Shown: positions 1-45,735 of the stretch, in pieces
Numbering within the stretch: the stretch's first letter is position 1
Layout: each line of letters begins with the position of its first letter
NCBI GenBank assembly: GCA_900317425.1
Contig: ONGR01000015.1
Location: 1 to 45,735, forward strand
DNA: 45,735 bases
Reading direction: 5' to 3'
From: an uncultured Eubacteriales bacterium
GTDB taxonomy: Bacteria; Bacillota; Clostridia; Oscillospirales; Oscillospiraceae
Translations under genes and position numbers: made by a program
Notes under the pieces: generated by a model
Seen by the model: only the letters and a program-made list of their open reading frames with translations
What the model was told of the DNA's origin: nothing
Databases searched by the model: none

Positions 1-7
1 TTTCGCG

Positions 8-98
8 TGTTGCACTACTTTCCCGGAATTTAATTTTACGAGACTTTCGGAAACACGGAAGTTAATCGTGCAAACTGGAAGTTACTTTTGCAATCCAC
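8..98. repeat. Possible end of an IS21-like element (imperfect repeats)
   Basis: Two imperfect direct repeats, GGAAGTTAATCGTGCAA (57-73) and GGAAGTTACTTTTGCAA (77-93), lie next to an inverted relative at 8-27 that contains TGTTGCACTACTTTCC. Multiple terminal repeats of this kind are usual at the ends of IS21-family elements. Any transposase would lie left of the window, so this is a weak inference. No gene is visible in bases 1-235. Confidence 0.25.
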
Positions 99-158
99 CA
101 CGGAAACGGGACAGACAGGAATTAGTAGAAAAAATGCGTACAATATGCGCATAATATG

Positions 159-187
159 TTGACAATCAACGTATGATGTGCTATAAC
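159..187 (+). promoter_or_regulatory. SigA-type promoter of the antitoxin gene
   Basis: TTGACA (159-164) and TATAAC (182-187) are separated by exactly 17 bases. A small palindrome, TATGCGCATA (144-153), lies just upstream and could be an autoregulatory operator, as is usual for RelB-type antitoxins. The operator role is inferred. Confidence 0.75.
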
Positions 188-257
188 AGAGTCGACCGAG
201 AGGAGAATCACCCCCAGGCCAACCATTGACATTCTATTGATTTGGGAGGCAAGTATC

Positions 258-506
258 ATGGCAAAAGTGAGTACGAATATCGGATTGGACGAGGATCTGA
301 AGAAGGAAGCTCAGGAGCTGTTCGGCGAGTTGGGCTTGGATCTGACCACGGCGGTCACCATCTTCCTGAAGCAGTCGGTGCGGGAGGGCCGCATCCCCTT
401 CGCCATCCACAAGTATAAGCCCCAGGCACCGGTGGAGATGCACTATCCCACCCAGCCGTCTCAGATGATGGAGACCTTCGACGAGGTGGCCCGCCGCATG
501 GGCTGA
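258..506 (+). CDS. RelB/DinJ-family antitoxin, orphan
   Basis: The 82-residue product starts MAKVSTNIGLDEDLKKEAQ, a ribbon-helix-helix N-terminus followed by the conserved FGELGLDLTTAVTIFLKQSVREGRIPF segment shared by RelB/DinJ antitoxins; the acidic and aromatic C-terminal part would normally wrap the toxin. The ATG at 258 is chosen because GGGAGG (244-249) lies 8 bases upstream; a TTG at 237 lies before this site and is not used. RelB/DinJ proteins neutralise RelE/YafQ mRNA interferases and repress their own operon as DNA-binding dimers. No toxin gene follows: a strong terminator starts 16 bases after the stop and the next gene is a transposase. It may be a solitary antitoxin or act as a stand-alone regulator. 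Confidence 0.85.
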   Translation: MAKVSTNIGLDEDLKKEAQELFGELGLDLTTAVTIFLKQSVREGRIPFAIHKYKPQAPVEMHYPTQPSQMMETFDEVARRMG

Positions 507-522
507 GCAGAGAACCTAAAAG

Positions 523-556
523 AAAAGAGTCCCGGACAGCTGTCCGGGACTCTTTT
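523..556 (+). terminator. Rho-independent terminator after the antitoxin gene
   Basis: A perfect 17+17 bp inverted repeat centred on GGACAG/CTGTCC is followed by a T run (553-557). It closes the antitoxin transcript and rules out co-transcription with a downstream toxin. Bases 557-706 hold no gene or signal that I recognise. Confidence 0.85.
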
Positions 557-785
557 TATTTGACCATTCAAGGGTTCGGCTGGCATCGGGAGGAAAATCC
601 TGTGCTTGCGGACGAAAGCGCCCCTCTCCAAAGGACTGATGCCCGCGCGCGGACGGCAATAGTATCCAGTCAGCAGGCGTTCCGTGGAGACCCTTTTGCG
701 GGCTGCCGTTGATATGATACCCCAAAAGTAGACTGTAAAAGAAAGGACAAGTAGCTGTAGAATAGAGCCAAGGAGTGATTGAGAA

Positions 786-1247
786 ATGAAGAACGGCCCA
801 GCCTACAGCCATGAAGAAAAGATAGCAATTATCCGTGAACATGAAGAGGGACATAAGACACTTAAGGAAATTTGCGAGAAATATGGGATCAGCAAATCCT
901 ATCTATGCTTACTACTTAGGCGATACCGAGAAGAAGGAACAAAAGGGATTGCAGATACTCGGTATTATACCGCGGAGTATAAGTTGAGTGTAGTAAAGCG
1001 CCACTATGAGGATGCTGTACCCATAGCAGAATTAGTAAAAGAAACTGGCATTCAGTACCGCATGATCAAGGGCTGGCTAAGTGCGTATACCAAGAACGGT
1101 TATGACGGCCTGGTGACCAAGAAGCGCGGAAGGCCAAAGAGAGCAGAACCACAATCAGATGCAGAGCGAATACGGCAGTTGGAAATGGAAAATGAAGTTC
1201 TGCGTTCTTTTCTGGAAGAATGCGAGAGGTGGGATGCAAAGAGATAA
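786..1247 (+). CDS. IS3-family transposase OrfA (helix-turn-helix protein)
   Basis: The 153-residue protein has two predicted helix-turn-helix units, about residues 10-50 (motif LKEICEKYGISKSYLCLLLRRY) and 60-100 (motif VAELVKETGIQYRMIKGWLSAY, read approximately), a basic linker (KKRGRPKRA) and a C-terminal leucine-rich coiled coil (IRQLEMENEVLRSFLEE) typical of IS3 OrfA multimerisation. AAGGAG (770-775) lies 10 bases before the ATG. OrfA binds the element's ends and forms the N-terminal part of the OrfAB transposase. OrfB lies in the -1 frame and overlaps by 28 bases, as expected for the family, but no canonical A6G slippery heptamer is seen in the overlap; only the weak A-AAG at 1238-1241 is present. 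Confidence 0.9.
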   Translation: MKNGPAYSHEEKIAIIREHEEGHKTLKEICEKYGISKSYLCLLLRRYREEGTKGIADTRYYTAEYKLSVVKRHYEDAVPIAELVKETGIQYRMIKGWLSAYTKNGYDGLVTKKRGRPKRAEPQSDAERIRQLEMENEVLRSFLEECERWDAKR

Positions 1248-2089
1248 GGTTCCGCATGGTGTATCGCTTTAAGGATCGTTTTGCTTTAGGTGATCTGTGC
1301 CAGCTCTTGGACGTTTCCAGAAGCGGGTATTATAAGTGGCTGAAACGACAAGGACAGGCGGACAAGGATGAGCCTGTAGCTGAGTTGATCCGGCAGTGCC
1401 ACAGTAAAACGAGACGTACCTACGGTTACCGCAGGGTGAAGATCTGGCTGCTGCGCGAAACAGGACTGGTCATTAACCACAAAGCTGTTCTTCGTATTAT
1501 GCGGAAGTATAACCTGCTGGCGCTGCCCAAAAAGAAGCACTTCCGCCACTACAAGCTGGATACGTACCACCATTATGAGAATTTGCTGCAGCGAGACTTT
1601 TCTGCTTCCGGGCCGAATGAGAAGTGGTCTACAGATATCTCTTTCATTCCAACAGAAGAAGGGTTCCTGTATCTATCTGTCATTAAGGATCTCTACGACA
1701 AATCCATTGTAGCCTACCGATATGCAACACGACTCCAGACACGACTGGTAACAGATACGGTCTATGCGGCGCTGGGAAATACCAGCCCGGAAGACCACCC
1801 CATCCTGCATAGCGACAATGGAAGCCAGTATGCTTCGATTCCGTATTATCATGTAACTAAGAACAACGGGATCACACCGTCCATGTCGGCGGTTGGCTGT
1901 CCCTATGACAACGCCTGTGTCGAGAGTTTCTTCAGTCTGCTCAAAAATGAATGTATCTACCGAGCAAAACCCAAGACGATACGGGAGGCAATGGAGCTCA
2001 TAGATGACTACATATACTTTTACAACAACGAGCGTATACAACTGTCCAGTAAGATGACACCCATAGAGGTACGCCGTCTTGCTGTATAG
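1220..2089 (+). CDS. IS3-family transposase OrfB (DDE integrase core)
   Basis: This is the catalytic half of the transposase, 289 residues from its own ATG. An N-terminal HTH_21-like region (RRTYGYRRVKIWLLRETG) precedes an rve/RNase H fold with the DDE residues visible in order: the Asp of KWSTDISFIP, the Asp of HSDNGSQY and the Glu of NACVESFFSLLKNE, ending with the family's FYNNERIQ...TPIEVR tail. It can be made as an OrfAB fusion by -1 frameshifting or from the ATG at 1220, which overlaps the end of orfA. It has no truncation or internal stop. Its codon use and GC content are lower than those of neighbouring genes. Confidence 0.93.
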   Translation: MREVGCKEIRFRMVYRFKDRFALGDLCQLLDVSRSGYYKWLKRQGQADKDEPVAELIRQCHSKTRRTYGYRRVKIWLLRETGLVINHKAVLRIMRKYNLLALPKKKHFRHYKLDTYHHYENLLQRDFSASGPNEKWSTDISFIPTEEGFLYLSVIKDLYDKSIVAYRYATRLQTRLVTDTVYAALGNTSPEDHPILHSDNGSQYASIPYYHVTKNNGITPSMSAVGCPYDNACVESFFSLLKNECIYRAKPKTIREAMELIDDYIYFYNNERIQLSSKMTPIEVRRLAV

Positions 2090-2137
2090 CTGCCTGTCCA
2101 AAATAATTGTCTACTTGACAGGGGGCAGCTCACGTAT

Positions 2138-2172
2138 CTGTCCGTTTTTCGGGACAGCCCCTCTGCTAAACT
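2138..2172 (+). promoter_or_regulatory. Palindromic operator with promoter (copy 1)
   Basis: The 20-base sequence CTGTCCGTTTTTCGGGACAG (2138-2157) is an inverted repeat with CTGTCC/GGGACAG arms. A -10-like TAAACT (2167-2172) lies 17 bases after GTTTTT (2144-2149), so the palindrome covers the -35 position. The identical 20-mer with identical spacing occurs at 33784-33818. It probably controls the 30-residue peptide gene at 2205. The right end of the IS and its CGT duplication lie 2 bases upstream, so the insertion left the operator intact. Confidence 0.6.
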
Positions 2173-2204
2173 GGCCTCATCAAAGAGAGAAGGAGGGCAG
2201 AAAT

Positions 2205-2297
2205 ATGGAGTTTCTGACCTGGTTGTTTACCATCTGCGGCGCGGCTACGCTGGCCCGGGGCGTTATGGCGGTGATCGACGTGCTGGAAAAGGAATGA
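2205..2297 (+). CDS. 30-residue single-span membrane peptide, function unknown
   Basis: The ATG at 2205 follows an AGGAGG ribosome binding site (2190-2195 region) and opens a 30-codon frame. The peptide has one hydrophobic stretch of about 22 residues (LTWLFTICGAATLARGVMAVI) and an acidic tail ending LEKE. I do not recognise a family. Its size, single membrane span and dedicated palindrome-controlled promoter resemble small stress or regulatory membrane peptides, and a type I toxin-like role is possible but unsupported. The stop codon lies 1 base before the palindrome of the next promoter, so it is not obviously co-regulated with the lipid operon downstream. Confidence 0.55.
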   Translation: MEFLTWLFTICGAATLARGVMAVIDVLEKE

Positions 2298-2298
2298 A

Positions 2299-2327
2299 TT
2301 GACAGAATTCTGTCAATCGGTTATAAT
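2299..2327 (+). promoter_or_regulatory. Consensus promoter with perfect 18-bp palindromic operator
   Basis: TTGACA (2299-2304) and TATAAT (2322-2327) are both perfect consensus boxes with 17-base spacing. The -35 box is the left arm of the perfect palindrome TTGACAGAATTCTGTCAA (2299-2316). A homodimeric repressor bound there would block RNA polymerase, so the downstream lipid operon is predicted to be strongly expressed when derepressed. The regulator is not identified. The palindrome differs from the Rex and FapR consensus sites as I know them. Confidence 0.8.
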
Positions 2328-2374
2328 CTCTTGTTGTATGATTATGACCCGATTGGAAGGAGAATTCGACCATT

Positions 2375-3565
2375 ATGGATATTCTGGCAAAGTGCTATGA
2401 GCCTTCCCTGGCCAAGGAGTTGAAGGAGAAGGGTATCTACCCCTATTTTCATGCCCTGGAATCCCGCCAGGACGTGGAGGTCACGATGGAGGGCAAGCGC
2501 CGCATCATGCTGGGCTCTAACAACTATCTGGGCCTGACCATCCACCCCGAGATCATTGAGGCCGGCATCAAAGCCCTGGAGCGTTACGGCACCGGTTGCT
2601 CCGGCTCCCGTTTCCTCAACGGCACGCTGGAGATGCACCTGGAGCTGGAGGAGGAGCTGGGCAAGTTCCTGCGCAAGCCCGGCATCGTCACCTTTGGCAC
2701 CGGCTTCCAGTCCAACGTGGGCATCATCACCGCTCTGGTGGGCCGCCACGACTATATGATCTGCGACAAAGAGAACCACGCCAGCATCTACGCCGGCTGC
2801 CAGATGAGCTACGGCAAGATGCTCCGCTACCGTCACAGCGACATGGACGCTCTGGAGAAGTGCCTGCAGAAGGTGCCGGAGGACCACGGCGCTCTGATCA
2901 TCACCGACGGTGTGTTCTCCATGGGCGGCGACATTGCCAAGCTGCCGGAGATCTGCGCCCTGGCCAAAAAGTACGGCGCCCGGGTCATGGTGGACGACGC
3001 CCACGGTCTGGGCGTCCTGGGCGAGGGAGGCCGCGGCACCGCCAGCTACTTCGGCCTGGAGGATCAGGTGGACATCTATATGGGCACCTTCTCCAAGTCT
3101 CTGGCCTCTCTGGGCGGCTATATGGCCGCCAGCGCAGAGGTGGCCGACTTCGTGCGCCACAGCTCCCGTCCCTTCATCTTCTCCGCCTCCATCCCGCCGG
3201 CCAACTGCGCCACGGCCCTGGCCGCCCTGCGCTACCTGGAAGCCCATCCGGAGCTGCCGGAGCGGCTGAAGGAGCTGAGCCTCTATGCCAGACGCGGCAT
3301 GACGGAGCGGGGCCTGACCATCCGGGAGAGCGCTCTGAACGTCCCCACTCCCATCATTCCCATCTATACTTACGAGACCTATCGGACGCTGGACGTGGCC
3401 GCCAAGATCTACGACCGGGGCGTCTACGTGAATCCCACGCTGCCCCCCGCCACCCCGGAGGGCGAGGCCCTGCTGCGCACCAGCTATATGGCCACCCATA
3501 CCGAGGCCCTGCTGGATGAGGCCATGGATATCATTGCCGACGTGATGGTGAACGAACATGAGTAA
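2375..3565 (+). CDS. Alpha-oxoamine synthase, serine palmitoyltransferase-like
   Basis: This 396-residue PLP-dependent fold-type I enzyme condenses an amino acid with an acyl thioester and releases CO2. The N-terminal GIYPYFHALES segment, NNYLGL, GTGCSGSRFLNGT and SMGGDIAKLPEI closely resemble bacterial serine palmitoyltransferases, including those of Bacteroidetes as I remember them. Visible catalytic residues are H135 (KENHASI), D207 and H210 (VDDAHGLG) and the PLP lysine K241 (GTFSKSLAS). Each is offset by exactly 24 from H159/D231/H234/K265 of the Sphingomonas enzyme. The Sphingomonas R378 position reads Leu here (TLPPATP), while the conserved LLR arginine (R368) is kept. AAGGAG (2357-2362) precedes the ATG. 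The start of the reductase gene overlaps its stop. Alternatives are a KBL, BioF or cysteate acyltransferase relative; the absence of threonine dehydrogenase or bio genes argues against the first two. Confidence 0.82.
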   Translation: MDILAKCYEPSLAKELKEKGIYPYFHALESRQDVEVTMEGKRRIMLGSNNYLGLTIHPEIIEAGIKALERYGTGCSGSRFLNGTLEMHLELEEELGKFLRKPGIVTFGTGFQSNVGIITALVGRHDYMICDKENHASIYAGCQMSYGKMLRYRHSDMDALEKCLQKVPEDHGALIITDGVFSMGGDIAKLPEICALAKKYGARVMVDDAHGLGVLGEGGRGTASYFGLEDQVDIYMGTFSKSLASLGGYMAASAEVADFVRHSSRPFIFSASIPPANCATALAALRYLEAHPELPERLKELSLYARRGMTERGLTIRESALNVPTPIIPIYTYETYRTLDVAAKIYDRGVYVNPTLPPATPEGEALLRTSYMATHTEALLDEAMDIIADVMVNEHE

Positions 3566-4349
3566 GGTAGCGATCGTCACCGGAGGAACCTCCGGTATCG
3601 GAAAAGAAACGGCTCTGGCACTGCAGGCTGACGGCTATACCGTCTATGAGCTGAGCCGCCGCGCCGAGGGCGTGGCCGGCATGCGCCATATCCCCACGGA
3701 CATTACCAAAGAGGATATGGTGAACGCCGCCGTGGCAAAGGTGGTGGAGCAGGAGGGGCATATCGACGTCCTGGTGAACAACGCCGGCTTCGGCATTTCC
3801 GGCGCTATCGAGTTCACCAAAACCGAGGAGGCCAAGCGGCTCTTTGACGCCAATTTCTTCGGCATGGTCAATATGAACCGGGCGGTGATCCCCGTCATGC
3901 GTCAGCAGGGGAGCGGCCGCATCGTGAACCTCAGCAGCGTGGCGGCCCCCATCCCGATCCCGTTCCAGGCCTACTATTCCGCCACCAAGGCGGCGGTGAA
4001 TGCCTACACCATGGCCCTGGGCAATGAGCTGCGGCCCTTCGGCGTCACCGTCTGCGCGGTGCAGCCCGGCGATATCAAAACCGGCTTTACCGCCGCCCGG
4101 GAGAAGGTCATCGAGGGAGACGACGTGTACGACGGCCGCATCGCCCGCAGCGTGGGCCGCATGGAGCACGACGAGCAGACCGGCATGGACCCGGCTGTGG
4201 CAGGCAGGTTCATTGCAAGCGTGGCCCGGAAGCGGTCCGTCAAGCCCATCTATACCATCGGTTTTTCCTACAGTCTCTTCACCTTCCTGGTGCGGATCCT
4301 GCCCACCCGGACGCTGAACTGGCTGGTGGGACTGCTGTACGCCAAATAA
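3558..4349 (+). CDS. Short-chain dehydrogenase/reductase, 3-ketosphinganine reductase-like
   Basis: The 263-residue classical SDR has the cofactor motif TGGTSGIG (residues 8-15), NNAG, and the Ser-Tyr-Lys catalytic set (NLSSVA and YSATK). The last 35 residues (IGFSYSLFTFLVRILPTRTLNW...) are hydrophobic with basic residues and could sit on the membrane, as in FVT1/KDSR-type reductases. Its ATG overlaps the upstream stop in ATGAGTAA, so translation is coupled to the alpha-oxoamine synthase. From context the substrate is inferred to be the 3-keto product of that synthase, giving a sphinganine- or capnine-like amino alcohol. The SDR fold alone does not prove substrate. A strong terminator follows, so the operon has two genes. 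Confidence 0.78.
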   Translation: MSKVAIVTGGTSGIGKETALALQADGYTVYELSRRAEGVAGMRHIPTDITKEDMVNAAVAKVVEQEGHIDVLVNNAGFGISGAIEFTKTEEAKRLFDANFFGMVNMNRAVIPVMRQQGSGRIVNLSSVAAPIPIPFQAYYSATKAAVNAYTMALGNELRPFGVTVCAVQPGDIKTGFTAAREKVIEGDDVYDGRIARSVGRMEHDEQTGMDPAVAGRFIASVARKRSVKPIYTIGFSYSLFTFLVRILPTRTLNWLVGLLYAK

Positions 4350-4358
4350 GATGCACGT

Positions 4359-4398
4359 AAAAAAGTGCGCGGATTGTTGCTTCCGCGCACTTTTTTCT
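4359..4398 (+). terminator. Terminator of the lipid-synthesis operon
   Basis: A perfect 15-bp stem (4359-4373 / 4382-4396, core GTGCGCGGA/TCCGCGCAC) with an 8-base loop ends in six T. Its A-rich left arm could also stop transcripts entering from the convergent gene on the other strand. Confidence 0.85.
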
Positions 4399-4463
4399 TG
4401 TTTATTTCCGAGTTTTCCCGTAATACTCCGGACTTACTCTCATTGATTCCGAATTATTCCGCC

Positions 4464-5243
4464 TCAGGGCCGCTGGATGGGCCGGGGACAGACGGTGTCC
4501 GCCAGCGCCATGGCCTGCTCCTCAACGGAGAGCTGGGGAGCGGGGGTCTCTTCCTCCGCCTCGGCTTTTTCCTCCTTATGGCTCAGGAGCTTCCGGGAGG
4601 CGAAGCAGGCACAGGCGATCATCACCGCGCCGCCGATGAGCCGAGCAACCTGCCCGATGGGGGGATAGTCTTTCCAGAAAATGCTGAGCAGGGTATCGGT
4701 GGTACCCAGAACCGCCATGCCGATGACCACCAGCAGGATGTTCCGGGGACGGAGGATCTTCTTCCAGGGCACGTTGGGGAAGAGGGCCTTGGCGGTGAGG
4801 GCGAAGACCAGCACCGCCGCGACGGCGGCCAGCACCCAGGAGAGGATCTTGCCGCCGATGGGGGCCAGCGCCGCCTGCCACAGGAGGGACAGACCCGCGG
4901 TGATGGCCCAGCCGATCGCCCAGAGAGGGACGCCGATCAGCGCCCGGACACCGATGGGCAGGCCCAGGATCCAGCGGCGCACAGCGGGGAAGCGCTGGCG
5001 GCGATCTTCCTCCTCGTTATCGGAGGAGTCGCTGCCGCCGTCATCCACCAGGTCCGCCGTCTGGGCAGACAGGGTGTGGACCACCGGGGTGGGGGAGTTG
5101 CCGTTATCGTCGCCGTCCGGCGAGAGGAGATCGGCAGGGGAGTCGAAGGCGCCTCCCACCAGAACGCTGGCCGAGGCGGCGGCGGCCACGACGCCGACAG
5201 CCGCTTTCTTCTTCCACTCCGTATTTTTCTTCTTCTCTTCCAC
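4464..5243 (-). CDS. Membrane protein of unknown function
   Basis: The 259-residue product starts at a GTG (5243) preceded by GGGAGGG at 7 bases. It has a lysine-rich cytoplasmic N-terminus, a small hydrophobic Ala/Val segment (AAVGVVAAAASASVLVGGAF) that may be a signal anchor, and an acidic low-complexity linker rich in Asp and Ser (about residues 50-80). Four hydrophobic segments follow (around IGVPLWAIGWAITAGLSLLW, ILSWVLAAVAAVLVFAL, ILLVVIGMAVLGTTDTLL and LIGGAVMIACACF), then an acidic tail. I recognise no domain. It is monocistronic, convergent with the lipid operon, and divergent from rubrerythrin. Confidence 0.75.
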   Translation of the reverse strand: MEEKKKNTEWKKKAAVGVVAAAASASVLVGGAFDSPADLLSPDGDDNGNSPTPVVHTLSAQTADLVDDGGSDSSDNEEEDRRQRFPAVRRWILGLPIGVRALIGVPLWAIGWAITAGLSLLWQAALAPIGGKILSWVLAAVAAVLVFALTAKALFPNVPWKKILRPRNILLVVIGMAVLGTTDTLLSIFWKDYPPIGQVARLIGGAVMIACACFASRKLLSHKEEKAEAEEETPAPQLSVEEQAMALADTVCPRPIQRP

Positions 5244-5367
5244 GGAAAACCCTCCCTTCCGCTTGTTGGCCCCATTTTCCCACATTTTTTCCCGCTTTGC
5301 AAGAGAAATATGATTACAAAGCGATTACGGCTGATTCATGGAAAAATTGCAGAAATGAAAATAAGAA

Positions 5368-5396
5368 TTGCATTTTCGGGGAAAACTTGCTATAAA
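5368..5396 (+). promoter_or_regulatory. Promoter of the rubrerythrin gene
   Basis: TTGCAT (5368-5373) and TATAAA (5391-5396) are spaced 17 bases apart. No PerR-like box is visible around it. Confidence 0.65.
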
Positions 5397-5437
5397 TAAG
5401 ATGTACACACCAGAGAAAATGAAAGGAGCTTATGGAT

Positions 5438-5971
5438 ATGGAGCTGAAAGGCAGCAAGACCGAGCAGAATCTGCGGGACGCATTCGCCGGGGAGACCCAG
5501 GCCCGCAGTAAGTATGACTATTTTGCCTCTGTGGCCAAGAAGGAGGGCTACGAGCAGATCGCGGCTATCTTCCAGGCCACGGCCAACAACGAGAAGGAGC
5601 ACGCCAAGCTGTGGTTCAAGGCTCTGCAGGGCATCGGTACCACCACCGAGAACCTGGCCGCAGCCGCAGCCGGTGAGAACTACGAGTGGACCGATATGTA
5701 CGAGCGCTTCGCCCGGGAGGCCGAGGAGGAGGGCTTCACCCAACTGGCGGAACAGTTCCGCGGCGTGGCCGCCATTGAGAAGTCCCACGAGGAGCGCTAC
5801 CGCGCCTTGCTGGAGAACATCGAGATGCAGAAGGTGTTCGAGAAGAGCGAGGAGACCATGTGGGAGTGCCGCAACTGCGGCCATCTGGTCATGGGAAAGA
5901 AGGCTCCGGACGTGTGCCCGGTGTGCAACCACCCCCAGAGCTACTTTGAGGTCAGAAAAGAGAACTATTGA
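5438..5971 (+). CDS. Rubrerythrin
   Basis: The 177-residue protein protects anaerobes by reducing hydrogen peroxide to water with electrons from rubredoxin or NADH systems. The N-terminal ferritin-like four-helix domain shows diiron ligand motifs [28 protein letters not shown] and IEKSHEERY. The C-terminal rubredoxin-like domain has two CxxC knuckles (CRNCGH and CPVCNH) for one Fe(Cys)4 site. The ATG at 5438 is preferred because AAAGGAG (5422-5428) lies 9 bases upstream. The ATG at 5432 is in frame but only 3 bases from it. It is monocistronic with its own promoter. Confidence 0.95.
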
Positions 5972-5982
5972 GTGATGAGAAG

Positions 5983-6012
5983 GAGGCGGGGAGCCGAAGC
6001 TCTCCGCCTCTT
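5983..6012 (+). terminator. Possible weak terminator after rubrerythrin
   Basis: GAGGCGGGGA (5983-5992) pairs with TCTCCGCCTC (6001-6010), including one G-T pair, across an 8-base loop. Only a short T-rich run follows, so some read-through into the Nudix gene is likely. Confidence 0.45.
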
Positions 6013-6022
6013 ATATGAAGCG

Positions 6023-6583
6023 ATGAACATTATCGAAGAGATCAAACGCTACATACCCGGCTGCCCCCAGGAGGAGCGGGACAGAGCCATGATGCTGGAC
6101 TTCCTGGCTTTGCACGGCGACGCCTTTGACCGCTCCAACACCGAGGCCCACATGACCGCCTCCGCCTGGGTCATCAGCCCGGATCGGACGAAGGTGGTCA
6201 TGTGCTACCACAACCTCTACAACAGCTGGTCCTGGACCGGTGGCCACGCCGACGGGGATCGGGATCTGCTTGCGGTGGCCATGCGGGAGGTCCGGGAGGA
6301 GACGGGGCTCCGCACCCACCCGGTGACAGATGGGATCTTCTCTCTGGAGAACCTGCACGTGGAGGCCCATATAAAGCGTGGCGTCCACGTGTCCGCCCAT
6401 ATCCACATGAACGTGACCTATCTTCTCCAGGCGGAGGACGAGACGCTGCGGCCCAAGCCGGATGAGAACAAGGCCGTCCGGTGGATGACACCCCGGGAGG
6501 CACTGGCCTCCTCCACGGAGCCGTGGATGGTGGAGCACGTCTATCGTAAGCTGGCGGAAAGGGCCAAACCATACATGAAATAA
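6023..6583 (+). CDS. Nudix hydrolase
   Basis: The 186-residue protein has a Nudix box from GHADGDRDLLAVAM to REVREETGL, whose REXXEE core carries the catalytic metal-binding glutamates. The box differs from the consensus GX5EX7REUXEEXGU in having Arg where the first Glu is expected. Nudix enzymes hydrolyse nucleoside diphosphate-linked compounds. The ATG at 6023 (MNIIEEIKRYIP) is chosen because upstream in-frame codons run through the putative terminator hairpin. No strong Shine-Dalgarno sequence is seen directly before it, so the start is uncertain. The substrate cannot be told from sequence. Confidence 0.85.
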   Translation: MNIIEEIKRYIPGCPQEERDRAMMLDFLALHGDAFDRSNTEAHMTASAWVISPDRTKVVMCYHNLYNSWSWTGGHADGDRDLLAVAMREVREETGLRTHPVTDGIFSLENLHVEAHIKRGVHVSAHIHMNVTYLLQAEDETLRPKPDENKAVRWMTPREALASSTEPWMVEHVYRKLAERAKPYMK

Positions 6584-6618
6584 AAACACGCCGATGGCAC
6601 AAGCCACCGGCGTGTTTT
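6583..6618. terminator. Bidirectional terminator between convergent genes
   Basis: AAAACACGCCG (6583-6593) and CGGCGTGTTTT (6608-6618) form an 11-bp stem with A and T tracts on the two sides. It serves the Nudix gene on the + strand and tcdA on the - strand. Confidence 0.8.
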
Positions 6619-7331
6619 CATTTGTCGGCGATCAGATCCTGTACCACGGCACCGGCCATCATGAGACCGGCCACGGAGGGGACCCATGCCACGCTGGCCG
6701 GGACGCTGCGGCGGCCGGGAGGGGGTGCCTCCAGCTGGGCGGTCTGGGCGGAGAGCTCCGGACTGAACACCACCTTCAGATGCTGGATGCCGCGGGCGCG
6801 CAGTTCCTTGCGCATGACCCGTGCCAGAGGGCAGCCGGAGGTCTTGGCGATATCGGTGATCTGGAGCAGCGAAGGGTTCAGCTTGTTGCCGGTGCCCAGA
6901 GCGGAGAGAATCGGGATATTTCGCTCCATGGCCTGCTGGATGAGATCCAGCTTGCAGGACACCAGATCGATGGCGTCCACGATATAGTCATAGTGTGCGG
7001 TGAAGAATTCCTCCCGGTGGGCGGCGTCGTAGGTGGCCTGAATAGGATGGACTGCGATATCCGGGTTGATATCCCGGCAGCGCTCCGCCGCCACCTCCGC
7101 CTTGGGCCGGCCCACGGTGGAGTGGAGGGCAAAAAGCTGGCGGTTGACGTTGCTGAGACTCAGCGTGTCTTGATCCACCAGAGTCAGTTCTCCCACGCCG
7201 GAGCGGGCAAGGGCTTCCACGGCATAGCTGCCCACGCCGCCCAGTCCGAAGACCGCCACGTGGCTGTGCTGCAGTCGGGACAGAGCATCGGAGCCAAGGA
7301 TCATTTCCGTACGCAGAAATTGTTCGTTCAT
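6618..7331 (-). CDS. tcdA: tRNA threonylcarbamoyladenosine dehydratase (TcdA/YgdL)
   Basis: The 237-residue E1-like ThiF/MoeB-family enzyme uses ATP to cyclise N6-threonylcarbamoyladenosine (t6A37) in tRNA to ct6A. The N-terminal FLRTEMILGSDAL region, the nucleotide-binding GLGGVGSYAVEALARSG motif, the Asp/Asn-Arg segment DQDTLSLSNVNRQLFAL and the DAIDLVSCKLDLI stretch are all present. The ATG at 7331 follows AGGAGG closely. It is convergent with the Nudix gene and downstream of the foldase on the same strand, separated by the hairpin array at 7348-7509. Confidence 0.9.
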   Translation of the reverse strand: MNEQFLRTEMILGSDALSRLQHSHVAVFGLGGVGSYAVEALARSGVGELTLVDQDTLSLSNVNRQLFALHSTVGRPKAEVAAERCRDINPDIAVHPIQATYDAAHREEFFTAHYDYIVDAIDLVSCKLDLIQQAMERNIPILSALGTGNKLNPSLLQITDIAKTSGCPLARVMRKELRARGIQHLKVVFSPELSAQTAQLEAPPPGRRSVPASVAWVPSVAGLMMAGAVVQDLIADK

Positions 7332-7347
7332 AGGATTCCTCCTGTGG

Positions 7348-7509
7348 AAAAAGGCCGGTAGTTTCTGAAGCATTTTCAATGCTTCAGAAACTACGTAGAT
7401 TTAAAGTGAAGAGGGGATTCCCCTCCCTCTTCACAATCTCCCCATGCGAATCGAAACCTTTTTGCATAGGTATATTTTCATTCTGAGACCGCATGCTGCC
7501 GGCCTTTTT
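7348..7509. repeat. Hairpin array nested inside a terminator-like inverted repeat
   Basis: The outer arms AAAAAGGCCGGTAG (7348-7361) and CTGCCGGCCTTTTT (7496-7509) are inverted copies 134 bases apart. Between them are a perfect 17-bp hairpin (7358-7374 / 7378-7394, loop TTC) and a 10-bp hairpin (7406-7415 / 7425-7434). Read on the - strand it would end the foldase transcript in a T run, but with an unusually large internal insert. It could be a short repeat element inserted in a terminator loop. Confidence 0.6.
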
Positions 7510-7524
7510 TGATGGCGTTATGCG

Positions 7525-9081
7525 TCAGCCCACGTACTTCATGCCGGAGGCCTGGGTGGCTTCCACGTCGGCAGTCAGGGACTCAATCCACTCGGAGTGG
7601 TCGGCACTGCGCAGGGTGTTTTCCACCTGGACCTGCCAGTAGGGGGCGTTCTGGCCCACGAAGTACATCACGTGGTATCCGTAATTGGTTTCCACGATGT
7701 CGGTGTCACCGGCCTGACGGGATTCATCGAAGCACCAGTCGTTGAAGGACTGGACCATCTGGTTGTGATAGACCTTCTCATACAGACCGCCGGTGGACTT
7801 GGAGCCGGGATCCTCGGTCAGCTCCGTAGCCAGAGCGGCGAAGGAATCCTCGGTGGCGTCGCCGGATTTCCACTGCTGCAGGGCATCCTCGGCCTTGGCC
7901 TTGGCATCAGCCTGCAGCTTGGCCAGATCGTCGTCATAGGTCTCGGACTTGGTGTCCAGAGAACTGCTGTCCACCCGGAAGAGGATGTGGCGCACGTCCA
8001 CGGTGTTGTAGTCGTTGCGGCCGCGGCTGTGGAACACCACCAGATAATAGCTGGGATCGCTCTCCAGCAGGGCGTTGTCGTCGGCCTGACGGCTCTCGTC
8101 AAAGACCCAATCGCCAACCACGGAGCTGCTGTAAGTGCCGGTTTCCTGCTTGCTGTAGGTGGCCATGTCGTAATCCTTGGCGATCTTCTCCAGGGTGTCG
8201 CCGTTCTGATACCGCTCCATCGCCTCGTCAGCGGCCTTCTTGGCGGCATCCTTGGCGGCGGCAGACTCCTCTTCGGTGGGAGCCACGGACTTGCCGTCAG
8301 CATCGGTGGTGCTGGGGGCGGTACCGTTGAAATAGATGACCTCATAGGAGGCCACGTCATAGCTGTTCTTGTCCTCGGCGTAGGCCTTCTCCAGCTCGTC
8401 CTCGCTGTAGGTCAGCTTGTCCGAATAGTCCTGCTCATAGTGGGAGGCCAGCGCGGAGTTTTTGAGGACGTTCTTCAGGGTGGACATGGTCATGTTCTTG
8501 CCGAACAGGGCCTTCAGATAGGAGCTCAAAGACATGCCGTTGCTGGAGGCGTTCTCCTTCAGCTGAGACAGCGAGGCGTCCACGTCCTGCTGCATCTCAT
8601 CGGTGAAGGTGAAACCGGCATCCTTGGCGGCGTTGTTCAGGGCGGTGATCTGAGTCAGATTGCGGATGGCGGCGTCCTTGAGGTAGGCATCCCAGGTCAT
8701 ATCCTCCTCCACGCCCAGGAACATCTTGGCCATGTCGTTGAGGTTGGTGGTGGTCAGATCCACTGCCTCGCCCAGACCCATGTAGCTGGCGTACTGGCTG
8801 TTGCGCAGGCTGTTATAGGTGGCGTGATAATAGTAGTCCACCTCAGCGGCGGAGTATTTCTGGCCGTCGATGGTAACGGCGGTGGTGCTGCGCTGGATCA
8901 CGTTGGAATTCCACAGCAGCAGCAGGGCCGCCACCAGCACGAACAGTACGGCGATGCCGCCGTAGAGCATGTTGGAGCGGTGCTGCTTGGCACGCTCTTC
9001 CGCCTCGCGGACCTGCTTGGGATCGGGAGTGCCGCTGGCGGCCAGCTCCTGGCGAAGTTTCTTTTCTCTTGATGCGCTCAT
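7525..9081 (-). CDS. Membrane-anchored peptidyl-prolyl isomerase / foldase (PrsA/SurA-like)
   Basis: The 518-residue protein has a basic cytoplasmic N-terminus, one membrane span at about residues 39-58 (MLYGGIAVLFVLVAALLLLW) and an extracellular remainder. It would assist folding of secreted proteins at the cell surface. A SurA_N-like helical region (about 70-230) precedes two parvulin-like units, each ending in a related motif: DWVFDESRQADDN near residue 323 and DWCFDESRQAGDT near residue 447. The second unit is the more canonical (VRHILFR...FAALATELTEDPGSKSTGGLYEKV...GYHVMYFVG). There is no lipobox, so anchoring is by the transmembrane helix and not by lipid. It is monocistronic. Confidence 0.88.
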   Translation of the reverse strand: MSASREKKLRQELAASGTPDPKQVREAEERAKQHRSNMLYGGIAVLFVLVAALLLLWNSNVIQRSTTAVTIDGQKYSAAEVDYYYHATYNSLRNSQYASYMGLGEAVDLTTTNLNDMAKMFLGVEEDMTWDAYLKDAAIRNLTQITALNNAAKDAGFTFTDEMQQDVDASLSQLKENASSNGMSLSSYLKALFGKNMTMSTLKNVLKNSALASHYEQDYSDKLTYSEDELEKAYAEDKNSYDVASYEVIYFNGTAPSTTDADGKSVAPTEEESAAAKDAAKKAADEAMERYQNGDTLEKIAKDYDMATYSKQETGTYSSSVVGDWVFDESRQADDNALLESDPSYYLVVFHSRGRNDYNTVDVRHILFRVDSSSLDTKSETYDDDLAKLQADAKAKAEDALQQWKSGDATEDSFAALATELTEDPGSKSTGGLYEKVYHNQMVQSFNDWCFDESRQAGDTDIVETNYGYHVMYFVGQNAPYWQVQVENTLRSADHSEWIESLTADVEATQASGMKYVG

Positions 9082-9140
9082 GTTGTCAGTCCTCTCAAAA
9101 ATAGGGAGAAAAACTCCCCTTTATATAAAGTTGCCAAGTT

Positions 9141-9169
9141 ATTATACAAGAAACGATCCGATTTAGCAA
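9141..9169 (-). promoter_or_regulatory. Promoter of the foldase gene
   Basis: On the - strand, TTGCTA (9169-9164) and TATAAT (9146-9141) are spaced 17 bases apart, about 60 bases before the start codon. Confidence 0.75.
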
Positions 9170-9200
9170 GAGGGAATATCAGGCCATCCCGCCGGCGGCA

Positions 9201-9238
9201 AAACAAAAAAGCACCGGCCGAAAACGGCCGGTGCTTTT
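9201..9238 (-). terminator. Terminator of the structured RNA
   Basis: A perfect 14-bp stem (9207-9220 / 9225-9238, core GCACCGGCCG/CGGCCGGTGC) with a 4-base loop is followed on the - strand by six T. Confidence 0.8.
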
Positions 9239-9392
9239 GCCGGTAGGGACCGCTGCGACGGCGGCGTGAGCCAAGTTATAACCTGCACCAATCTCGCAGG
9301 TGGGTTGTCTCCAGCTTGCTTTACTGCTTCCAACGTCCAGCCGCGAAGGCAGCCGGGAGGCCTGCAAACCACATACTGATCCGACATCCCCT
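9205..9392 (-). ncRNA. ssrS: Structured RNA candidate, 6S (SsrS)-like
   Basis: This part of the 430-base gap between the foldase and DUF1292 genes has no credible gene but can form a long imperfect duplex on the - strand. The 5' UAGGGG (near 9391) pairs with CCCUA near 9248. GUGG and CUCC pair with GGAG and CCAC, with CUGC/GCAG further in. A side hairpin ACCUGC...GCAGGU leads into GGUUAUAAC. A strong terminator (9207-9238) follows. A rod of about 185 nt with a bubble and its own terminator fits 6S RNA, which binds RNA polymerase holoenzyme. The assignment rests on shape and remembered sequence character only. Bases 9393-9511 show nothing I recognise. Confidence 0.45.
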
Positions 9393-9511
9393 ATAACAAA
9401 TGTGAGGATAAAAAAGACCCATCACACACCGCGCAGGGTAGCACATCTCTGTGCTCAATGGTATTTTACCAGATTAGCAGATAAAAGAAAAGGGGTTTTA
9501 TGAAAAAAAGT

Positions 9512-9802
9512 TCACGAATTTTCGTCCTCATCCGCCAGAATCTGCTCCATGAAGAGGTCGTATACCGTGTTGAGTTCTTCTTCGCTGTCCAGCGTGGAGA
9601 GGAATTCCTCGCCGTTTTCGGTGATGCTCTTGAGGATCACCAGGCCATAGTCCTCGGCGTCGTCGCTCTCGTCCTCGACGGCGGGGAAAAACGCCATGTA
9701 GGTCTGACCATTATGCTCCAGGGCATCCACGTACTCCAGCTCGATGTCATTGCCCTCGTCGTCGGTAATGGTGATGAAGTTGGGGCCGAAATCTTCGCTC
9801 AT
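9512..9802 (-). CDS. DUF1292 family protein
   Basis: The 96-residue, very acidic protein contains the DUF1292 pattern: ITITDDEGNDIELEYVDALEHNGQTYMAFFP followed by YGLVILKSITENGEEFLSTLDSEEELNTVYDLFME. The family (YrzB-like) is widespread in Firmicutes and its function is unknown; in many genomes it sits near yrrL/ruvX and alaS, which is not the case here. AGGAGG lies 8-9 bases before the ATG. The gene is monocistronic, divergent from the penicillin-binding protein gene. Confidence 0.88.
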   Translation of the reverse strand: MSEDFGPNFITITDDEGNDIELEYVDALEHNGQTYMAFFPAVEDESDDAEDYGLVILKSITENGEEFLSTLDSEEELNTVYDLFMEQILADEDENS

Positions 9803-9832
9803 ATCGGTTCCTCCTTTGTGTTGGTATGGAAC

Positions 9833-9861
9833 AATATAACGGATTTCCGGACAAAAAGCAA
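9833..9861 (-). promoter_or_regulatory. Promoter of the DUF1292 gene
   Basis: On the - strand, TTGCTT (9861-9856) and TATATT (9838-9833) are spaced 17 bases apart, 31 bases before the start codon. Confidence 0.65.
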
Positions 9862-9979
9862 CAGGAAAGATGTGCGCTTTTTGAAAAAAGAGGAATCAAA
9901 TTTAAAAAAATCGGCCGCTTTTTGCGAGAATAGCAATAATTATGGAATAATATGCCGGGAAACCATACTGCTTTTGAGG

Positions 9980-10008
9980 TTGACAGGTATGGTAAAATAT
10001 CTTTAATA
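9980..10008 (+). promoter_or_regulatory. Promoter of the penicillin-binding protein gene
   Basis: TTGACA (9980-9985) is followed by TTAATA (10003-10008) after 17 bases, or TAATAC after 18. The bases between this and the divergent DUF1292 promoter are AT-rich. Confidence 0.6.
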
Positions 10009-10082
10009 CTGGTGTATTATGGAATTGGGGGCGTGTATTTTTGCGCGCCATGGACTTTTTAGAGAAAGGAAGGTGCCCTGTC

Positions 10083-12665
10083 ATGGAACAGAAGAGACCC
10101 GTGAAAAAGACCGGCCAGCAGAGCGCCCAAAGCTCAGCGGGCAGCCGTCCCAGGAAGAAGAAAAAGCGCAGCACGCTGAAGAACGTTCTGTTCTGGATCG
10201 GCACGCTGATGCTCATCGGCGTTCTGACCATCACCATGTTCGTCGGCATTTTCATGACATACGTCAACAAGTCGCTGAAGGGACATGAAGAGGTGGATAT
10301 CACCGCCTACAACGCCTCCGTCTCCTCGGAGCTGTATTACCGGGATCCCCAGACCGGGGAAGAGGTGATGTACGACACGCTGTTCCTCAACGCGGAGAAC
10401 CGCATCTGGGTTACCCTCGATGAGATTCCCAAGGATCTGCAGAATGCCGCCATCGCCATTGAGGACAAGCGCTTTGAGAGCCATCACGGCGTGGACTGGA
10501 AGAGAACGGTAGGCGCGATCGTCTACACCCTGACCGGCAAAAACGTGCAGGGCGGCTCCAGTATCACCCAGCAGATGCTGAAGAATGCCACCGGCGACAA
10601 CCAGAACACCGTCCGGCGCAAGGTGGTGGAGATCTACCGCGCTCTGGCCTTTGAGAAGACCCACAGCAAGGACGAGGTCATGGAGAACTATCTCAATCGC
10701 ATCTATATGGGCGAGTCCTGCTACGGCGTCAAGACGGCGGCCAAGATGTATTTCGGCAAGGACGTCTCCGAACTGTCCCTGGCGGAGTGCGCCAGCCTGA
10801 TCTCCATTACCAACAACCCCTCCATGTATGACCCCCTCATCGACGACTGGACCCGGGAGAACAACCGCAAGCGCCAGACGGACGTGCTGGATGCCATGCT
10901 GGAGCAGGGGAAGATCAGCGAGGCGCAATACAACGCCGCGATGAACGAGGAGATCGTTTTCAGCGACGGCTATACCTGTTTCGGCAACTTTGTGGATATC
11001 GATCCCGCCGACGAGCAGGAAGAGGGCGAGGGCGAGACTGTGGAACGGGCCCGGAACTCCTACTTTACCGATCAGGTCATCGACGACGTGATTGCCGCGC
11101 TGCAGGAGAAGTACGGCTACGATGCCCTCACCGCTGAGAACAAGGTGTTCGGCGGCTGCAAGATCTATACCACCCAGAACATTGACCTGCAGCACATCGC
11201 CGAGGAGGTCTTCGAAAACACGGAGTATCTGGATATCCTTGACTCCGAGGGTGAACCGCTCCAGGCGGCCATCACGCTGATGGATCCCTATACCGGCGAA
11301 GTGCTGGCCGTCGTTGGCGGCACCGGCGTCAAGACCATCAACCGCGGCTGGAACTGGGCCACCACCACACGGCAGTGCGGCTCCGCCATCAAGCCCATCT
11401 CCACCTACGCACCGGCTCTGGACGACGGTACCATCACCGCCGCCTCCGCCATTGACGACTATCCGGTGATGGTGCTCAATGACCACGCCTATCCCCAGAA
11501 CTCCCACGCCGGCTTTGCGGGCCTGACCTCCGTGCAGACCGCGGTGATCGATTCTCTGAACACCTGCGCCGCCCGGGTCAACCTGAAGTACGGCACCTAC
11601 AGCTCCTATAACTTCATGGTGGACAAGCTGGGCTTTACCACCCTGACCGAGGATGACGCCGAGAAGGTCGGCGCTATGGCGCTGGGCGGCCTCCAGTACG
11701 GTGTGAACACCGAGGAGATGGCTGCGGCCTACTCCATCTTTGTCAACGACGGAATCTACACCAAGCCCTATACCTTCTACCGCGTGGAGGATGCCGACGG
11801 CAACGTGCTGCTGGAGAACGGCCCTCAGTCCAGCGTAGCCATCAAGGAGAGCACAGCCTACCTGATGCGGGAGATGCTGCGCAGTGTCATCAGTTCCGGT
11901 ACGGGCTATGAGGCGGCCTTCTCCGGCATGAGCCAAGGCGGCAAGACCGGTACCACCAACGATGAGCGCGACCGCTACTTCGTGGGCTTTACGCCGTATT
12001 ACTGCGCGGCGGTCTGGACCGGCTTCCGCTCCAACGAGCAGATCTGGATCGGCGGCAACCCCGCCGCAAACCTGTGGCGTGAGGTGATGAGCAGGGTCCA
12101 CGCGAATCTGTCCGACCCCGGCTTCCACTCTGCCACCGGCGTGACCACGGTGACGGTGTGCGCCGACAGCGGCCTGCTGGCCACCGACGCCTGTACCCAT
12201 GATCTGCGGGGCAACCGGGTCCGCACGGTGACAGTGGCTGCCGACACAGCTCCCACCCAGCACTGCAACGTCCACAAGATGGTCAAGTGGTGCAAGGACG
12301 GCAAACACCTGGCTACGGACCTCTGCCCCAAGGAGAGCGTTACGGAGGTGGCCGTTCTGGACTTCGATCGTGAGATCATCAAGGGCATCAAGGCCGGCGA
12401 TCACCAGTATCTGCTGAAGATCCTCTCTGCGGAGACGCTGGACGGAAAGGACAACAAGGAGTGCCCGGTCCACAACGAGCAGTGGAAGAAGAAACAGCAG
12501 GAAGAGGAAGAGAAGAAGAAAAAAGAGGAAGAAGAGAAGAACAAACCCAAGCCCACAGATCCGACGTTGCCGGAAGACCCCACTCCGACCAATCCCGACG
12601 ACCCGATAACGCCGGGAGATCCCACAGAACCGGAGGTACCTGACGGAACCGGGAATGGGGGATAA
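10083..12665 (+). CDS. Class A penicillin-binding protein (PBP1A-type)
   Basis: The 860-residue bifunctional peptidoglycan synthase has a basic cytoplasmic tail, one membrane span (about residues 38-60), a GT51 transglycosylase domain and a transpeptidase domain. The glycosyltransferase shows EDKRFESHHGVDW from E127, GGSSITQQMLKN from G157, and YLNRIYMGESCYG. The transpeptidase shows S434xxK437 (GSAIKP), S491xN493 (SLN) and K621TG (KTGTTND). The C-terminus is low complexity: a Lys/Glu run, then Pro/Thr/Asp repeats that may pass through or bind the wall. The ATG at 10083 follows AAGGAAGG by 9 bases; the upstream in-frame ATGs lack a Shine-Dalgarno sequence. It polymerises glycan strands from lipid II and crosslinks them outside the membrane. 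Confidence 0.95.
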   Translation: MEQKRPVKKTGQQSAQSSAGSRPRKKKKRSTLKNVLFWIGTLMLIGVLTITMFVGIFMTYVNKSLKGHEEVDITAYNASVSSELYYRDPQTGEEVMYDTLFLNAENRIWVTLDEIPKDLQNAAIAIEDKRFESHHGVDWKRTVGAIVYTLTGKNVQGGSSITQQMLKNATGDNQNTVRRKVVEIYRALAFEKTHSKDEVMENYLNRIYMGESCYGVKTAAKMYFGKDVSELSLAECASLISITNNPSMYDPLIDDWTRENNRKRQTDVLDAMLEQGKISEAQYNAAMNEEIVFSDGYTCFGNFVDIDPADEQEEGEGETVERARNSYFTDQVIDDVIAALQEKYGYDALTAENKVFGGCKIYTTQNIDLQHIAEEVFENTEYLDILDSEGEPLQAAITLMDPYTGEVLAVVGGTGVKTINRGWNWATTTRQCGSAIKPISTYAPALDDGTITAASAIDDYPVMVLNDHAYPQNSHAGFAGLTSVQTAVIDSLNTCAARVNLKYGTYSSYNFMVDKLGFTTLTEDDAEKVGAMALGGLQYGVNTEEMAAAYSIFVNDGIYTKPYTFYRVEDADGNVLLENGPQSSVAIKESTAYLMREMLRSVISSGTGYEAAFSGMSQGGKTGTTNDERDRYFVGFTPYYCAAVWTGFRSNEQIWIGGNPAANLWREVMSRVHANLSDPGFHSATGVTTVTVCADSGLLATDACTHDLRGNRVRTVTVAADTAPTQHCNVHKMVKWCKDGKHLATDLCPKESVTEVAVLDFDREIIKGIKAGDHQYLLKILSAETLDGKDNKECPVHNEQWKKKQQEEEEKKKKEEEEKNKPKPTDPTLPEDPTPTNPDDPITPGDPTEPEVPDGTGNGG

Positions 12666-12686
12666 CCGTTTCAATCAGCTGTAAAA

Positions 12687-12720
12687 AGCGCGCAGCGGGA
12701 ATCCGCTGCGCGCTCTTTTT
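12687..12720 (+). terminator. Terminator of the penicillin-binding protein gene
   Basis: AGCGCGCAGCGG (12687-12698) and CCGCTGCGCGCT (12703-12714) form a 12-bp stem with a GAAT loop, followed by a run of T. Confidence 0.85.
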
Positions 12721-12751
12721 GCGGCAATGGCGAATCCATAGCGACACAGAG

Positions 12752-12793
12752 AAATACCAGAGGCCCATCCGACCGGATGGGCCTCTGGTATTT
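12752..12793. repeat. 20-bp stem hairpin sharing its core with the serA terminator
   Basis: The stem (12752-12771 / 12774-12793) is a perfect inverted repeat with a 2-base loop. Its inner 20 bases, GCCCATCCGACCGGATGGGC, are identical to the core of the serA terminator at 13008-13037. It lacks a long T run on either strand. Together with the next feature it looks like a relic of a second serA copy. Confidence 0.6.
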
Positions 12794-12807
12794 GCTGGGA
12801 CATCATC

Positions 12808-12878
12808 AGAAGTTCTTGATGATCTCCACGATCTCAGCGCCGATACGCTTCTGAGCCTCCACGGTGGCGGCGCCGATG
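12808..12878 (-). pseudogene. Fragment duplicating the 3' end of serA
   Basis: The 71 bases match 13058-13128 (the serA 3' end) at an offset of exactly 250 with two differences, both synonymous in the serA frame (GCT/GCC Ala and CGT/CGC Arg). It encodes the serA C-terminus IGAATVEAQKRIGAEIVEI with the final IKNF and a TGA stop, where serA itself uses TAA. No start or upstream part survives. It looks like the remains of a tandem paralogue after an internal deletion, or a recombination scar. Confidence 0.65.
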
Positions 12879-12975
12879 GAAATCAGCGAAGCGCTGCCTG
12901 CGGCAGATAAAGCGAGCTGATTTCGGGGAAGTGTCCCGGCTTTCACGACTGACAGGAGCGAAAGCCGGCTGACAC
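12879..12975. repeat. Two hairpins between the serA copies
   Basis: GAAATCAGC (12879-12887) pairs with GCTGATTTC (12916-12924) around an inner CTGCC/GGCAG stem. GTGTC...GGCTTTC (12931-12944) pairs with GAAAGCC...GACAC (12960-12975). No gene is visible. The origin is unknown: either a short structured repeat or the remains of the deleted sequence. Confidence 0.45.
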
Positions 12976-13001
12976 GACGGTGGGGGAGCACGAGGCGCCG
13001 C

Positions 13002-13037
13002 AAAAAACGAAAGCCCATCCGACCGGATGGGCTTTCG
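13002..13037 (-). terminator. Terminator of serC-serA
   Basis: On the - strand the 14-bp stem (13037-13024 / 13021-13008) with a 2-base loop is followed by six T (13007-13002). Confidence 0.8.
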
Positions 13038-13055
13038 CCATATGAAAGGTTGAGA

Positions 13056-13961
13056 TTAGAAGTTCTTGATGATCTCCACGATCTCGGCGCCGATGCGCTT
13101 CTGAGCCTCCACGGTGGCGGCGCCGATGTGCGGCGTGCAGGACACCATGGGGTGGCTGTACAGAGCCTTGTTGGAGGCGGGCTCGTCGGCGTAGACGTCC
13201 AGGCCGGCGGCGCGGACCTTACCGGACTCCAGAGCGGCCAGCAGTGCATCCTCATCCACGTTGGTGCCGCGGGAGGTGTTGATGATCACCACGCCGTCCT
13301 TCATCTTGGCAATGTTCTCAGCGCTGATCAGGGCGCCGCCATCCACAGCGGGAGCGTGGACGGAGACGAAGTCGGCCTTGGCCAGCAGCTCATCCATCTC
13401 CACGTAGGGGATGCCAAGCTTCTCCTCGATGCCGGGGATGTGGAAGATATCAAAGGCGATGACGTTCATGCCGATGGCCTTGGCCATCACGCCCAGGTGC
13501 TGACCGATGCGGCCGAAGCCCACGATGCCCAGGGTCTTGCCCTGCAGCTCGATGCCCTTGCCGTAGGCCTTCTTCTCCCACTTGTCCTCACGCATGGTGT
13601 GGCCGGCAATGGAGAGATAACGGGCGCAGGAGAACATGTGACCCATGGCCAGCTCGGCCACGGACTGGGAGGAGGCGCGAGGGGTGTTCTTCACGGTGAT
13701 GCCGTGCTCCTCGGCATACTTGACATCGATGTTGTCCACGCCCACGCCGCCGCGGATGATCAGCTTCAGCTTGCCGCCGGCAGCCTCGTCAATGTGGTTG
13801 GCACGGACCTTGGTCTTGGAACGGACCACAGCCACGTCAAACTCCCGGAGGGCAGCGCCCAGCTGATCGGGCTCATAGAACTGCTCAACGACCTCGTGAC
13901 CCATTTCGCGCAGCTGCGCCATGGCGGTCTTATCCATTCCGTCGGTAACCAGAATACGCAT
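13056..13961 (-). CDS. serA: D-3-phosphoglycerate dehydrogenase, short form
   Basis: The 301-residue D-isomer-specific 2-hydroxyacid dehydrogenase catalyses the first step of serine synthesis, oxidising 3-phosphoglycerate to 3-phosphohydroxypyruvate with NAD. The nucleotide-binding motif GIVGFGRIGQHLG and the catalytic set Arg (INTSRGTNVDE), Glu (DVYADEPA) and His (CTPHIGAAT) are present. It lacks the C-terminal ACT domain of long SerA enzymes, so serine feedback through ACT is not expected. It lies downstream of serC on the same strand with a 34-base gap. The pairing with serC makes SerA more likely than a glyoxylate or hydroxypyruvate reductase. Its 3' end is duplicated at 12808-12878. Confidence 0.92.
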   Translation of the reverse strand: MRILVTDGMDKTAMAQLREMGHEVVEQFYEPDQLGAALREFDVAVVRSKTKVRANHIDEAAGGKLKLIIRGGVGVDNIDVKYAEEHGITVKNTPRASSQSVAELAMGHMFSCARYLSIAGHTMREDKWEKKAYGKGIELQGKTLGIVGFGRIGQHLGVMAKAIGMNVIAFDIFHIPGIEEKLGIPYVEMDELLAKADFVSVHAPAVDGGALISAENIAKMKDGVVIINTSRGTNVDEDALLAALESGKVRAAGLDVYADEPASNKALYSHPMVSCTPHIGAATVEAQKRIGAEIVEIIKNF

Positions 13962-13995
13962 GATATATGTATCTCCTTTCAGATTTGTGTGGAAA

Positions 13996-15084
13996 TTATT
14001 TGTGTTCTGCCTCGAACTTGGTCAGGAACTCCACCAGCGCCTGGGCGCCCTCGATGGGCATGGCGTTATACACGGAGGCGCGCAGGCCGCCCACACTCTT
14101 GTGGCCCTTCAGGTTGTCGAAGCCGGCCTCCTTGGAGGCGGCCACCACGGCGGCGTCCAGATCCTTGTCGCCGGTGACGAAGGGGATGTTCATCAGGCTG
14201 CGATCCTCAGGCACCACGGCGCCCTTGAACAGCTTGGAAGAATCCAGGAAGTCATAGATGACCTTGGCCTTGGCGATGTTGCGCTTGTGCATCTCCTCCA
14301 GGCCGCCGATGCTCTTGAGGTACTTGAACACCTTGCCGCAGCAGTAGATGGCCCAGCAGTTGGGGGTGTTGTACATGGAGCCGGCGTCGGCGTGGGTCTT
14401 GTACTTCATGTAGATGGGGGTCTTGGGATCCAGATCGTCGCGGATCAGATCCTCACGGATGATGACGACGGCCATGCCGGCGGGGCCCACGTTCTTCTGC
14501 ACGCCGGCCCAGATCAGACCGTAGTCAGAGACGTTGCAGGGCTTGCTCAGGAACATGGAGGACTGGTCGGACACCAGGATGTGACCCTTGGTGTTGGGCA
14601 GCTTGTTCCAGGTGGTGCCGTTGATGGTCTCGTTCTCGCAGATATAGACGTAATCGCAATCCTCGGGAATGGGCAGATCGGAGCAGTCGGGGATGTAGGA
14701 GAAGTTCTTGTCGGCGGAGGAGGCAATCACGGTGACCTCGCCGTACTTCTTGGCCTCGGCAATGGCCTTCTTGGACCATGCGCCGGTCTCCACGTAGCAG
14801 GCCTTGCCGTTCTTCATCAGGTTCATGGGAACCATGGCAAACTGCAGGGTGCCGCCGCCCTGAACGAACAGGACCTTGTAGTTATCGGGAATGCCCATCA
14901 GCTCGCGCAGATCGGCCTCAGCCTCGTCTACGATCTGCTGAAAGACCTTGGAGCGGTGGCTCATCTCCATGACGCACATGCCGCTGCCGCGGTAGTTCAT
15001 CATCTCGTCCCGGATCTCCTCCAGAACGCACTCCGGCATCATGGCCGGGCCGGCAGAGAAGTTAAAGGTGCGATTGTACTTCAT
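13996..15084 (-). CDS. serC: Phosphoserine aminotransferase
   Basis: The 362-residue class V PLP aminotransferase converts 3-phosphohydroxypyruvate and glutamate to phosphoserine and 2-oxoglutarate. The N-terminal NFSAGPAMMPECVLEE motif is a SerC hallmark, and the PLP lysine lies in IWAGVQKNVGPAGMAVV. AGGAGG lies upstream of the ATG. It is the first gene of the serC-serA operon. No serB phosphatase is in the window. The first product of the pathway, serine, is also the presumed substrate of the alpha-oxoamine synthase at 2375, but no regulatory link is visible. Confidence 0.95.
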   Translation of the reverse strand: MKYNRTFNFSAGPAMMPECVLEEIRDEMMNYRGSGMCVMEMSHRSKVFQQIVDEAEADLRELMGIPDNYKVLFVQGGGTLQFAMVPMNLMKNGKACYVETGAWSKKAIAEAKKYGEVTVIASSADKNFSYIPDCSDLPIPEDCDYVYICENETINGTTWNKLPNTKGHILVSDQSSMFLSKPCNVSDYGLIWAGVQKNVGPAGMAVVIIREDLIRDDLDPKTPIYMKYKTHADAGSMYNTPNCWAIYCCGKVFKYLKSIGGLEEMHKRNIAKAKVIYDFLDSSKLFKGAVVPEDRSLMNIPFVTGDKDLDAAVVAASKEAGFDNLKGHKSVGGLRASVYNAMPIEGAQALVEFLTKFEAEHK

Positions 15085-15149
15085 CTTTGTTTTCCTCCTG
15101 TTAATTGAATTGTTTTCGCTGTTATTCCAATTCTATCCTATGCTCATAT

Positions 15150-15178
15150 AGTATACGGCAAGTTGACAAGAGAATCAA
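15150..15178 (-). promoter_or_regulatory. Promoter of serC-serA
   Basis: On the - strand, TTGATT (15178-15173) and TATACT (15155-15150) are spaced 17 bases apart. The leader is about 60 bases, too short for a T-box. Confidence 0.7.
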
Positions 15179-15236
15179 CAGGGAAAAGTCAAAAGAGAGT
15201 GGGAAAGTGGAAGGTTTTTTTATGAAAATCGGAGAA

Positions 15237-15265
15237 TTGACAGGGCGGAGGGAACATGATATAAC
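15237..15265 (+). promoter_or_regulatory. Promoter of the CLC antiporter gene
   Basis: TTGACA (15237-15242) and TATAAC (15260-15265) have 17-base spacing. The 38-base leader contains no fluoride (crcB-type) riboswitch that I can recognise. Confidence 0.75.
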
Positions 15266-15303
15266 AGGATGCGACACTGCAGAAGGAGCGGGAAAGGGAA
15301 GAA

Positions 15304-16554
15304 ATGGATTACTTGCGCAAAAAGTGGAGTTCATTTTGTGAATATATGGCGGCTCTGGTCAAGTGGATGCTGGTAGGTGCGCTGATCGGCACGGTGGGCG
15401 GGATCGTGGGATCCCTGTTCCATCTGGGCGTCAGCTACGCCACGTCGGTGCGCCTGGCCCACAGCTGGGTGCTGTACCTGATGCCCCTGGGCGGCCTGGC
15501 CATTGTATGGCTCTACAAGGTGACGAACACAGAGGGCAAGGGCACCAACGCCGTCATCGAGTCGGTGCACTTCGGCAAGGAGGTGCCCATCCTGCTGGTA
15601 CCGGTGATCTTTGTCGCAACGGTCATCACCCACCTGGTAGGCGGCAGCGCCGGCCGCGAAGGCGCCGCCCTGCAGATCGGCGGCGGCATCGGCCACGGAG
15701 CAGGCAGGCTGCTGCAGATGGGGGAGAAGGATCTGCCCCTGGCCACGCTGTGCGGCATGAGCGGCGTGTTTGCCGCCCTGTTCGGCACGCCTCTGACGGC
15801 GACGGTGTTTGCCTTGGAGGTCATCTCCGTGGGCGTGCTGTACTATGCGGGGCTGGTTCCCTGCATCACCGCGTCCATGATGGGCTACCTGGTGTCCCGC
15901 CTTATGAACATCGAGCCCACCCGCTTTACCGTGGAGATCCCCGGGCTGGACGCCTGGCTGATGATCCTGGTGGCGGCGCTGGCGGTGGCCTGCGCCTTCG
16001 TGAGCATTTTCTTCGTCCGCGGCCTCCACTACACGGAGCACGCGGCAGATCGCTATCTGAAGAGCCCGTGGCTCCGCGTCGTGGCGGGCTCCGCCGTGCT
16101 GATCGGCCTAAGTCTGGTGACCAACGGCGACTATAACGGCGCCGGCATGGAGGTGATCGAGCGGGCCATGGCCGGGGAGGCGGACGTGCTGGCCTGGCTG
16201 TGGAAGCTGCTCTTCACCGCCATTACCATCGGCGTGGGCTTCAAGGGCGGCGAGGTGGTCCCGTCCTTCTTCGTGGGCGCCACTTTCGGATGCGTGCTGG
16301 GGGGCCTGATGGGGCTTCCCGCCGGCTTCGCCGCGGCGCTGGGCCTGGTGGCCGTGTTCTGCGGGGCGGTGAACTGCCCGCTGGCCTCCATGATCCTGAG
16401 CATCGAGCTGTTCGGCGGCCAGGGCATCCTGTATTTCGCCATGACCTGCGCCATCAGCTACGTGCTCTCGGGCTACTGCGGGCTCTACAGCAGCCAGACC
16501 ATCCTCTACTCCAAGCTCCGGGCGGAGTTCATCAACCAGCGGACAACGGAATAA
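15304..16554 (+). CDS. CLC family ion antiporter, probably fluoride type (CLC-F)
   Basis: The 416-residue protein has about ten membrane helices and CLC signature regions. The external gate glutamate lies in GGSAGREGAALQIGG, and VGFKGGEVVPSFFVGATFG and FCGAVNCPLASMILSIELFGG follow. The GFKGGEV and SIELFG segments match what I recall of the bacterial CLC-F branch, F-/H+ antiporters that expel fluoride, and the canonical GSGIP chloride-filter motif is replaced by EGKGTNAV. No CBS domains follow, as usual for bacterial forms. Its own promoter and terminator make it monocistronic. Transport of chloride cannot be excluded from sequence alone. Confidence 0.85.
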   Translation: MDYLRKKWSSFCEYMAALVKWMLVGALIGTVGGIVGSLFHLGVSYATSVRLAHSWVLYLMPLGGLAIVWLYKVTNTEGKGTNAVIESVHFGKEVPILLVPVIFVATVITHLVGGSAGREGAALQIGGGIGHGAGRLLQMGEKDLPLATLCGMSGVFAALFGTPLTATVFALEVISVGVLYYAGLVPCITASMMGYLVSRLMNIEPTRFTVEIPGLDAWLMILVAALAVACAFVSIFFVRGLHYTEHAADRYLKSPWLRVVAGSAVLIGLSLVTNGDYNGAGMEVIERAMAGEADVLAWLWKLLFTAITIGVGFKGGEVVPSFFVGATFGCVLGGLMGLPAGFAAALGLVAVFCGAVNCPLASMILSIELFGGQGILYFAMTCAISYVLSGYCGLYSSQTILYSKLRAEFINQRTTE

Positions 16555-16569
16555 GACGACATAACAGCA

Positions 16570-16605
16570 AGTGCCGCGTGAGAGAGCTCACGCGGCACTT
16601 TTTAT
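16570..16605. terminator. Terminator between convergent genes
   Basis: AGTGCCGCGTGAG (16570-16582) and CTCACGCGGCACT (16587-16599) form a 13-bp stem followed by five T on the + strand. It mainly serves the CLC gene. Confidence 0.85.
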
Positions 16606-16616
16606 TTGATAGTGCA

Positions 16617-17828
16617 CTATTCGAGCATGCCCGCCAGCCGCCCGCTGGACCAGGCCCACTGGAGATTGTAGCCGCCGCAGTCGCCGTCCACGTCCAGCAC
16701 CTCGCCGCAGGCGTAGAAGCCGGGCACCAGACGGCTCTGCATCGTCCGAGGATCGAACTCGTCGGTGCGCAGGCCGCCGGCGGTGACCTGGGCCTGATCA
16801 AAGCCGCAGGTGCCGGTGATGGGCAGGGTGAAATGGTGAACGGTGTGGGCGATACGGCGGAGGTCGTCCTCCGACAGAGATCCTGCCGGCTGGGCGGTAA
16901 AGCCGCAGGATTTGCAGAGGATCTGGCCCAATCGGGTGTGGAACAGGCCCGTCAGCAGCGTCTGGCTCTCCCGGCCCGCCATGGCGGTCTGACGCCGGAG
17001 CAGCCAGGACATGGTTTCCTTCTGATCCTGCTCCGGAAGGAGATTCAGCGCGCAGACGAGATCGTCCCCGCCGGTGGCCACGGCCCGGGACACGTCGAAG
17101 ATGGCGGGGCCGCTGACGCCGTATTCGGTGAACAGGATCTCTCCGCTGTTCTCGGCAATCGTCTCGCCGCCCCGGCGGATCCGGATGGCGGCCTGGGCCT
17201 TGACGCCCTTGAGGGAGCGGGGGTAGGTGGGGTCGGTTTTCAGCTGCACCAGGGAGGGGTAGAGCGCCGTTCGGTGATGGCCCAGACTCTTGGCCAGCTG
17301 GTAGCCGTCCATGACGCCGCCCAGCTTGCTGCCGGCGGCGCCGCCCGCTGCCAGGATCACCGCGTCTGCGGTGAAGGACTCCGCCTCTGTGCGGACGGTA
17401 AAGGTATGATTCTTTGCGCGAATGCCGGTGACGGTGCAGCCGGTATGGAGCTCGATGTTGGGGTGATCCAGGGCAAAACGCAGTACGTCCAGTACGCTGC
17501 CGGCCATGTTGGAGTAGGGGTAGAGGCGGCCGCTGTCCTCGGCGGCGGCGAGGAGGCCCAGGGAGGCAAACCAGTCCAGCGTGGCGGCCACGTTCAGATC
17601 GGCCCGGCCCAGAGCGTAATCACTGAAATGGGGGTCGGCGCCGTGGTAGTGGCCGGATGCGCCGGTGGCGTGATAGTTGGACAGATTGCAGCGGCCGTTG
17701 CCGGTGGACAGAAGCTTGCGGCCCACCCGGGCCTGCCGCTCCAGCAGGAGGACGTGGTGTCCGTTTGACGCGGCGGTGATGGCGGCCGCCATGCCGCTGG
17801 CGCCGCCGCCAATGATGCAGACCGTCAT
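16617..17828 (-). CDS. FAD-dependent oxidoreductase, HI0933/YhiN (BaiN-like) family
   Basis: The 403-residue flavoprotein begins with a Rossmann FAD-binding motif (VCIIGGGASGMAAAITAASNG) followed by the family's RVGRKLLSTGNGRCNLSN segment, and ends with the FAD contact region FYACGEVLDVDGDCGGYNLQWAWSSG. Members include BaiN of Clostridium scindens, proposed to reduce dehydro-bile acids, but most have no assigned substrate and the sequence does not identify one. It overlaps the end of ruvX by 4 bases (ATGA), so the two are translationally coupled. Confidence 0.9.
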   Translation of the reverse strand: MTVCIIGGGASGMAAAITAASNGHHVLLLERQARVGRKLLSTGNGRCNLSNYHATGASGHYHGADPHFSDYALGRADLNVAATLDWFASLGLLAAAEDSGRLYPYSNMAGSVLDVLRFALDHPNIELHTGCTVTGIRAKNHTFTVRTEAESFTADAVILAAGGAAGSKLGGVMDGYQLAKSLGHHRTALYPSLVQLKTDPTYPRSLKGVKAQAAIRIRRGGETIAENSGEILFTEYGVSGPAIFDVSRAVATGGDDLVCALNLLPEQDQKETMSWLLRRQTAMAGRESQTLLTGLFHTRLGQILCKSCGFTAQPAGSLSEDDLRRIAHTVHHFTLPITGTCGFDQAQVTAGGLRTDEFDPRTMQSRLVPGFYACGEVLDVDGDCGGYNLQWAWSSGRLAGMLE

Positions 17829-18250
17829 GACTGTGCCTCCAGACGCTTCCGGGTCAGGTAGCCCTCCAGCATCAGGCTTGCAGCCACCGCATCCACGATC
17901 TTCTTGCGCTTCTTGGCGTTTTTGCCGTTTTCGAAGAGGATACTGTGGGCCTCCACGGTGCTGCGGCGCTCATCCCACAGCGTGACGGGGAGGGAGGTGC
18001 GCTCCCGGAGCGTCTCAGCCAGGGCGGCGCATTTCTCGGCGCGGGGGCCCAGGGTGCCGTCCATGTTCTTGGGATAGCCCAGCACCAGCTCCGTGACGCC
18101 GTGGTCGGCGATGAGCCGATCGATCTCAGACAGGACGATCTCCTCCTTACGGCTGTTGATCACAGTGGTGTAGCCGGCCAGGGTGCCGGTCATATCGGAG
18201 ATGGCGATGCCGGTGTGGGCGTCGCCGTAGTCGATGGCCATGATTTTCAT
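17825..18250 (-). CDS. ruvX: RuvX/YqgF, pre-16S rRNA nuclease (Holliday junction resolvase-like)
   Basis: The 141-residue RNase H-fold protein has the YqgF motifs: MAIDYGDAHTGIAISD near the N-terminus (first catalytic Asp), LVLGYPKNMDGTLGPRAEKCAALAETL, LWDERRSTVEAHSIL (Glu) and KIVDAVAASLMLEGYL (final Asp). The family processes the 5' end of 16S rRNA and was earlier annotated as a putative resolvase. The ATG at 18250 follows GAGGGGG by 7 bases. It is the first gene of a two-gene operon with the flavoprotein. Confidence 0.92.
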   Translation of the reverse strand: MKIMAIDYGDAHTGIAISDMTGTLAGYTTVINSRKEEIVLSEIDRLIADHGVTELVLGYPKNMDGTLGPRAEKCAALAETLRERTSLPVTLWDERRSTVEAHSILFENGKNAKKRKKIVDAVAASLMLEGYLTRKRLEAQS

Positions 18251-18364
18251 ACGATTCCCCCTCTGCGCAGAATGGTTTTCCCCATCATACACGATTTCCC
18301 GGTGAGGCGCAAGAATCAGCGCCGGAAAACCTTGAAAATTCCCTGATTTTTGCCAAAATTGTTG

Positions 18365-18393
18365 TTGACCTGGGCCGAAAACTGTGCTACACT
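18365..18393 (+). promoter_or_regulatory. Promoter of rpmG-secE-nusG
   Basis: TTGACC (18365-18370) and TACACT (18388-18393) are spaced 17 bases apart. The 136-base leader contains one clear hairpin, GCAATCGG/CCGATTGC (18477-18484 / 18489-18496), of unknown role. Confidence 0.65.
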
Positions 18394-18529
18394 TGTCATT
18401 ACCTGTGAGTGGGTGCTTTCTTTTTGCGCGCTTTTTTCGCTTCGGGCGGGCAGAAGATACGCCGCAGATCAGGGAGGCAATCGGTGTCCCGATTGCGGGA
18501 TACCTAATCTAATAAGGAGGTGCCGTTAT

Positions 18530-18679
18530 ATGCGCGTGAAAGTCACTCTCAGATGCAACGAGTGCAAGCAGAGAAATTACAACACGATGAAGAACAAGAA
18601 GAATACCCCGGACAAGCTTGAGATGAACAAGTATTGCCCCTTCTGCAAGAAGCACACGGTCCACACCGAGACCAAGTAA
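18530..18679 (+). CDS. rpmG: 50S ribosomal protein L33
   Basis: The 49-residue product is L33 of the zinc-binding type, with knuckles CNEC (near residue 9) and CPFC (near residue 37) and the conserved [21 protein letters not shown] stretch (shown here across 21 positions, read from the translation). AAGGAGG (18514-18520) lies 9 bases before the ATG. It is the first gene of rpmG-secE-nusG, the usual arrangement in Firmicutes. Confidence 0.97.
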
Positions 18680-18694
18680 TCGGAGGAAAGAACG

Positions 18695-18907
18695 ATGGCT
18701 GAAGAGAAGAAGGTCAAGAAGGACCGCACCAAGTGGTTCCGGGAAATGAGAAGCGAACTGAAGAAGGTCGTTTGGCCCAACGCTGAGACTACCGCCAAGA
18801 ACACCGGCACGGTGCTGCTGTGCTCCCTGTTGGTGGGCGCCGCTATCTGGATCTTTGATGCGGTGGCAGTGCTGGCTGTCAACACCCTGATCGGCCTGTT
18901 CGCCTGA
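18695..18907 (+). CDS. secE: Preprotein translocase subunit SecE
   Basis: The 70-residue protein has a charged amphipathic N-terminal half with the SecE signature KWFREMRSELKKVVWPN and one C-terminal membrane span (VLLCSLLVGAAIWIFDAVAV onward). It stabilises the SecYEG channel. It lies 15 bases after rpmG and 11 bases before nusG. Confidence 0.96.
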   Translation: MAEEKKVKKDRTKWFREMRSELKKVVWPNAETTAKNTGTVLLCSLLVGAAIWIFDAVAVLAVNTLIGLFA

Positions 18908-18918
18908 GAGGGAAGAAC

Positions 18919-19443
18919 ATGGCTGATAACGCAAAGTGGTATGTAATCCACACCTATTCCGGCTATGAGAACGCGGTGAAAGCCGCCATCGAGAAGTCCG
19001 TGAACAACCGTAACCTTCATGACATGATCCAGAGGATGGAGATCCCCATGGAAACGGTGACCGAGGTCAACGAAGAGGGCGTCAGGAAGGAAGTGGAACG
19101 CAAGGTGTTCCCCGGTTACGTGCTCATCAAGATGGTGCTGACAGATGACACCTGGCATCTGATCCGCAATATCCGCGGCGTGACCGGCTTCGTGGGCTCG
19201 GCCAACAAGGCCATCCCCCTGACGGAGGATGAGGTGGCCGCCCTGGGCGTGGAGAAGCATGAGATCGTGGTCATGTACCACGTGGGCGATACCGTGCGCA
19301 TCACGGATGGCCCGCTGTCCACCTTTACGGGGACGGTCGAGGAGATCGAGCCGGAGAAGAACAAGGTCCGGGTCGTGGTCTCCATGTTTGGCAGAGAGAC
19401 ACCGGTGGAGCTGGAGCTCGACCAGGTGGAAGTCATGTCCTGA
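18919..19443 (+). CDS. nusG: Transcription termination/antitermination factor NusG
   Basis: The 174-residue protein has an N-terminal NGN domain ([43 protein letters not shown]) and a C-terminal KOW domain ([20 protein letters not shown]). NusG binds the RNA polymerase clamp and modulates pausing and coupling with the ribosome. It ends the rpmG-secE-nusG group; a 138-base structured leader separates it from rplK. Confidence 0.97.
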
Positions 19444-19570
19444 CGGCAGCAGCAACTGCCGAGCAAAGGCCGGGGCGAAACCACTCCGGCACAAGTGGGA
19501 GAGATGGAACCATCATCTCGCCAAAAGCGGATCCGGTATTGGCCGGCCGCTACCACATTTTTATGAAGGA
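19444..19570 (+). promoter_or_regulatory. Structured leader upstream of rplK
   Basis: The gap contains a CGGCAG/CTGCCG hairpin (19444-19449 / 19456-19461) right after the nusG stop, and a further region in which GAGATG near 19501 can pair with CATCTC near 19523, followed by GC-rich sequence ending in ACCAC. Such leaders often bind L11 or L1 to autoregulate rplKA, but I cannot match a known motif here. No separate promoter is obvious. Confidence 0.35.
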
Positions 19571-19581
19571 GGTGCCTATCC

Positions 19582-20007
19582 ATGGCACAGAAAGTTGTTG
19601 GTTATGTCAAGCTGCAGATTCCTGCAGGTAAAGCAACCCCCGCACCCCCCGTTGGCCCCGCTCTGGGCCAGCACGGCGTCAACATCGCCGCTTTCACCAA
19701 GGAGTTCAACGAGCGCACCAAGAACGACATGGGCCTGATCATCCCCGTTGTGATCACCGTGTATTCCGACCGCTCTTTCTCCTTTATCACCAAGACCCCT
19801 CCCGCAGCCGTTCTGATCAAGAAGGAGTGCAACATTGAGTCCGGTTCCGGCGTTCCCAACAAGGAAAAGGTCGCTACCATCTCCAAGGCCTCCATCCAGA
19901 AGATCGCCGAGCTGAAGATGCGTGATCTGAACGCCGCTTCCCTGGAAGCTGCCATGAGCATGATCGCCGGTACCGCACGCTCTATGGGCGTTGTCGTCGG
20001 CGAGTAA
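19582..20007 (+). CDS. rplK: 50S ribosomal protein L11
   Basis: The 141-residue L11 has the N-terminal [21 protein letters not shown] proline-rich hinge region (read across its length), ALGQHGVNI, and the C-terminal rRNA-binding domain with [25 protein letters not shown]11 forms the GTPase-associated centre with 23S rRNA. AAGGAGG lies upstream. rplA follows after 14 bases. Confidence 0.97.
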
Positions 20008-20021
20008 GGAGGGTGTAAGAG

Positions 20022-20714
20022 ATGTTTAGAGGTAAGAAGTATAAAGAGAGTGCCAAGCAGATCGACAAGGCTATGCTGTATGATCCCAAGGAGGGTCTGG
20101 AGCTGATCTGCAAGACTGCCACCGCCAAGTTTGATGAGACCGTCGAGCTGCACGTGAAGCTGGGTGTTGACTCCCGTCACGCCGATCAGCAGGTCCGCGG
20201 CGCCATCGTTCTGCCCAACGGCACCGGTAAGACCGCCCGCGTGCTGGTCTTCGCCAAGGGCGACAAGGCCGACGCTGCCCGTGAGGCCGGCGCCGACTAC
20301 GTGGGCGATATGGACATGGTGGAGAAGATCCAGAAGGAGAACTGGTTCGACTTCGACGTGGTCGTCGCCTCCCCCGACATGATGGGTGTTGTGGGTCGTC
20401 TGGGTAAGCTGCTGGGCCCCAAGGGCCTGATGCCCTCCCCCAAGGCCGGTACTGTGACTCCCGACGTGGCCAAGGCCGTCAAGGAAGTCAAGGCCGGTAA
20501 GGTGGAGTATCGTCTGGACAAGACCAATATCATCCACTGCCCCATCGGCAAGGTTTCCTTCGGCGCTGACAAGCTGTATGAGAACTACACCGCTCTCATC
20601 GGCGCCATCATCAAGGCCAAGCCCGCCGCTGCCAAGGGCCAGTATATCCGCTCCTGCGTGGCCGCCGCCACCATGGGCCCCGGCGTGAAGATGAACGCCG
20701 CCAAGCAGCTCTAA
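20022..20714 (+). CDS. rplA: 50S ribosomal protein L1
   Basis: The 230-residue L1 forms the mobile L1 stalk at the ribosomal E site. Visible family segments are [54 protein letters not shown] and [19 protein letters not shown], each near its usual place. In many bacteria it represses its own operon by binding the mRNA leader. It is the last gene of the rplKA unit; a new promoter starts 37 bases after its stop. Confidence 0.97.
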
Positions 20715-20751
20715 TCGGCTGAAAAGTTCCCCAAATTTATATATTTAGGGG

Positions 20752-20780
20752 TTGACAGGCTGTTGACCCTTGGATATAAT
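20752..20780 (+). promoter_or_regulatory. Promoter of rplJ-rplL
   Basis: TTGACA (20752-20757) and TATAAT (20775-20780), both full consensus, are spaced 17 bases apart. Confidence 0.85.
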
Positions 20781-20787
20781 ATCAGAT

Positions 20788-20902
20788 GCGTTCCAAAGAC
20801 AGCAGGTGGCCGCAAGGCCGTAAGTCCTGCCGAGGATGGCAAATCGTAATGATTGTCTTTTACCGTCCTCCTGTCTTGCGACACGGAGGACGGTTTCCTT
20901 TT
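20788..20902 (+). promoter_or_regulatory. Ribosomal protein L10 leader with attenuator
   Basis: The leader shows the L10-leader pattern AAAGACAGCAGGTGG...CCTGCCGAGG, which forms the L10(L12)4 binding fold, followed by a terminator-like hairpin ACCGTCCTCC (20862-20871) / GGAGGACGGT (20885-20894) and a T-rich run ending in six T (20897-20902). Excess L10-L12 complex is expected to favour the terminator and lower rplJL expression. The terminator position before rplJ supports attenuation rather than translational blocking. Confidence 0.85.
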
Positions 20903-20942
20903 TTGAACGCACCGACAATTCTCATGGAGGTGAAACACAAGA

Positions 20943-21467
20943 ATGCCCAACGCAAAGGTTCTGTCTGAAAAGCAGGCGATCGTGGCGGCGCTGACCGAGA
21001 AGCTGCAGAACGCAGCCGCCGGTATCATCGTTGACTACAAGGGCATCACCGTGGCAGAGGATACCGCTCTGCGCGCTGATTGCCGCGAGAACAACGTGGA
21101 GTACTCCGTCATCAAGAACACCCTGCTGCGCTTTGCATTCAACAACTGCGGTCTGAACGAACTGGACGATCAGCTCAATGGTACCACTTCTCTGGCTATC
21201 TGCGCTGAGGATCCCGTGGCTCCCGCCCGCGTGATTGCTGACTACGCAAAGAAGCTCAATGGCAAGTTCGAGATCAAGGGCGGTTTCATGGACGGTAAGG
21301 TCGTCTCTCTGGAGACCATCCAGTCCCTGGCTGCCATCCCCGCACTGCCTGTCCTGCAGGCTCAGGTCCTGGGTACCATGCTGGCGCCCATCTCCGGTCT
21401 GGCCTGCGTCCTGAAGCAGATCGCCGAGAAGAACGGCGCTCCTGCCGAGGAAGCCGCTGCTGAGTAA
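20943..21467 (+). CDS. rplJ: 50S ribosomal protein L10
   Basis: The 174-residue L10 is the base of the ribosomal stalk: an N-terminal rRNA-binding domain (KVLSEKQAIVAALTEKLQNA, IVDYKGITVAEDTALRADCR, VIKNTLLRFAFNN) and a C-terminal helix that carries L7/L12 dimers. The tail is Ala/Glu rich. GGAGGTG lies about 11 bases before the ATG. It is controlled by the leader upstream and is followed by rplL. Confidence 0.97.
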   Translation: MPNAKVLSEKQAIVAALTEKLQNAAAGIIVDYKGITVAEDTALRADCRENNVEYSVIKNTLLRFAFNNCGLNELDDQLNGTTSLAICAEDPVAPARVIADYAKKLNGKFEIKGGFMDGKVVSLETIQSLAAIPALPVLQAQVLGTMLAPISGLACVLKQIAEKNGAPAEEAAAE

Positions 21468-21542
21468 GCTCAGCGAAAACTGACAAGGACGCAAGTCGTC
21501 CCACACAAAAAATAACTATCTTACAATTAGGAGGCTATTACA

Positions 21543-21914
21543 ATGTCTGAGAAGATTACTGCTATGATCGAAGAGATCAAGGGCCTGACCGTTCTGGAGC
21601 TCAGCGAGCTGGTTCACGCTCTGGAGGAAGAGTTTGGCGTTTCCGCCGCTGCTATGGCCGCTCCCGCTGCCGGCGCTGCTGCTCCCGCTGCCGAGGAGAA
21701 GACCGAGTTTGACGTCGTTCTGGCTGGCTTCGATGCCGCTCAGAAGATCAAGGTCATCAAGGTCGTCCGCGAGGTCATGGGTCTGGGCCTGGCCGAGGCC
21801 AAGGCTGCCGTCGAGGGTGCTCCCACCACTCTGAAGGAAGCCCTGTCCAAGGAGGACGCCGAGGAGCTGAAGAAGAAGGTCGAGGAAGTCGGCGGCAAGG
21901 TCGAGCTCAAGTAA
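21543..21914 (+). CDS. rplL: 50S ribosomal protein L7/L12
   Basis: The 123-residue protein has an N-terminal dimerisation domain ([20 protein letters not shown]), an Ala/Pro-rich hinge (about residues 38-52) and the C-terminal factor-binding domain ([40 protein letters not shown]). It recruits translational GTPases. In most bacteria rpoB follows; here a strong terminator follows instead and the next gene is on the other strand. Confidence 0.97.
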
Positions 21915-21933
21915 GTTCCTTCTTTACACAAGC

Positions 21934-21972
21934 AAAAAAACAGATGTGGCGCAAGTCACATCTGTTTTTTTC
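21934..21972 (+). terminator. Terminator of rplJ-rplL
   Basis: A 15-bp stem including seven A-T pairs (21934-21948 / 21957-21971, core CAGATGTG/CACATCTG) with an 8-base loop ends in a run of seven T. Confidence 0.9.
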
Positions 21973-21982
21973 TTGACAGCAT

Positions 21983-22021
21983 AAAACCCGGTCCTGCGAT
22001 ATGTGTCGCAGAACCGGGTTT
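21983..22021. terminator. Second hairpin, terminator for the convergent cupin gene
   Basis: AAAACCCGG...CTGCGA (21983-21999) pairs with TCGCAG...CCGGGTTTT (22006-22022 region) with one mismatch. The A/T tracts at both ends make it bidirectional. It lies after the cupin stop on the - strand. Confidence 0.75.
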
Positions 22022-22036
22022 TGTCATGCTTATCTT

Positions 22037-22366
22037 TCAGCAGTTGGGGATCACGGCGAACAGCACCAGCGGCTCGGCGCCGCTATTGACGATGCTGTGG
22101 CTGTGTCCGGCCAGGCAGTAGTGGACCATACCGGGGGACAGAGGGATCTCCTGCCCGTCGTCGATGCACACGCCGGTGCCGGAGAGGAAGTACATCACTT
22201 CGTAGCTGCCCTCATGGACGTGAGGGCCAATGGAGGAGCCCGCCGGCAGGGTGCAGTGCATAAACTTGCCGCGGTCATCGGTGAAGAGACGGGCGTGGGC
22301 CTCGCCGGTGCCGCCTTTGAAGTGGGGCAGCACCTGGAGGGGGATGTCTTTGTAGTCAAGGGTCAT
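22037..22366 (-). CDS. Cupin domain protein
   Basis: The 109-residue single-domain cupin shows both conserved motifs: GPHVHEGSYEVMYFLSGTG, with His and Glu metal ligands, and GMVHYCLAGHSHSIVNSG, with the third His. Small cupins of this type bind a metal and either act as dioxygenases or isomerases or store and sense small molecules; the substrate cannot be told. AGGAGG lies close before the ATG. It is monocistronic, between the ribosomal cluster and rpoD. Confidence 0.85.
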   Translation of the reverse strand: MTLDYKDIPLQVLPHFKGGTGEAHARLFTDDRGKFMHCTLPAGSSIGPHVHEGSYEVMYFLSGTGVCIDDGQEIPLSPGMVHYCLAGHSHSIVNSGAEPLVLFAVIPNC

Positions 22367-22442
22367 AGGAATACCTCCTGTTTGGATAGGACTTTACCTT
22401 ATCAGCCAGACCTTCGCTCTGGCGGCGCTTCGGCGATTTTCC

Positions 22443-23783
22443 TCAGTTCAGGAAGTCCTTCAGCTTCTTGCTGCGGCTGGGATGGCGGAGCTTCCGCAGG
22501 GCCTTGGCCTCGATCTGACGGATGCGCTCGCGGGTCACGTTGAATTCCTTGCCCACCTCTTCCAGGGTGCGGGTGCGGCCGTCCTCAATGCCGAAGCGCA
22601 GCTTCAGCACCTTTTCCTCCCGGGGGGTCAGGGTGCTCAGCACGTCCACCAGCTGCTCCTTCAGCAGGGTGAAGCTGGCGGCCTCACTGGGCTCGGAGGC
22701 ACCCTCGTCGGGGATGAAGTCGCCCAGATGGGAGTCCTCCTCCTCACCGATGGGGGTCTCCAGGGAGACCGGCTCCTGGGCGATCTTCAGGATCTCCCGG
22801 ACCTTGTCCACCGGCATGCCCATCTCCTCAGAGATCTCCTCCGGGGTGGGGTCGTGACCCAGCTCCTGGAGAAGCTGACGGCTGACGCGGATGACCTTGT
22901 TGATGGTCTCCACCATGTGGACGGGGATGCGGATGGTCCGGGCCTGGTCGGCAATGGCGCGGGTAATGGCCTGGCGGATCCACCAGGTGGCGTAGGTGGA
23001 GAACTTGTAGCCCTTGGTGTAGTCGAACTTCTCCACGGCCTTGATGAGGCCCAGATTGCCCTCCTGGATCAGATCCAGGAACAGCATCCCGCGGCCGACA
23101 TAGCGCTTGGCGATGGACACCACCAGACGGAGGTTGGCCTCGGCCAGCTTCTGCTTGGCGTCTTCGCCCCGCTTGGCGTCGGCCTTCAGCTGCTCCAGTT
23201 CTTCGGCGGGGATGGCCTCGCCGTTCTCCTCAGCCGCAGTGAGCCGCTCCTTGGCCCGGTTGCCCGCCACCATGGCGGTGGCCAGCTCGACCTCCTCATC
23301 GGCGGTCAGGAGGGGGACCTTGCCGATCTCCTTGAGGTACATACGCACGGGATCGTCGATGTTGAAGCTGTCTACCAGCGTGTTGGGGTCGACCAGCTCC
23401 TCCTCTTCGATCTCGGCGATCTCCTCCATGGGAGGCTCCACGTCCTCCGGCAAATCGCCGGGGAAATCGTCGCCGCTGAGCTCGATCTCAAGAGCCTCCA
23501 GAGAATCGTATACCTGCCCCATCTGCTCGTCGTTCAGATCCAGCTCGTCCATCAGGTCTCCCAGCTCGGTGGTGTTGACCTTGCCCTTTTTCTTGGAACG
23601 GACAAACAGATCCTTCAGCTTCTCGTGGCCCTGCAGCAGGGCGGCGGCGGGAAGCGTGGCAATGGTTTTGTCATCCAATTTGGTGTTCTTGCTCTTCTTG
23701 GCGGGAGTCTCCGTCTTTTCGCTTTCGGCCAACAGCTGATCGGCCATCTCTTCCAACTGCTGCTCGGTCAGTTTCTCACTCAT
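22443..23783 (-). CDS. rpoD: Primary sigma factor RpoD (SigA)
   Basis: The 446-residue protein has region 1.1 and an acidic spacer, region 1.2 ([21 protein letters not shown]), region 2 ([37 protein letters not shown]), region 3 and region 4 ([38 protein letters not shown]). It directs RNA polymerase to TTGACA/TATAAT promoters such as those marked in this window. The ATG at 23783 is chosen because GGAGG lies 8 bases upstream; the ATG at 23798 overlaps this site. Its start overlaps the dnaG stop in ATGAGTGA, so the two are translationally coupled, the conserved dnaG-rpoD macromolecular-synthesis pair. Confidence 0.96.
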
Positions 23784-25560
23784 GTCGCTTTCCTCCATAT
23801 CCCTTTGTTTCTTTGAACTTATTGCCTGCGGCGGCCAACGGATCGATACCGGCGCTGCCGTCGCGTTTTTCCTTCTCCTGCCGGATCACCGCTATGTAGT
23901 CCTGCAGCGCCTTGGCTGCGTTGGCGGTGGATTCCGGCTTCTGCATGATGGTGGTCAGGTGGCTCATCTCCTCACCGGTCAGCACCGACGAGAGCTGAGC
24001 CAGACCCAGTGCGTGGCCCGATTGACGGTCCTGCCACAGTTGGGCGAAGATACGGCCCAGCAGGGGGGAGGAGAAATCCTCCGGCGCCAGCGGCGTCTCC
24101 GGCGGGAACAGGGACTCATCCTGCATCAGCAGACGGATCACACCCTCCTCCGCCAGCGCGCTGCGGAGGTTTTCGTAACGGATGCCCCGCTCCCGGGGCT
24201 GCAGGACGGCGCTGGGGTTCAACTCCCGACGCTCCCGCTTTTTCCGGTCGATGGCCATCTTCTTCCTGAAGGCCCGCTTGACCTCTAGACGCATGGCGTC
24301 GGGTGTCAGTCCGGCGGCTTCTGCGGCCCGGACGGTGTAGACCTCCCGCTCCACGGCGTTTTCCAGGGTGGCCAGTTCCTGGCTGATCTCCCCGGCGTAG
24401 GCGATGCGCTGGCGGTCGTCCTTCAGGTCGTACTTCCCGGCGATCTGGGCCATGCGGAATTCCATGCCGTTCTCGCTGCCGTTCAACAGCCGCTCGAAGG
24501 CGTCGGGCCCATAGTTTTTGATGAAGTCGTCGGCGTCCTGCTTGGTGGGTTTTCCGTCCACCATGCGGTTTGGCAGGCTGAGCACCTTGACAGAGAACTC
24601 CGAGTTGTTCAAAAGCTCCAGCGCCCGCTGGGTAGCCAGTTGGCCGGCGTTGTCGTTATCGTAGCACAGCACCAGCTCCTTGGTGTAGCGGCTGAGGAGG
24701 CGGGTCTGCTCCTGGGTGAGAGCCGTGCCCATGGAGGCCACGGCGTTGTCAAAGCCGGCCTGATGCAGCGTCACCACGTCCAGGTTGCCCTCGCAGAGGA
24801 TGATGTTGGGCCGCTTGGTCTTCTTGGCCAGGTTCAGGCCGTAGAGCACCCGGCGCTTGCTGTAGGCGATGGTCTCCGGGGTGTTCATGTATTTGGGCTC
24901 GGATTTGTCCAGCACGCGGCTGCCGAAGCCCACCACGTCACCCCGTACGTCGATCACCGGAAGCATCAGACGGTTGCGGAACTTGTCGTAGATGTGGCCG
25001 TTCTTGCTCTGGACCGCCAGACCGGCGCTGATGAGCTCGGCCTTGGTGTAGCCCCGCTGGGTCATGGCGGTGAGCAGGGCGTCCCAGCTGTCCGGCGCGG
25101 CGCCCATACCGAAACGGACGGCGATAGGCCGGCGGATCTGGCGCTTGTCCAGATAGGCCTGGACGGCGGCGCCCTCCGGCTTTTGCAGGAGATCGTAGTA
25201 AAAGCGGGCGGCCTCCCGGTTCAGCTCCAGGATCCGGCGGCGCAGCTTGTCGGTGCCGTCGCGCTGATCCTCCGGCACGGGGATGTTGGCCCGCTTGGCC
25301 AGGAAGCGCACGGCATCTGGATAGGAGAGATTCTCCATGTCCATAATAAAGTTGATGACGCCGCCGCCCTTCTTGCAGCCGAAGCAGTGGTAGAACTGCT
25401 TGTCCGGCAGGACGTGGAAGGAGGGGGTCTTTTCATTGTGGAAGGGACAGCAGCCCCAATAGCTGCCGCCTTTGGCCTGCAGCGTTACGTAGCTGCCCAC
25501 CACGTCCACGATATCGTTGCGGGCAATCAGCTCGTCCAGAAAGCTCTGGGGAAACGCCAT
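23776..25560 (-). CDS. dnaG: DNA primase
   Basis: The 594-residue primase makes RNA primers at the replication fork. Its N-terminal CHC2 zinc finger has ligands C38, H41, C59 and C62; the RNA polymerase core follows; the TOPRIM motifs are [10 protein letters not shown] (catalytic Glu) and LCYDNDNAG (DxD-like). The C-terminal part is the DnaB-binding region. The ATG follows AAAGGAGG closely. It is the first gene of dnaG-rpoD; rpsU, present here in proteobacteria, is absent as usual in Firmicutes. An AT-rich region with TATATAGTAAT near 25650 on the - strand probably holds its promoter, but the -35 box is unclear. Confidence 0.96.
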
Positions 25561-25705
25561 GGGACCGTCCTCCTTTCCAATCGTGTTGCGGTGAGTTTGG
25601 CGGGGAACGCTGCCTCGATTTGGCCCGCTCCCCCAAAACGCCTATTACTATATACCAAAATCTTTTTCAAAATCCTCTTTTTCATACGAAAAAAATGAAA
25701 AAAGG

Positions 25706-25741
25706 CAAAAAAACACGCAGCCCGGAAAAAGGACTGCGTGT
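25706..25741 (-). terminator. Terminator of murC
   Basis: On the - strand ACACGCAG (25741-25734) pairs with CTGCGTGT (25720-25713), extended by GG/CC pairs, and is followed by a run of seven T. Confidence 0.8.
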
Positions 25742-25761
25742 GTGGGAAACCTGTCAATCGT

Positions 25762-27150
25762 TCATCCCCGCTCCAGAAGACGCTCGCCGGCGCGGAAGAT
25801 ATCGCCGGCGCCTACCGTCAGGATCAGATCGCCGGGCCGGGCCAGCTGGGCCAGGGTATCCGTCACCTTCTCCAGGCTGGAGCAGTAGATGGCGCCGGGG
25901 ATCTCACGGGCCAGATCCCGGGAGGAGGTGCCCTTTTCATTGGTTTCCCGGGCGGCGTAGATCTCCGCCAGCACCGTGATATCGGGCAGCTTCAGCTCCT
26001 CTACGAAGCGGTCAAACAGCTTTTCGGTGCGGGAGTAGGTATGGGGCTGGAAGGCGCAGATGATGCGCTCATAGGGCCGCTGTCTGGCCATGGTCAGCAG
26101 GGCGTGGAGCTCGTCGGGATGATGGGCATAGTCGTCGTAGACGTCGGCCCCGTGATAGGAGCCCTTGCGCTCAAACCGCCGGCCGGCACCCAGGAAGTTG
26201 TTCAGACCGTTCTCCACGGCCTTTGCGCCGATGCCCAGCAGATAGGCGGAGCAGGCGGCGGCCAGGGCGTTGGAGATGTTGTGATCGCCGCCCACCAGCA
26301 GTTCCACGTGGGCATATTTCTCGCCGCGGATGACGATATCGAAGGCGGGCAGACCGTCAAAGTAGGCCACGTTGTCGGCATAGCAGTCGGCGCTGCGGTC
26401 AAAGCGGCTGAACCAGAGCAGGGAGCCCTCATAGCCGGCCAGCGTCTCCCGGGCCCCTTTGTCGTCCCAGTTGCCCACCACATAGCCGTTCTGGGGCACC
26501 AGCTCGGCGAAGGAGCGGAAGGAGTGCTCGATATCCTGAAGATCCTTGAAGAAATCCAGGTGGTCCTCAGCCACGTTCAGGATCACAGCCACGGTGGGGA
26601 AAAAGTTCAGGAAGGAGTTGCAGTATTCGCAGCTCTCCAGAATGATGGTCTCGCCCTTGCCCACCCGATAGCCGGCGTTGCGGAGCAGGGGCAGCGTGCC
26701 GCCGATCATCACGGTGGGATCGGCCTGGGCGGCCATAAAGATGTGGGTGGCCATGGCGGTGGTGGTGGTCTTGCCGTGAGTGCCGGAGATGCACAGGGCG
26801 TTCCGGTACTGGCGCATAATGGCACCCCAGGCCTGGGCCCGCTCGTAGACGGGGATGCCCCGGGCGATGGCGCCGGCGATCTCCGGATTCTCGTCCTTGA
26901 TGGCGGCGGTGCGGATCACCAGGTCGCAATCCTTCAGATTCTCCGCGCTGTGGCCCACGGCTACCTGGATGCCCAGACTGCGCAGGTGCTTCACGGAATC
27001 ACTGTCATTCATATCGGAACCCTGGACGGCCAGGCCCATACCGTTGAGGACCTCGGCCAGCGGGCACATGGACACGCCGCCGATGCCGGCCAGATGGACG
27101 CGGACGCCGGGACGCATATAGTTGCTGATATCCACAGATGGATGGAACAT
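25762..27150 (-). CDS. murC: UDP-N-acetylmuramate--L-alanine ligase
   Basis: The 462-residue Mur ligase adds L-alanine to UDP-MurNAc in the cytoplasm using ATP. The N-terminal UDP-binding Rossmann part has HLAGIGGVSMCPLAEVL, the central ATPase domain has SGTHGKTTTTAMA with K127, and the C-terminal domain has DVYDDYAHHPDEL and FQPHTYSRT. These match MurC rather than MurD, E or F. The ATG at 27150 follows GGAGGAG. An in-frame extension upstream crosses the promoter and is not used. It stands alone, divergent from cca, outside a dcw cluster. Confidence 0.95.
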   Translation of the reverse strand: MFHPSVDISNYMRPGVRVHLAGIGGVSMCPLAEVLNGMGLAVQGSDMNDSDSVKHLRSLGIQVAVGHSAENLKDCDLVIRTAAIKDENPEIAGAIARGIPVYERAQAWGAIMRQYRNALCISGTHGKTTTTAMATHIFMAAQADPTVMIGGTLPLLRNAGYRVGKGETIILESCEYCNSFLNFFPTVAVILNVAEDHLDFFKDLQDIEHSFRSFAELVPQNGYVVGNWDDKGARETLAGYEGSLLWFSRFDRSADCYADNVAYFDGLPAFDIVIRGEKYAHVELLVGGDHNISNALAAACSAYLLGIGAKAVENGLNNFLGAGRRFERKGSYHGADVYDDYAHHPDELHALLTMARQRPYERIICAFQPHTYSRTEKLFDRFVEELKLPDITVLAEIYAARETNEKGTSSRDLAREIPGAIYCSSLEKVTDTLAQLARPGDLILTVGAGDIFRAGERLLERG

Positions 27151-27216
27151 ACGGATCTCCTCCAAAATGAGCTGGGAGCAGCGCGGTGTACCGCGTTGCA
27201 ATTTTTCGTACCCCAT

Positions 27217-27245
27217 ATTATAATACGGGGAGAAGAGAAGTGCAA
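27217..27245 (-). promoter_or_regulatory. Promoter of murC
   Basis: On the - strand, TTGCAC (27245-27240) and TATAAT (27222-27217) have 17-base spacing. The leader contains a small CGCGGT/ACCGCG hairpin. Confidence 0.8.
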
Positions 27246-27296
27246 CGGGGAATCCGACGAATTATTCACCGGAAATCTGGGAAAGGAGGGTGAGAA

Positions 27297-28610
27297 ATGC
27301 TGCCGCAGGAGGTACTGGAGATATTGCGTCGCCTGAACGGGCATGGCTATGAGGCCTACGCGGTGGGCGGATGCGTGCGGGACCAGCTGCTGGGCCGCAC
27401 GCCGGACGACTGGGACCTGACTACGTCGGCCCGCCCCGAGCAGGTGATGGAACTGTTTGCGCCCCACTGCATCCCAACAGGCCTGCAGCACGGCACGGTG
27501 ACGGTGCGGCAGGATCACCGCTCCTTTGAGGTGACCACCTTCCGCACCGACGGGATCTATTCCGACCACCGCCACCCGGATGAGGTGTGTTTCTCCGACC
27601 GGTTGGAGGAGGATCTCAAGCGGCGGGATTTCACCGTCGGCGCCATGGCCATGGACGCCGGGGGGCAGATCGTGGACCTGTTCGGCGGCCGGGAGGACCT
27701 GGAAAACGGCGTGATCCGCTGTGTGGGCGAGGCCGACCGGCGGTTTGACGAGGACGCCCTGCGGATCATGCGTGCCCTGCGGTTCGCGTCGGTGCTGGGC
27801 TTCTCCATTGCGCCGGACACGGCGGACGCCATCCGCCGCGGGCGGGAGAAGCTGCGCCACATTGCCGCAGAACGGATCTGCGTGGAGATGACCAAGCTCC
27901 TGTGCGGCGCTGACGCGGCCCGAGTACTCCTGGAATTCCCGGAGGTCATCGGCGTATTTCTGCCGGAGATGCTGCCGGCGGTGGGCTTCGATCAGAAAAA
28001 CCGCCACCACTGCTACGACGTGTGGGAGCACACGGTCCGGGCGGTGGAGGCGACGCCGGCGGAGCCGGTACTGCGCTGGACCATGCTGTTTCACGACCTT
28101 GGCAAGCCGTATTGCTTTACAGAGGATGAGGCCGGCGTGGGTCATTTTTACGGCCATGGAAAGATCAGCCGCACTTTGGCGGCGGAGGCCATGTCCCGAT
28201 TGAAGTTCGACAACGACAGCCGCAACCGCATTGAGCTGCTGGTGGACTGGCACGACCGGGTGATCCCCTGTACTCGCAGAGGGCTGCGCCGGGCACTGAA
28301 CAAGCTGGGCGCCGACGGCGCGGCACAGCTGATCGCCGTGAAGCGGGCGGATAATCTGGCCCAGGCGCCCGCCTATCGGGATCGGCAGCGGGAACTGGAC
28401 CGGGCGGAGGAGATCATCGCAGAGCTGATGGCGGAGGACGCCTGTTTCTCCCTGAAACAGCTGGCGGTCAACGGGCGGGATATGATGGCCCTGGGCCTGT
28501 CCGGCCCCGCCATCGGGCAAATGCTGCAGCAGCTGCTGGATCAGGTGCTGGAGGAAAAGCTGCCCAACGACCGGGAGACGTTGCTCCGGTGGGCAAAGGA
28601 GCAATGCTGA
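27297..28610 (+). CDS. cca: CCA tRNA nucleotidyltransferase
   Basis: The 437-residue class II enzyme adds or repairs the 3' CCA end of tRNA. The nucleotidyltransferase head has AVGGCVRDQLLGRTPDDWDL with the metal ligands D38 and D40, then RRDFTVGAMAMD and RRFDEDALRIMRALRFA. An HD domain follows (H266-D267 in LFHDLGKPYCF), as in Firmicute enzymes with phosphohydrolase-like modules. AAAGGAGG (27282-27289) lies 7 bases before the ATG. It is monocistronic and divergent from murC. Confidence 0.94.
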   Translation: MLPQEVLEILRRLNGHGYEAYAVGGCVRDQLLGRTPDDWDLTTSARPEQVMELFAPHCIPTGLQHGTVTVRQDHRSFEVTTFRTDGIYSDHRHPDEVCFSDRLEEDLKRRDFTVGAMAMDAGGQIVDLFGGREDLENGVIRCVGEADRRFDEDALRIMRALRFASVLGFSIAPDTADAIRRGREKLRHIAAERICVEMTKLLCGADAARVLLEFPEVIGVFLPEMLPAVGFDQKNRHHCYDVWEHTVRAVEATPAEPVLRWTMLFHDLGKPYCFTEDEAGVGHFYGHGKISRTLAAEAMSRLKFDNDSRNRIELLVDWHDRVIPCTRRGLRRALNKLGADGAAQLIAVKRADNLAQAPAYRDRQRELDRAEEIIAELMAEDACFSLKQLAVNGRDMMALGLSGPAIGQMLQQLLDQVLEEKLPNDRETLLRWAKEQC

Positions 28611-28617
28611 TTATTAT

Positions 28618-28655
28618 AAAAAGCTGTAAGGGGAAACTCCCTTACAGCTTTTTCT
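28618..28655. terminator. Terminator between convergent cca and the DMT permease
   Basis: AAAAAGCTGTAAGGG (28618-28632) and CCCTTACAGCTTTTT (28639-28653) form a perfect 15-bp stem, with A and T tracts that allow termination on both strands. Confidence 0.85.
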
Positions 28656-28668
28656 ATGTAAGACAGGA

Positions 28669-29541
28669 CTATTCCGTTTTTTTCCGGGGCCAGTCGACTT
28701 CCATCAGCACCAGACTGAGAAGCATGAGCGCGGCACCCAGATAGCCCCGGGGCAGCAGGACCTCTCCGGCCAGCAGGAAGGCTACGATGGCGGAGAAGAC
28801 CGGTTCCAGCGTGAAGATCAGCCCTACGTGGCTGGCGGTGGTGTACTGCTGCTGTACGCTCTGGATCACGAAGGCGATGCCGGAGCAGAAGATGCCCAAG
28901 AACAGCGCCGCGCCCCAGGTGGTGGGCGTCTGGGGCAGAGAGGGCGTCTCGATGGCAAAGGAGATGGCCAGGGTAATGACACCCACCACGCCCAGCTGGC
29001 ATACGCCCAGGGCCAGCGGGTCCACCTCCGGCTGACGCACCGCCTCCTCCGTCAGCAGCAGGTCGATGCTGTAGCACAGGGCCACGCCCAAACTCAGGAT
29101 GTCACCGCTGCGGGGGCGGAACTGTTCGTTCAGCGTCATGAGGGCCAGACCGACGGTGCACAGCAGCAGGGAGAAGATCAGTTTGCGCTTGGGCTTGGTC
29201 CGGCGGATCAAAAAGTCCAGGATAGGCGTGAACACCACCGGCAGCGCGCAGATGAAGCCGGCGTTGGACAGGGAGGTGCGGGTGACGGCATAGCCATAAA
29301 AAATGTAGCAGCCCGCCAGAGCAAGGCCTACCCAGAGACTGTATTTCAGCGTGATGCGGTTGATCTTCCGGACGTTTTTGAAGAAGATCACGCTCAGCAG
29401 CAGAAAGGCCGACAGAAAGCGGAAGGCATTGAGGCACATGGGGTCCATCTCCGTCAGACACAGGTCGGTCAGATAATAGGAGCCGCCCCAGAAAGCGGTG
29501 ACCATCACCAGCAGCAGATCGGCTTTTCTCTGTTTTGCCAT
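28669..29541 (-). CDS. DMT-superfamily permease (EamA family)
   Basis: The 290-residue membrane protein has ten predicted helices arranged as two EamA repeats: the first starts LLLVMVTAFWGGSYYLTDLC and contains FRFLSAFLLLSVIFF, and the second contains YTTASHVGLIFTLEPVFSAIVAFLLAGE. Members export or import amino acids, nucleotide metabolites or sugars; the substrate cannot be told. The ATG at 29541 is chosen; a GTG three codons earlier is possible. It is convergent with cca and 66 bases after the AI-2E family permease on the same strand. Confidence 0.88.
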   Translation of the reverse strand: MAKQRKADLLLVMVTAFWGGSYYLTDLCLTEMDPMCLNAFRFLSAFLLLSVIFFKNVRKINRITLKYSLWVGLALAGCYIFYGYAVTRTSLSNAGFICALPVVFTPILDFLIRRTKPKRKLIFSLLLCTVGLALMTLNEQFRPRSGDILSLGVALCYSIDLLLTEEAVRQPEVDPLALGVCQLGVVGVITLAISFAIETPSLPQTPTTWGAALFLGIFCSGIAFVIQSVQQQYTTASHVGLIFTLEPVFSAIVAFLLAGEVLLPRGYLGAALMLLSLVLMEVDWPRKKTE

Positions 29542-29607
29542 GGCACGCACCGCCCTTTCCGTCAGATAACGACTTATTCTAACACAAAGAGCGGAAAAAG
29601 AAAACCA

Positions 29608-30675
29608 TTATTTCCACAGTTTGATATAGCCGGTGTCGTGGAGCTGTTTGGTGAGCAGGAGGATGATGGGCAGCAGCACCATGCCGCCCACGCCCAGGGT
29701 GCGGAAGCCCACGTACATGGCCATCAACGCCAGCAGCGGCGGCAGACCGGCCTGGGCCGCCATGATCCGGGGCTCGGTAAAGCTGCGCACCAGGGCGATG
29801 ACGGCGTAGAGGGCCGTCAGGGCGATAGCGCGGGGTACGTTGCCCACCAGGAACAGTACGGCGGCCCAGGGCAGCAGGACCGTCCCGGTGCCGAACACCG
29901 GCAGAGCGTCGATCAGCGCCGCGGTGACAGCCAGCAGCAGGGCGTAGGGCTGGCGCAGCAGCAGGAATCCCGTCAACAGCTCGGAGAAGGTAATGAGGAG
30001 CAGGATGCACTGGGCGCGAAGCCACTTTCCCAGCGTGGTGAGCAGATTATCCCTGACGCCGCTGACCCATCTCTGCCGCTCCGGGCGGAGCTGCCGGCGG
30101 AAAAAGGCGGTGACGGCAGGGTAGGCGCTGATGGAGAAAAAGACCGCCAGAGTGGTGGTGACGCAGAACAGCACCGCCTGGGGCAGGGAGGCCATCAGAC
30201 CGCCCATGGCCCGGATCCCGGAGGTGGAGAGAGAACCTACTACCTGGGACAACTGTTGGGGCAGGTGGGAGAGAAAATGCTCCACGTCCTGCCGCACGGA
30301 CACGGGGCAGGCGGCGCAGAACTCATCCAGACGCTGAAAGATGGTGTCCGCCAAAGCGGGCAGCCCTGCCAGGTACAGAGGCAGCTGCTGCAGAAGATCC
30401 GTGGCCTGGCGCACCAACTGCCGGAGCAGCGTAGCGGCCAGGGCGATCACCGCCGCCAGCAGCGCCAGTGTAAATACCGCCGCCAGAAATCCCCGCTGCA
30501 GGTGCATCCGCCGCCGCACCGATTCGATGGCCGGCTCCACCAGAGAGGCAAGACCCATGGCCAGCAGGAAGGGCAGCAGCCATACCAGCAAGTGCCGGAG
30601 AAACACCCAGATCAGGACGGAAATGGCGGTGTAATACGCCGCGTGGATCAAAAAGCGCGCTTGCTTATCAGTCAA
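29608..30675 (-). CDS. AI-2E family transporter, YtvI-like
   Basis: The 355-residue protein has about eight hydrophobic segments in the PF01594 (AI-2E/YtvI) pattern: paired N-terminal helices, a long amphipathic middle (about residues 95-180) and the conserved ALIDALPVFGTGTVLLPWA, EPRIMAAQAGLPPLLALMAMYVG and GVGGMVLLPI segments. YtvI is a sporulation membrane protein in Bacillus; related proteins include Na+/H+ antiporters and the E. coli TqsA AI-2 exporter. The TTG at 30675 is chosen because AAAGGAG lies 10 bases upstream; a longer in-frame form would overlap the divergent pheB promoter. Confidence 0.85.
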   Translation of the reverse strand: MTDKQARFLIHAAYYTAISVLIWVFLRHLLVWLLPFLLAMGLASLVEPAIESVRRRMHLQRGFLAAVFTLALLAAVIALAATLLRQLVRQATDLLQQLPLYLAGLPALADTIFQRLDEFCAACPVSVRQDVEHFLSHLPQQLSQVVGSLSTSGIRAMGGLMASLPQAVLFCVTTTLAVFFSISAYPAVTAFFRRQLRPERQRWVSGVRDNLLTTLGKWLRAQCILLLITFSELLTGFLLLRQPYALLLAVTAALIDALPVFGTGTVLLPWAAVLFLVGNVPRAIALTALYAVIALVRSFTEPRIMAAQAGLPPLLALMAMYVGFRTLGVGGMVLLPIILLLTKQLHDTGYIKLWK

Positions 30676-30702
30676 GAGGGACGCTCCTTTCGGAAAAGGG
30701 GG

Positions 30703-30731
30703 TTGTGTTTTCAGACGGGGTGTGTTACGAT
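30703..30731 (+). promoter_or_regulatory. Promoter of pheB
   Basis: TTGTGT (30703-30708) and TACGAT (30726-30731) are spaced 17 bases apart. Confidence 0.55.
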
Positions 30732-30782
30732 GAGAAAAACAATGTGGGGACATTTGTTCTTCATGTATGGACGGTGAGAAGT

Positions 30783-31220
30783 ATGAAAACCAACAAGTAC
30801 TATATCGTGTCGGCGGAGGCGCTGCCGGACGTATTCATCAAGGTGGCGGAGGCCAAGCGGATGCTCCGGGTGGGCGAGGCCCGCACTGTGGGCGAGGCAG
30901 CCGCGGCGGTGGGCATCAGCCGCAGCGCTTTTTACAAGTACAAAGACGCGGTGCAGCCCTTTCAGGACATGAAGGCGGGCCAGATCATCACCTTTTATGC
31001 CCTGCTGAAGGACAACCCCGGCGTGCTGAGCAACTACCTGTCTATTTTTGCCGACTCCGGCGCGAATATTCTGACCATCAACCAGGGCATTCCCACCAAT
31101 GGCTGTGCCGGCGTGACCATCTCCGCGGAGACCAGTGAGATGAACGAGGAGTTGGACGAGATGATTGCCCGGGTCTCGGCGGCGGAGGGTGTGCTGAAGT
31201 TCCAGATTCTGGCCGGCTGA
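30783..31220 (+). CDS. pheB: ACT domain protein PheB (UPF0735)
   Basis: The 145-residue protein joins an N-terminal helix-turn-helix-like segment (MLRVGEARTVGEAAAAVGISRSAFYKYKDAV, about residues 25-55) to a C-terminal ACT domain (ITFYALLKDNPGVLSNYLSIFADSGANI and GCAGVTISAET). The family is often linked to homoserine dehydrogenase or phenylalanine metabolism genes and is thought to sense an amino acid. The hom and thr genes that usually follow are absent here. The ATG at 30783 is chosen although its Shine-Dalgarno sequence is weak (GGTGAG). Confidence 0.88.
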   Translation: MKTNKYYIVSAEALPDVFIKVAEAKRMLRVGEARTVGEAAAAVGISRSAFYKYKDAVQPFQDMKAGQIITFYALLKDNPGVLSNYLSIFADSGANILTINQGIPTNGCAGVTISAETSEMNEELDEMIARVSAAEGVLKFQILAG

Positions 31221-31235
31221 CGGCGGGGAGGGTCT

Positions 31236-31853
31236 ATGGATCACAAGAAGCGCACGGCGGATATCGTGCCCCAGAGCGGCATAGATCTCCGTCGTCTGAT
31301 CGAAACCGAAACTAACGAGGCACGCCGCCGGACCTTGGAGGAGATGGCGGAGAATTGCCGCACCCATGGAGCCGACTGGCAGTGGTACGCACCCTGGCTG
31401 ACCTACGACCACGCCACGGGGGAGCGGACGGGCATGCTGTATTTTGACGGTGCGCCCCGGGATGGCATTGCGTCGCTGAAGCTGGAATTTACGGAGCCTT
31501 GGCGGGGCAAGCAGGCTGCCGCCGGGGCGCTGGACGCGGCCCTGGAGTGGGCCTTCAAATACGGCCAGGTGTACGTGGTCCGGGTCCGGGCAGAGGACGA
31601 GGAGACCCGGCATATGCTGACCCTGCGAAGCGCGTCGGAAAAGGACGGGTGGTTTGAGCTGAAAAAGCCCCGGACACCCTGGGTCACCGCCTGGCTGGTG
31701 ATGGGCCTGCTGCTGGGCGCCGTGGGCGGGAAGGCGGTGGGCCGCCCGGCTCTGGGCGCCGGGATCGGCGCCGTCATCGGCGGGATCGTCGGTGTTGTGT
31801 TCACCCTGCGGGAGAATCGCCGCCGCGCCGCCGTCATGCAGAAGCTCGTATAG
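31236..31853 (+). CDS. GNAT-like domain fused to a glycine-rich membrane hairpin, function unknown
   Basis: The 205-residue protein begins with a charged helical region (RRLIETETNEARRRTLEEMAEN). A stretch resembling a GNAT acetyltransferase core follows (SLKLEFTEPWRGKQAAAGALDAALEWAF and QVYVVRVRAEDEETRHMLTLRS). It ends with two hydrophobic, glycine-rich segments (WVTAWLVMGLLLGAVGGKAVG and ALGAGIGAVIGGIVGVVFTL) and a basic tail. The GNAT likeness is my reading and could be wrong. It lies 15 bases after pheB with GGAGGG before its ATG, so it is probably co-transcribed with pheB. Confidence 0.7.
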   Translation: MDHKKRTADIVPQSGIDLRRLIETETNEARRRTLEEMAENCRTHGADWQWYAPWLTYDHATGERTGMLYFDGAPRDGIASLKLEFTEPWRGKQAAAGALDAALEWAFKYGQVYVVRVRAEDEETRHMLTLRSASEKDGWFELKKPRTPWVTAWLVMGLLLGAVGGKAVGRPALGAGIGAVIGGIVGVVFTLRENRRRAAVMQKLV

Positions 31854-31858
31854 ATAAC

Positions 31859-31891
31859 AATACCCGCATATCAAAATGATATGCGGGTATT
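31859..31891 (+). terminator. Hairpin after the pheB operon
   Basis: AATACCCGCATATCA (31859-31873) and TGATATGCGGGTATT (31877-31891) form a perfect 15-bp stem with an AAA loop and a short T-rich tail. Confidence 0.7.
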
Positions 31892-31906
31892 TCTGCGTTT
31901 TGCTGT

Positions 31907-31937
31907 AAAAAGCCCTGCCGTTAATCGGCAGGGCTTT
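31907..31937. terminator. Terminator of queH
   Basis: AAAGCCCTGCCG (31909-31920) and CGGCAGGGCTTT (31926-31937) form a 12-bp stem. On the - strand it is followed by a T run and lies just after the queH stop. Confidence 0.75.
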
Positions 31938-31942
31938 GTCCG

Positions 31943-32515
31943 TTATCCGATATGCTTTTCCGCCTCCTGCAGGTCCCGGAGGATCTGCTTGCGATAGCGG
32001 TCCTCCTCACTGAACACGCAGCCGCAGTACTTCTGCATGTAGAAGCCCAACTCCCTGGCCTTGGCCTGACCCGCCCGGAAGCCGGGGCGGAAGTCCCGGT
32101 AGAGGAAGGTGACGCCGTAGCGCTCGCCCATGCGCCGGGCGGTCTCCGCCAGCAGCTCGTGGTTTTGGTAGGGACTCACCAGCAGCGTGGTGGTGAAGGA
32201 ATCGAAGCCGTGCTGGGCGGCGTAGAGGGCTGTCTGCTCCAGGCGCATCTCGTAGCACTTGCCGCAGCGGTGGTCGATATCGTCACACACGGCACGGCAG
32301 AAATCCCGCAGGCCGTAGTTTTCCTGAACGATCAGCTCCATGCCGATGGAGGGGGCATAGGCCACCAACGTATCCCGGCGGGCCTTGTACTCCTGGTAGG
32401 GGTGGATATTGGGGTTGAACCAGTAGGCCACCGGCTCAATGTTCTGGGAGCGCAGCAGCTCGATACAGGACACGGAGCAGGGGGCACAGCAGGTGTGCAT
32501 CAGCGTTTTTTCCAT
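31943..32515 (-). CDS. queH: Epoxyqueuosine reductase QueH
   Basis: The 190-residue DUF208 protein carries the QueH cysteine pattern: HTCCAPC (C9, C10, C13) at the N-terminus, HRCGKCYEMRL in the middle and KYCGCVFSEEDR near the C-terminus. QueH reduces epoxyqueuosine to queuosine in tRNA and replaces the cobalamin enzyme QueG. It uses an iron-sulfur cluster and a second metal. Its ATG lies 16 bases inside the end of the upstream iron-sulfur protein gene, so expression is translationally coupled. No other queuosine gene is in the window. Confidence 0.93.
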   Translation of the reverse strand: MEKTLMHTCCAPCSVSCIELLRSQNIEPVAYWFNPNIHPYQEYKARRDTLVAYAPSIGMELIVQENYGLRDFCRAVCDDIDHRCGKCYEMRLEQTALYAAQHGFDSFTTTLLVSPYQNHELLAETARRMGERYGVTFLYRDFRPGFRAGQAKARELGFYMQKYCGCVFSEEDRYRKQILRDLQEAEKHIG

Positions 32516-33690
32516 AGCGGTCTCTTTTCCTCTTTCGTTTTTTTGACGAACAGCTTGCGCAGACCCTTGCTGCGGTCCCTCACCTGATAGGCAAGGGGGG
32601 CCAGGAACCGGTTGCGGACCTGCTGGAAGGGCTGCTGGGCAAAGGCGTTGAAGAAGGCAGTTCGCTCGGCGGGAGCGGGGACGGGAGCGGACAGGGCGGG
32701 ATTGGCGGCCATGGCCTCTTCCAGCGTCCGCAGTTCCTTCTTCAGGGGCAGGACGTCCACCGTCTGGGCACCCTTGGCGGTATTGACCAGCAGGAGAGAG
32801 ATGCCCTGCTTCTGCTCATCGGGGTAGAAGTCCTTGGGCAGCCCCCGGAACTGACCCAGCGTCAGGTCGCCGGGACGGTCGGCGGAGGTATAGGGACAGG
32901 TGTGGCAGGAGGTGCGGAGAAACAGGCCCCGGCGATGGCCCCGTCCCAGCTCGCTCTTATCATAGGGGGCATCGAAGTGGGAGCCGTCCTCAAAGCGGAC
33001 ACGGAAGCGGCGGTCCCTGGCACCGGAGAGCTTGCCGTAAAAGGAGACGGCCACCGGGCGCTTGCGCTTGACGTAGGCCATGGAGCGCACCAGATGATCC
33101 CACACGCCGGGGGAGGATACGCCCCGGCAGAGGACGTCAACCGTCAGCAGATTCTCCGGATATTCGCCCAGATAGCGGTAAAGCCCATCTACTTGACAGG
33201 GCGTGCCGCTGAAGAGGACACGACGGCCTCGATCCAGGTGGTGGCGGACGCGCTCATAGGCGTCGCCGATCTCGCTCTGGATGGGCTTGGAGCCTAAGAG
33301 GGGGGCCAGCTCGGACACCGTGCGCACGGCGACATGCCGCACGTGGAGATCTTCGTCCACTGCGGCTCCGAACACCACGCCGCCGCTCTCCAGCACGTAA
33401 TCGGCCAGCAGGGCAAAAACGCCGCCGGAGGTGGAGGACATGCGGGTCTCCCGGTCCGGATTCCAGGCGGCAAACACGGCGGGAGCGCTTCGCTTTTCCC
33501 GCTGCTTCAGCACCGGGCAGATGTGGGTGCAGTGGCCGCACTGGACGCAGGCGTCCGTCACCGTGGGGTAGCGGAAGCCCTCCCGGTCCGGCAGCATGTG
33601 GATGGCGTTTTTGGGGCAGCCGTTGGCACAGGCACTGCAGCCGGTGCAGCGGTCTCTGGGGGCCAGCTGCGGCAGCTCAAAGTTCGGCAT
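32500..33690 (-). CDS. FrhB-like iron-sulfur flavoprotein (F420 hydrogenase beta-subunit family)
   Basis: The 396-residue protein has two N-terminal [4Fe-4S] ferredoxin motifs (CTGCSACANGCP and CVQCGHCTHICP), then FrhB/FdhB N- and C-terminal domains (SSTSGGVFALLADYVLESGG, VLFSGTPCQVDGLYRYL, CHTCPYTSADRPGDLTLGQF). These proteins move electrons between ferredoxin, flavin and partner oxidoreductases. F420 itself is not expected here. In other Clostridia relatives sit in surface polysaccharide loci. The ATG at 33690 follows GGGAGGTG by 6 bases. The overlap with queH suggests it might supply electrons to QueH, which is inference only. Confidence 0.85.
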   Translation of the reverse strand: MPNFELPQLAPRDRCTGCSACANGCPKNAIHMLPDREGFRYPTVTDACVQCGHCTHICPVLKQREKRSAPAVFAAWNPDRETRMSSTSGGVFALLADYVLESGGVVFGAAVDEDLHVRHVAVRTVSELAPLLGSKPIQSEIGDAYERVRHHLDRGRRVLFSGTPCQVDGLYRYLGEYPENLLTVDVLCRGVSSPGVWDHLVRSMAYVKRKRPVAVSFYGKLSGARDRRFRVRFEDGSHFDAPYDKSELGRGHRRGLFLRTSCHTCPYTSADRPGDLTLGQFRGLPKDFYPDEQKQGISLLLVNTAKGAQTVDVLPLKKELRTLEEAMAANPALSAPVPAPAERTAFFNAFAQQPFQQVRNRFLAPLAYQVRDRSKGLRKLFVKKTKEEKRPLWKKR

Positions 33691-33726
33691 GGCCTTCACC
33701 TCCCGGATAGATCAATTAACTTAAAT

Positions 33727-33755
33727 ATTCTATCACAATTCGGCCAAAAACACAA
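33727..33755 (-). promoter_or_regulatory. Promoter of the FrhB-like gene and queH
   Basis: On the - strand, TTGTGT (33755-33750) and TAGAAT (33732-33727) have 17-base spacing. Confidence 0.65.
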
Positions 33756-33783
33756 GCGGCAGAGAAAGGACCTTTTCTTAGAA

Positions 33784-33818
33784 CTGTCCGTTTTTCGGGA
33801 CAGAAAACTTGGTATGAT
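33784..33818 (+). promoter_or_regulatory. Palindromic operator with promoter (copy 2)
   Basis: CTGTCCGTTTTTCGGGACAG (33784-33803) is identical to 2138-2157. The -10 box TATGAT (33813-33818), extended by TTGG, lies 17 bases after GTTTTT (33790-33795), the same geometry as copy 1. The -35 position is poor, so the promoter may depend on an activator bound to the palindrome or be repressed by a regulator there. Confidence 0.65.
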
Positions 33819-33870
33819 GAGTACGATCCAAAGAGGGAAACACAACCACCGATGAAAAGGAGGGTGTCAT

Positions 33871-34095
33871 ATGAACAAGTTTTTCGATTATCTGGAGGCC
33901 GATCTGCCGCTGCGTACCATTCGGGAGCTGGGGCAGTATATTCACCGCTTTGCGGGGGCGTTGGGCGGTGAGATCCCGGTGGAAGGCCGGATGGGAAAGG
34001 TGGGCTTCTGCGCCTCGGCCCTGCCGGGCGAGCAGGTGCAGGTCCACTGGGTGCAGGTAGGCCGGGAGCGGATCCCGGTGGAGGCCACGATCTGA
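33871..34095 (+). CDS. 74-residue protein of unknown function
   Basis: The small soluble protein (MNKFFDYLEADLPLRTIREL...) has an N-terminal amphipathic helix region and a C-terminal part with short beta-strand-like segments (MGKVGFCASALPGEQVQVHWVQVGRERIPVEATI, read over its length) ending in Ile. I recognise no family. AAAGGAGGG lies 7 bases before the ATG, and the operator-promoter upstream and strong terminator downstream make it a complete single-gene unit. The WYL regulator gene converges on it from the right; whether that protein binds the shared palindrome is unknown. Confidence 0.7.
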   Translation: MNKFFDYLEADLPLRTIRELGQYIHRFAGALGGEIPVEGRMGKVGFCASALPGEQVQVHWVQVGRERIPVEATI

Positions 34096-34119
34096 GCCCC
34101 CTGCCCCGATCCGCAAGAG

Positions 34120-34152
34120 AAGGGCCGTCCGGCTTGTCCGGACGGCCCTTCC
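34120..34152. terminator. Terminator between the 74-residue gene and the WYL regulator
   Basis: AAGGGCCGTCCGG (34120-34132) and CCGGACGGCCCTT (34138-34150) form a perfect 13-bp stem with a 5-base loop. Confidence 0.75.
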
Positions 34153-34165
34153 GCTATTTGTATGT

Positions 34166-35134
34166 TTATTCGTATCTTGCCAGCACCTGGCGGCAGTAAT
34201 CGGCAAACCCGGCGCGAGTCTCCTGGGGAGTGAGGATCTCCGCCTCAGGCCCGAACTGGAAGAGCCAGCCGTAGAAGGTGGGGCCCACCTCCACCGGTGC
34301 GGTGAGGGAGAAGGTATCACCTCCGTCGGCACGCATATGGGCGTCGGTGCCGAAGCGGTCGATGACCACGTTTCGCAGGTGATTGGCAAAGCGCAGCGTC
34401 ACCGTAACGGTTTCGCCTCTGTACATGTCAAACCGGCTTTTGACGTAGGAACCCAGGTCAAAGTCCTCCGGCAGGTCGCTGCGGGGCTGATCGGTGACGG
34501 TGAGACTGTCCATTCGGTCCAGTCGGTAGTGGCGGTAATCCCCCAACTGGGCGTCGTAGGCCACCAGATAGTAGTTGCGGTCCACGCAAAGGGCTACGGG
34601 ATCGGTGGTGTAGAGGGCGCCGCCACGCCGATAGGCCTTTTGCCCGTCTACCGTCCAGTCGAAGTACCGGAAGGAGATGCGGCGGTTTTCGTTGATGGCG
34701 GCGTTGATGCCGTCCACGATATAGTAGAGCTTCTCATTGTGGGTGCGGACCCGGTTCATCACGTAGACCTGACGGCGCAGCTGGTGGGCCTGAGGCTGGC
34801 TGGTCAGCGTCTCCAGCTTGCCGATCAGTTCCATGCTCTTGGCTCTCGTCAGAAAGGGGGAGGCCTGCACCACGTCGATGAGCAGCTTCAGCTCCGGCAG
34901 CTGGAAGTCCCGCTCCCCCAGGAAGTAGCCGTAACTCTTGCTCTTGACGCTCTGAATGTCCATGCCATATACCCGCAGTAGCTCCAGATCATCGTAGATG
35001 CTCTTTCGCTCAGCGGAGATGCCGTAGAGAGCCAGATGATCGATCATCTCCTGCACGGTCTTGGGATGCTGCTCATCGGTCTGCCGGGCCATAAAACGGG
35101 CCAGATACAGCAGCTTCAGCTTTTTGTTGGCCAT
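34166..35134 (-). CDS. WYL-domain transcriptional regulator
   Basis: The 322-residue regulator has an N-terminal winged helix of HTH_11 type (LYLARFMARQTDEQHPKTVQ, GISAERKSIYDDLELLRVYG), a central WYL domain (AINENRRISFRYFDW, DRNYYLVAYDAQLGDYRHYRLDRM) and the C-terminal WCX extension. WYL proteins respond to nucleic-acid or small ligands and control stress, defence or metabolic genes. The ATG at 35134 follows AAGGAGG. It is divergent from the methyltransferase gene, which could be its target. No specific operator is recognised. Confidence 0.9.
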   Translation of the reverse strand: MANKKLKLLYLARFMARQTDEQHPKTVQEMIDHLALYGISAERKSIYDDLELLRVYGMDIQSVKSKSYGYFLGERDFQLPELKLLIDVVQASPFLTRAKSMELIGKLETLTSQPQAHQLRRQVYVMNRVRTHNEKLYYIVDGINAAINENRRISFRYFDWTVDGQKAYRRGGALYTTDPVALCVDRNYYLVAYDAQLGDYRHYRLDRMDSLTVTDQPRSDLPEDFDLGSYVKSRFDMYRGETVTVTLRFANHLRNVVIDRFGTDAHMRADGGDTFSLTAPVEVGPTFYGWLFQFGPEAEILTPQETRAGFADYCRQVLARYE

Positions 35135-35228
35135 GGTGCGCCTCCTTCGCCTGTCGGTAGTTCCATTGTAACAGATGTACCCATGGTTGAACAGATAAAA
35201 ATTAACAAAATCCGGCATGGATCGGCGG

Positions 35229-35258
35229 TTGACGGTTTGGGTCAGGTTATTGTATAAT
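35229..35258 (+). promoter_or_regulatory. Promoter of the methyltransferase-ECF run
   Basis: TTGACG (35229-35234) and TATAAT (35253-35258) are spaced 18 bases apart. It is the only clear promoter found upstream of the long same-strand gene run. Confidence 0.7.
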
Positions 35259-35290
35259 AAACTGATTTAATATGCGGAGGTATGTTCTTC

Positions 35291-36154
35291 ATGTGGATTG
35301 CAGACGGTTGGAAGGATTATGAACTGCTGGACTGCGGCGGCGGCGAAAAGCTGGAGCGCTGGGACAAGCAGATCCTGGTGCGCCCGGATCCCCAGGCCAT
35401 CTGGGAGACGGACCGCAGGCATCCCGGCTGGAAGAGCGCCAACGCACGCTACAGCCGCTCCTCCACCGGCGGTGGGCACTGGGACAAGAAGAAGCTGCCG
35501 GAGAGCTGGCCTATCCGCTATAAGGAACTGACCTTCCAGGTCAAGCCCATGAACTTCAAGCACACGGGCCTGTTCCCGGAGCAGGCGGCCAACTGGGATT
35601 TCGCCATGGATAAGATCCGCCGGGCGGACCGGCCCATCCGGGTGCTGAACCTCTTTGCCTATACCGGCGGCGCCACGGTGGCCTGCGCCAAGGCCGGCGC
35701 CAGCGTGTGCCACGTGGACGCGGCCAAGGGCATGGTGTCCTGGGCCAAAGAGAACGCCAAGTGCTCCGGCCTGGAGGAGGCGCCCATCCGCTGGATCGTG
35801 GACGACTGCGCCAAATTCGTGGAGCGGGAGATCCGCCGGGGCAAGACCTATGACGCCATCATCATGGATCCGCCGTCCTACGGCCGGGGACCCGGCGGTG
35901 AGGTGTGGAAGCTGGAGGAGAATCTCTATCCTTTCGTGAAGCTCTGCGCCCAGGTGCTGTCCGACAAGCCCCTGTTCGTGATCCTGAACTCCTACACCAC
36001 GGGTCTGGCCCCGTCGGTGCTGGGCTACATTCTGCAGATGCTGGTGGGCAACCGCTTCGGCGGCAAGGTGACCTGGGACGAGCTGGGCCTGCCCTGTACT
36101 GAATCCGGCATGGCCCTGCCCTGCGGCGCCACAGGCCGCTGGATGAGCGAATGA
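35291..36154 (+). CDS. Class I SAM-dependent methyltransferase (RlmI/RlmK-like)
   Basis: The 287-residue protein has the RlmI-type layout: an N-terminal segment with the KHTGLFPEQAANWDFA motif, a SAM-binding loop (VLNLFAYTGGATVACAKAGA, VDAAKGMVSWAKENA) and the catalytic-type DPPSYGRGPGGEVWKLE. Related enzymes methylate C5 of cytosine or other bases in 23S rRNA; the exact target is unknown. The N-terminal PUA domain of RlmI is absent. The ATG at 35291 lies 10-11 bases from GCGGAGG; the ATG at 35282 is too close to it. Confidence 0.88.
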   Translation: MWIADGWKDYELLDCGGGEKLERWDKQILVRPDPQAIWETDRRHPGWKSANARYSRSSTGGGHWDKKKLPESWPIRYKELTFQVKPMNFKHTGLFPEQAANWDFAMDKIRRADRPIRVLNLFAYTGGATVACAKAGASVCHVDAAKGMVSWAKENAKCSGLEEAPIRWIVDDCAKFVEREIRRGKTYDAIIMDPPSYGRGPGGEVWKLEENLYPFVKLCAQVLSDKPLFVILNSYTTGLAPSVLGYILQMLVGNRFGGKVTWDELGLPCTESGMALPCGATGRWMSE

Positions 36155-36717
36155 TGGGCGAGATCCTGTATTTTGTGAGGAATATGATCCCCGGCGCCGT
36201 GCTGGCTGCGCTGGTGTGGGGTGCTGTCTGGCCTCTGCGGCGCCGCCGGCTGACCCGGCTGGGTCTGACCAGCCCCGCGGCCCGGGAACTGCTGCTTCTG
36301 CTGTTTGCGGCTTTCTGCGGCAGCATGGCGGCGGCCACGCTGACGCCGCCGGATTTTGACATGTGGCACGTGATCCGATACGGCTACCACGGCACTTTTT
36401 TCAGCCGCAGCACGGTGAACTGGGAGATTTCCCGGGAGATCGTGCGATCCCTGCGATATATACCGCTGTACTTCTGGGGCAACGTGGTCATGTTCGCCCC
36501 CTTCGGCTTCCTGCCGGCGGTGCTGTGGCGGCGGAGCCGGTGGTACAAGGCTCTGGCCATCGCCGCGGCCGTCACGGTGACCATTGAGAGCTGGCAGTTT
36601 TTCATCGGCCGGACCTTCGACGTGGACGACCTGCTGCTCAACGCCGCGGGCGCCATGCTGGGCTGGCTGCTGTGGCTGATTTTACGAAAACCGACACTGA
36701 CCTGTGAGGAAAAATAG
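36151..36717 (+). CDS. VanZ-like membrane protein
   Basis: The 188-residue protein has four or five membrane helices and the VanZ pattern: TLTPPDFDMWH after the second helix, YIPLYFWGNVVMFAPFGFLPAVLW, and ESWQFFIGRTFDVDDLLLNAAGAMLGW. VanZ proteins raise teicoplanin tolerance in some enterococci, but most homologues have no known role. The start overlaps the methyltransferase stop in ATGA, and the stop lies directly before ecfA1, so it is part of the operon. Confidence 0.88.
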   Translation: MMGEILYFVRNMIPGAVLAALVWGAVWPLRRRRLTRLGLTSPAARELLLLLFAAFCGSMAAATLTPPDFDMWHVIRYGYHGTFFSRSTVNWEISREIVRSLRYIPLYFWGNVVMFAPFGFLPAVLWRRSRWYKALAIAAAVTVTIESWQFFIGRTFDVDDLLLNAAGAMLGWLLWLILRKPTLTCEEK

Positions 36718-37563
36718 ATGATCGAGACAAAAGAACTGACCTTTATCTACCCGGCGGAGGAAGGACGCGAGGCGTCCGCCGCCCTGCGGGACGTGAGCCT
36801 GCAGATCGAGGCGGGGACCTTCGTGGCGGTGCTGGGGCACAACGGCTCCGGCAAGTCCACGCTGGCCAAGCACTTCAACGCCGTGCTGCTGCCCTCCGGC
36901 GGCAGCGTGTGGGTAGAGGGGATGGATACCAGGGATGAGGCACTGCTGCTGGAGATCCGCCGCCGCGTGGGCATGGTGTTCCAGAACCCGGACAACCAGA
37001 TCGTTGCCAACGTGGTGGAGGAGGACGTGGCCTTTGCCCCGGAGAACCTGGGCGTGCCTACGGAGGAGATCCGCCGTCGTGTGGACGACGCGCTGGCAGC
37101 CGTGGGCATGGGGGAATTTCCCCGTCACGCGCCCCATCTGCTCTCCGGCGGCCAGAAGCAGCGCATTGCCATCGCCGGCGTCATCGCCATGGAGCCGGAA
37201 TACATCGTGCTGGACGAGGCCACGGCCATGCTGGACCCGGTGGGCCGGCGGGACGTGCTGAACACCGTGCACAAGCTGAATCGGGAGCGGGGCATCACGG
37301 TGGTGCTCATCACCCACCACATGGACGAGGCGGTGAACGCCGACCGGTGCATCGTGATGAACGACGGATGCGTCGTCATGGACGGCGCGCCCCGGGAGAT
37401 CTTCCGCCGGGTGGAGGAACTCCACCAGCTGGGTCTGGCCTCACCGGAGACGGTGGAGCTGCTGTATGATCTCAATGCCCACGGCATGGACCTGCCGCTG
37501 GATGCCATCACCGTAGAAGAATGCGCGGACGCCATCGTGTCGGCGCTGCAAGAGGAGAAGTAA
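36718..37563 (+). CDS. ecfA1: Energy-coupling factor transporter ATPase EcfA1
   Basis: The 281-residue ABC ATPase has Walker A LGHNGSGKST (K46), Q-loop VFQNPDNQIV, signature LLSGGQKQR, Walker B YIVLDEATAMLDPVGR and the switch His (LITHHMDEA). With EcfA2 and EcfT it forms the shared module that drives vitamin or metal uptake by several substrate-binding S components encoded elsewhere. No S component is present in the window, as expected for a group II ECF module. The gene starts directly after the VanZ stop. Confidence 0.94.
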   Translation: MIETKELTFIYPAEEGREASAALRDVSLQIEAGTFVAVLGHNGSGKSTLAKHFNAVLLPSGGSVWVEGMDTRDEALLLEIRRRVGMVFQNPDNQIVANVVEEDVAFAPENLGVPTEEIRRRVDDALAAVGMGEFPRHAPHLLSGGQKQRIAIAGVIAMEPEYIVLDEATAMLDPVGRRDVLNTVHKLNRERGITVVLITHHMDEAVNADRCIVMNDGCVVMDGAPREIFRRVEELHQLGLASPETVELLYDLNAHGMDLPLDAITVEECADAIVSALQEEK

Positions 37564-37567
37564 GCCA

Positions 37568-38434
37568 TTGGAACCGATCATTCGCGTCGAAAACCTGACG
37601 CATACCTATAGTGAAGGGACTCCCTTCCAGCGCAACGCCGTGGAGGGGATGAACCTGACCGTCATGCCCGGCGAGTTTCTGGGCATCATCGGCCACACGG
37701 GATCGGGCAAATCCACCCTGATCCAGCATCTCAACGGCCTGCTCAGGCCCACCTCTGGCCACGTCTATCTGAAGGGACAGGACATCTGGGCCAAGCCCCG
37801 GGAGATCCGCCGGGTGCGGTTCCAGGTGGGGCTGGTGTTCCAGTACCCGGAGTACCAGCTCTTTGAGGAGACGGTGTATAAGGATATCGCCTTCGGCCCC
37901 GGCAACATGGGCCTGAGCACCGAGGAGATCGACCGGCGGGTCCGGTCGGCGGCGGCTTTTGTGGGCCTGGAGGAGGACCAGCTGGAGCGCTCCCCCTTCG
38001 AGCTCTCCGGCGGGCAGAAACGCCGGGTGGCCATTGCCGGCGTCATCGCCATGGAGCCGGAGGTGCTGATCCTGGACGAGCCCACCGCGGGCCTCGATCC
38101 CCGTGGCCGGGAGAAGATCCTGGGCCAGATCCGAGCCTATCACAAGGCCCGGGGCACCACGGTGATCCTGGTGAGCCACAGCATGGAGGAGATCGCCCGG
38201 AACGTGGATCGTATCGCCGTGCTGCACCACGCCCATAACTTTATGGAGGGCACGCCCGCCCAGGTCTTTGCCCGGGCCCGTGAGCTGGAGGAGATCGGTC
38301 TGGATATCCCCCAGGTCACCAAGGTGGCGCTGGCACTCCATCAGCGGGGCGTGGCGGTGGATCCGTCCGTCTACACCGTGGAGGCGCTGCGACGGCAGCT
38401 GCTGGCGCTGAAAGGGGGCGACGGCGGATGCTGA
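37568..38434 (+). CDS. ecfA2: Energy-coupling factor transporter ATPase EcfA2
   Basis: The 288-residue ATPase has Walker A IGHTGSGKST (K48), Q-loop VFQYPEYQLFEETV, signature ELSGGQKRR, Walker B LILDEPTAGLDPRGR and the switch His (LVSHSMEEI). It starts with TTG, 4 bases after the ecfA1 stop, with GGAGAAG upstream. It pairs with EcfA1 as the second nucleotide-binding subunit. It overlaps the start of ecfT by 7 bases. Confidence 0.94.
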   Translation: MEPIIRVENLTHTYSEGTPFQRNAVEGMNLTVMPGEFLGIIGHTGSGKSTLIQHLNGLLRPTSGHVYLKGQDIWAKPREIRRVRFQVGLVFQYPEYQLFEETVYKDIAFGPGNMGLSTEEIDRRVRSAAAFVGLEEDQLERSPFELSGGQKRRVAIAGVIAMEPEVLILDEPTAGLDPRGREKILGQIRAYHKARGTTVILVSHSMEEIARNVDRIAVLHHAHNFMEGTPAQVFARARELEEIGLDIPQVTKVALALHQRGVAVDPSVYTVEALRRQLLALKGGDGGC

Positions 38435-39234
38435 AGGATATCACGCTGGGCCAGTATTTCCCCGGTGACACCATCGTCCATCGGCTGGACCCCCGCACCA
38501 AGCTGCTGTGCGTGATCCTGTATATCGTGGCCCTGTTCTGCGCCAAGTGGTTCGTGTCCTACGCCGTGGTAGTCGGGGCACTGATCGTCTGTATCCGCCT
38601 GTCCCGGGTGAAGATGAAAGCTCTGACCCGTGGATTGAGGACAGTCTATATCATCGTGGCGTTCACCGCCATCATGAACCTGTTTTTCACCGGCGGCGAA
38701 CCCATCAGCGACCTGCCCGTTCTGCGCCATATCTCCGCGGCCGGTATTTACGCCGCCTTCTTTATGATGCTGCGGATCGTGCTGCTGATCATGGGCTCGT
38801 TCCTGCTGACCTATACCACCAGCCCCATCTCCCTGACGGACGCCCTGGACAGCCTGCTGTCCCCGCTGAAGAAGCTGCATTTCCCTGTCCACGAGCTGAC
38901 GCTGATGATGTCCCTGGCTCTCCGGTTTATTCCCACGCTGATCGAGGAGACGGACAAGATCATGTCCGCCCAGAAGGCCCGTGGCGCCGACTTCGAGAGC
39001 GGCAATATCTTCCGCCGGGCCAAGGCGCTGGTGCCCATCCTGGTGCCGCTGTTCATCAGCGCGTTCCGCCGGGCCGACGAGCTGGCCACCGCCATGGAGA
39101 GCCGCTGCTATCACGGCGGCGAGGGCCGCACGGCCCTGTATGTACTGCGCTACCGCACCATGGATTACGTGGCCCTTGCCCTGTTCGTGTTGCTGGTGGC
39201 GGCGGTTATCGTGCTGCGGTGGTTTGGATGGTAA
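38428..39234 (+). CDS. ecfT: Energy-coupling factor transporter transmembrane protein EcfT
   Basis: The 268-residue protein starts with the family's GQYFPGDTIVHRLDPRTKLL motif, has about five membrane helices, and carries the two cytoplasmic coupling helices with Ala-Arg-Gly motifs (AQKARGADFESGN, ESRCYHGGEGR) that grip the two ATPases. It transmits ATP-driven movement to the S component. It is coupled to ecfA2 by overlap. Confidence 0.94.
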   Translation: MLKDITLGQYFPGDTIVHRLDPRTKLLCVILYIVALFCAKWFVSYAVVVGALIVCIRLSRVKMKALTRGLRTVYIIVAFTAIMNLFFTGGEPISDLPVLRHISAAGIYAAFFMMLRIVLLIMGSFLLTYTTSPISLTDALDSLLSPLKKLHFPVHELTLMMSLALRFIPTLIEETDKIMSAQKARGADFESGNIFRRAKALVPILVPLFISAFRRADELATAMESRCYHGGEGRTALYVLRYRTMDYVALALFVLLVAAVIVLRWFGW

Positions 39235-39242
39235 ATGTGTTT

Positions 39243-39391
39243 CGTCCAAAATCTTTGGATTTTGGACGAGGGGGCTTGTGGCTCACTGCGCGCACTCACT
39301 TCGCGCACACTCCGTGAGCCGAGAGGTATTTTTTGCCACGTACACGCCGCGGCAAAAAATGATTTAAAGTCTTTGCGTCTGCGGACGCAAA
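39243..39391. repeat. Array of four hairpins between ecfT and truA
   Basis: The 184-base gap holds four consecutive inverted repeats: 39243-39253 / 39258-39268 (CGTCCAAAATC), 39280-39292 / 39302-39320 (GGCTCAC and GCGCG arms), 39328-39337 / 39351-39360 (ATTTTTTGCC) and 39372-39379 / 39384-39391 (TTTGCGTC). It could act as a partial terminator or mRNA-processing site within the operon, or be a mobile intergenic repeat. Confidence 0.6.
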
Positions 39392-39418
39392 CTTTGCAAG
39401 GCTGAAGGAGGCGGGCTG

Positions 39419-40174
39419 TTGCGAAACATTGCTTTGGTACTGATGTATAACGGGACGGCCTATCACGGCTGGCAGGTCCAGAAAACGGAGGTCACCGTGG
39501 CGGAGACGCTGGAGCGGGGCCTGAGCATGGTCTGTGGGGAGAAGATCAAGGTGGTGGGCTGCGGCCGCACCGACGCCGGCGTTCACGCCGAGCACTACGT
39601 GGCCAATTTCCACACCAGCTCCCGGATCCCGCTGGACCGCCTGCCCTTCGCCGTGAACACCCATATTCCCGAGGATATCGCGGTGAAAGCCGCCTATGAG
39701 GTGGCGGAGGATTTCAACGCCATCGGTTCCTGCCTGCGCAAGGAGTACACCTATCGCATCTACAACTCCCGGATCAAGAATCCCTTCTACGTGAACCGGG
39801 CCTATTTCTACCCCAAGAAGCTGGACGAGGAGCTGATGGACCGGGCGGCCCGGATGTTTGAAGGGACCCACGATTTTGCGGCGGTCCGCAGCGTGGGCAC
39901 CAACGTCAGGAGTACCGTGCGGACCATTTACTACTGCCGGGTCACCCGCAATGGCGACCTGCTGGAGCTGAAGGTCTGTGCCAACGGATTCCTGTATAAT
40001 ATGGTACGTGCCATCACCGGCACGGTGCTGTACGCGGCGGAGGGGAAGATGCTGCCGGAGGATATCCCGGCCATCCTGGACTCCGGCAACCGGACTCTGG
40101 CCGGCCCTACGGCACCGCCGGGCGGTCTGTATCTGACACACGTTTGGTATGAGGATGAACGACTGAATGGATAA
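39419..40174 (+). CDS. truA: tRNA pseudouridine synthase A
   Basis: The 251-residue enzyme converts uridines 38-40 of the tRNA anticodon arm to pseudouridine. The catalytic Asp is D52 in VVGCGRTDAGVHA, and the family segments RKEYTYRIYN, FEGTHDFAAVRS and GFLYNMVRAITGT are present. It starts with TTG, 8 bases after AAGGAGG (39404-39410). The order ecfA1-ecfA2-ecfT-truA is conserved in Firmicutes; the usual rplM-rpsI pair does not follow here. Confidence 0.95.
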   Translation: MRNIALVLMYNGTAYHGWQVQKTEVTVAETLERGLSMVCGEKIKVVGCGRTDAGVHAEHYVANFHTSSRIPLDRLPFAVNTHIPEDIAVKAAYEVAEDFNAIGSCLRKEYTYRIYNSRIKNPFYVNRAYFYPKKLDEELMDRAARMFEGTHDFAAVRSVGTNVRSTVRTIYYCRVTRNGDLLELKVCANGFLYNMVRAITGTVLYAAEGKMLPEDIPAILDSGNRTLAGPTAPPGGLYLTHVWYEDERLNG

Positions 40175-41354
40175 GATGGAATTCAACCTGGGCAACACCC
40201 AGGAGGACGCGCCCAAGCGCATCCTGCAAAAACCGAAAAAGAAAAAAACACTGCTGTTCGTGATCCTGGCGGTGGTGGTCCTGGCGGCCGTGCTGATCGC
40301 GGTGCTGTGGGACGCCAACAGCTTTGACGGCCTGCGGCGGCAGATTATCTATGCCAGGGCCGAAAAGGATGAAAACGGTTGCGCCGAGCTGTATGACTAC
40401 GCCAGCGATCGGACCAGCCGCTTCGCCGCCCTGGACGGCGGCCTGCTGATCGCCTCGCCCAACCAGATCCGTCTGGTGGGAGAGGGCGGCGCCGTCCGCT
40501 ATGAGGAGAGCGTGCGCTTCCAGAGCTGCGCCATCGCCCAGAACGGGAATCTGGCGGTGGTGTACGATGTGGGCGGCACCGACCTGTACGTGATGAACAC
40601 CAGAGGGCTGGTGCGCCACATGACCAGCGAAGGAGAGATCCTCTCCGCCACGCTGAACGAGAAGGGCTATCTGGCCGTGACCGCCAATGCCAGCGGCTAC
40701 AAGGCGGCTGTCAACGTGTACGACGCCGACGGCGAGCCGGCCTTCACCTTCAACTCGGCGGATCGCTTCGTAATGACGGCCGCCGTCTCCCGGGATAACC
40801 GCTATGTGACGGCGGTGACCATGGGCGAGGCGGAGGGCGTGTTTTCCAGCCGCCTGGTGACCTATCGCCTGACCAGCACGGAGCCGGTGGCGACCTGCGA
40901 CGTTACCGGCGGCGCCGTATATGATCTGGGCAGCGTGGGCCGGAATTACTGCGCTGTGGCGGAGGATGCGCTGCATCTGATCTCCCCGGGCGGTACGCTG
41001 CAGGCCAGCTACAGCTTCGAGGGGGACAGCCTCCGCCGGTGCGATCTGGGCGGAGACGGATTTGCCGCGCTGCTGCTGGGCCACTATAAGTCCGGCAGCC
41101 AGTGCCGTCTGGTGACGGTGGACGACGCGGGACAGGAGATCGCCGCCCTGGAGGTCAACAGCGACGTGCTGGATCTGTCCGTGACCGGGCGTTACGTGGC
41201 GGCGCTGTACAGCGACCACCTGACCATCTATGACAAGCTGCTCAACGAGTGCGCCACGCTGAATGACGTCAGCGCGGTGAAGGAAGTCATTATGCGAGCT
41301 GACGGCTCCGCCGTTCTGGCCGGAGCGTCTGCCGCCAAGCTGTATTTGCCCTGA
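40167..41354 (+). CDS. DUF5711 family membrane-anchored protein
   Basis: The 395-residue protein has a basic cytoplasmic N-terminus (KPKKKKT), one membrane span (LLFVILAVVVLAAVLIAVLW, about residues 29-48) and an outside domain made of repeated short beta-strand blades (for example GGLLIASPNQIRLVGEGG, GTDLYVMNTRGLVRHM, RYVAALYSDHLTIYDK), suggesting a beta-propeller. DUF5711 proteins are common in Clostridia and have no known function. It overlaps truA by 8 bases and is followed by a CvpA protein, a pairing that suggests a cell-envelope role. Confidence 0.82.
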   Translation: MDKMEFNLGNTQEDAPKRILQKPKKKKTLLFVILAVVVLAAVLIAVLWDANSFDGLRRQIIYARAEKDENGCAELYDYASDRTSRFAALDGGLLIASPNQIRLVGEGGAVRYEESVRFQSCAIAQNGNLAVVYDVGGTDLYVMNTRGLVRHMTSEGEILSATLNEKGYLAVTANASGYKAAVNVYDADGEPAFTFNSADRFVMTAAVSRDNRYVTAVTMGEAEGVFSSRLVTYRLTSTEPVATCDVTGGAVYDLGSVGRNYCAVAEDALHLISPGGTLQASYSFEGDSLRRCDLGGDGFAALLLGHYKSGSQCRLVTVDDAGQEIAALEVNSDVLDLSVTGRYVAALYSDHLTIYDKLLNECATLNDVSAVKEVIMRADGSAVLAGASAAKLYLP

Positions 41355-41368
41355 GAGGAGGCGTTTTT

Positions 41369-42019
41369 ATGGCCGTTATTGCGGACGTTGTGATCGTGGC
41401 CGCTCTGCTGACGGGTATCGTCCTGGGAGCCAGAAACGGTCTGCTGCAGTCGCTGGCCGGCGTGATCGTGACGGTGGTGGCCTTTTTGGGCGCCGTCTGG
41501 CTGGCCAATCGCTTTGCCGAACCCGTGGCCCAGTGGCTCCGGCCGATTCTGGAGCAGCGTCTGGCGGAGAAGATCCAGAGCAAGCCTGTCTCCACGGCCT
41601 CTGCCGGTGATATGCTGGCCCTGTTCGGCTTCAGCGGCCGCACGCTTCTGGACCTGGCCGAGACGGTCACCGAGCAGGCGCTTCAAACGGGGCGATCCCT
41701 GCTGAACGAGGTGGTGGACAGCGTGATCCACTCCATCGCCTATGCGGCGATCTGCGTTCTGTCCTTTCTTGTGCTGCTGCTGGTCCTGCGGCTTTTGATC
41801 AAGCCGCTGGAGCTGGCCACCAAGCTGCCGGGACTGCGCACGCTCAACGGCGTGGGCGGCGCGGCGCTGGGCTTCATCGAGGCACTGCTGCTGGTATATC
41901 TGGCGGTGTGGGCCCTGCAGAAGCTGCAGCTGGTCATCACGCCCCAGCTGATCGAGGAGTCCATGTTCCTGAAACTATTTGTCAATCACAGCCTGATCAG
42001 TCTGATCACTTCCCTGTAA
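41369..42019 (+). CDS. CvpA family membrane protein
   Basis: The 216-residue protein has four membrane helices in the CvpA pattern: DVVIVAALLTGIVLGARNGL at the N-terminus, IVTVVAFLGAVWLANRFAEP, then, after a cytoplasmic or external loop, SIAYAAICVLSFLVLLLVLR and GVGGAALGFIEALLLVYLAVW. CvpA in E. coli is needed for colicin V production and affects bile-salt resistance. Here it is encoded between the DUF5711 and ClpE-like genes. Confidence 0.85.
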   Translation: MAVIADVVIVAALLTGIVLGARNGLLQSLAGVIVTVVAFLGAVWLANRFAEPVAQWLRPILEQRLAEKIQSKPVSTASAGDMLALFGFSGRTLLDLAETVTEQALQTGRSLLNEVVDSVIHSIAYAAICVLSFLVLLLVLRLLIKPLELATKLPGLRTLNGVGGAALGFIEALLLVYLAVWALQKLQLVITPQLIEESMFLKLFVNHSLISLITSL

Positions 42020-42047
42020 GTATCCCAAGAGATTTGGAGGAAAACCC

Positions 42048-44378
<2,331 letters not shown>

Positions 44379-44388
44379 GGTGAGACAG

Positions 44389-44598
44389 ATGCTGTTTCGG
44401 AAAAAGATCGATCCGCGCTGCGCCTATTGCGCCAAGGGGCGCACCATCAGTGGGGACCAGGTGGCCTGCATCAGGAAGGGTATCGTGGCGCCGGAGGACC
44501 ACTGCGGGAGCTTTTCCTATGATCCGCTGCGCCGCGTGCCGCCCCGTCCGGTGAAGCTGGACACGGAGAAGCTGAAGCAGGAGGATTTTGAGCTGTAA
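44389..44598 (+). CDS. 69-residue Cys-rich protein, probable zinc ribbon
   Basis: The small basic protein begins MLFRKKIDPRCAYCAKGR and carries four cysteines (CAYC, then VACIRKG and DHCGSF), a spacing suited to a structural zinc site. I do not know a function. The ATG at 44389 lies a few bases after GAGGTG, and the ClpE-like stop is 10 bases upstream, so the two are co-transcribed. It could be a ClpE accessory factor, though nothing in the sequence proves this. Confidence 0.75.
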   Translation: MLFRKKIDPRCAYCAKGRTISGDQVACIRKGIVAPEDHCGSFSYDPLRRVPPRPVKLDTEKLKQEDFEL

Positions 44599-44614
44599 GC
44601 CGGAGACGATAAAG

Positions 44615-44648
44615 AAACCGCGGTGTGCCAGGCACACCGCGGTTTTGC
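44615..44648. terminator. Terminator of the long ECF-ClpE run
   Basis: AAACCGCGGTGTGCC (44615-44629) and GGCACACCGCGGTTT (44631-44645) form a perfect inverted repeat followed by T on the + strand. It also lies after the convergent nucleotidase gene. Confidence 0.85.
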
Positions 44649-44651
44649 TTG

Positions 44652-45335
44652 CTATACTAATGAATATAATTCTCGAAGATCTTTGATTTCGTATTCGATC
44701 CGCAGCCCATCGGGCCGGGGAAGTTCCTTTGGATTATACCAGCAGCAGGGAATCCCTGCATTGTTGGCGCCCAGGATATCGCTGGAGAGGGAGTCGCCGA
44801 TCAGCAGACAGTTCTCCCGGGTGATGCCGTCGATACGGGAGAACACGTAATCGAAATATTCCGGTGAGGGCTTGCTTGCCCCGGCCTCCTCTGAGATAAA
44901 GGCGGCAGTGATATACGGAGCCAGCGGACTGCGGGAGAGCCGGCTCTTTTGAACGGACGCCACCGCATTGGTCACCAGATAGAGCTTGTGGTCCCGGGAC
45001 AGCGTGCGGCACACCTCCTCGGCGTAGGGGAGAAGAAGGGTACTCTGGCCCAGGGTAGAGAGATGGATTTCATTGCAGCGCTCCGGATCCCGCTCCATTC
45101 CGAGGGCGGCGAGAAAACGACGGAACCGCTCAATCACGAGAAACTCCTTGGTGCATTCGCCTCGATCAAAGGCCTGCCACAGTGCGCCGTTGCAGCGCTC
45201 ATAGAGCCGAAAGTTTTCCTCACTCTCCGGCAGATCGCACGTGACGCACACCTGGTGAAAGGCGTTGCGGTTGGCCCGGTCAAAGTCGAACAGGGTATTA
45301 TCTGCATCGAACAATAGATATGGAAAGCGGATCAT
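44652..45335 (-). CDS. HAD-family nucleotidase, YjjG type
   Basis: The 227-residue HAD phosphatase has motif I FDADNTLFDFDRA (nucleophile Asp), motif II VTNAV, the Lys of GASKPSPEYFDYVF and motif IV IGDSLSSDILGANNAGI, with an alpha-helical C1 cap after motif I. The N-terminal pattern and length fit YjjG, which removes phosphate from non-canonical pyrimidine nucleotides. The ATG at 45335 follows AGGAG by 8 bases; two upstream in-frame ATGs lack a ribosome binding site. Confidence 0.88.
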   Translation of the reverse strand: MIRFPYLLFDADNTLFDFDRANRNAFHQVCVTCDLPESEENFRLYERCNGALWQAFDRGECTKEFLVIERFRRFLAALGMERDPERCNEIHLSTLGQSTLLLPYAEEVCRTLSRDHKLYLVTNAVASVQKSRLSRSPLAPYITAAFISEEAGASKPSPEYFDYVFSRIDGITRENCLLIGDSLSSDILGANNAGIPCCWYNPKELPRPDGLRIEYEIKDLRELYSLV

Positions 45336-45364
45336 AGTGTGCTCCTGTTGCATAATATATGTGC

Positions 45365-45393
45365 AGTATAGCATATTCTGCGCAATGCTGCAA
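45365..45393 (-). promoter_or_regulatory. Promoter of the YjjG-type gene
   Basis: On the - strand, TTGCAG (45393-45388) and TATACT (45370-45365) have 17-base spacing. Confidence 0.7.
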
Positions 45394-45477
45394 TGACGTC
45401 AGACGTGCGCATATTATGGGCATAAGCTGTACTTCTGATAGGGAGAAAAACAGAAGTATAAACAGGAGCAAAAGGTG

Positions 45478-45506
45478 TTGACAAACGGTGTCGAAGATGG
45501 TATTCT
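45478..45506 (+). promoter_or_regulatory. rRNA operon promoter P1
   Basis: TTGACA (45478-45483) and TATTCT (45501-45506) are spaced 17 bases apart, the first of two tandem promoters. Confidence 0.8.
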
Positions 45507-45574
45507 AACAAAGCTGTCGCCGAGAGGTGATGAGCGGAACTGAAAAAGAAAATCAAGAACTTCGAAAAAAGTTC

Positions 45575-45603
45575 TTGACAAACTGATTCGGATCTGCTAC
45601 AAT
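45575..45603 (+). promoter_or_regulatory. rRNA operon promoter P2
   Basis: TTGACA (45575-45580) and TACAAT (45598-45603) are spaced 17 bases apart. An inverted repeat, AAGAACTT/AAGTTCTT (45556-45577), overlaps the -35 box and could bind a regulator or be an UP-like element. Confidence 0.8.
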
Positions 45604-45609
45604 AGCGAA

Positions 45610-45735
45610 TGTTCCGCACCGATGGAAACATTGGTGGGCAGGGAGTGTACCTTGTAAATTAAACAATGAACGAGAAAGCACCAGACGGGACGCACGAAAG
45701 TGCGAACTGAAGGTCTGAGCATCGGGGTTGAGTCA
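45610..45735 (+). other. rRNA operon leader (16S gene lies beyond the window)
   Basis: The sequence after P2 (TGTACCTTGTAAATTAAACA, then ACGCACGAAAGTGCG hairpin) has the character of a pre-16S leader. The mature 16S start (AGAGTTTGAT) is not reached, so the gene itself is not annotated. No protein-coding frame is present. Confidence 0.65.

Follow-up and report, generated by a model that had tools for sequence, protein, structure and literature searches.

A predicted serine palmitoyltransferase-reductase transcription unit in a clostridial genome

The window analysed here (the whole stretch of DNA, 45,735 nucleotides) belongs to a draft genome of 39 contigs from the genus of Vescimonas fastidiosa (Oscillospiraceae). 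Positions 2299-4396 read from the sequence as one apparent transcription unit, with a promoter, a serine palmitoyltransferase (SPT)-like synthase gene, an overlapping SDR gene and a terminator-like hairpin. The two genes likely code for the enzymes that begin de novo sphingoid-base synthesis (step one to 3-ketosphinganine, step two to sphinganine), the route probably leading on to dihydroceramide; this would be known chemistry in an unexpected lineage. The features are as follows.

2299..2327, + strand: perfect sigma-A-type promoter, TTGACA (2299-2304), 17-base spacer, TATAAT (2322-2327); read from the sequence.
2375..3565, + strand: SPT-like PLP-dependent alpha-oxoamine synthase, 396 aa; from the ORF, model scores, tree and residues.
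3558..3565, + strand: 8-base overlap ATGAGTAA, the SDR start over the synthase stop; from the ORF positions.
3558..4349, + strand: SDR reductase, 263 aa, predicted KDSR role (3-ketosphinganine to sphinganine); from model score, triad and co-occurrence.
4365..4396, + strand: intrinsic-terminator-like hairpin, stem GTGCGCGGA (4365-4373) and TCCGCGCAC (4382-4390), then six T; read by eye from the sequence.

The two overlapping open reading frames given in the preliminary description both proved real, and their overlap suggests translational coupling; the same kind of overlap was seen in several same-genus relatives. We scanned same-genus loci for the promoter, allowing spacers of 16-18 bases. As counts that stand without a chance expectation, a zero-mismatch TTGACA-(17 or 18)-TATAAT was present in the 140 bases preceding the start of the synthase in 15/15 of the closest loci (window included), and three more distant loci had a promoter with one mismatch. 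A perfect promoter suggests steady, high expression of the pair. A palindrome of 20 bases overlapping the -35 box (ATTGACAGAATTCTGTCAAT) occurred, among the 15 closest loci, in the window alone, and for that reason we did not take it as an operator.

The SPT-like nature of the synthase, proposed earlier from its sequence, was borne out by a maximum-likelihood tree that took in SPT, KBL and BioF. The protein fell inside an SPT clade of 56 rows (100/100 support), which included S. multivorum, S. paucimobilis and Bacteroides SPT, and within it grouped with the Bacteroidota SPTs (97/81). KBL- and BioF-type enzymes were the nearest outgroups of the clade; the synthase lay outside both of these parts of the tree, and we therefore rejected a KBL or BioF identity. 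A separate KBL-type gene in the same genome encodes a protein 36% identical to the synthase. The best NCBIfam model was the Bacteroidota SPT model NF047600 (SerpalmtaseCFB) with 495 bits (E 1e-148), compared with 238 bits for ALAS, a family compared by model score; together with the recurrence of the pair in other genomes, this score rules out a chance match. We do not file the synthase as an NF047600 member, because 495 bits is below the curated cut-off of 640; Bacteroides SPT (700 bits) and Prevotella SPT (648) passed that cut-off, and Sphingomonas SPT (342) failed it. The best PDB match was S. multivorum SPT (3a2b/8guh, E 1e-119), and identity to Bacteroides-type proteins was 47-49%.

When aligned with the Sphingomonas enzyme (chain 2jgt), H135, D207, H210 and K241 faced H159, D231, H234 and K265, upholding the constant offset of 24 reported before. 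The synthase carries the whole set of residues by which we recognised an SPT, namely Asn (or Tyr), stacking His, Asp, His, PLP Lys, carboxylate Arg and Ala at the SulA Lys281 position (N49, H135, D207, H210, K241, R368 and A271 in the alignment). The roles of the SPT/SulA active-site residues, including the shared Arg, Asn, His and Lys, are described in PMC9304779, where Lys281 of SulA, an Ala in SPT, is said to separate cysteate enzymes from SPT. The preliminary description also noted that the Sphingomonas R378 position reads Leu and left the amino-acid substrate open on that ground. L356 does face R378; however, the argument fails, because this Arg is also missing from the SPTs of Bacteroides, Prevotella, Parabacteroides and S. 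multivorum that we compared, and we rejected reading the substrate from that position. From the residues, we infer serine as the substrate, with alanine and glycine as further candidates.

An SPT relative with alanine or glycine as its substrate, yielding 1-deoxy or 1-desoxymethyl long-chain amino alcohols and not true sphingoid bases, is a rather unlikely reading of the synthase. The amino-acid choice is not certain from the residues tested, a review states that Spt is also able to accept alanine or glycine (PMC10191378), and the closest outgroups are of the KBL and BioF type. However, the catalytic and carboxylate-binding positions match those of the serine enzymes, and position 271 is Ala in 56/56 SPT-clade rows, whereas the 16 other rows, KBL and BioF among them, have Thr or Asn there.

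The SDR has the features that a KDSR function calls for: a Ser-Tyr-Lys triad (S127, Y140, K144), nucleotide motifs (TGGTSGIG, NNAG) and linkage to an SPT gene, with the key residues invariant in an alignment of eight relatives. Of the 219 NCBIfam models that it matched, NF049977 (3-ketodihydrosphingosine reductase) came top with 241 bits, a small lead over PRK06179 (226 bits). As 241 bits does not reach the curated cut-off of 400, we say that the SDR probably works like a 3-ketosphinganine reductase and do not call it a member of NF049977. In the predicted structure (pLDDT 92.8), the hydrophobic tail noted earlier folds into two C-terminal helices (residues 236-247 and 250-261), which are probably at the membrane. 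No KDSR was named among the PDB matches listed for the SDR, by sequence or by fold; the fold matches were general SDR structures.

We then asked how far the pair is conserved. SPT-like genes were present in 50/391 genomes drawn from the class Clostridia (the class and phylum draws overlap, and their counts are not summed), extending the earlier observation of sphingoid-type genes well beyond one genome. A matching reductase was found in 88/92 synthase-positive genomes tested (23/23 and 65/69 in two sets) vs 4/81 synthase-negative ones (2/15 and 2/66), these being raw genome counts, uncorrected for relatedness, at a threshold (E<=1e-45) chosen after the scores were known. "Negative" here means no synthase match at E<=1e-60, or only 40-43% matches at E<=1e-90, depending on the search, and the 66 negatives were genomes listed by earlier searches, not a random draw. 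One of the four reductase misses, G719, was kept as a positive in the 69-genome set though it has Thr at 271 and lies outside the SPT clade; G025, in which the SDR comes after a partial synthase, was left out of the 23-positive/15-negative set and of the GNAT survey described below. Outside the window's own genus, 24 of 26 families had a genome with both genes. Of the outcomes named in the preliminary description as refuting its reading, neither of the two that sequence data can show, a synthase inside the KBL or BioF clade or an unconserved pair, thus occurred. The reductase adjoined the synthase in 48 of the 69 positives, in four arrangements: divergent (21), same strand downstream (15), convergent (8) and same strand upstream (4). 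In some genomes, e.g. G070, G108, G248 and G413, a second SDR also passed 1e-45.

Across 118 non-redundant neighbourhoods, the SDR was the only gene family that recurred at a fixed place beside the synthase; ABC-transporter ATPases, the next commonest neighbours, were near in 13/118, in mixed places and on mixed strands. These genes came from a codon-scored caller that missed some (the L081 locus was paired by tblastn and not by the caller). Besides the reductase, no membrane-lipid gene was recurrent, and we rejected a larger lipid operon. The same finding, the regulator gene just upstream of the synthase in 6/118 loci (MarR family in the one checked) and the existence of PKS-linked bacterial sphingolipids (PMC12134224) would also fit a pair whose product is a small signal molecule or secondary metabolite (a long-chain amino alcohol) of the CqsA/LqsA or PKS-linked type, not a membrane lipid. 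We regard this as improbable: the autoinducer-synthase model gave the synthase 176 bits vs 495 for SPT, we saw no PKS gene beside the synthase in the window, and the steady, high expression suggested by the promoter also speaks against it. That the two proteins use cysteate to produce a sulfonolipid base (3-ketocapnine, capnine), like SulA/CFAT with ketocapnine reductase, is hardly credible, for although the fold and pathway logic are alike and one survey, pre-filtered for cysteate synthase and CFAT homologues, reports ketocapnine-reductase homologues at 14.4% in Firmicutes and 12.3% in Firmicutes_A (PMC11211663), the SulA Lys281 position is Ala271, not Lys, which argues against cysteate, and the PDB scores were 403 bits for SPT vs 228 for CFAT 28eh (CFAT/SulA being compared by this residue and score).

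A third candidate pathway gene, for a GNAT acyltransferase, lies elsewhere in the same genome (G000:C17:49952-51073). Its product is homologous over its full length to SPT-associated GNATs, an alignment of 12 sequences showing 21 invariant columns spread from end to end. It shares 44.5% identity with a GNAT of Bacteroides finegoldii and 27, 26 and 23% with Rubrobacter, Aureispira and Sphingomonas proteins, respectively; its profile had no PDB match at E 0.01. In other phyla, GNAT genes of the same family adjoin SPT-clade genes (Rubrobacter and Aureispira); in Streptomyces NBC_01001 one stands next to the gene of an alpha-oxoamine synthase, and one precedes plsX- and acyl-carrier-type genes in G050. 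Outside the genus, we surveyed 33 of 74 synthase-positive genomes and 16 negatives: strong matches occurred in 11/33 vs 1/16 (p 0.07), and 14 of the 33 had no match. Within the genus, stops were flagged in 5/17 GNAT matches of positive genomes, and G004 and G022 had the GNAT without synthase or SDR. We take the GNAT as a candidate ceramide synthase.

In the proposed sphingoid-base pathway, the synthase, with PLP on K241, would join L-serine to a long-chain acyl thioester, either acyl-CoA or acyl-ACP, giving 3-ketosphinganine and CO2. The co-translated SDR would reduce 3-ketosphinganine with NAD(P)H to sphinganine, and the GNAT probably N-acylates the sphingoid base to dihydroceramide. Production of such a lipid, with any headgroup it may bear, is what the genes predict.

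Sphingolipids made by bacteria affect the immunity and metabolism of the host. According to PMC10191378, bacteria in which they have been detected belong for the most part to Bacteroidota and certain alpha-Proteobacteria; the predicted Gram-positive producers named in PMC12134224 are Actinobacteria, and our search of open-licence papers brought up none that reports clostridial SPT or sphingolipids. We lean, by a little, towards the view that Clostridia are a second major producer of de novo sphingolipids in animal guts, so far unrecognised, with the SPT-KDSR pair spread over many families and a ceramide synthase in some genera. Some of the gut sphingolipids credited to Bacteroidota may then come from Clostridia, and dihydroceramides would serve in the single membrane of Gram-positive cells, which have no outer one. 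Such a contribution is directly testable, given the 50 positive class genomes, a reductase in nearly all positives and a named species, Vescimonas fastidiosa, in the genus; if real, it would widen the gene set counted for sphingolipid capacity in metagenomes.

Among known systems, KBL (glycine C-acetyltransferase), BioF and ALAS share the alpha-oxoamine synthase fold and PLP chemistry, but KBL and BioF stand outside the SPT clade, with Thr/Asn where the synthase has Ala271. SulA/CFAT cysteate acyltransferases share the fold and the active-site Arg, Asn, His and Lys (PMC9304779) but differ at the diagnostic Lys281. The Caulobacter-type Spt-bCerS-CerR system likewise combines an SPT-clade synthase with a GNAT, here of the family neighbouring SPT-clade genes in Rubrobacter and Aureispira; however, the window reductase is a classical SDR, whereas Caulobacter-type CerR is epimerase-like, and a Rubrobacter query, run without a positive control, found no CerR-like match in the genome. 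The Bacteroidota system, SPT (S. multivorum 3a2b; Bacteroides BT_0870 type) with the KDSR BT_0972, resembles the window pair in synthase identity and tree group, and B. thetaiotaomicron is described as reaching sphinganine by the same two steps (PMC9278070). Both window proteins nevertheless score under the cut-offs of the curated Bacteroidota models, and whereas the B. finegoldii and Parabacteroides records have no SDR annotated beside the SPT gene, the window pair forms one apparently coupled unit.

The interval 2299–4396 is meaningful at both ends, with a promoter at its left edge and the T-run of a hairpin at its right, as read from the sequence:

786–2089, two transposase genes with HTH_Tnp_1 and rve (integrase core) domains, ending about 210 bases before the operon promoter
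2299–2327, + strand, perfect promoter: TTGACA from 2299, TATAAT at 2322–2327, 17-base spacer
2375–3565, + strand, synthase resembling serine palmitoyltransferase (SPT), 396 aa
3558–4349, + strand, short-chain reductase (SDR), 263 aa
Hairpin, + strand, GC-rich, its T-run ending at 4396

The two ORFs overlap by 8 bases and, like the residue offsets from Sphingomonas SPT in the PDB alignment, agree with the preliminary description. A zero-mismatch promoter preceded the synthase in all 15 of the closest same-genus loci (a raw count that includes the window), and a one-mismatch version did so in three more distant loci of the genus. We take the transposase pair to be IS3-like. Two further ORFs were observed upstream: a RelB-type antitoxin ORF (Pfam RelB) at 237–506, close to the contig end, and a small ORF at 2206–2298 (MEFLTWLFTICGAATLARGVMAVIDVLEKE, 30 aa) immediately 5′ of the promoter which, judged by eye, would encode a one-helix membrane peptide. 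Elsewhere, a MarR-family regulator gene lay directly 5′ of the synthase (L044:6859–7242), with a gene of that family in this place in 6 of 118 loci (the non-redundant loci of four listings of matches, plus the window); the regulator may be a sensor of acyl-ACP or lipid.

The top NCBIfam model for the synthase was the Bacteroidota SPT (495 bits, under its cut-off of 640), followed by a second SPT model (375), glycine C-acetyltransferase (KBL, 371) and BioF (361 bits). Among PDB entries, S. multivorum SPT (403 bits) ranked above Sphingomonas SPT (293), ahead of a protein labelled BioF and KBL (261), KBL (≤252), CFAT 28eh (228) and BioF (≤200 bits). We then built a 72-row tree with sequences from Bacteroides, Prevotella, Parabacteroides, S. 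multivorum, Sphingomonas, Roseomonas, Aureispira, Rubrobacter and Priestia, together with KBL and BioF, and observed the window's synthase inside a 56-row SPT clade (100/100), which upholds the earlier SPT-like reading. Within this clade, a 48-row group (97/81) joined four Bacteroidota SPTs to 44 rows mostly of the window's phylum; the 44 grouped together with low support (89/72), and the clostridial rows L229 and L230 fell outside it. Two proteins on contigs titled Kiritimatiellae were nested beside the window's genus (99/96), suggesting gene transfer between phyla, although the contigs may have been wrongly binned. On one of them (L097:8001–10150), an epimerase-type NAD-dependent reductase ORF starts at the SPT stop codon, a place like that of CerR, and replaces the classical SDR. 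On a Priestia megaterium plasmid (CP109762.1, L128:4723–7215), the gene for an SPT-clade synthase (47.6% identical) lies divergently from two others, one for a methyltransferase and one of an acyltransferase family; no SDR was annotated across the 13 kb shown.

The synthase has the SPT residue set N49, H135, D207, H210, K241 and R368. Position 271 is Ala in 56/56 SPT-clade rows and Thr or Asn in the remaining 16; the corresponding SulA Lys281 is reported as a marker of cysteate enzymes (PMC9304779). The amino-acid substrate had been left open on the ground that the Sphingomonas R378 position reads Leu (L356), but this position is not informative, because the Bacteroidota SPTs compared carry Ile or Val there. 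From the residues, serine is the most likely substrate; alanine or glycine may be used instead.

The window belongs to the genus of Vescimonas fastidiosa (Oscillospiraceae, Clostridia), whose type strains are cultured faecal isolates. In this genus and nearby, 24/60 genomes (own counted, one partial) encoded the synthase at ≥65% identity, with the SDR 3′ of it in 23 of the 24 loci; in the exception (L018, genome G035), the SDR was on a different contig. Among 391 genomes drawn evenly from the class, 65 matched at E ≤ 1e-90: 50 were SPT-like at ≥49% identity (own counted, two partial), and 15, at 40–43%, lay outside the tree set. Among 398 phylum genomes 32 matched, including, besides our own, 19 at 51–68% identity. 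A scan of named genomes matched at least 598 stretches and confirmed 568, the best 80 of which were ∼70–90% identical and came mostly from Clostridia MAGs of gut or rumen.

The preliminary description likened the SDR to 3-ketosphinganine reductases. Its top NCBIfam model is indeed 3-ketodihydrosphingosine reductase, but the score (241 bits) is under the cut-off of 400 and leads a general SDR model by only 15 bits, too little to identify the enzyme from its sequence. The evidence from genomes is stronger. We searched whole genomes with a profile (A2) built from eight such SDRs. In 38 genomes of the genus and its neighbors, matches split cleanly (≤1e-111 versus ≥1e-37), with a good match in 23/23 synthase-positive and 2/15 synthase-negative genomes. 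In the negative genome G008 the SDR lies at the beginning of a contig, and the synthase may have been lost to the contig break; G015 carries a KDSR-like SDR alone, without an SPT match (L237:3169–4017). In more distant genomes the scores were graded; at a line of 1e-45, chosen after the scores were known, the SDR was present in 65/69 positives versus 2/66 negatives (G054 and G059). The positives G126, G180 and G719 had no SDR match at 1e-36, and G269 had one at only 2e-38. Pooled, 88/92 positives and 4/81 negatives had the SDR (Fisher p 9e-39, for genomes that are related and not independent). The pair is conserved, and outside the genus, both genes occurred in at least one genome of 24/26 families.

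The SDR was called directly 3′ on the same strand in 73 of the 118 loci and was not called there in 39; six were cut off. Taking the best-scoring SDR where some genomes had a second above the line, we observed it next to the synthase in 48 of the 69 more distant positives (15 directly downstream, 21 divergent, 8 convergent, 4 upstream on the same strand); in the other 21, it was on another contig (16), far away on the same contig (2) or absent (3). Because they adjoin in four arrangements, the two genes likely work together.

A candidate third gene is a GNAT acyltransferase, the family of the ceramide synthase bCerS. On a Rubrobacter plasmid, a GNAT gene overlaps with one of the SPT clade and has a gene for an epimerase-like reductase after it; together the three are made up like the known Spt-bCerS-CerR set. 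Same-family GNATs adjoin the SPT-clade gene in Aureispira and, by coordinates, an alpha-oxoamine synthase gene in Streptomyces NBC_01001. The Rubrobacter query matched the V. fastidiosa GNAT (27.7% identity over 97%, E 9e-27), which has an orthologue in the window's genome:

G000:C17:49952–51073, GNAT gene, 72% identical to the V. fastidiosa GNAT

Within the genus, the GNAT occurred in 17/18 synthase-positive genomes (stops flagged within 5 of the 17 matches) versus 4/13 negatives (G004, G008, G019 and G022, a weak G012 match excluded; p 3e-4). Outside it, 33 positives gave 11 strong matches, 8 weak and 14 absent, and 1/16 negatives had a match, with stops (strong matches alone, p 0.07). A 4′-phosphopantetheinyl transferase gene (Pfam) is divergent beside the GNAT in the window's genome, with look-alike ORFs in two relatives, and in G050 (L318:6733–9138) the GNAT is followed by a PlsX-family gene (PF02504) and an acyl carrier protein gene; such neighbors fit a putative acyl-ACP user. 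G004 and G022 retain the GNAT without synthase or SDR and, with the SDR-only G015, represent partial pathways in one genus. Their GNAT could acylate bases from host or diet, or may have a different role.

Our best reading of these sequences is a predicted pathway in which serine and an acyl thioester would yield 3-ketosphinganine, then sphinganine and probably dihydroceramide. The GNAT of Vescimonas shares 44.5% identity with one from Bacteroides finegoldii, a member of a genus with SPT. According to a 2023 review, sphingolipids have been detected for the most part only in Bacteroidota and certain alpha-Proteobacteria (PMC10191378). Another study counted Firmicutes homologues of sulfonolipid enzymes, among them CFAT, at an E-value limit of 1E-20 (PMC11211663), and we infer that this count may have caught the present synthase family without naming it. 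The chemistry itself is already known; what looks new is that SPT and KDSR form a coupled unit, and how widely this unit is spread among Clostridia.
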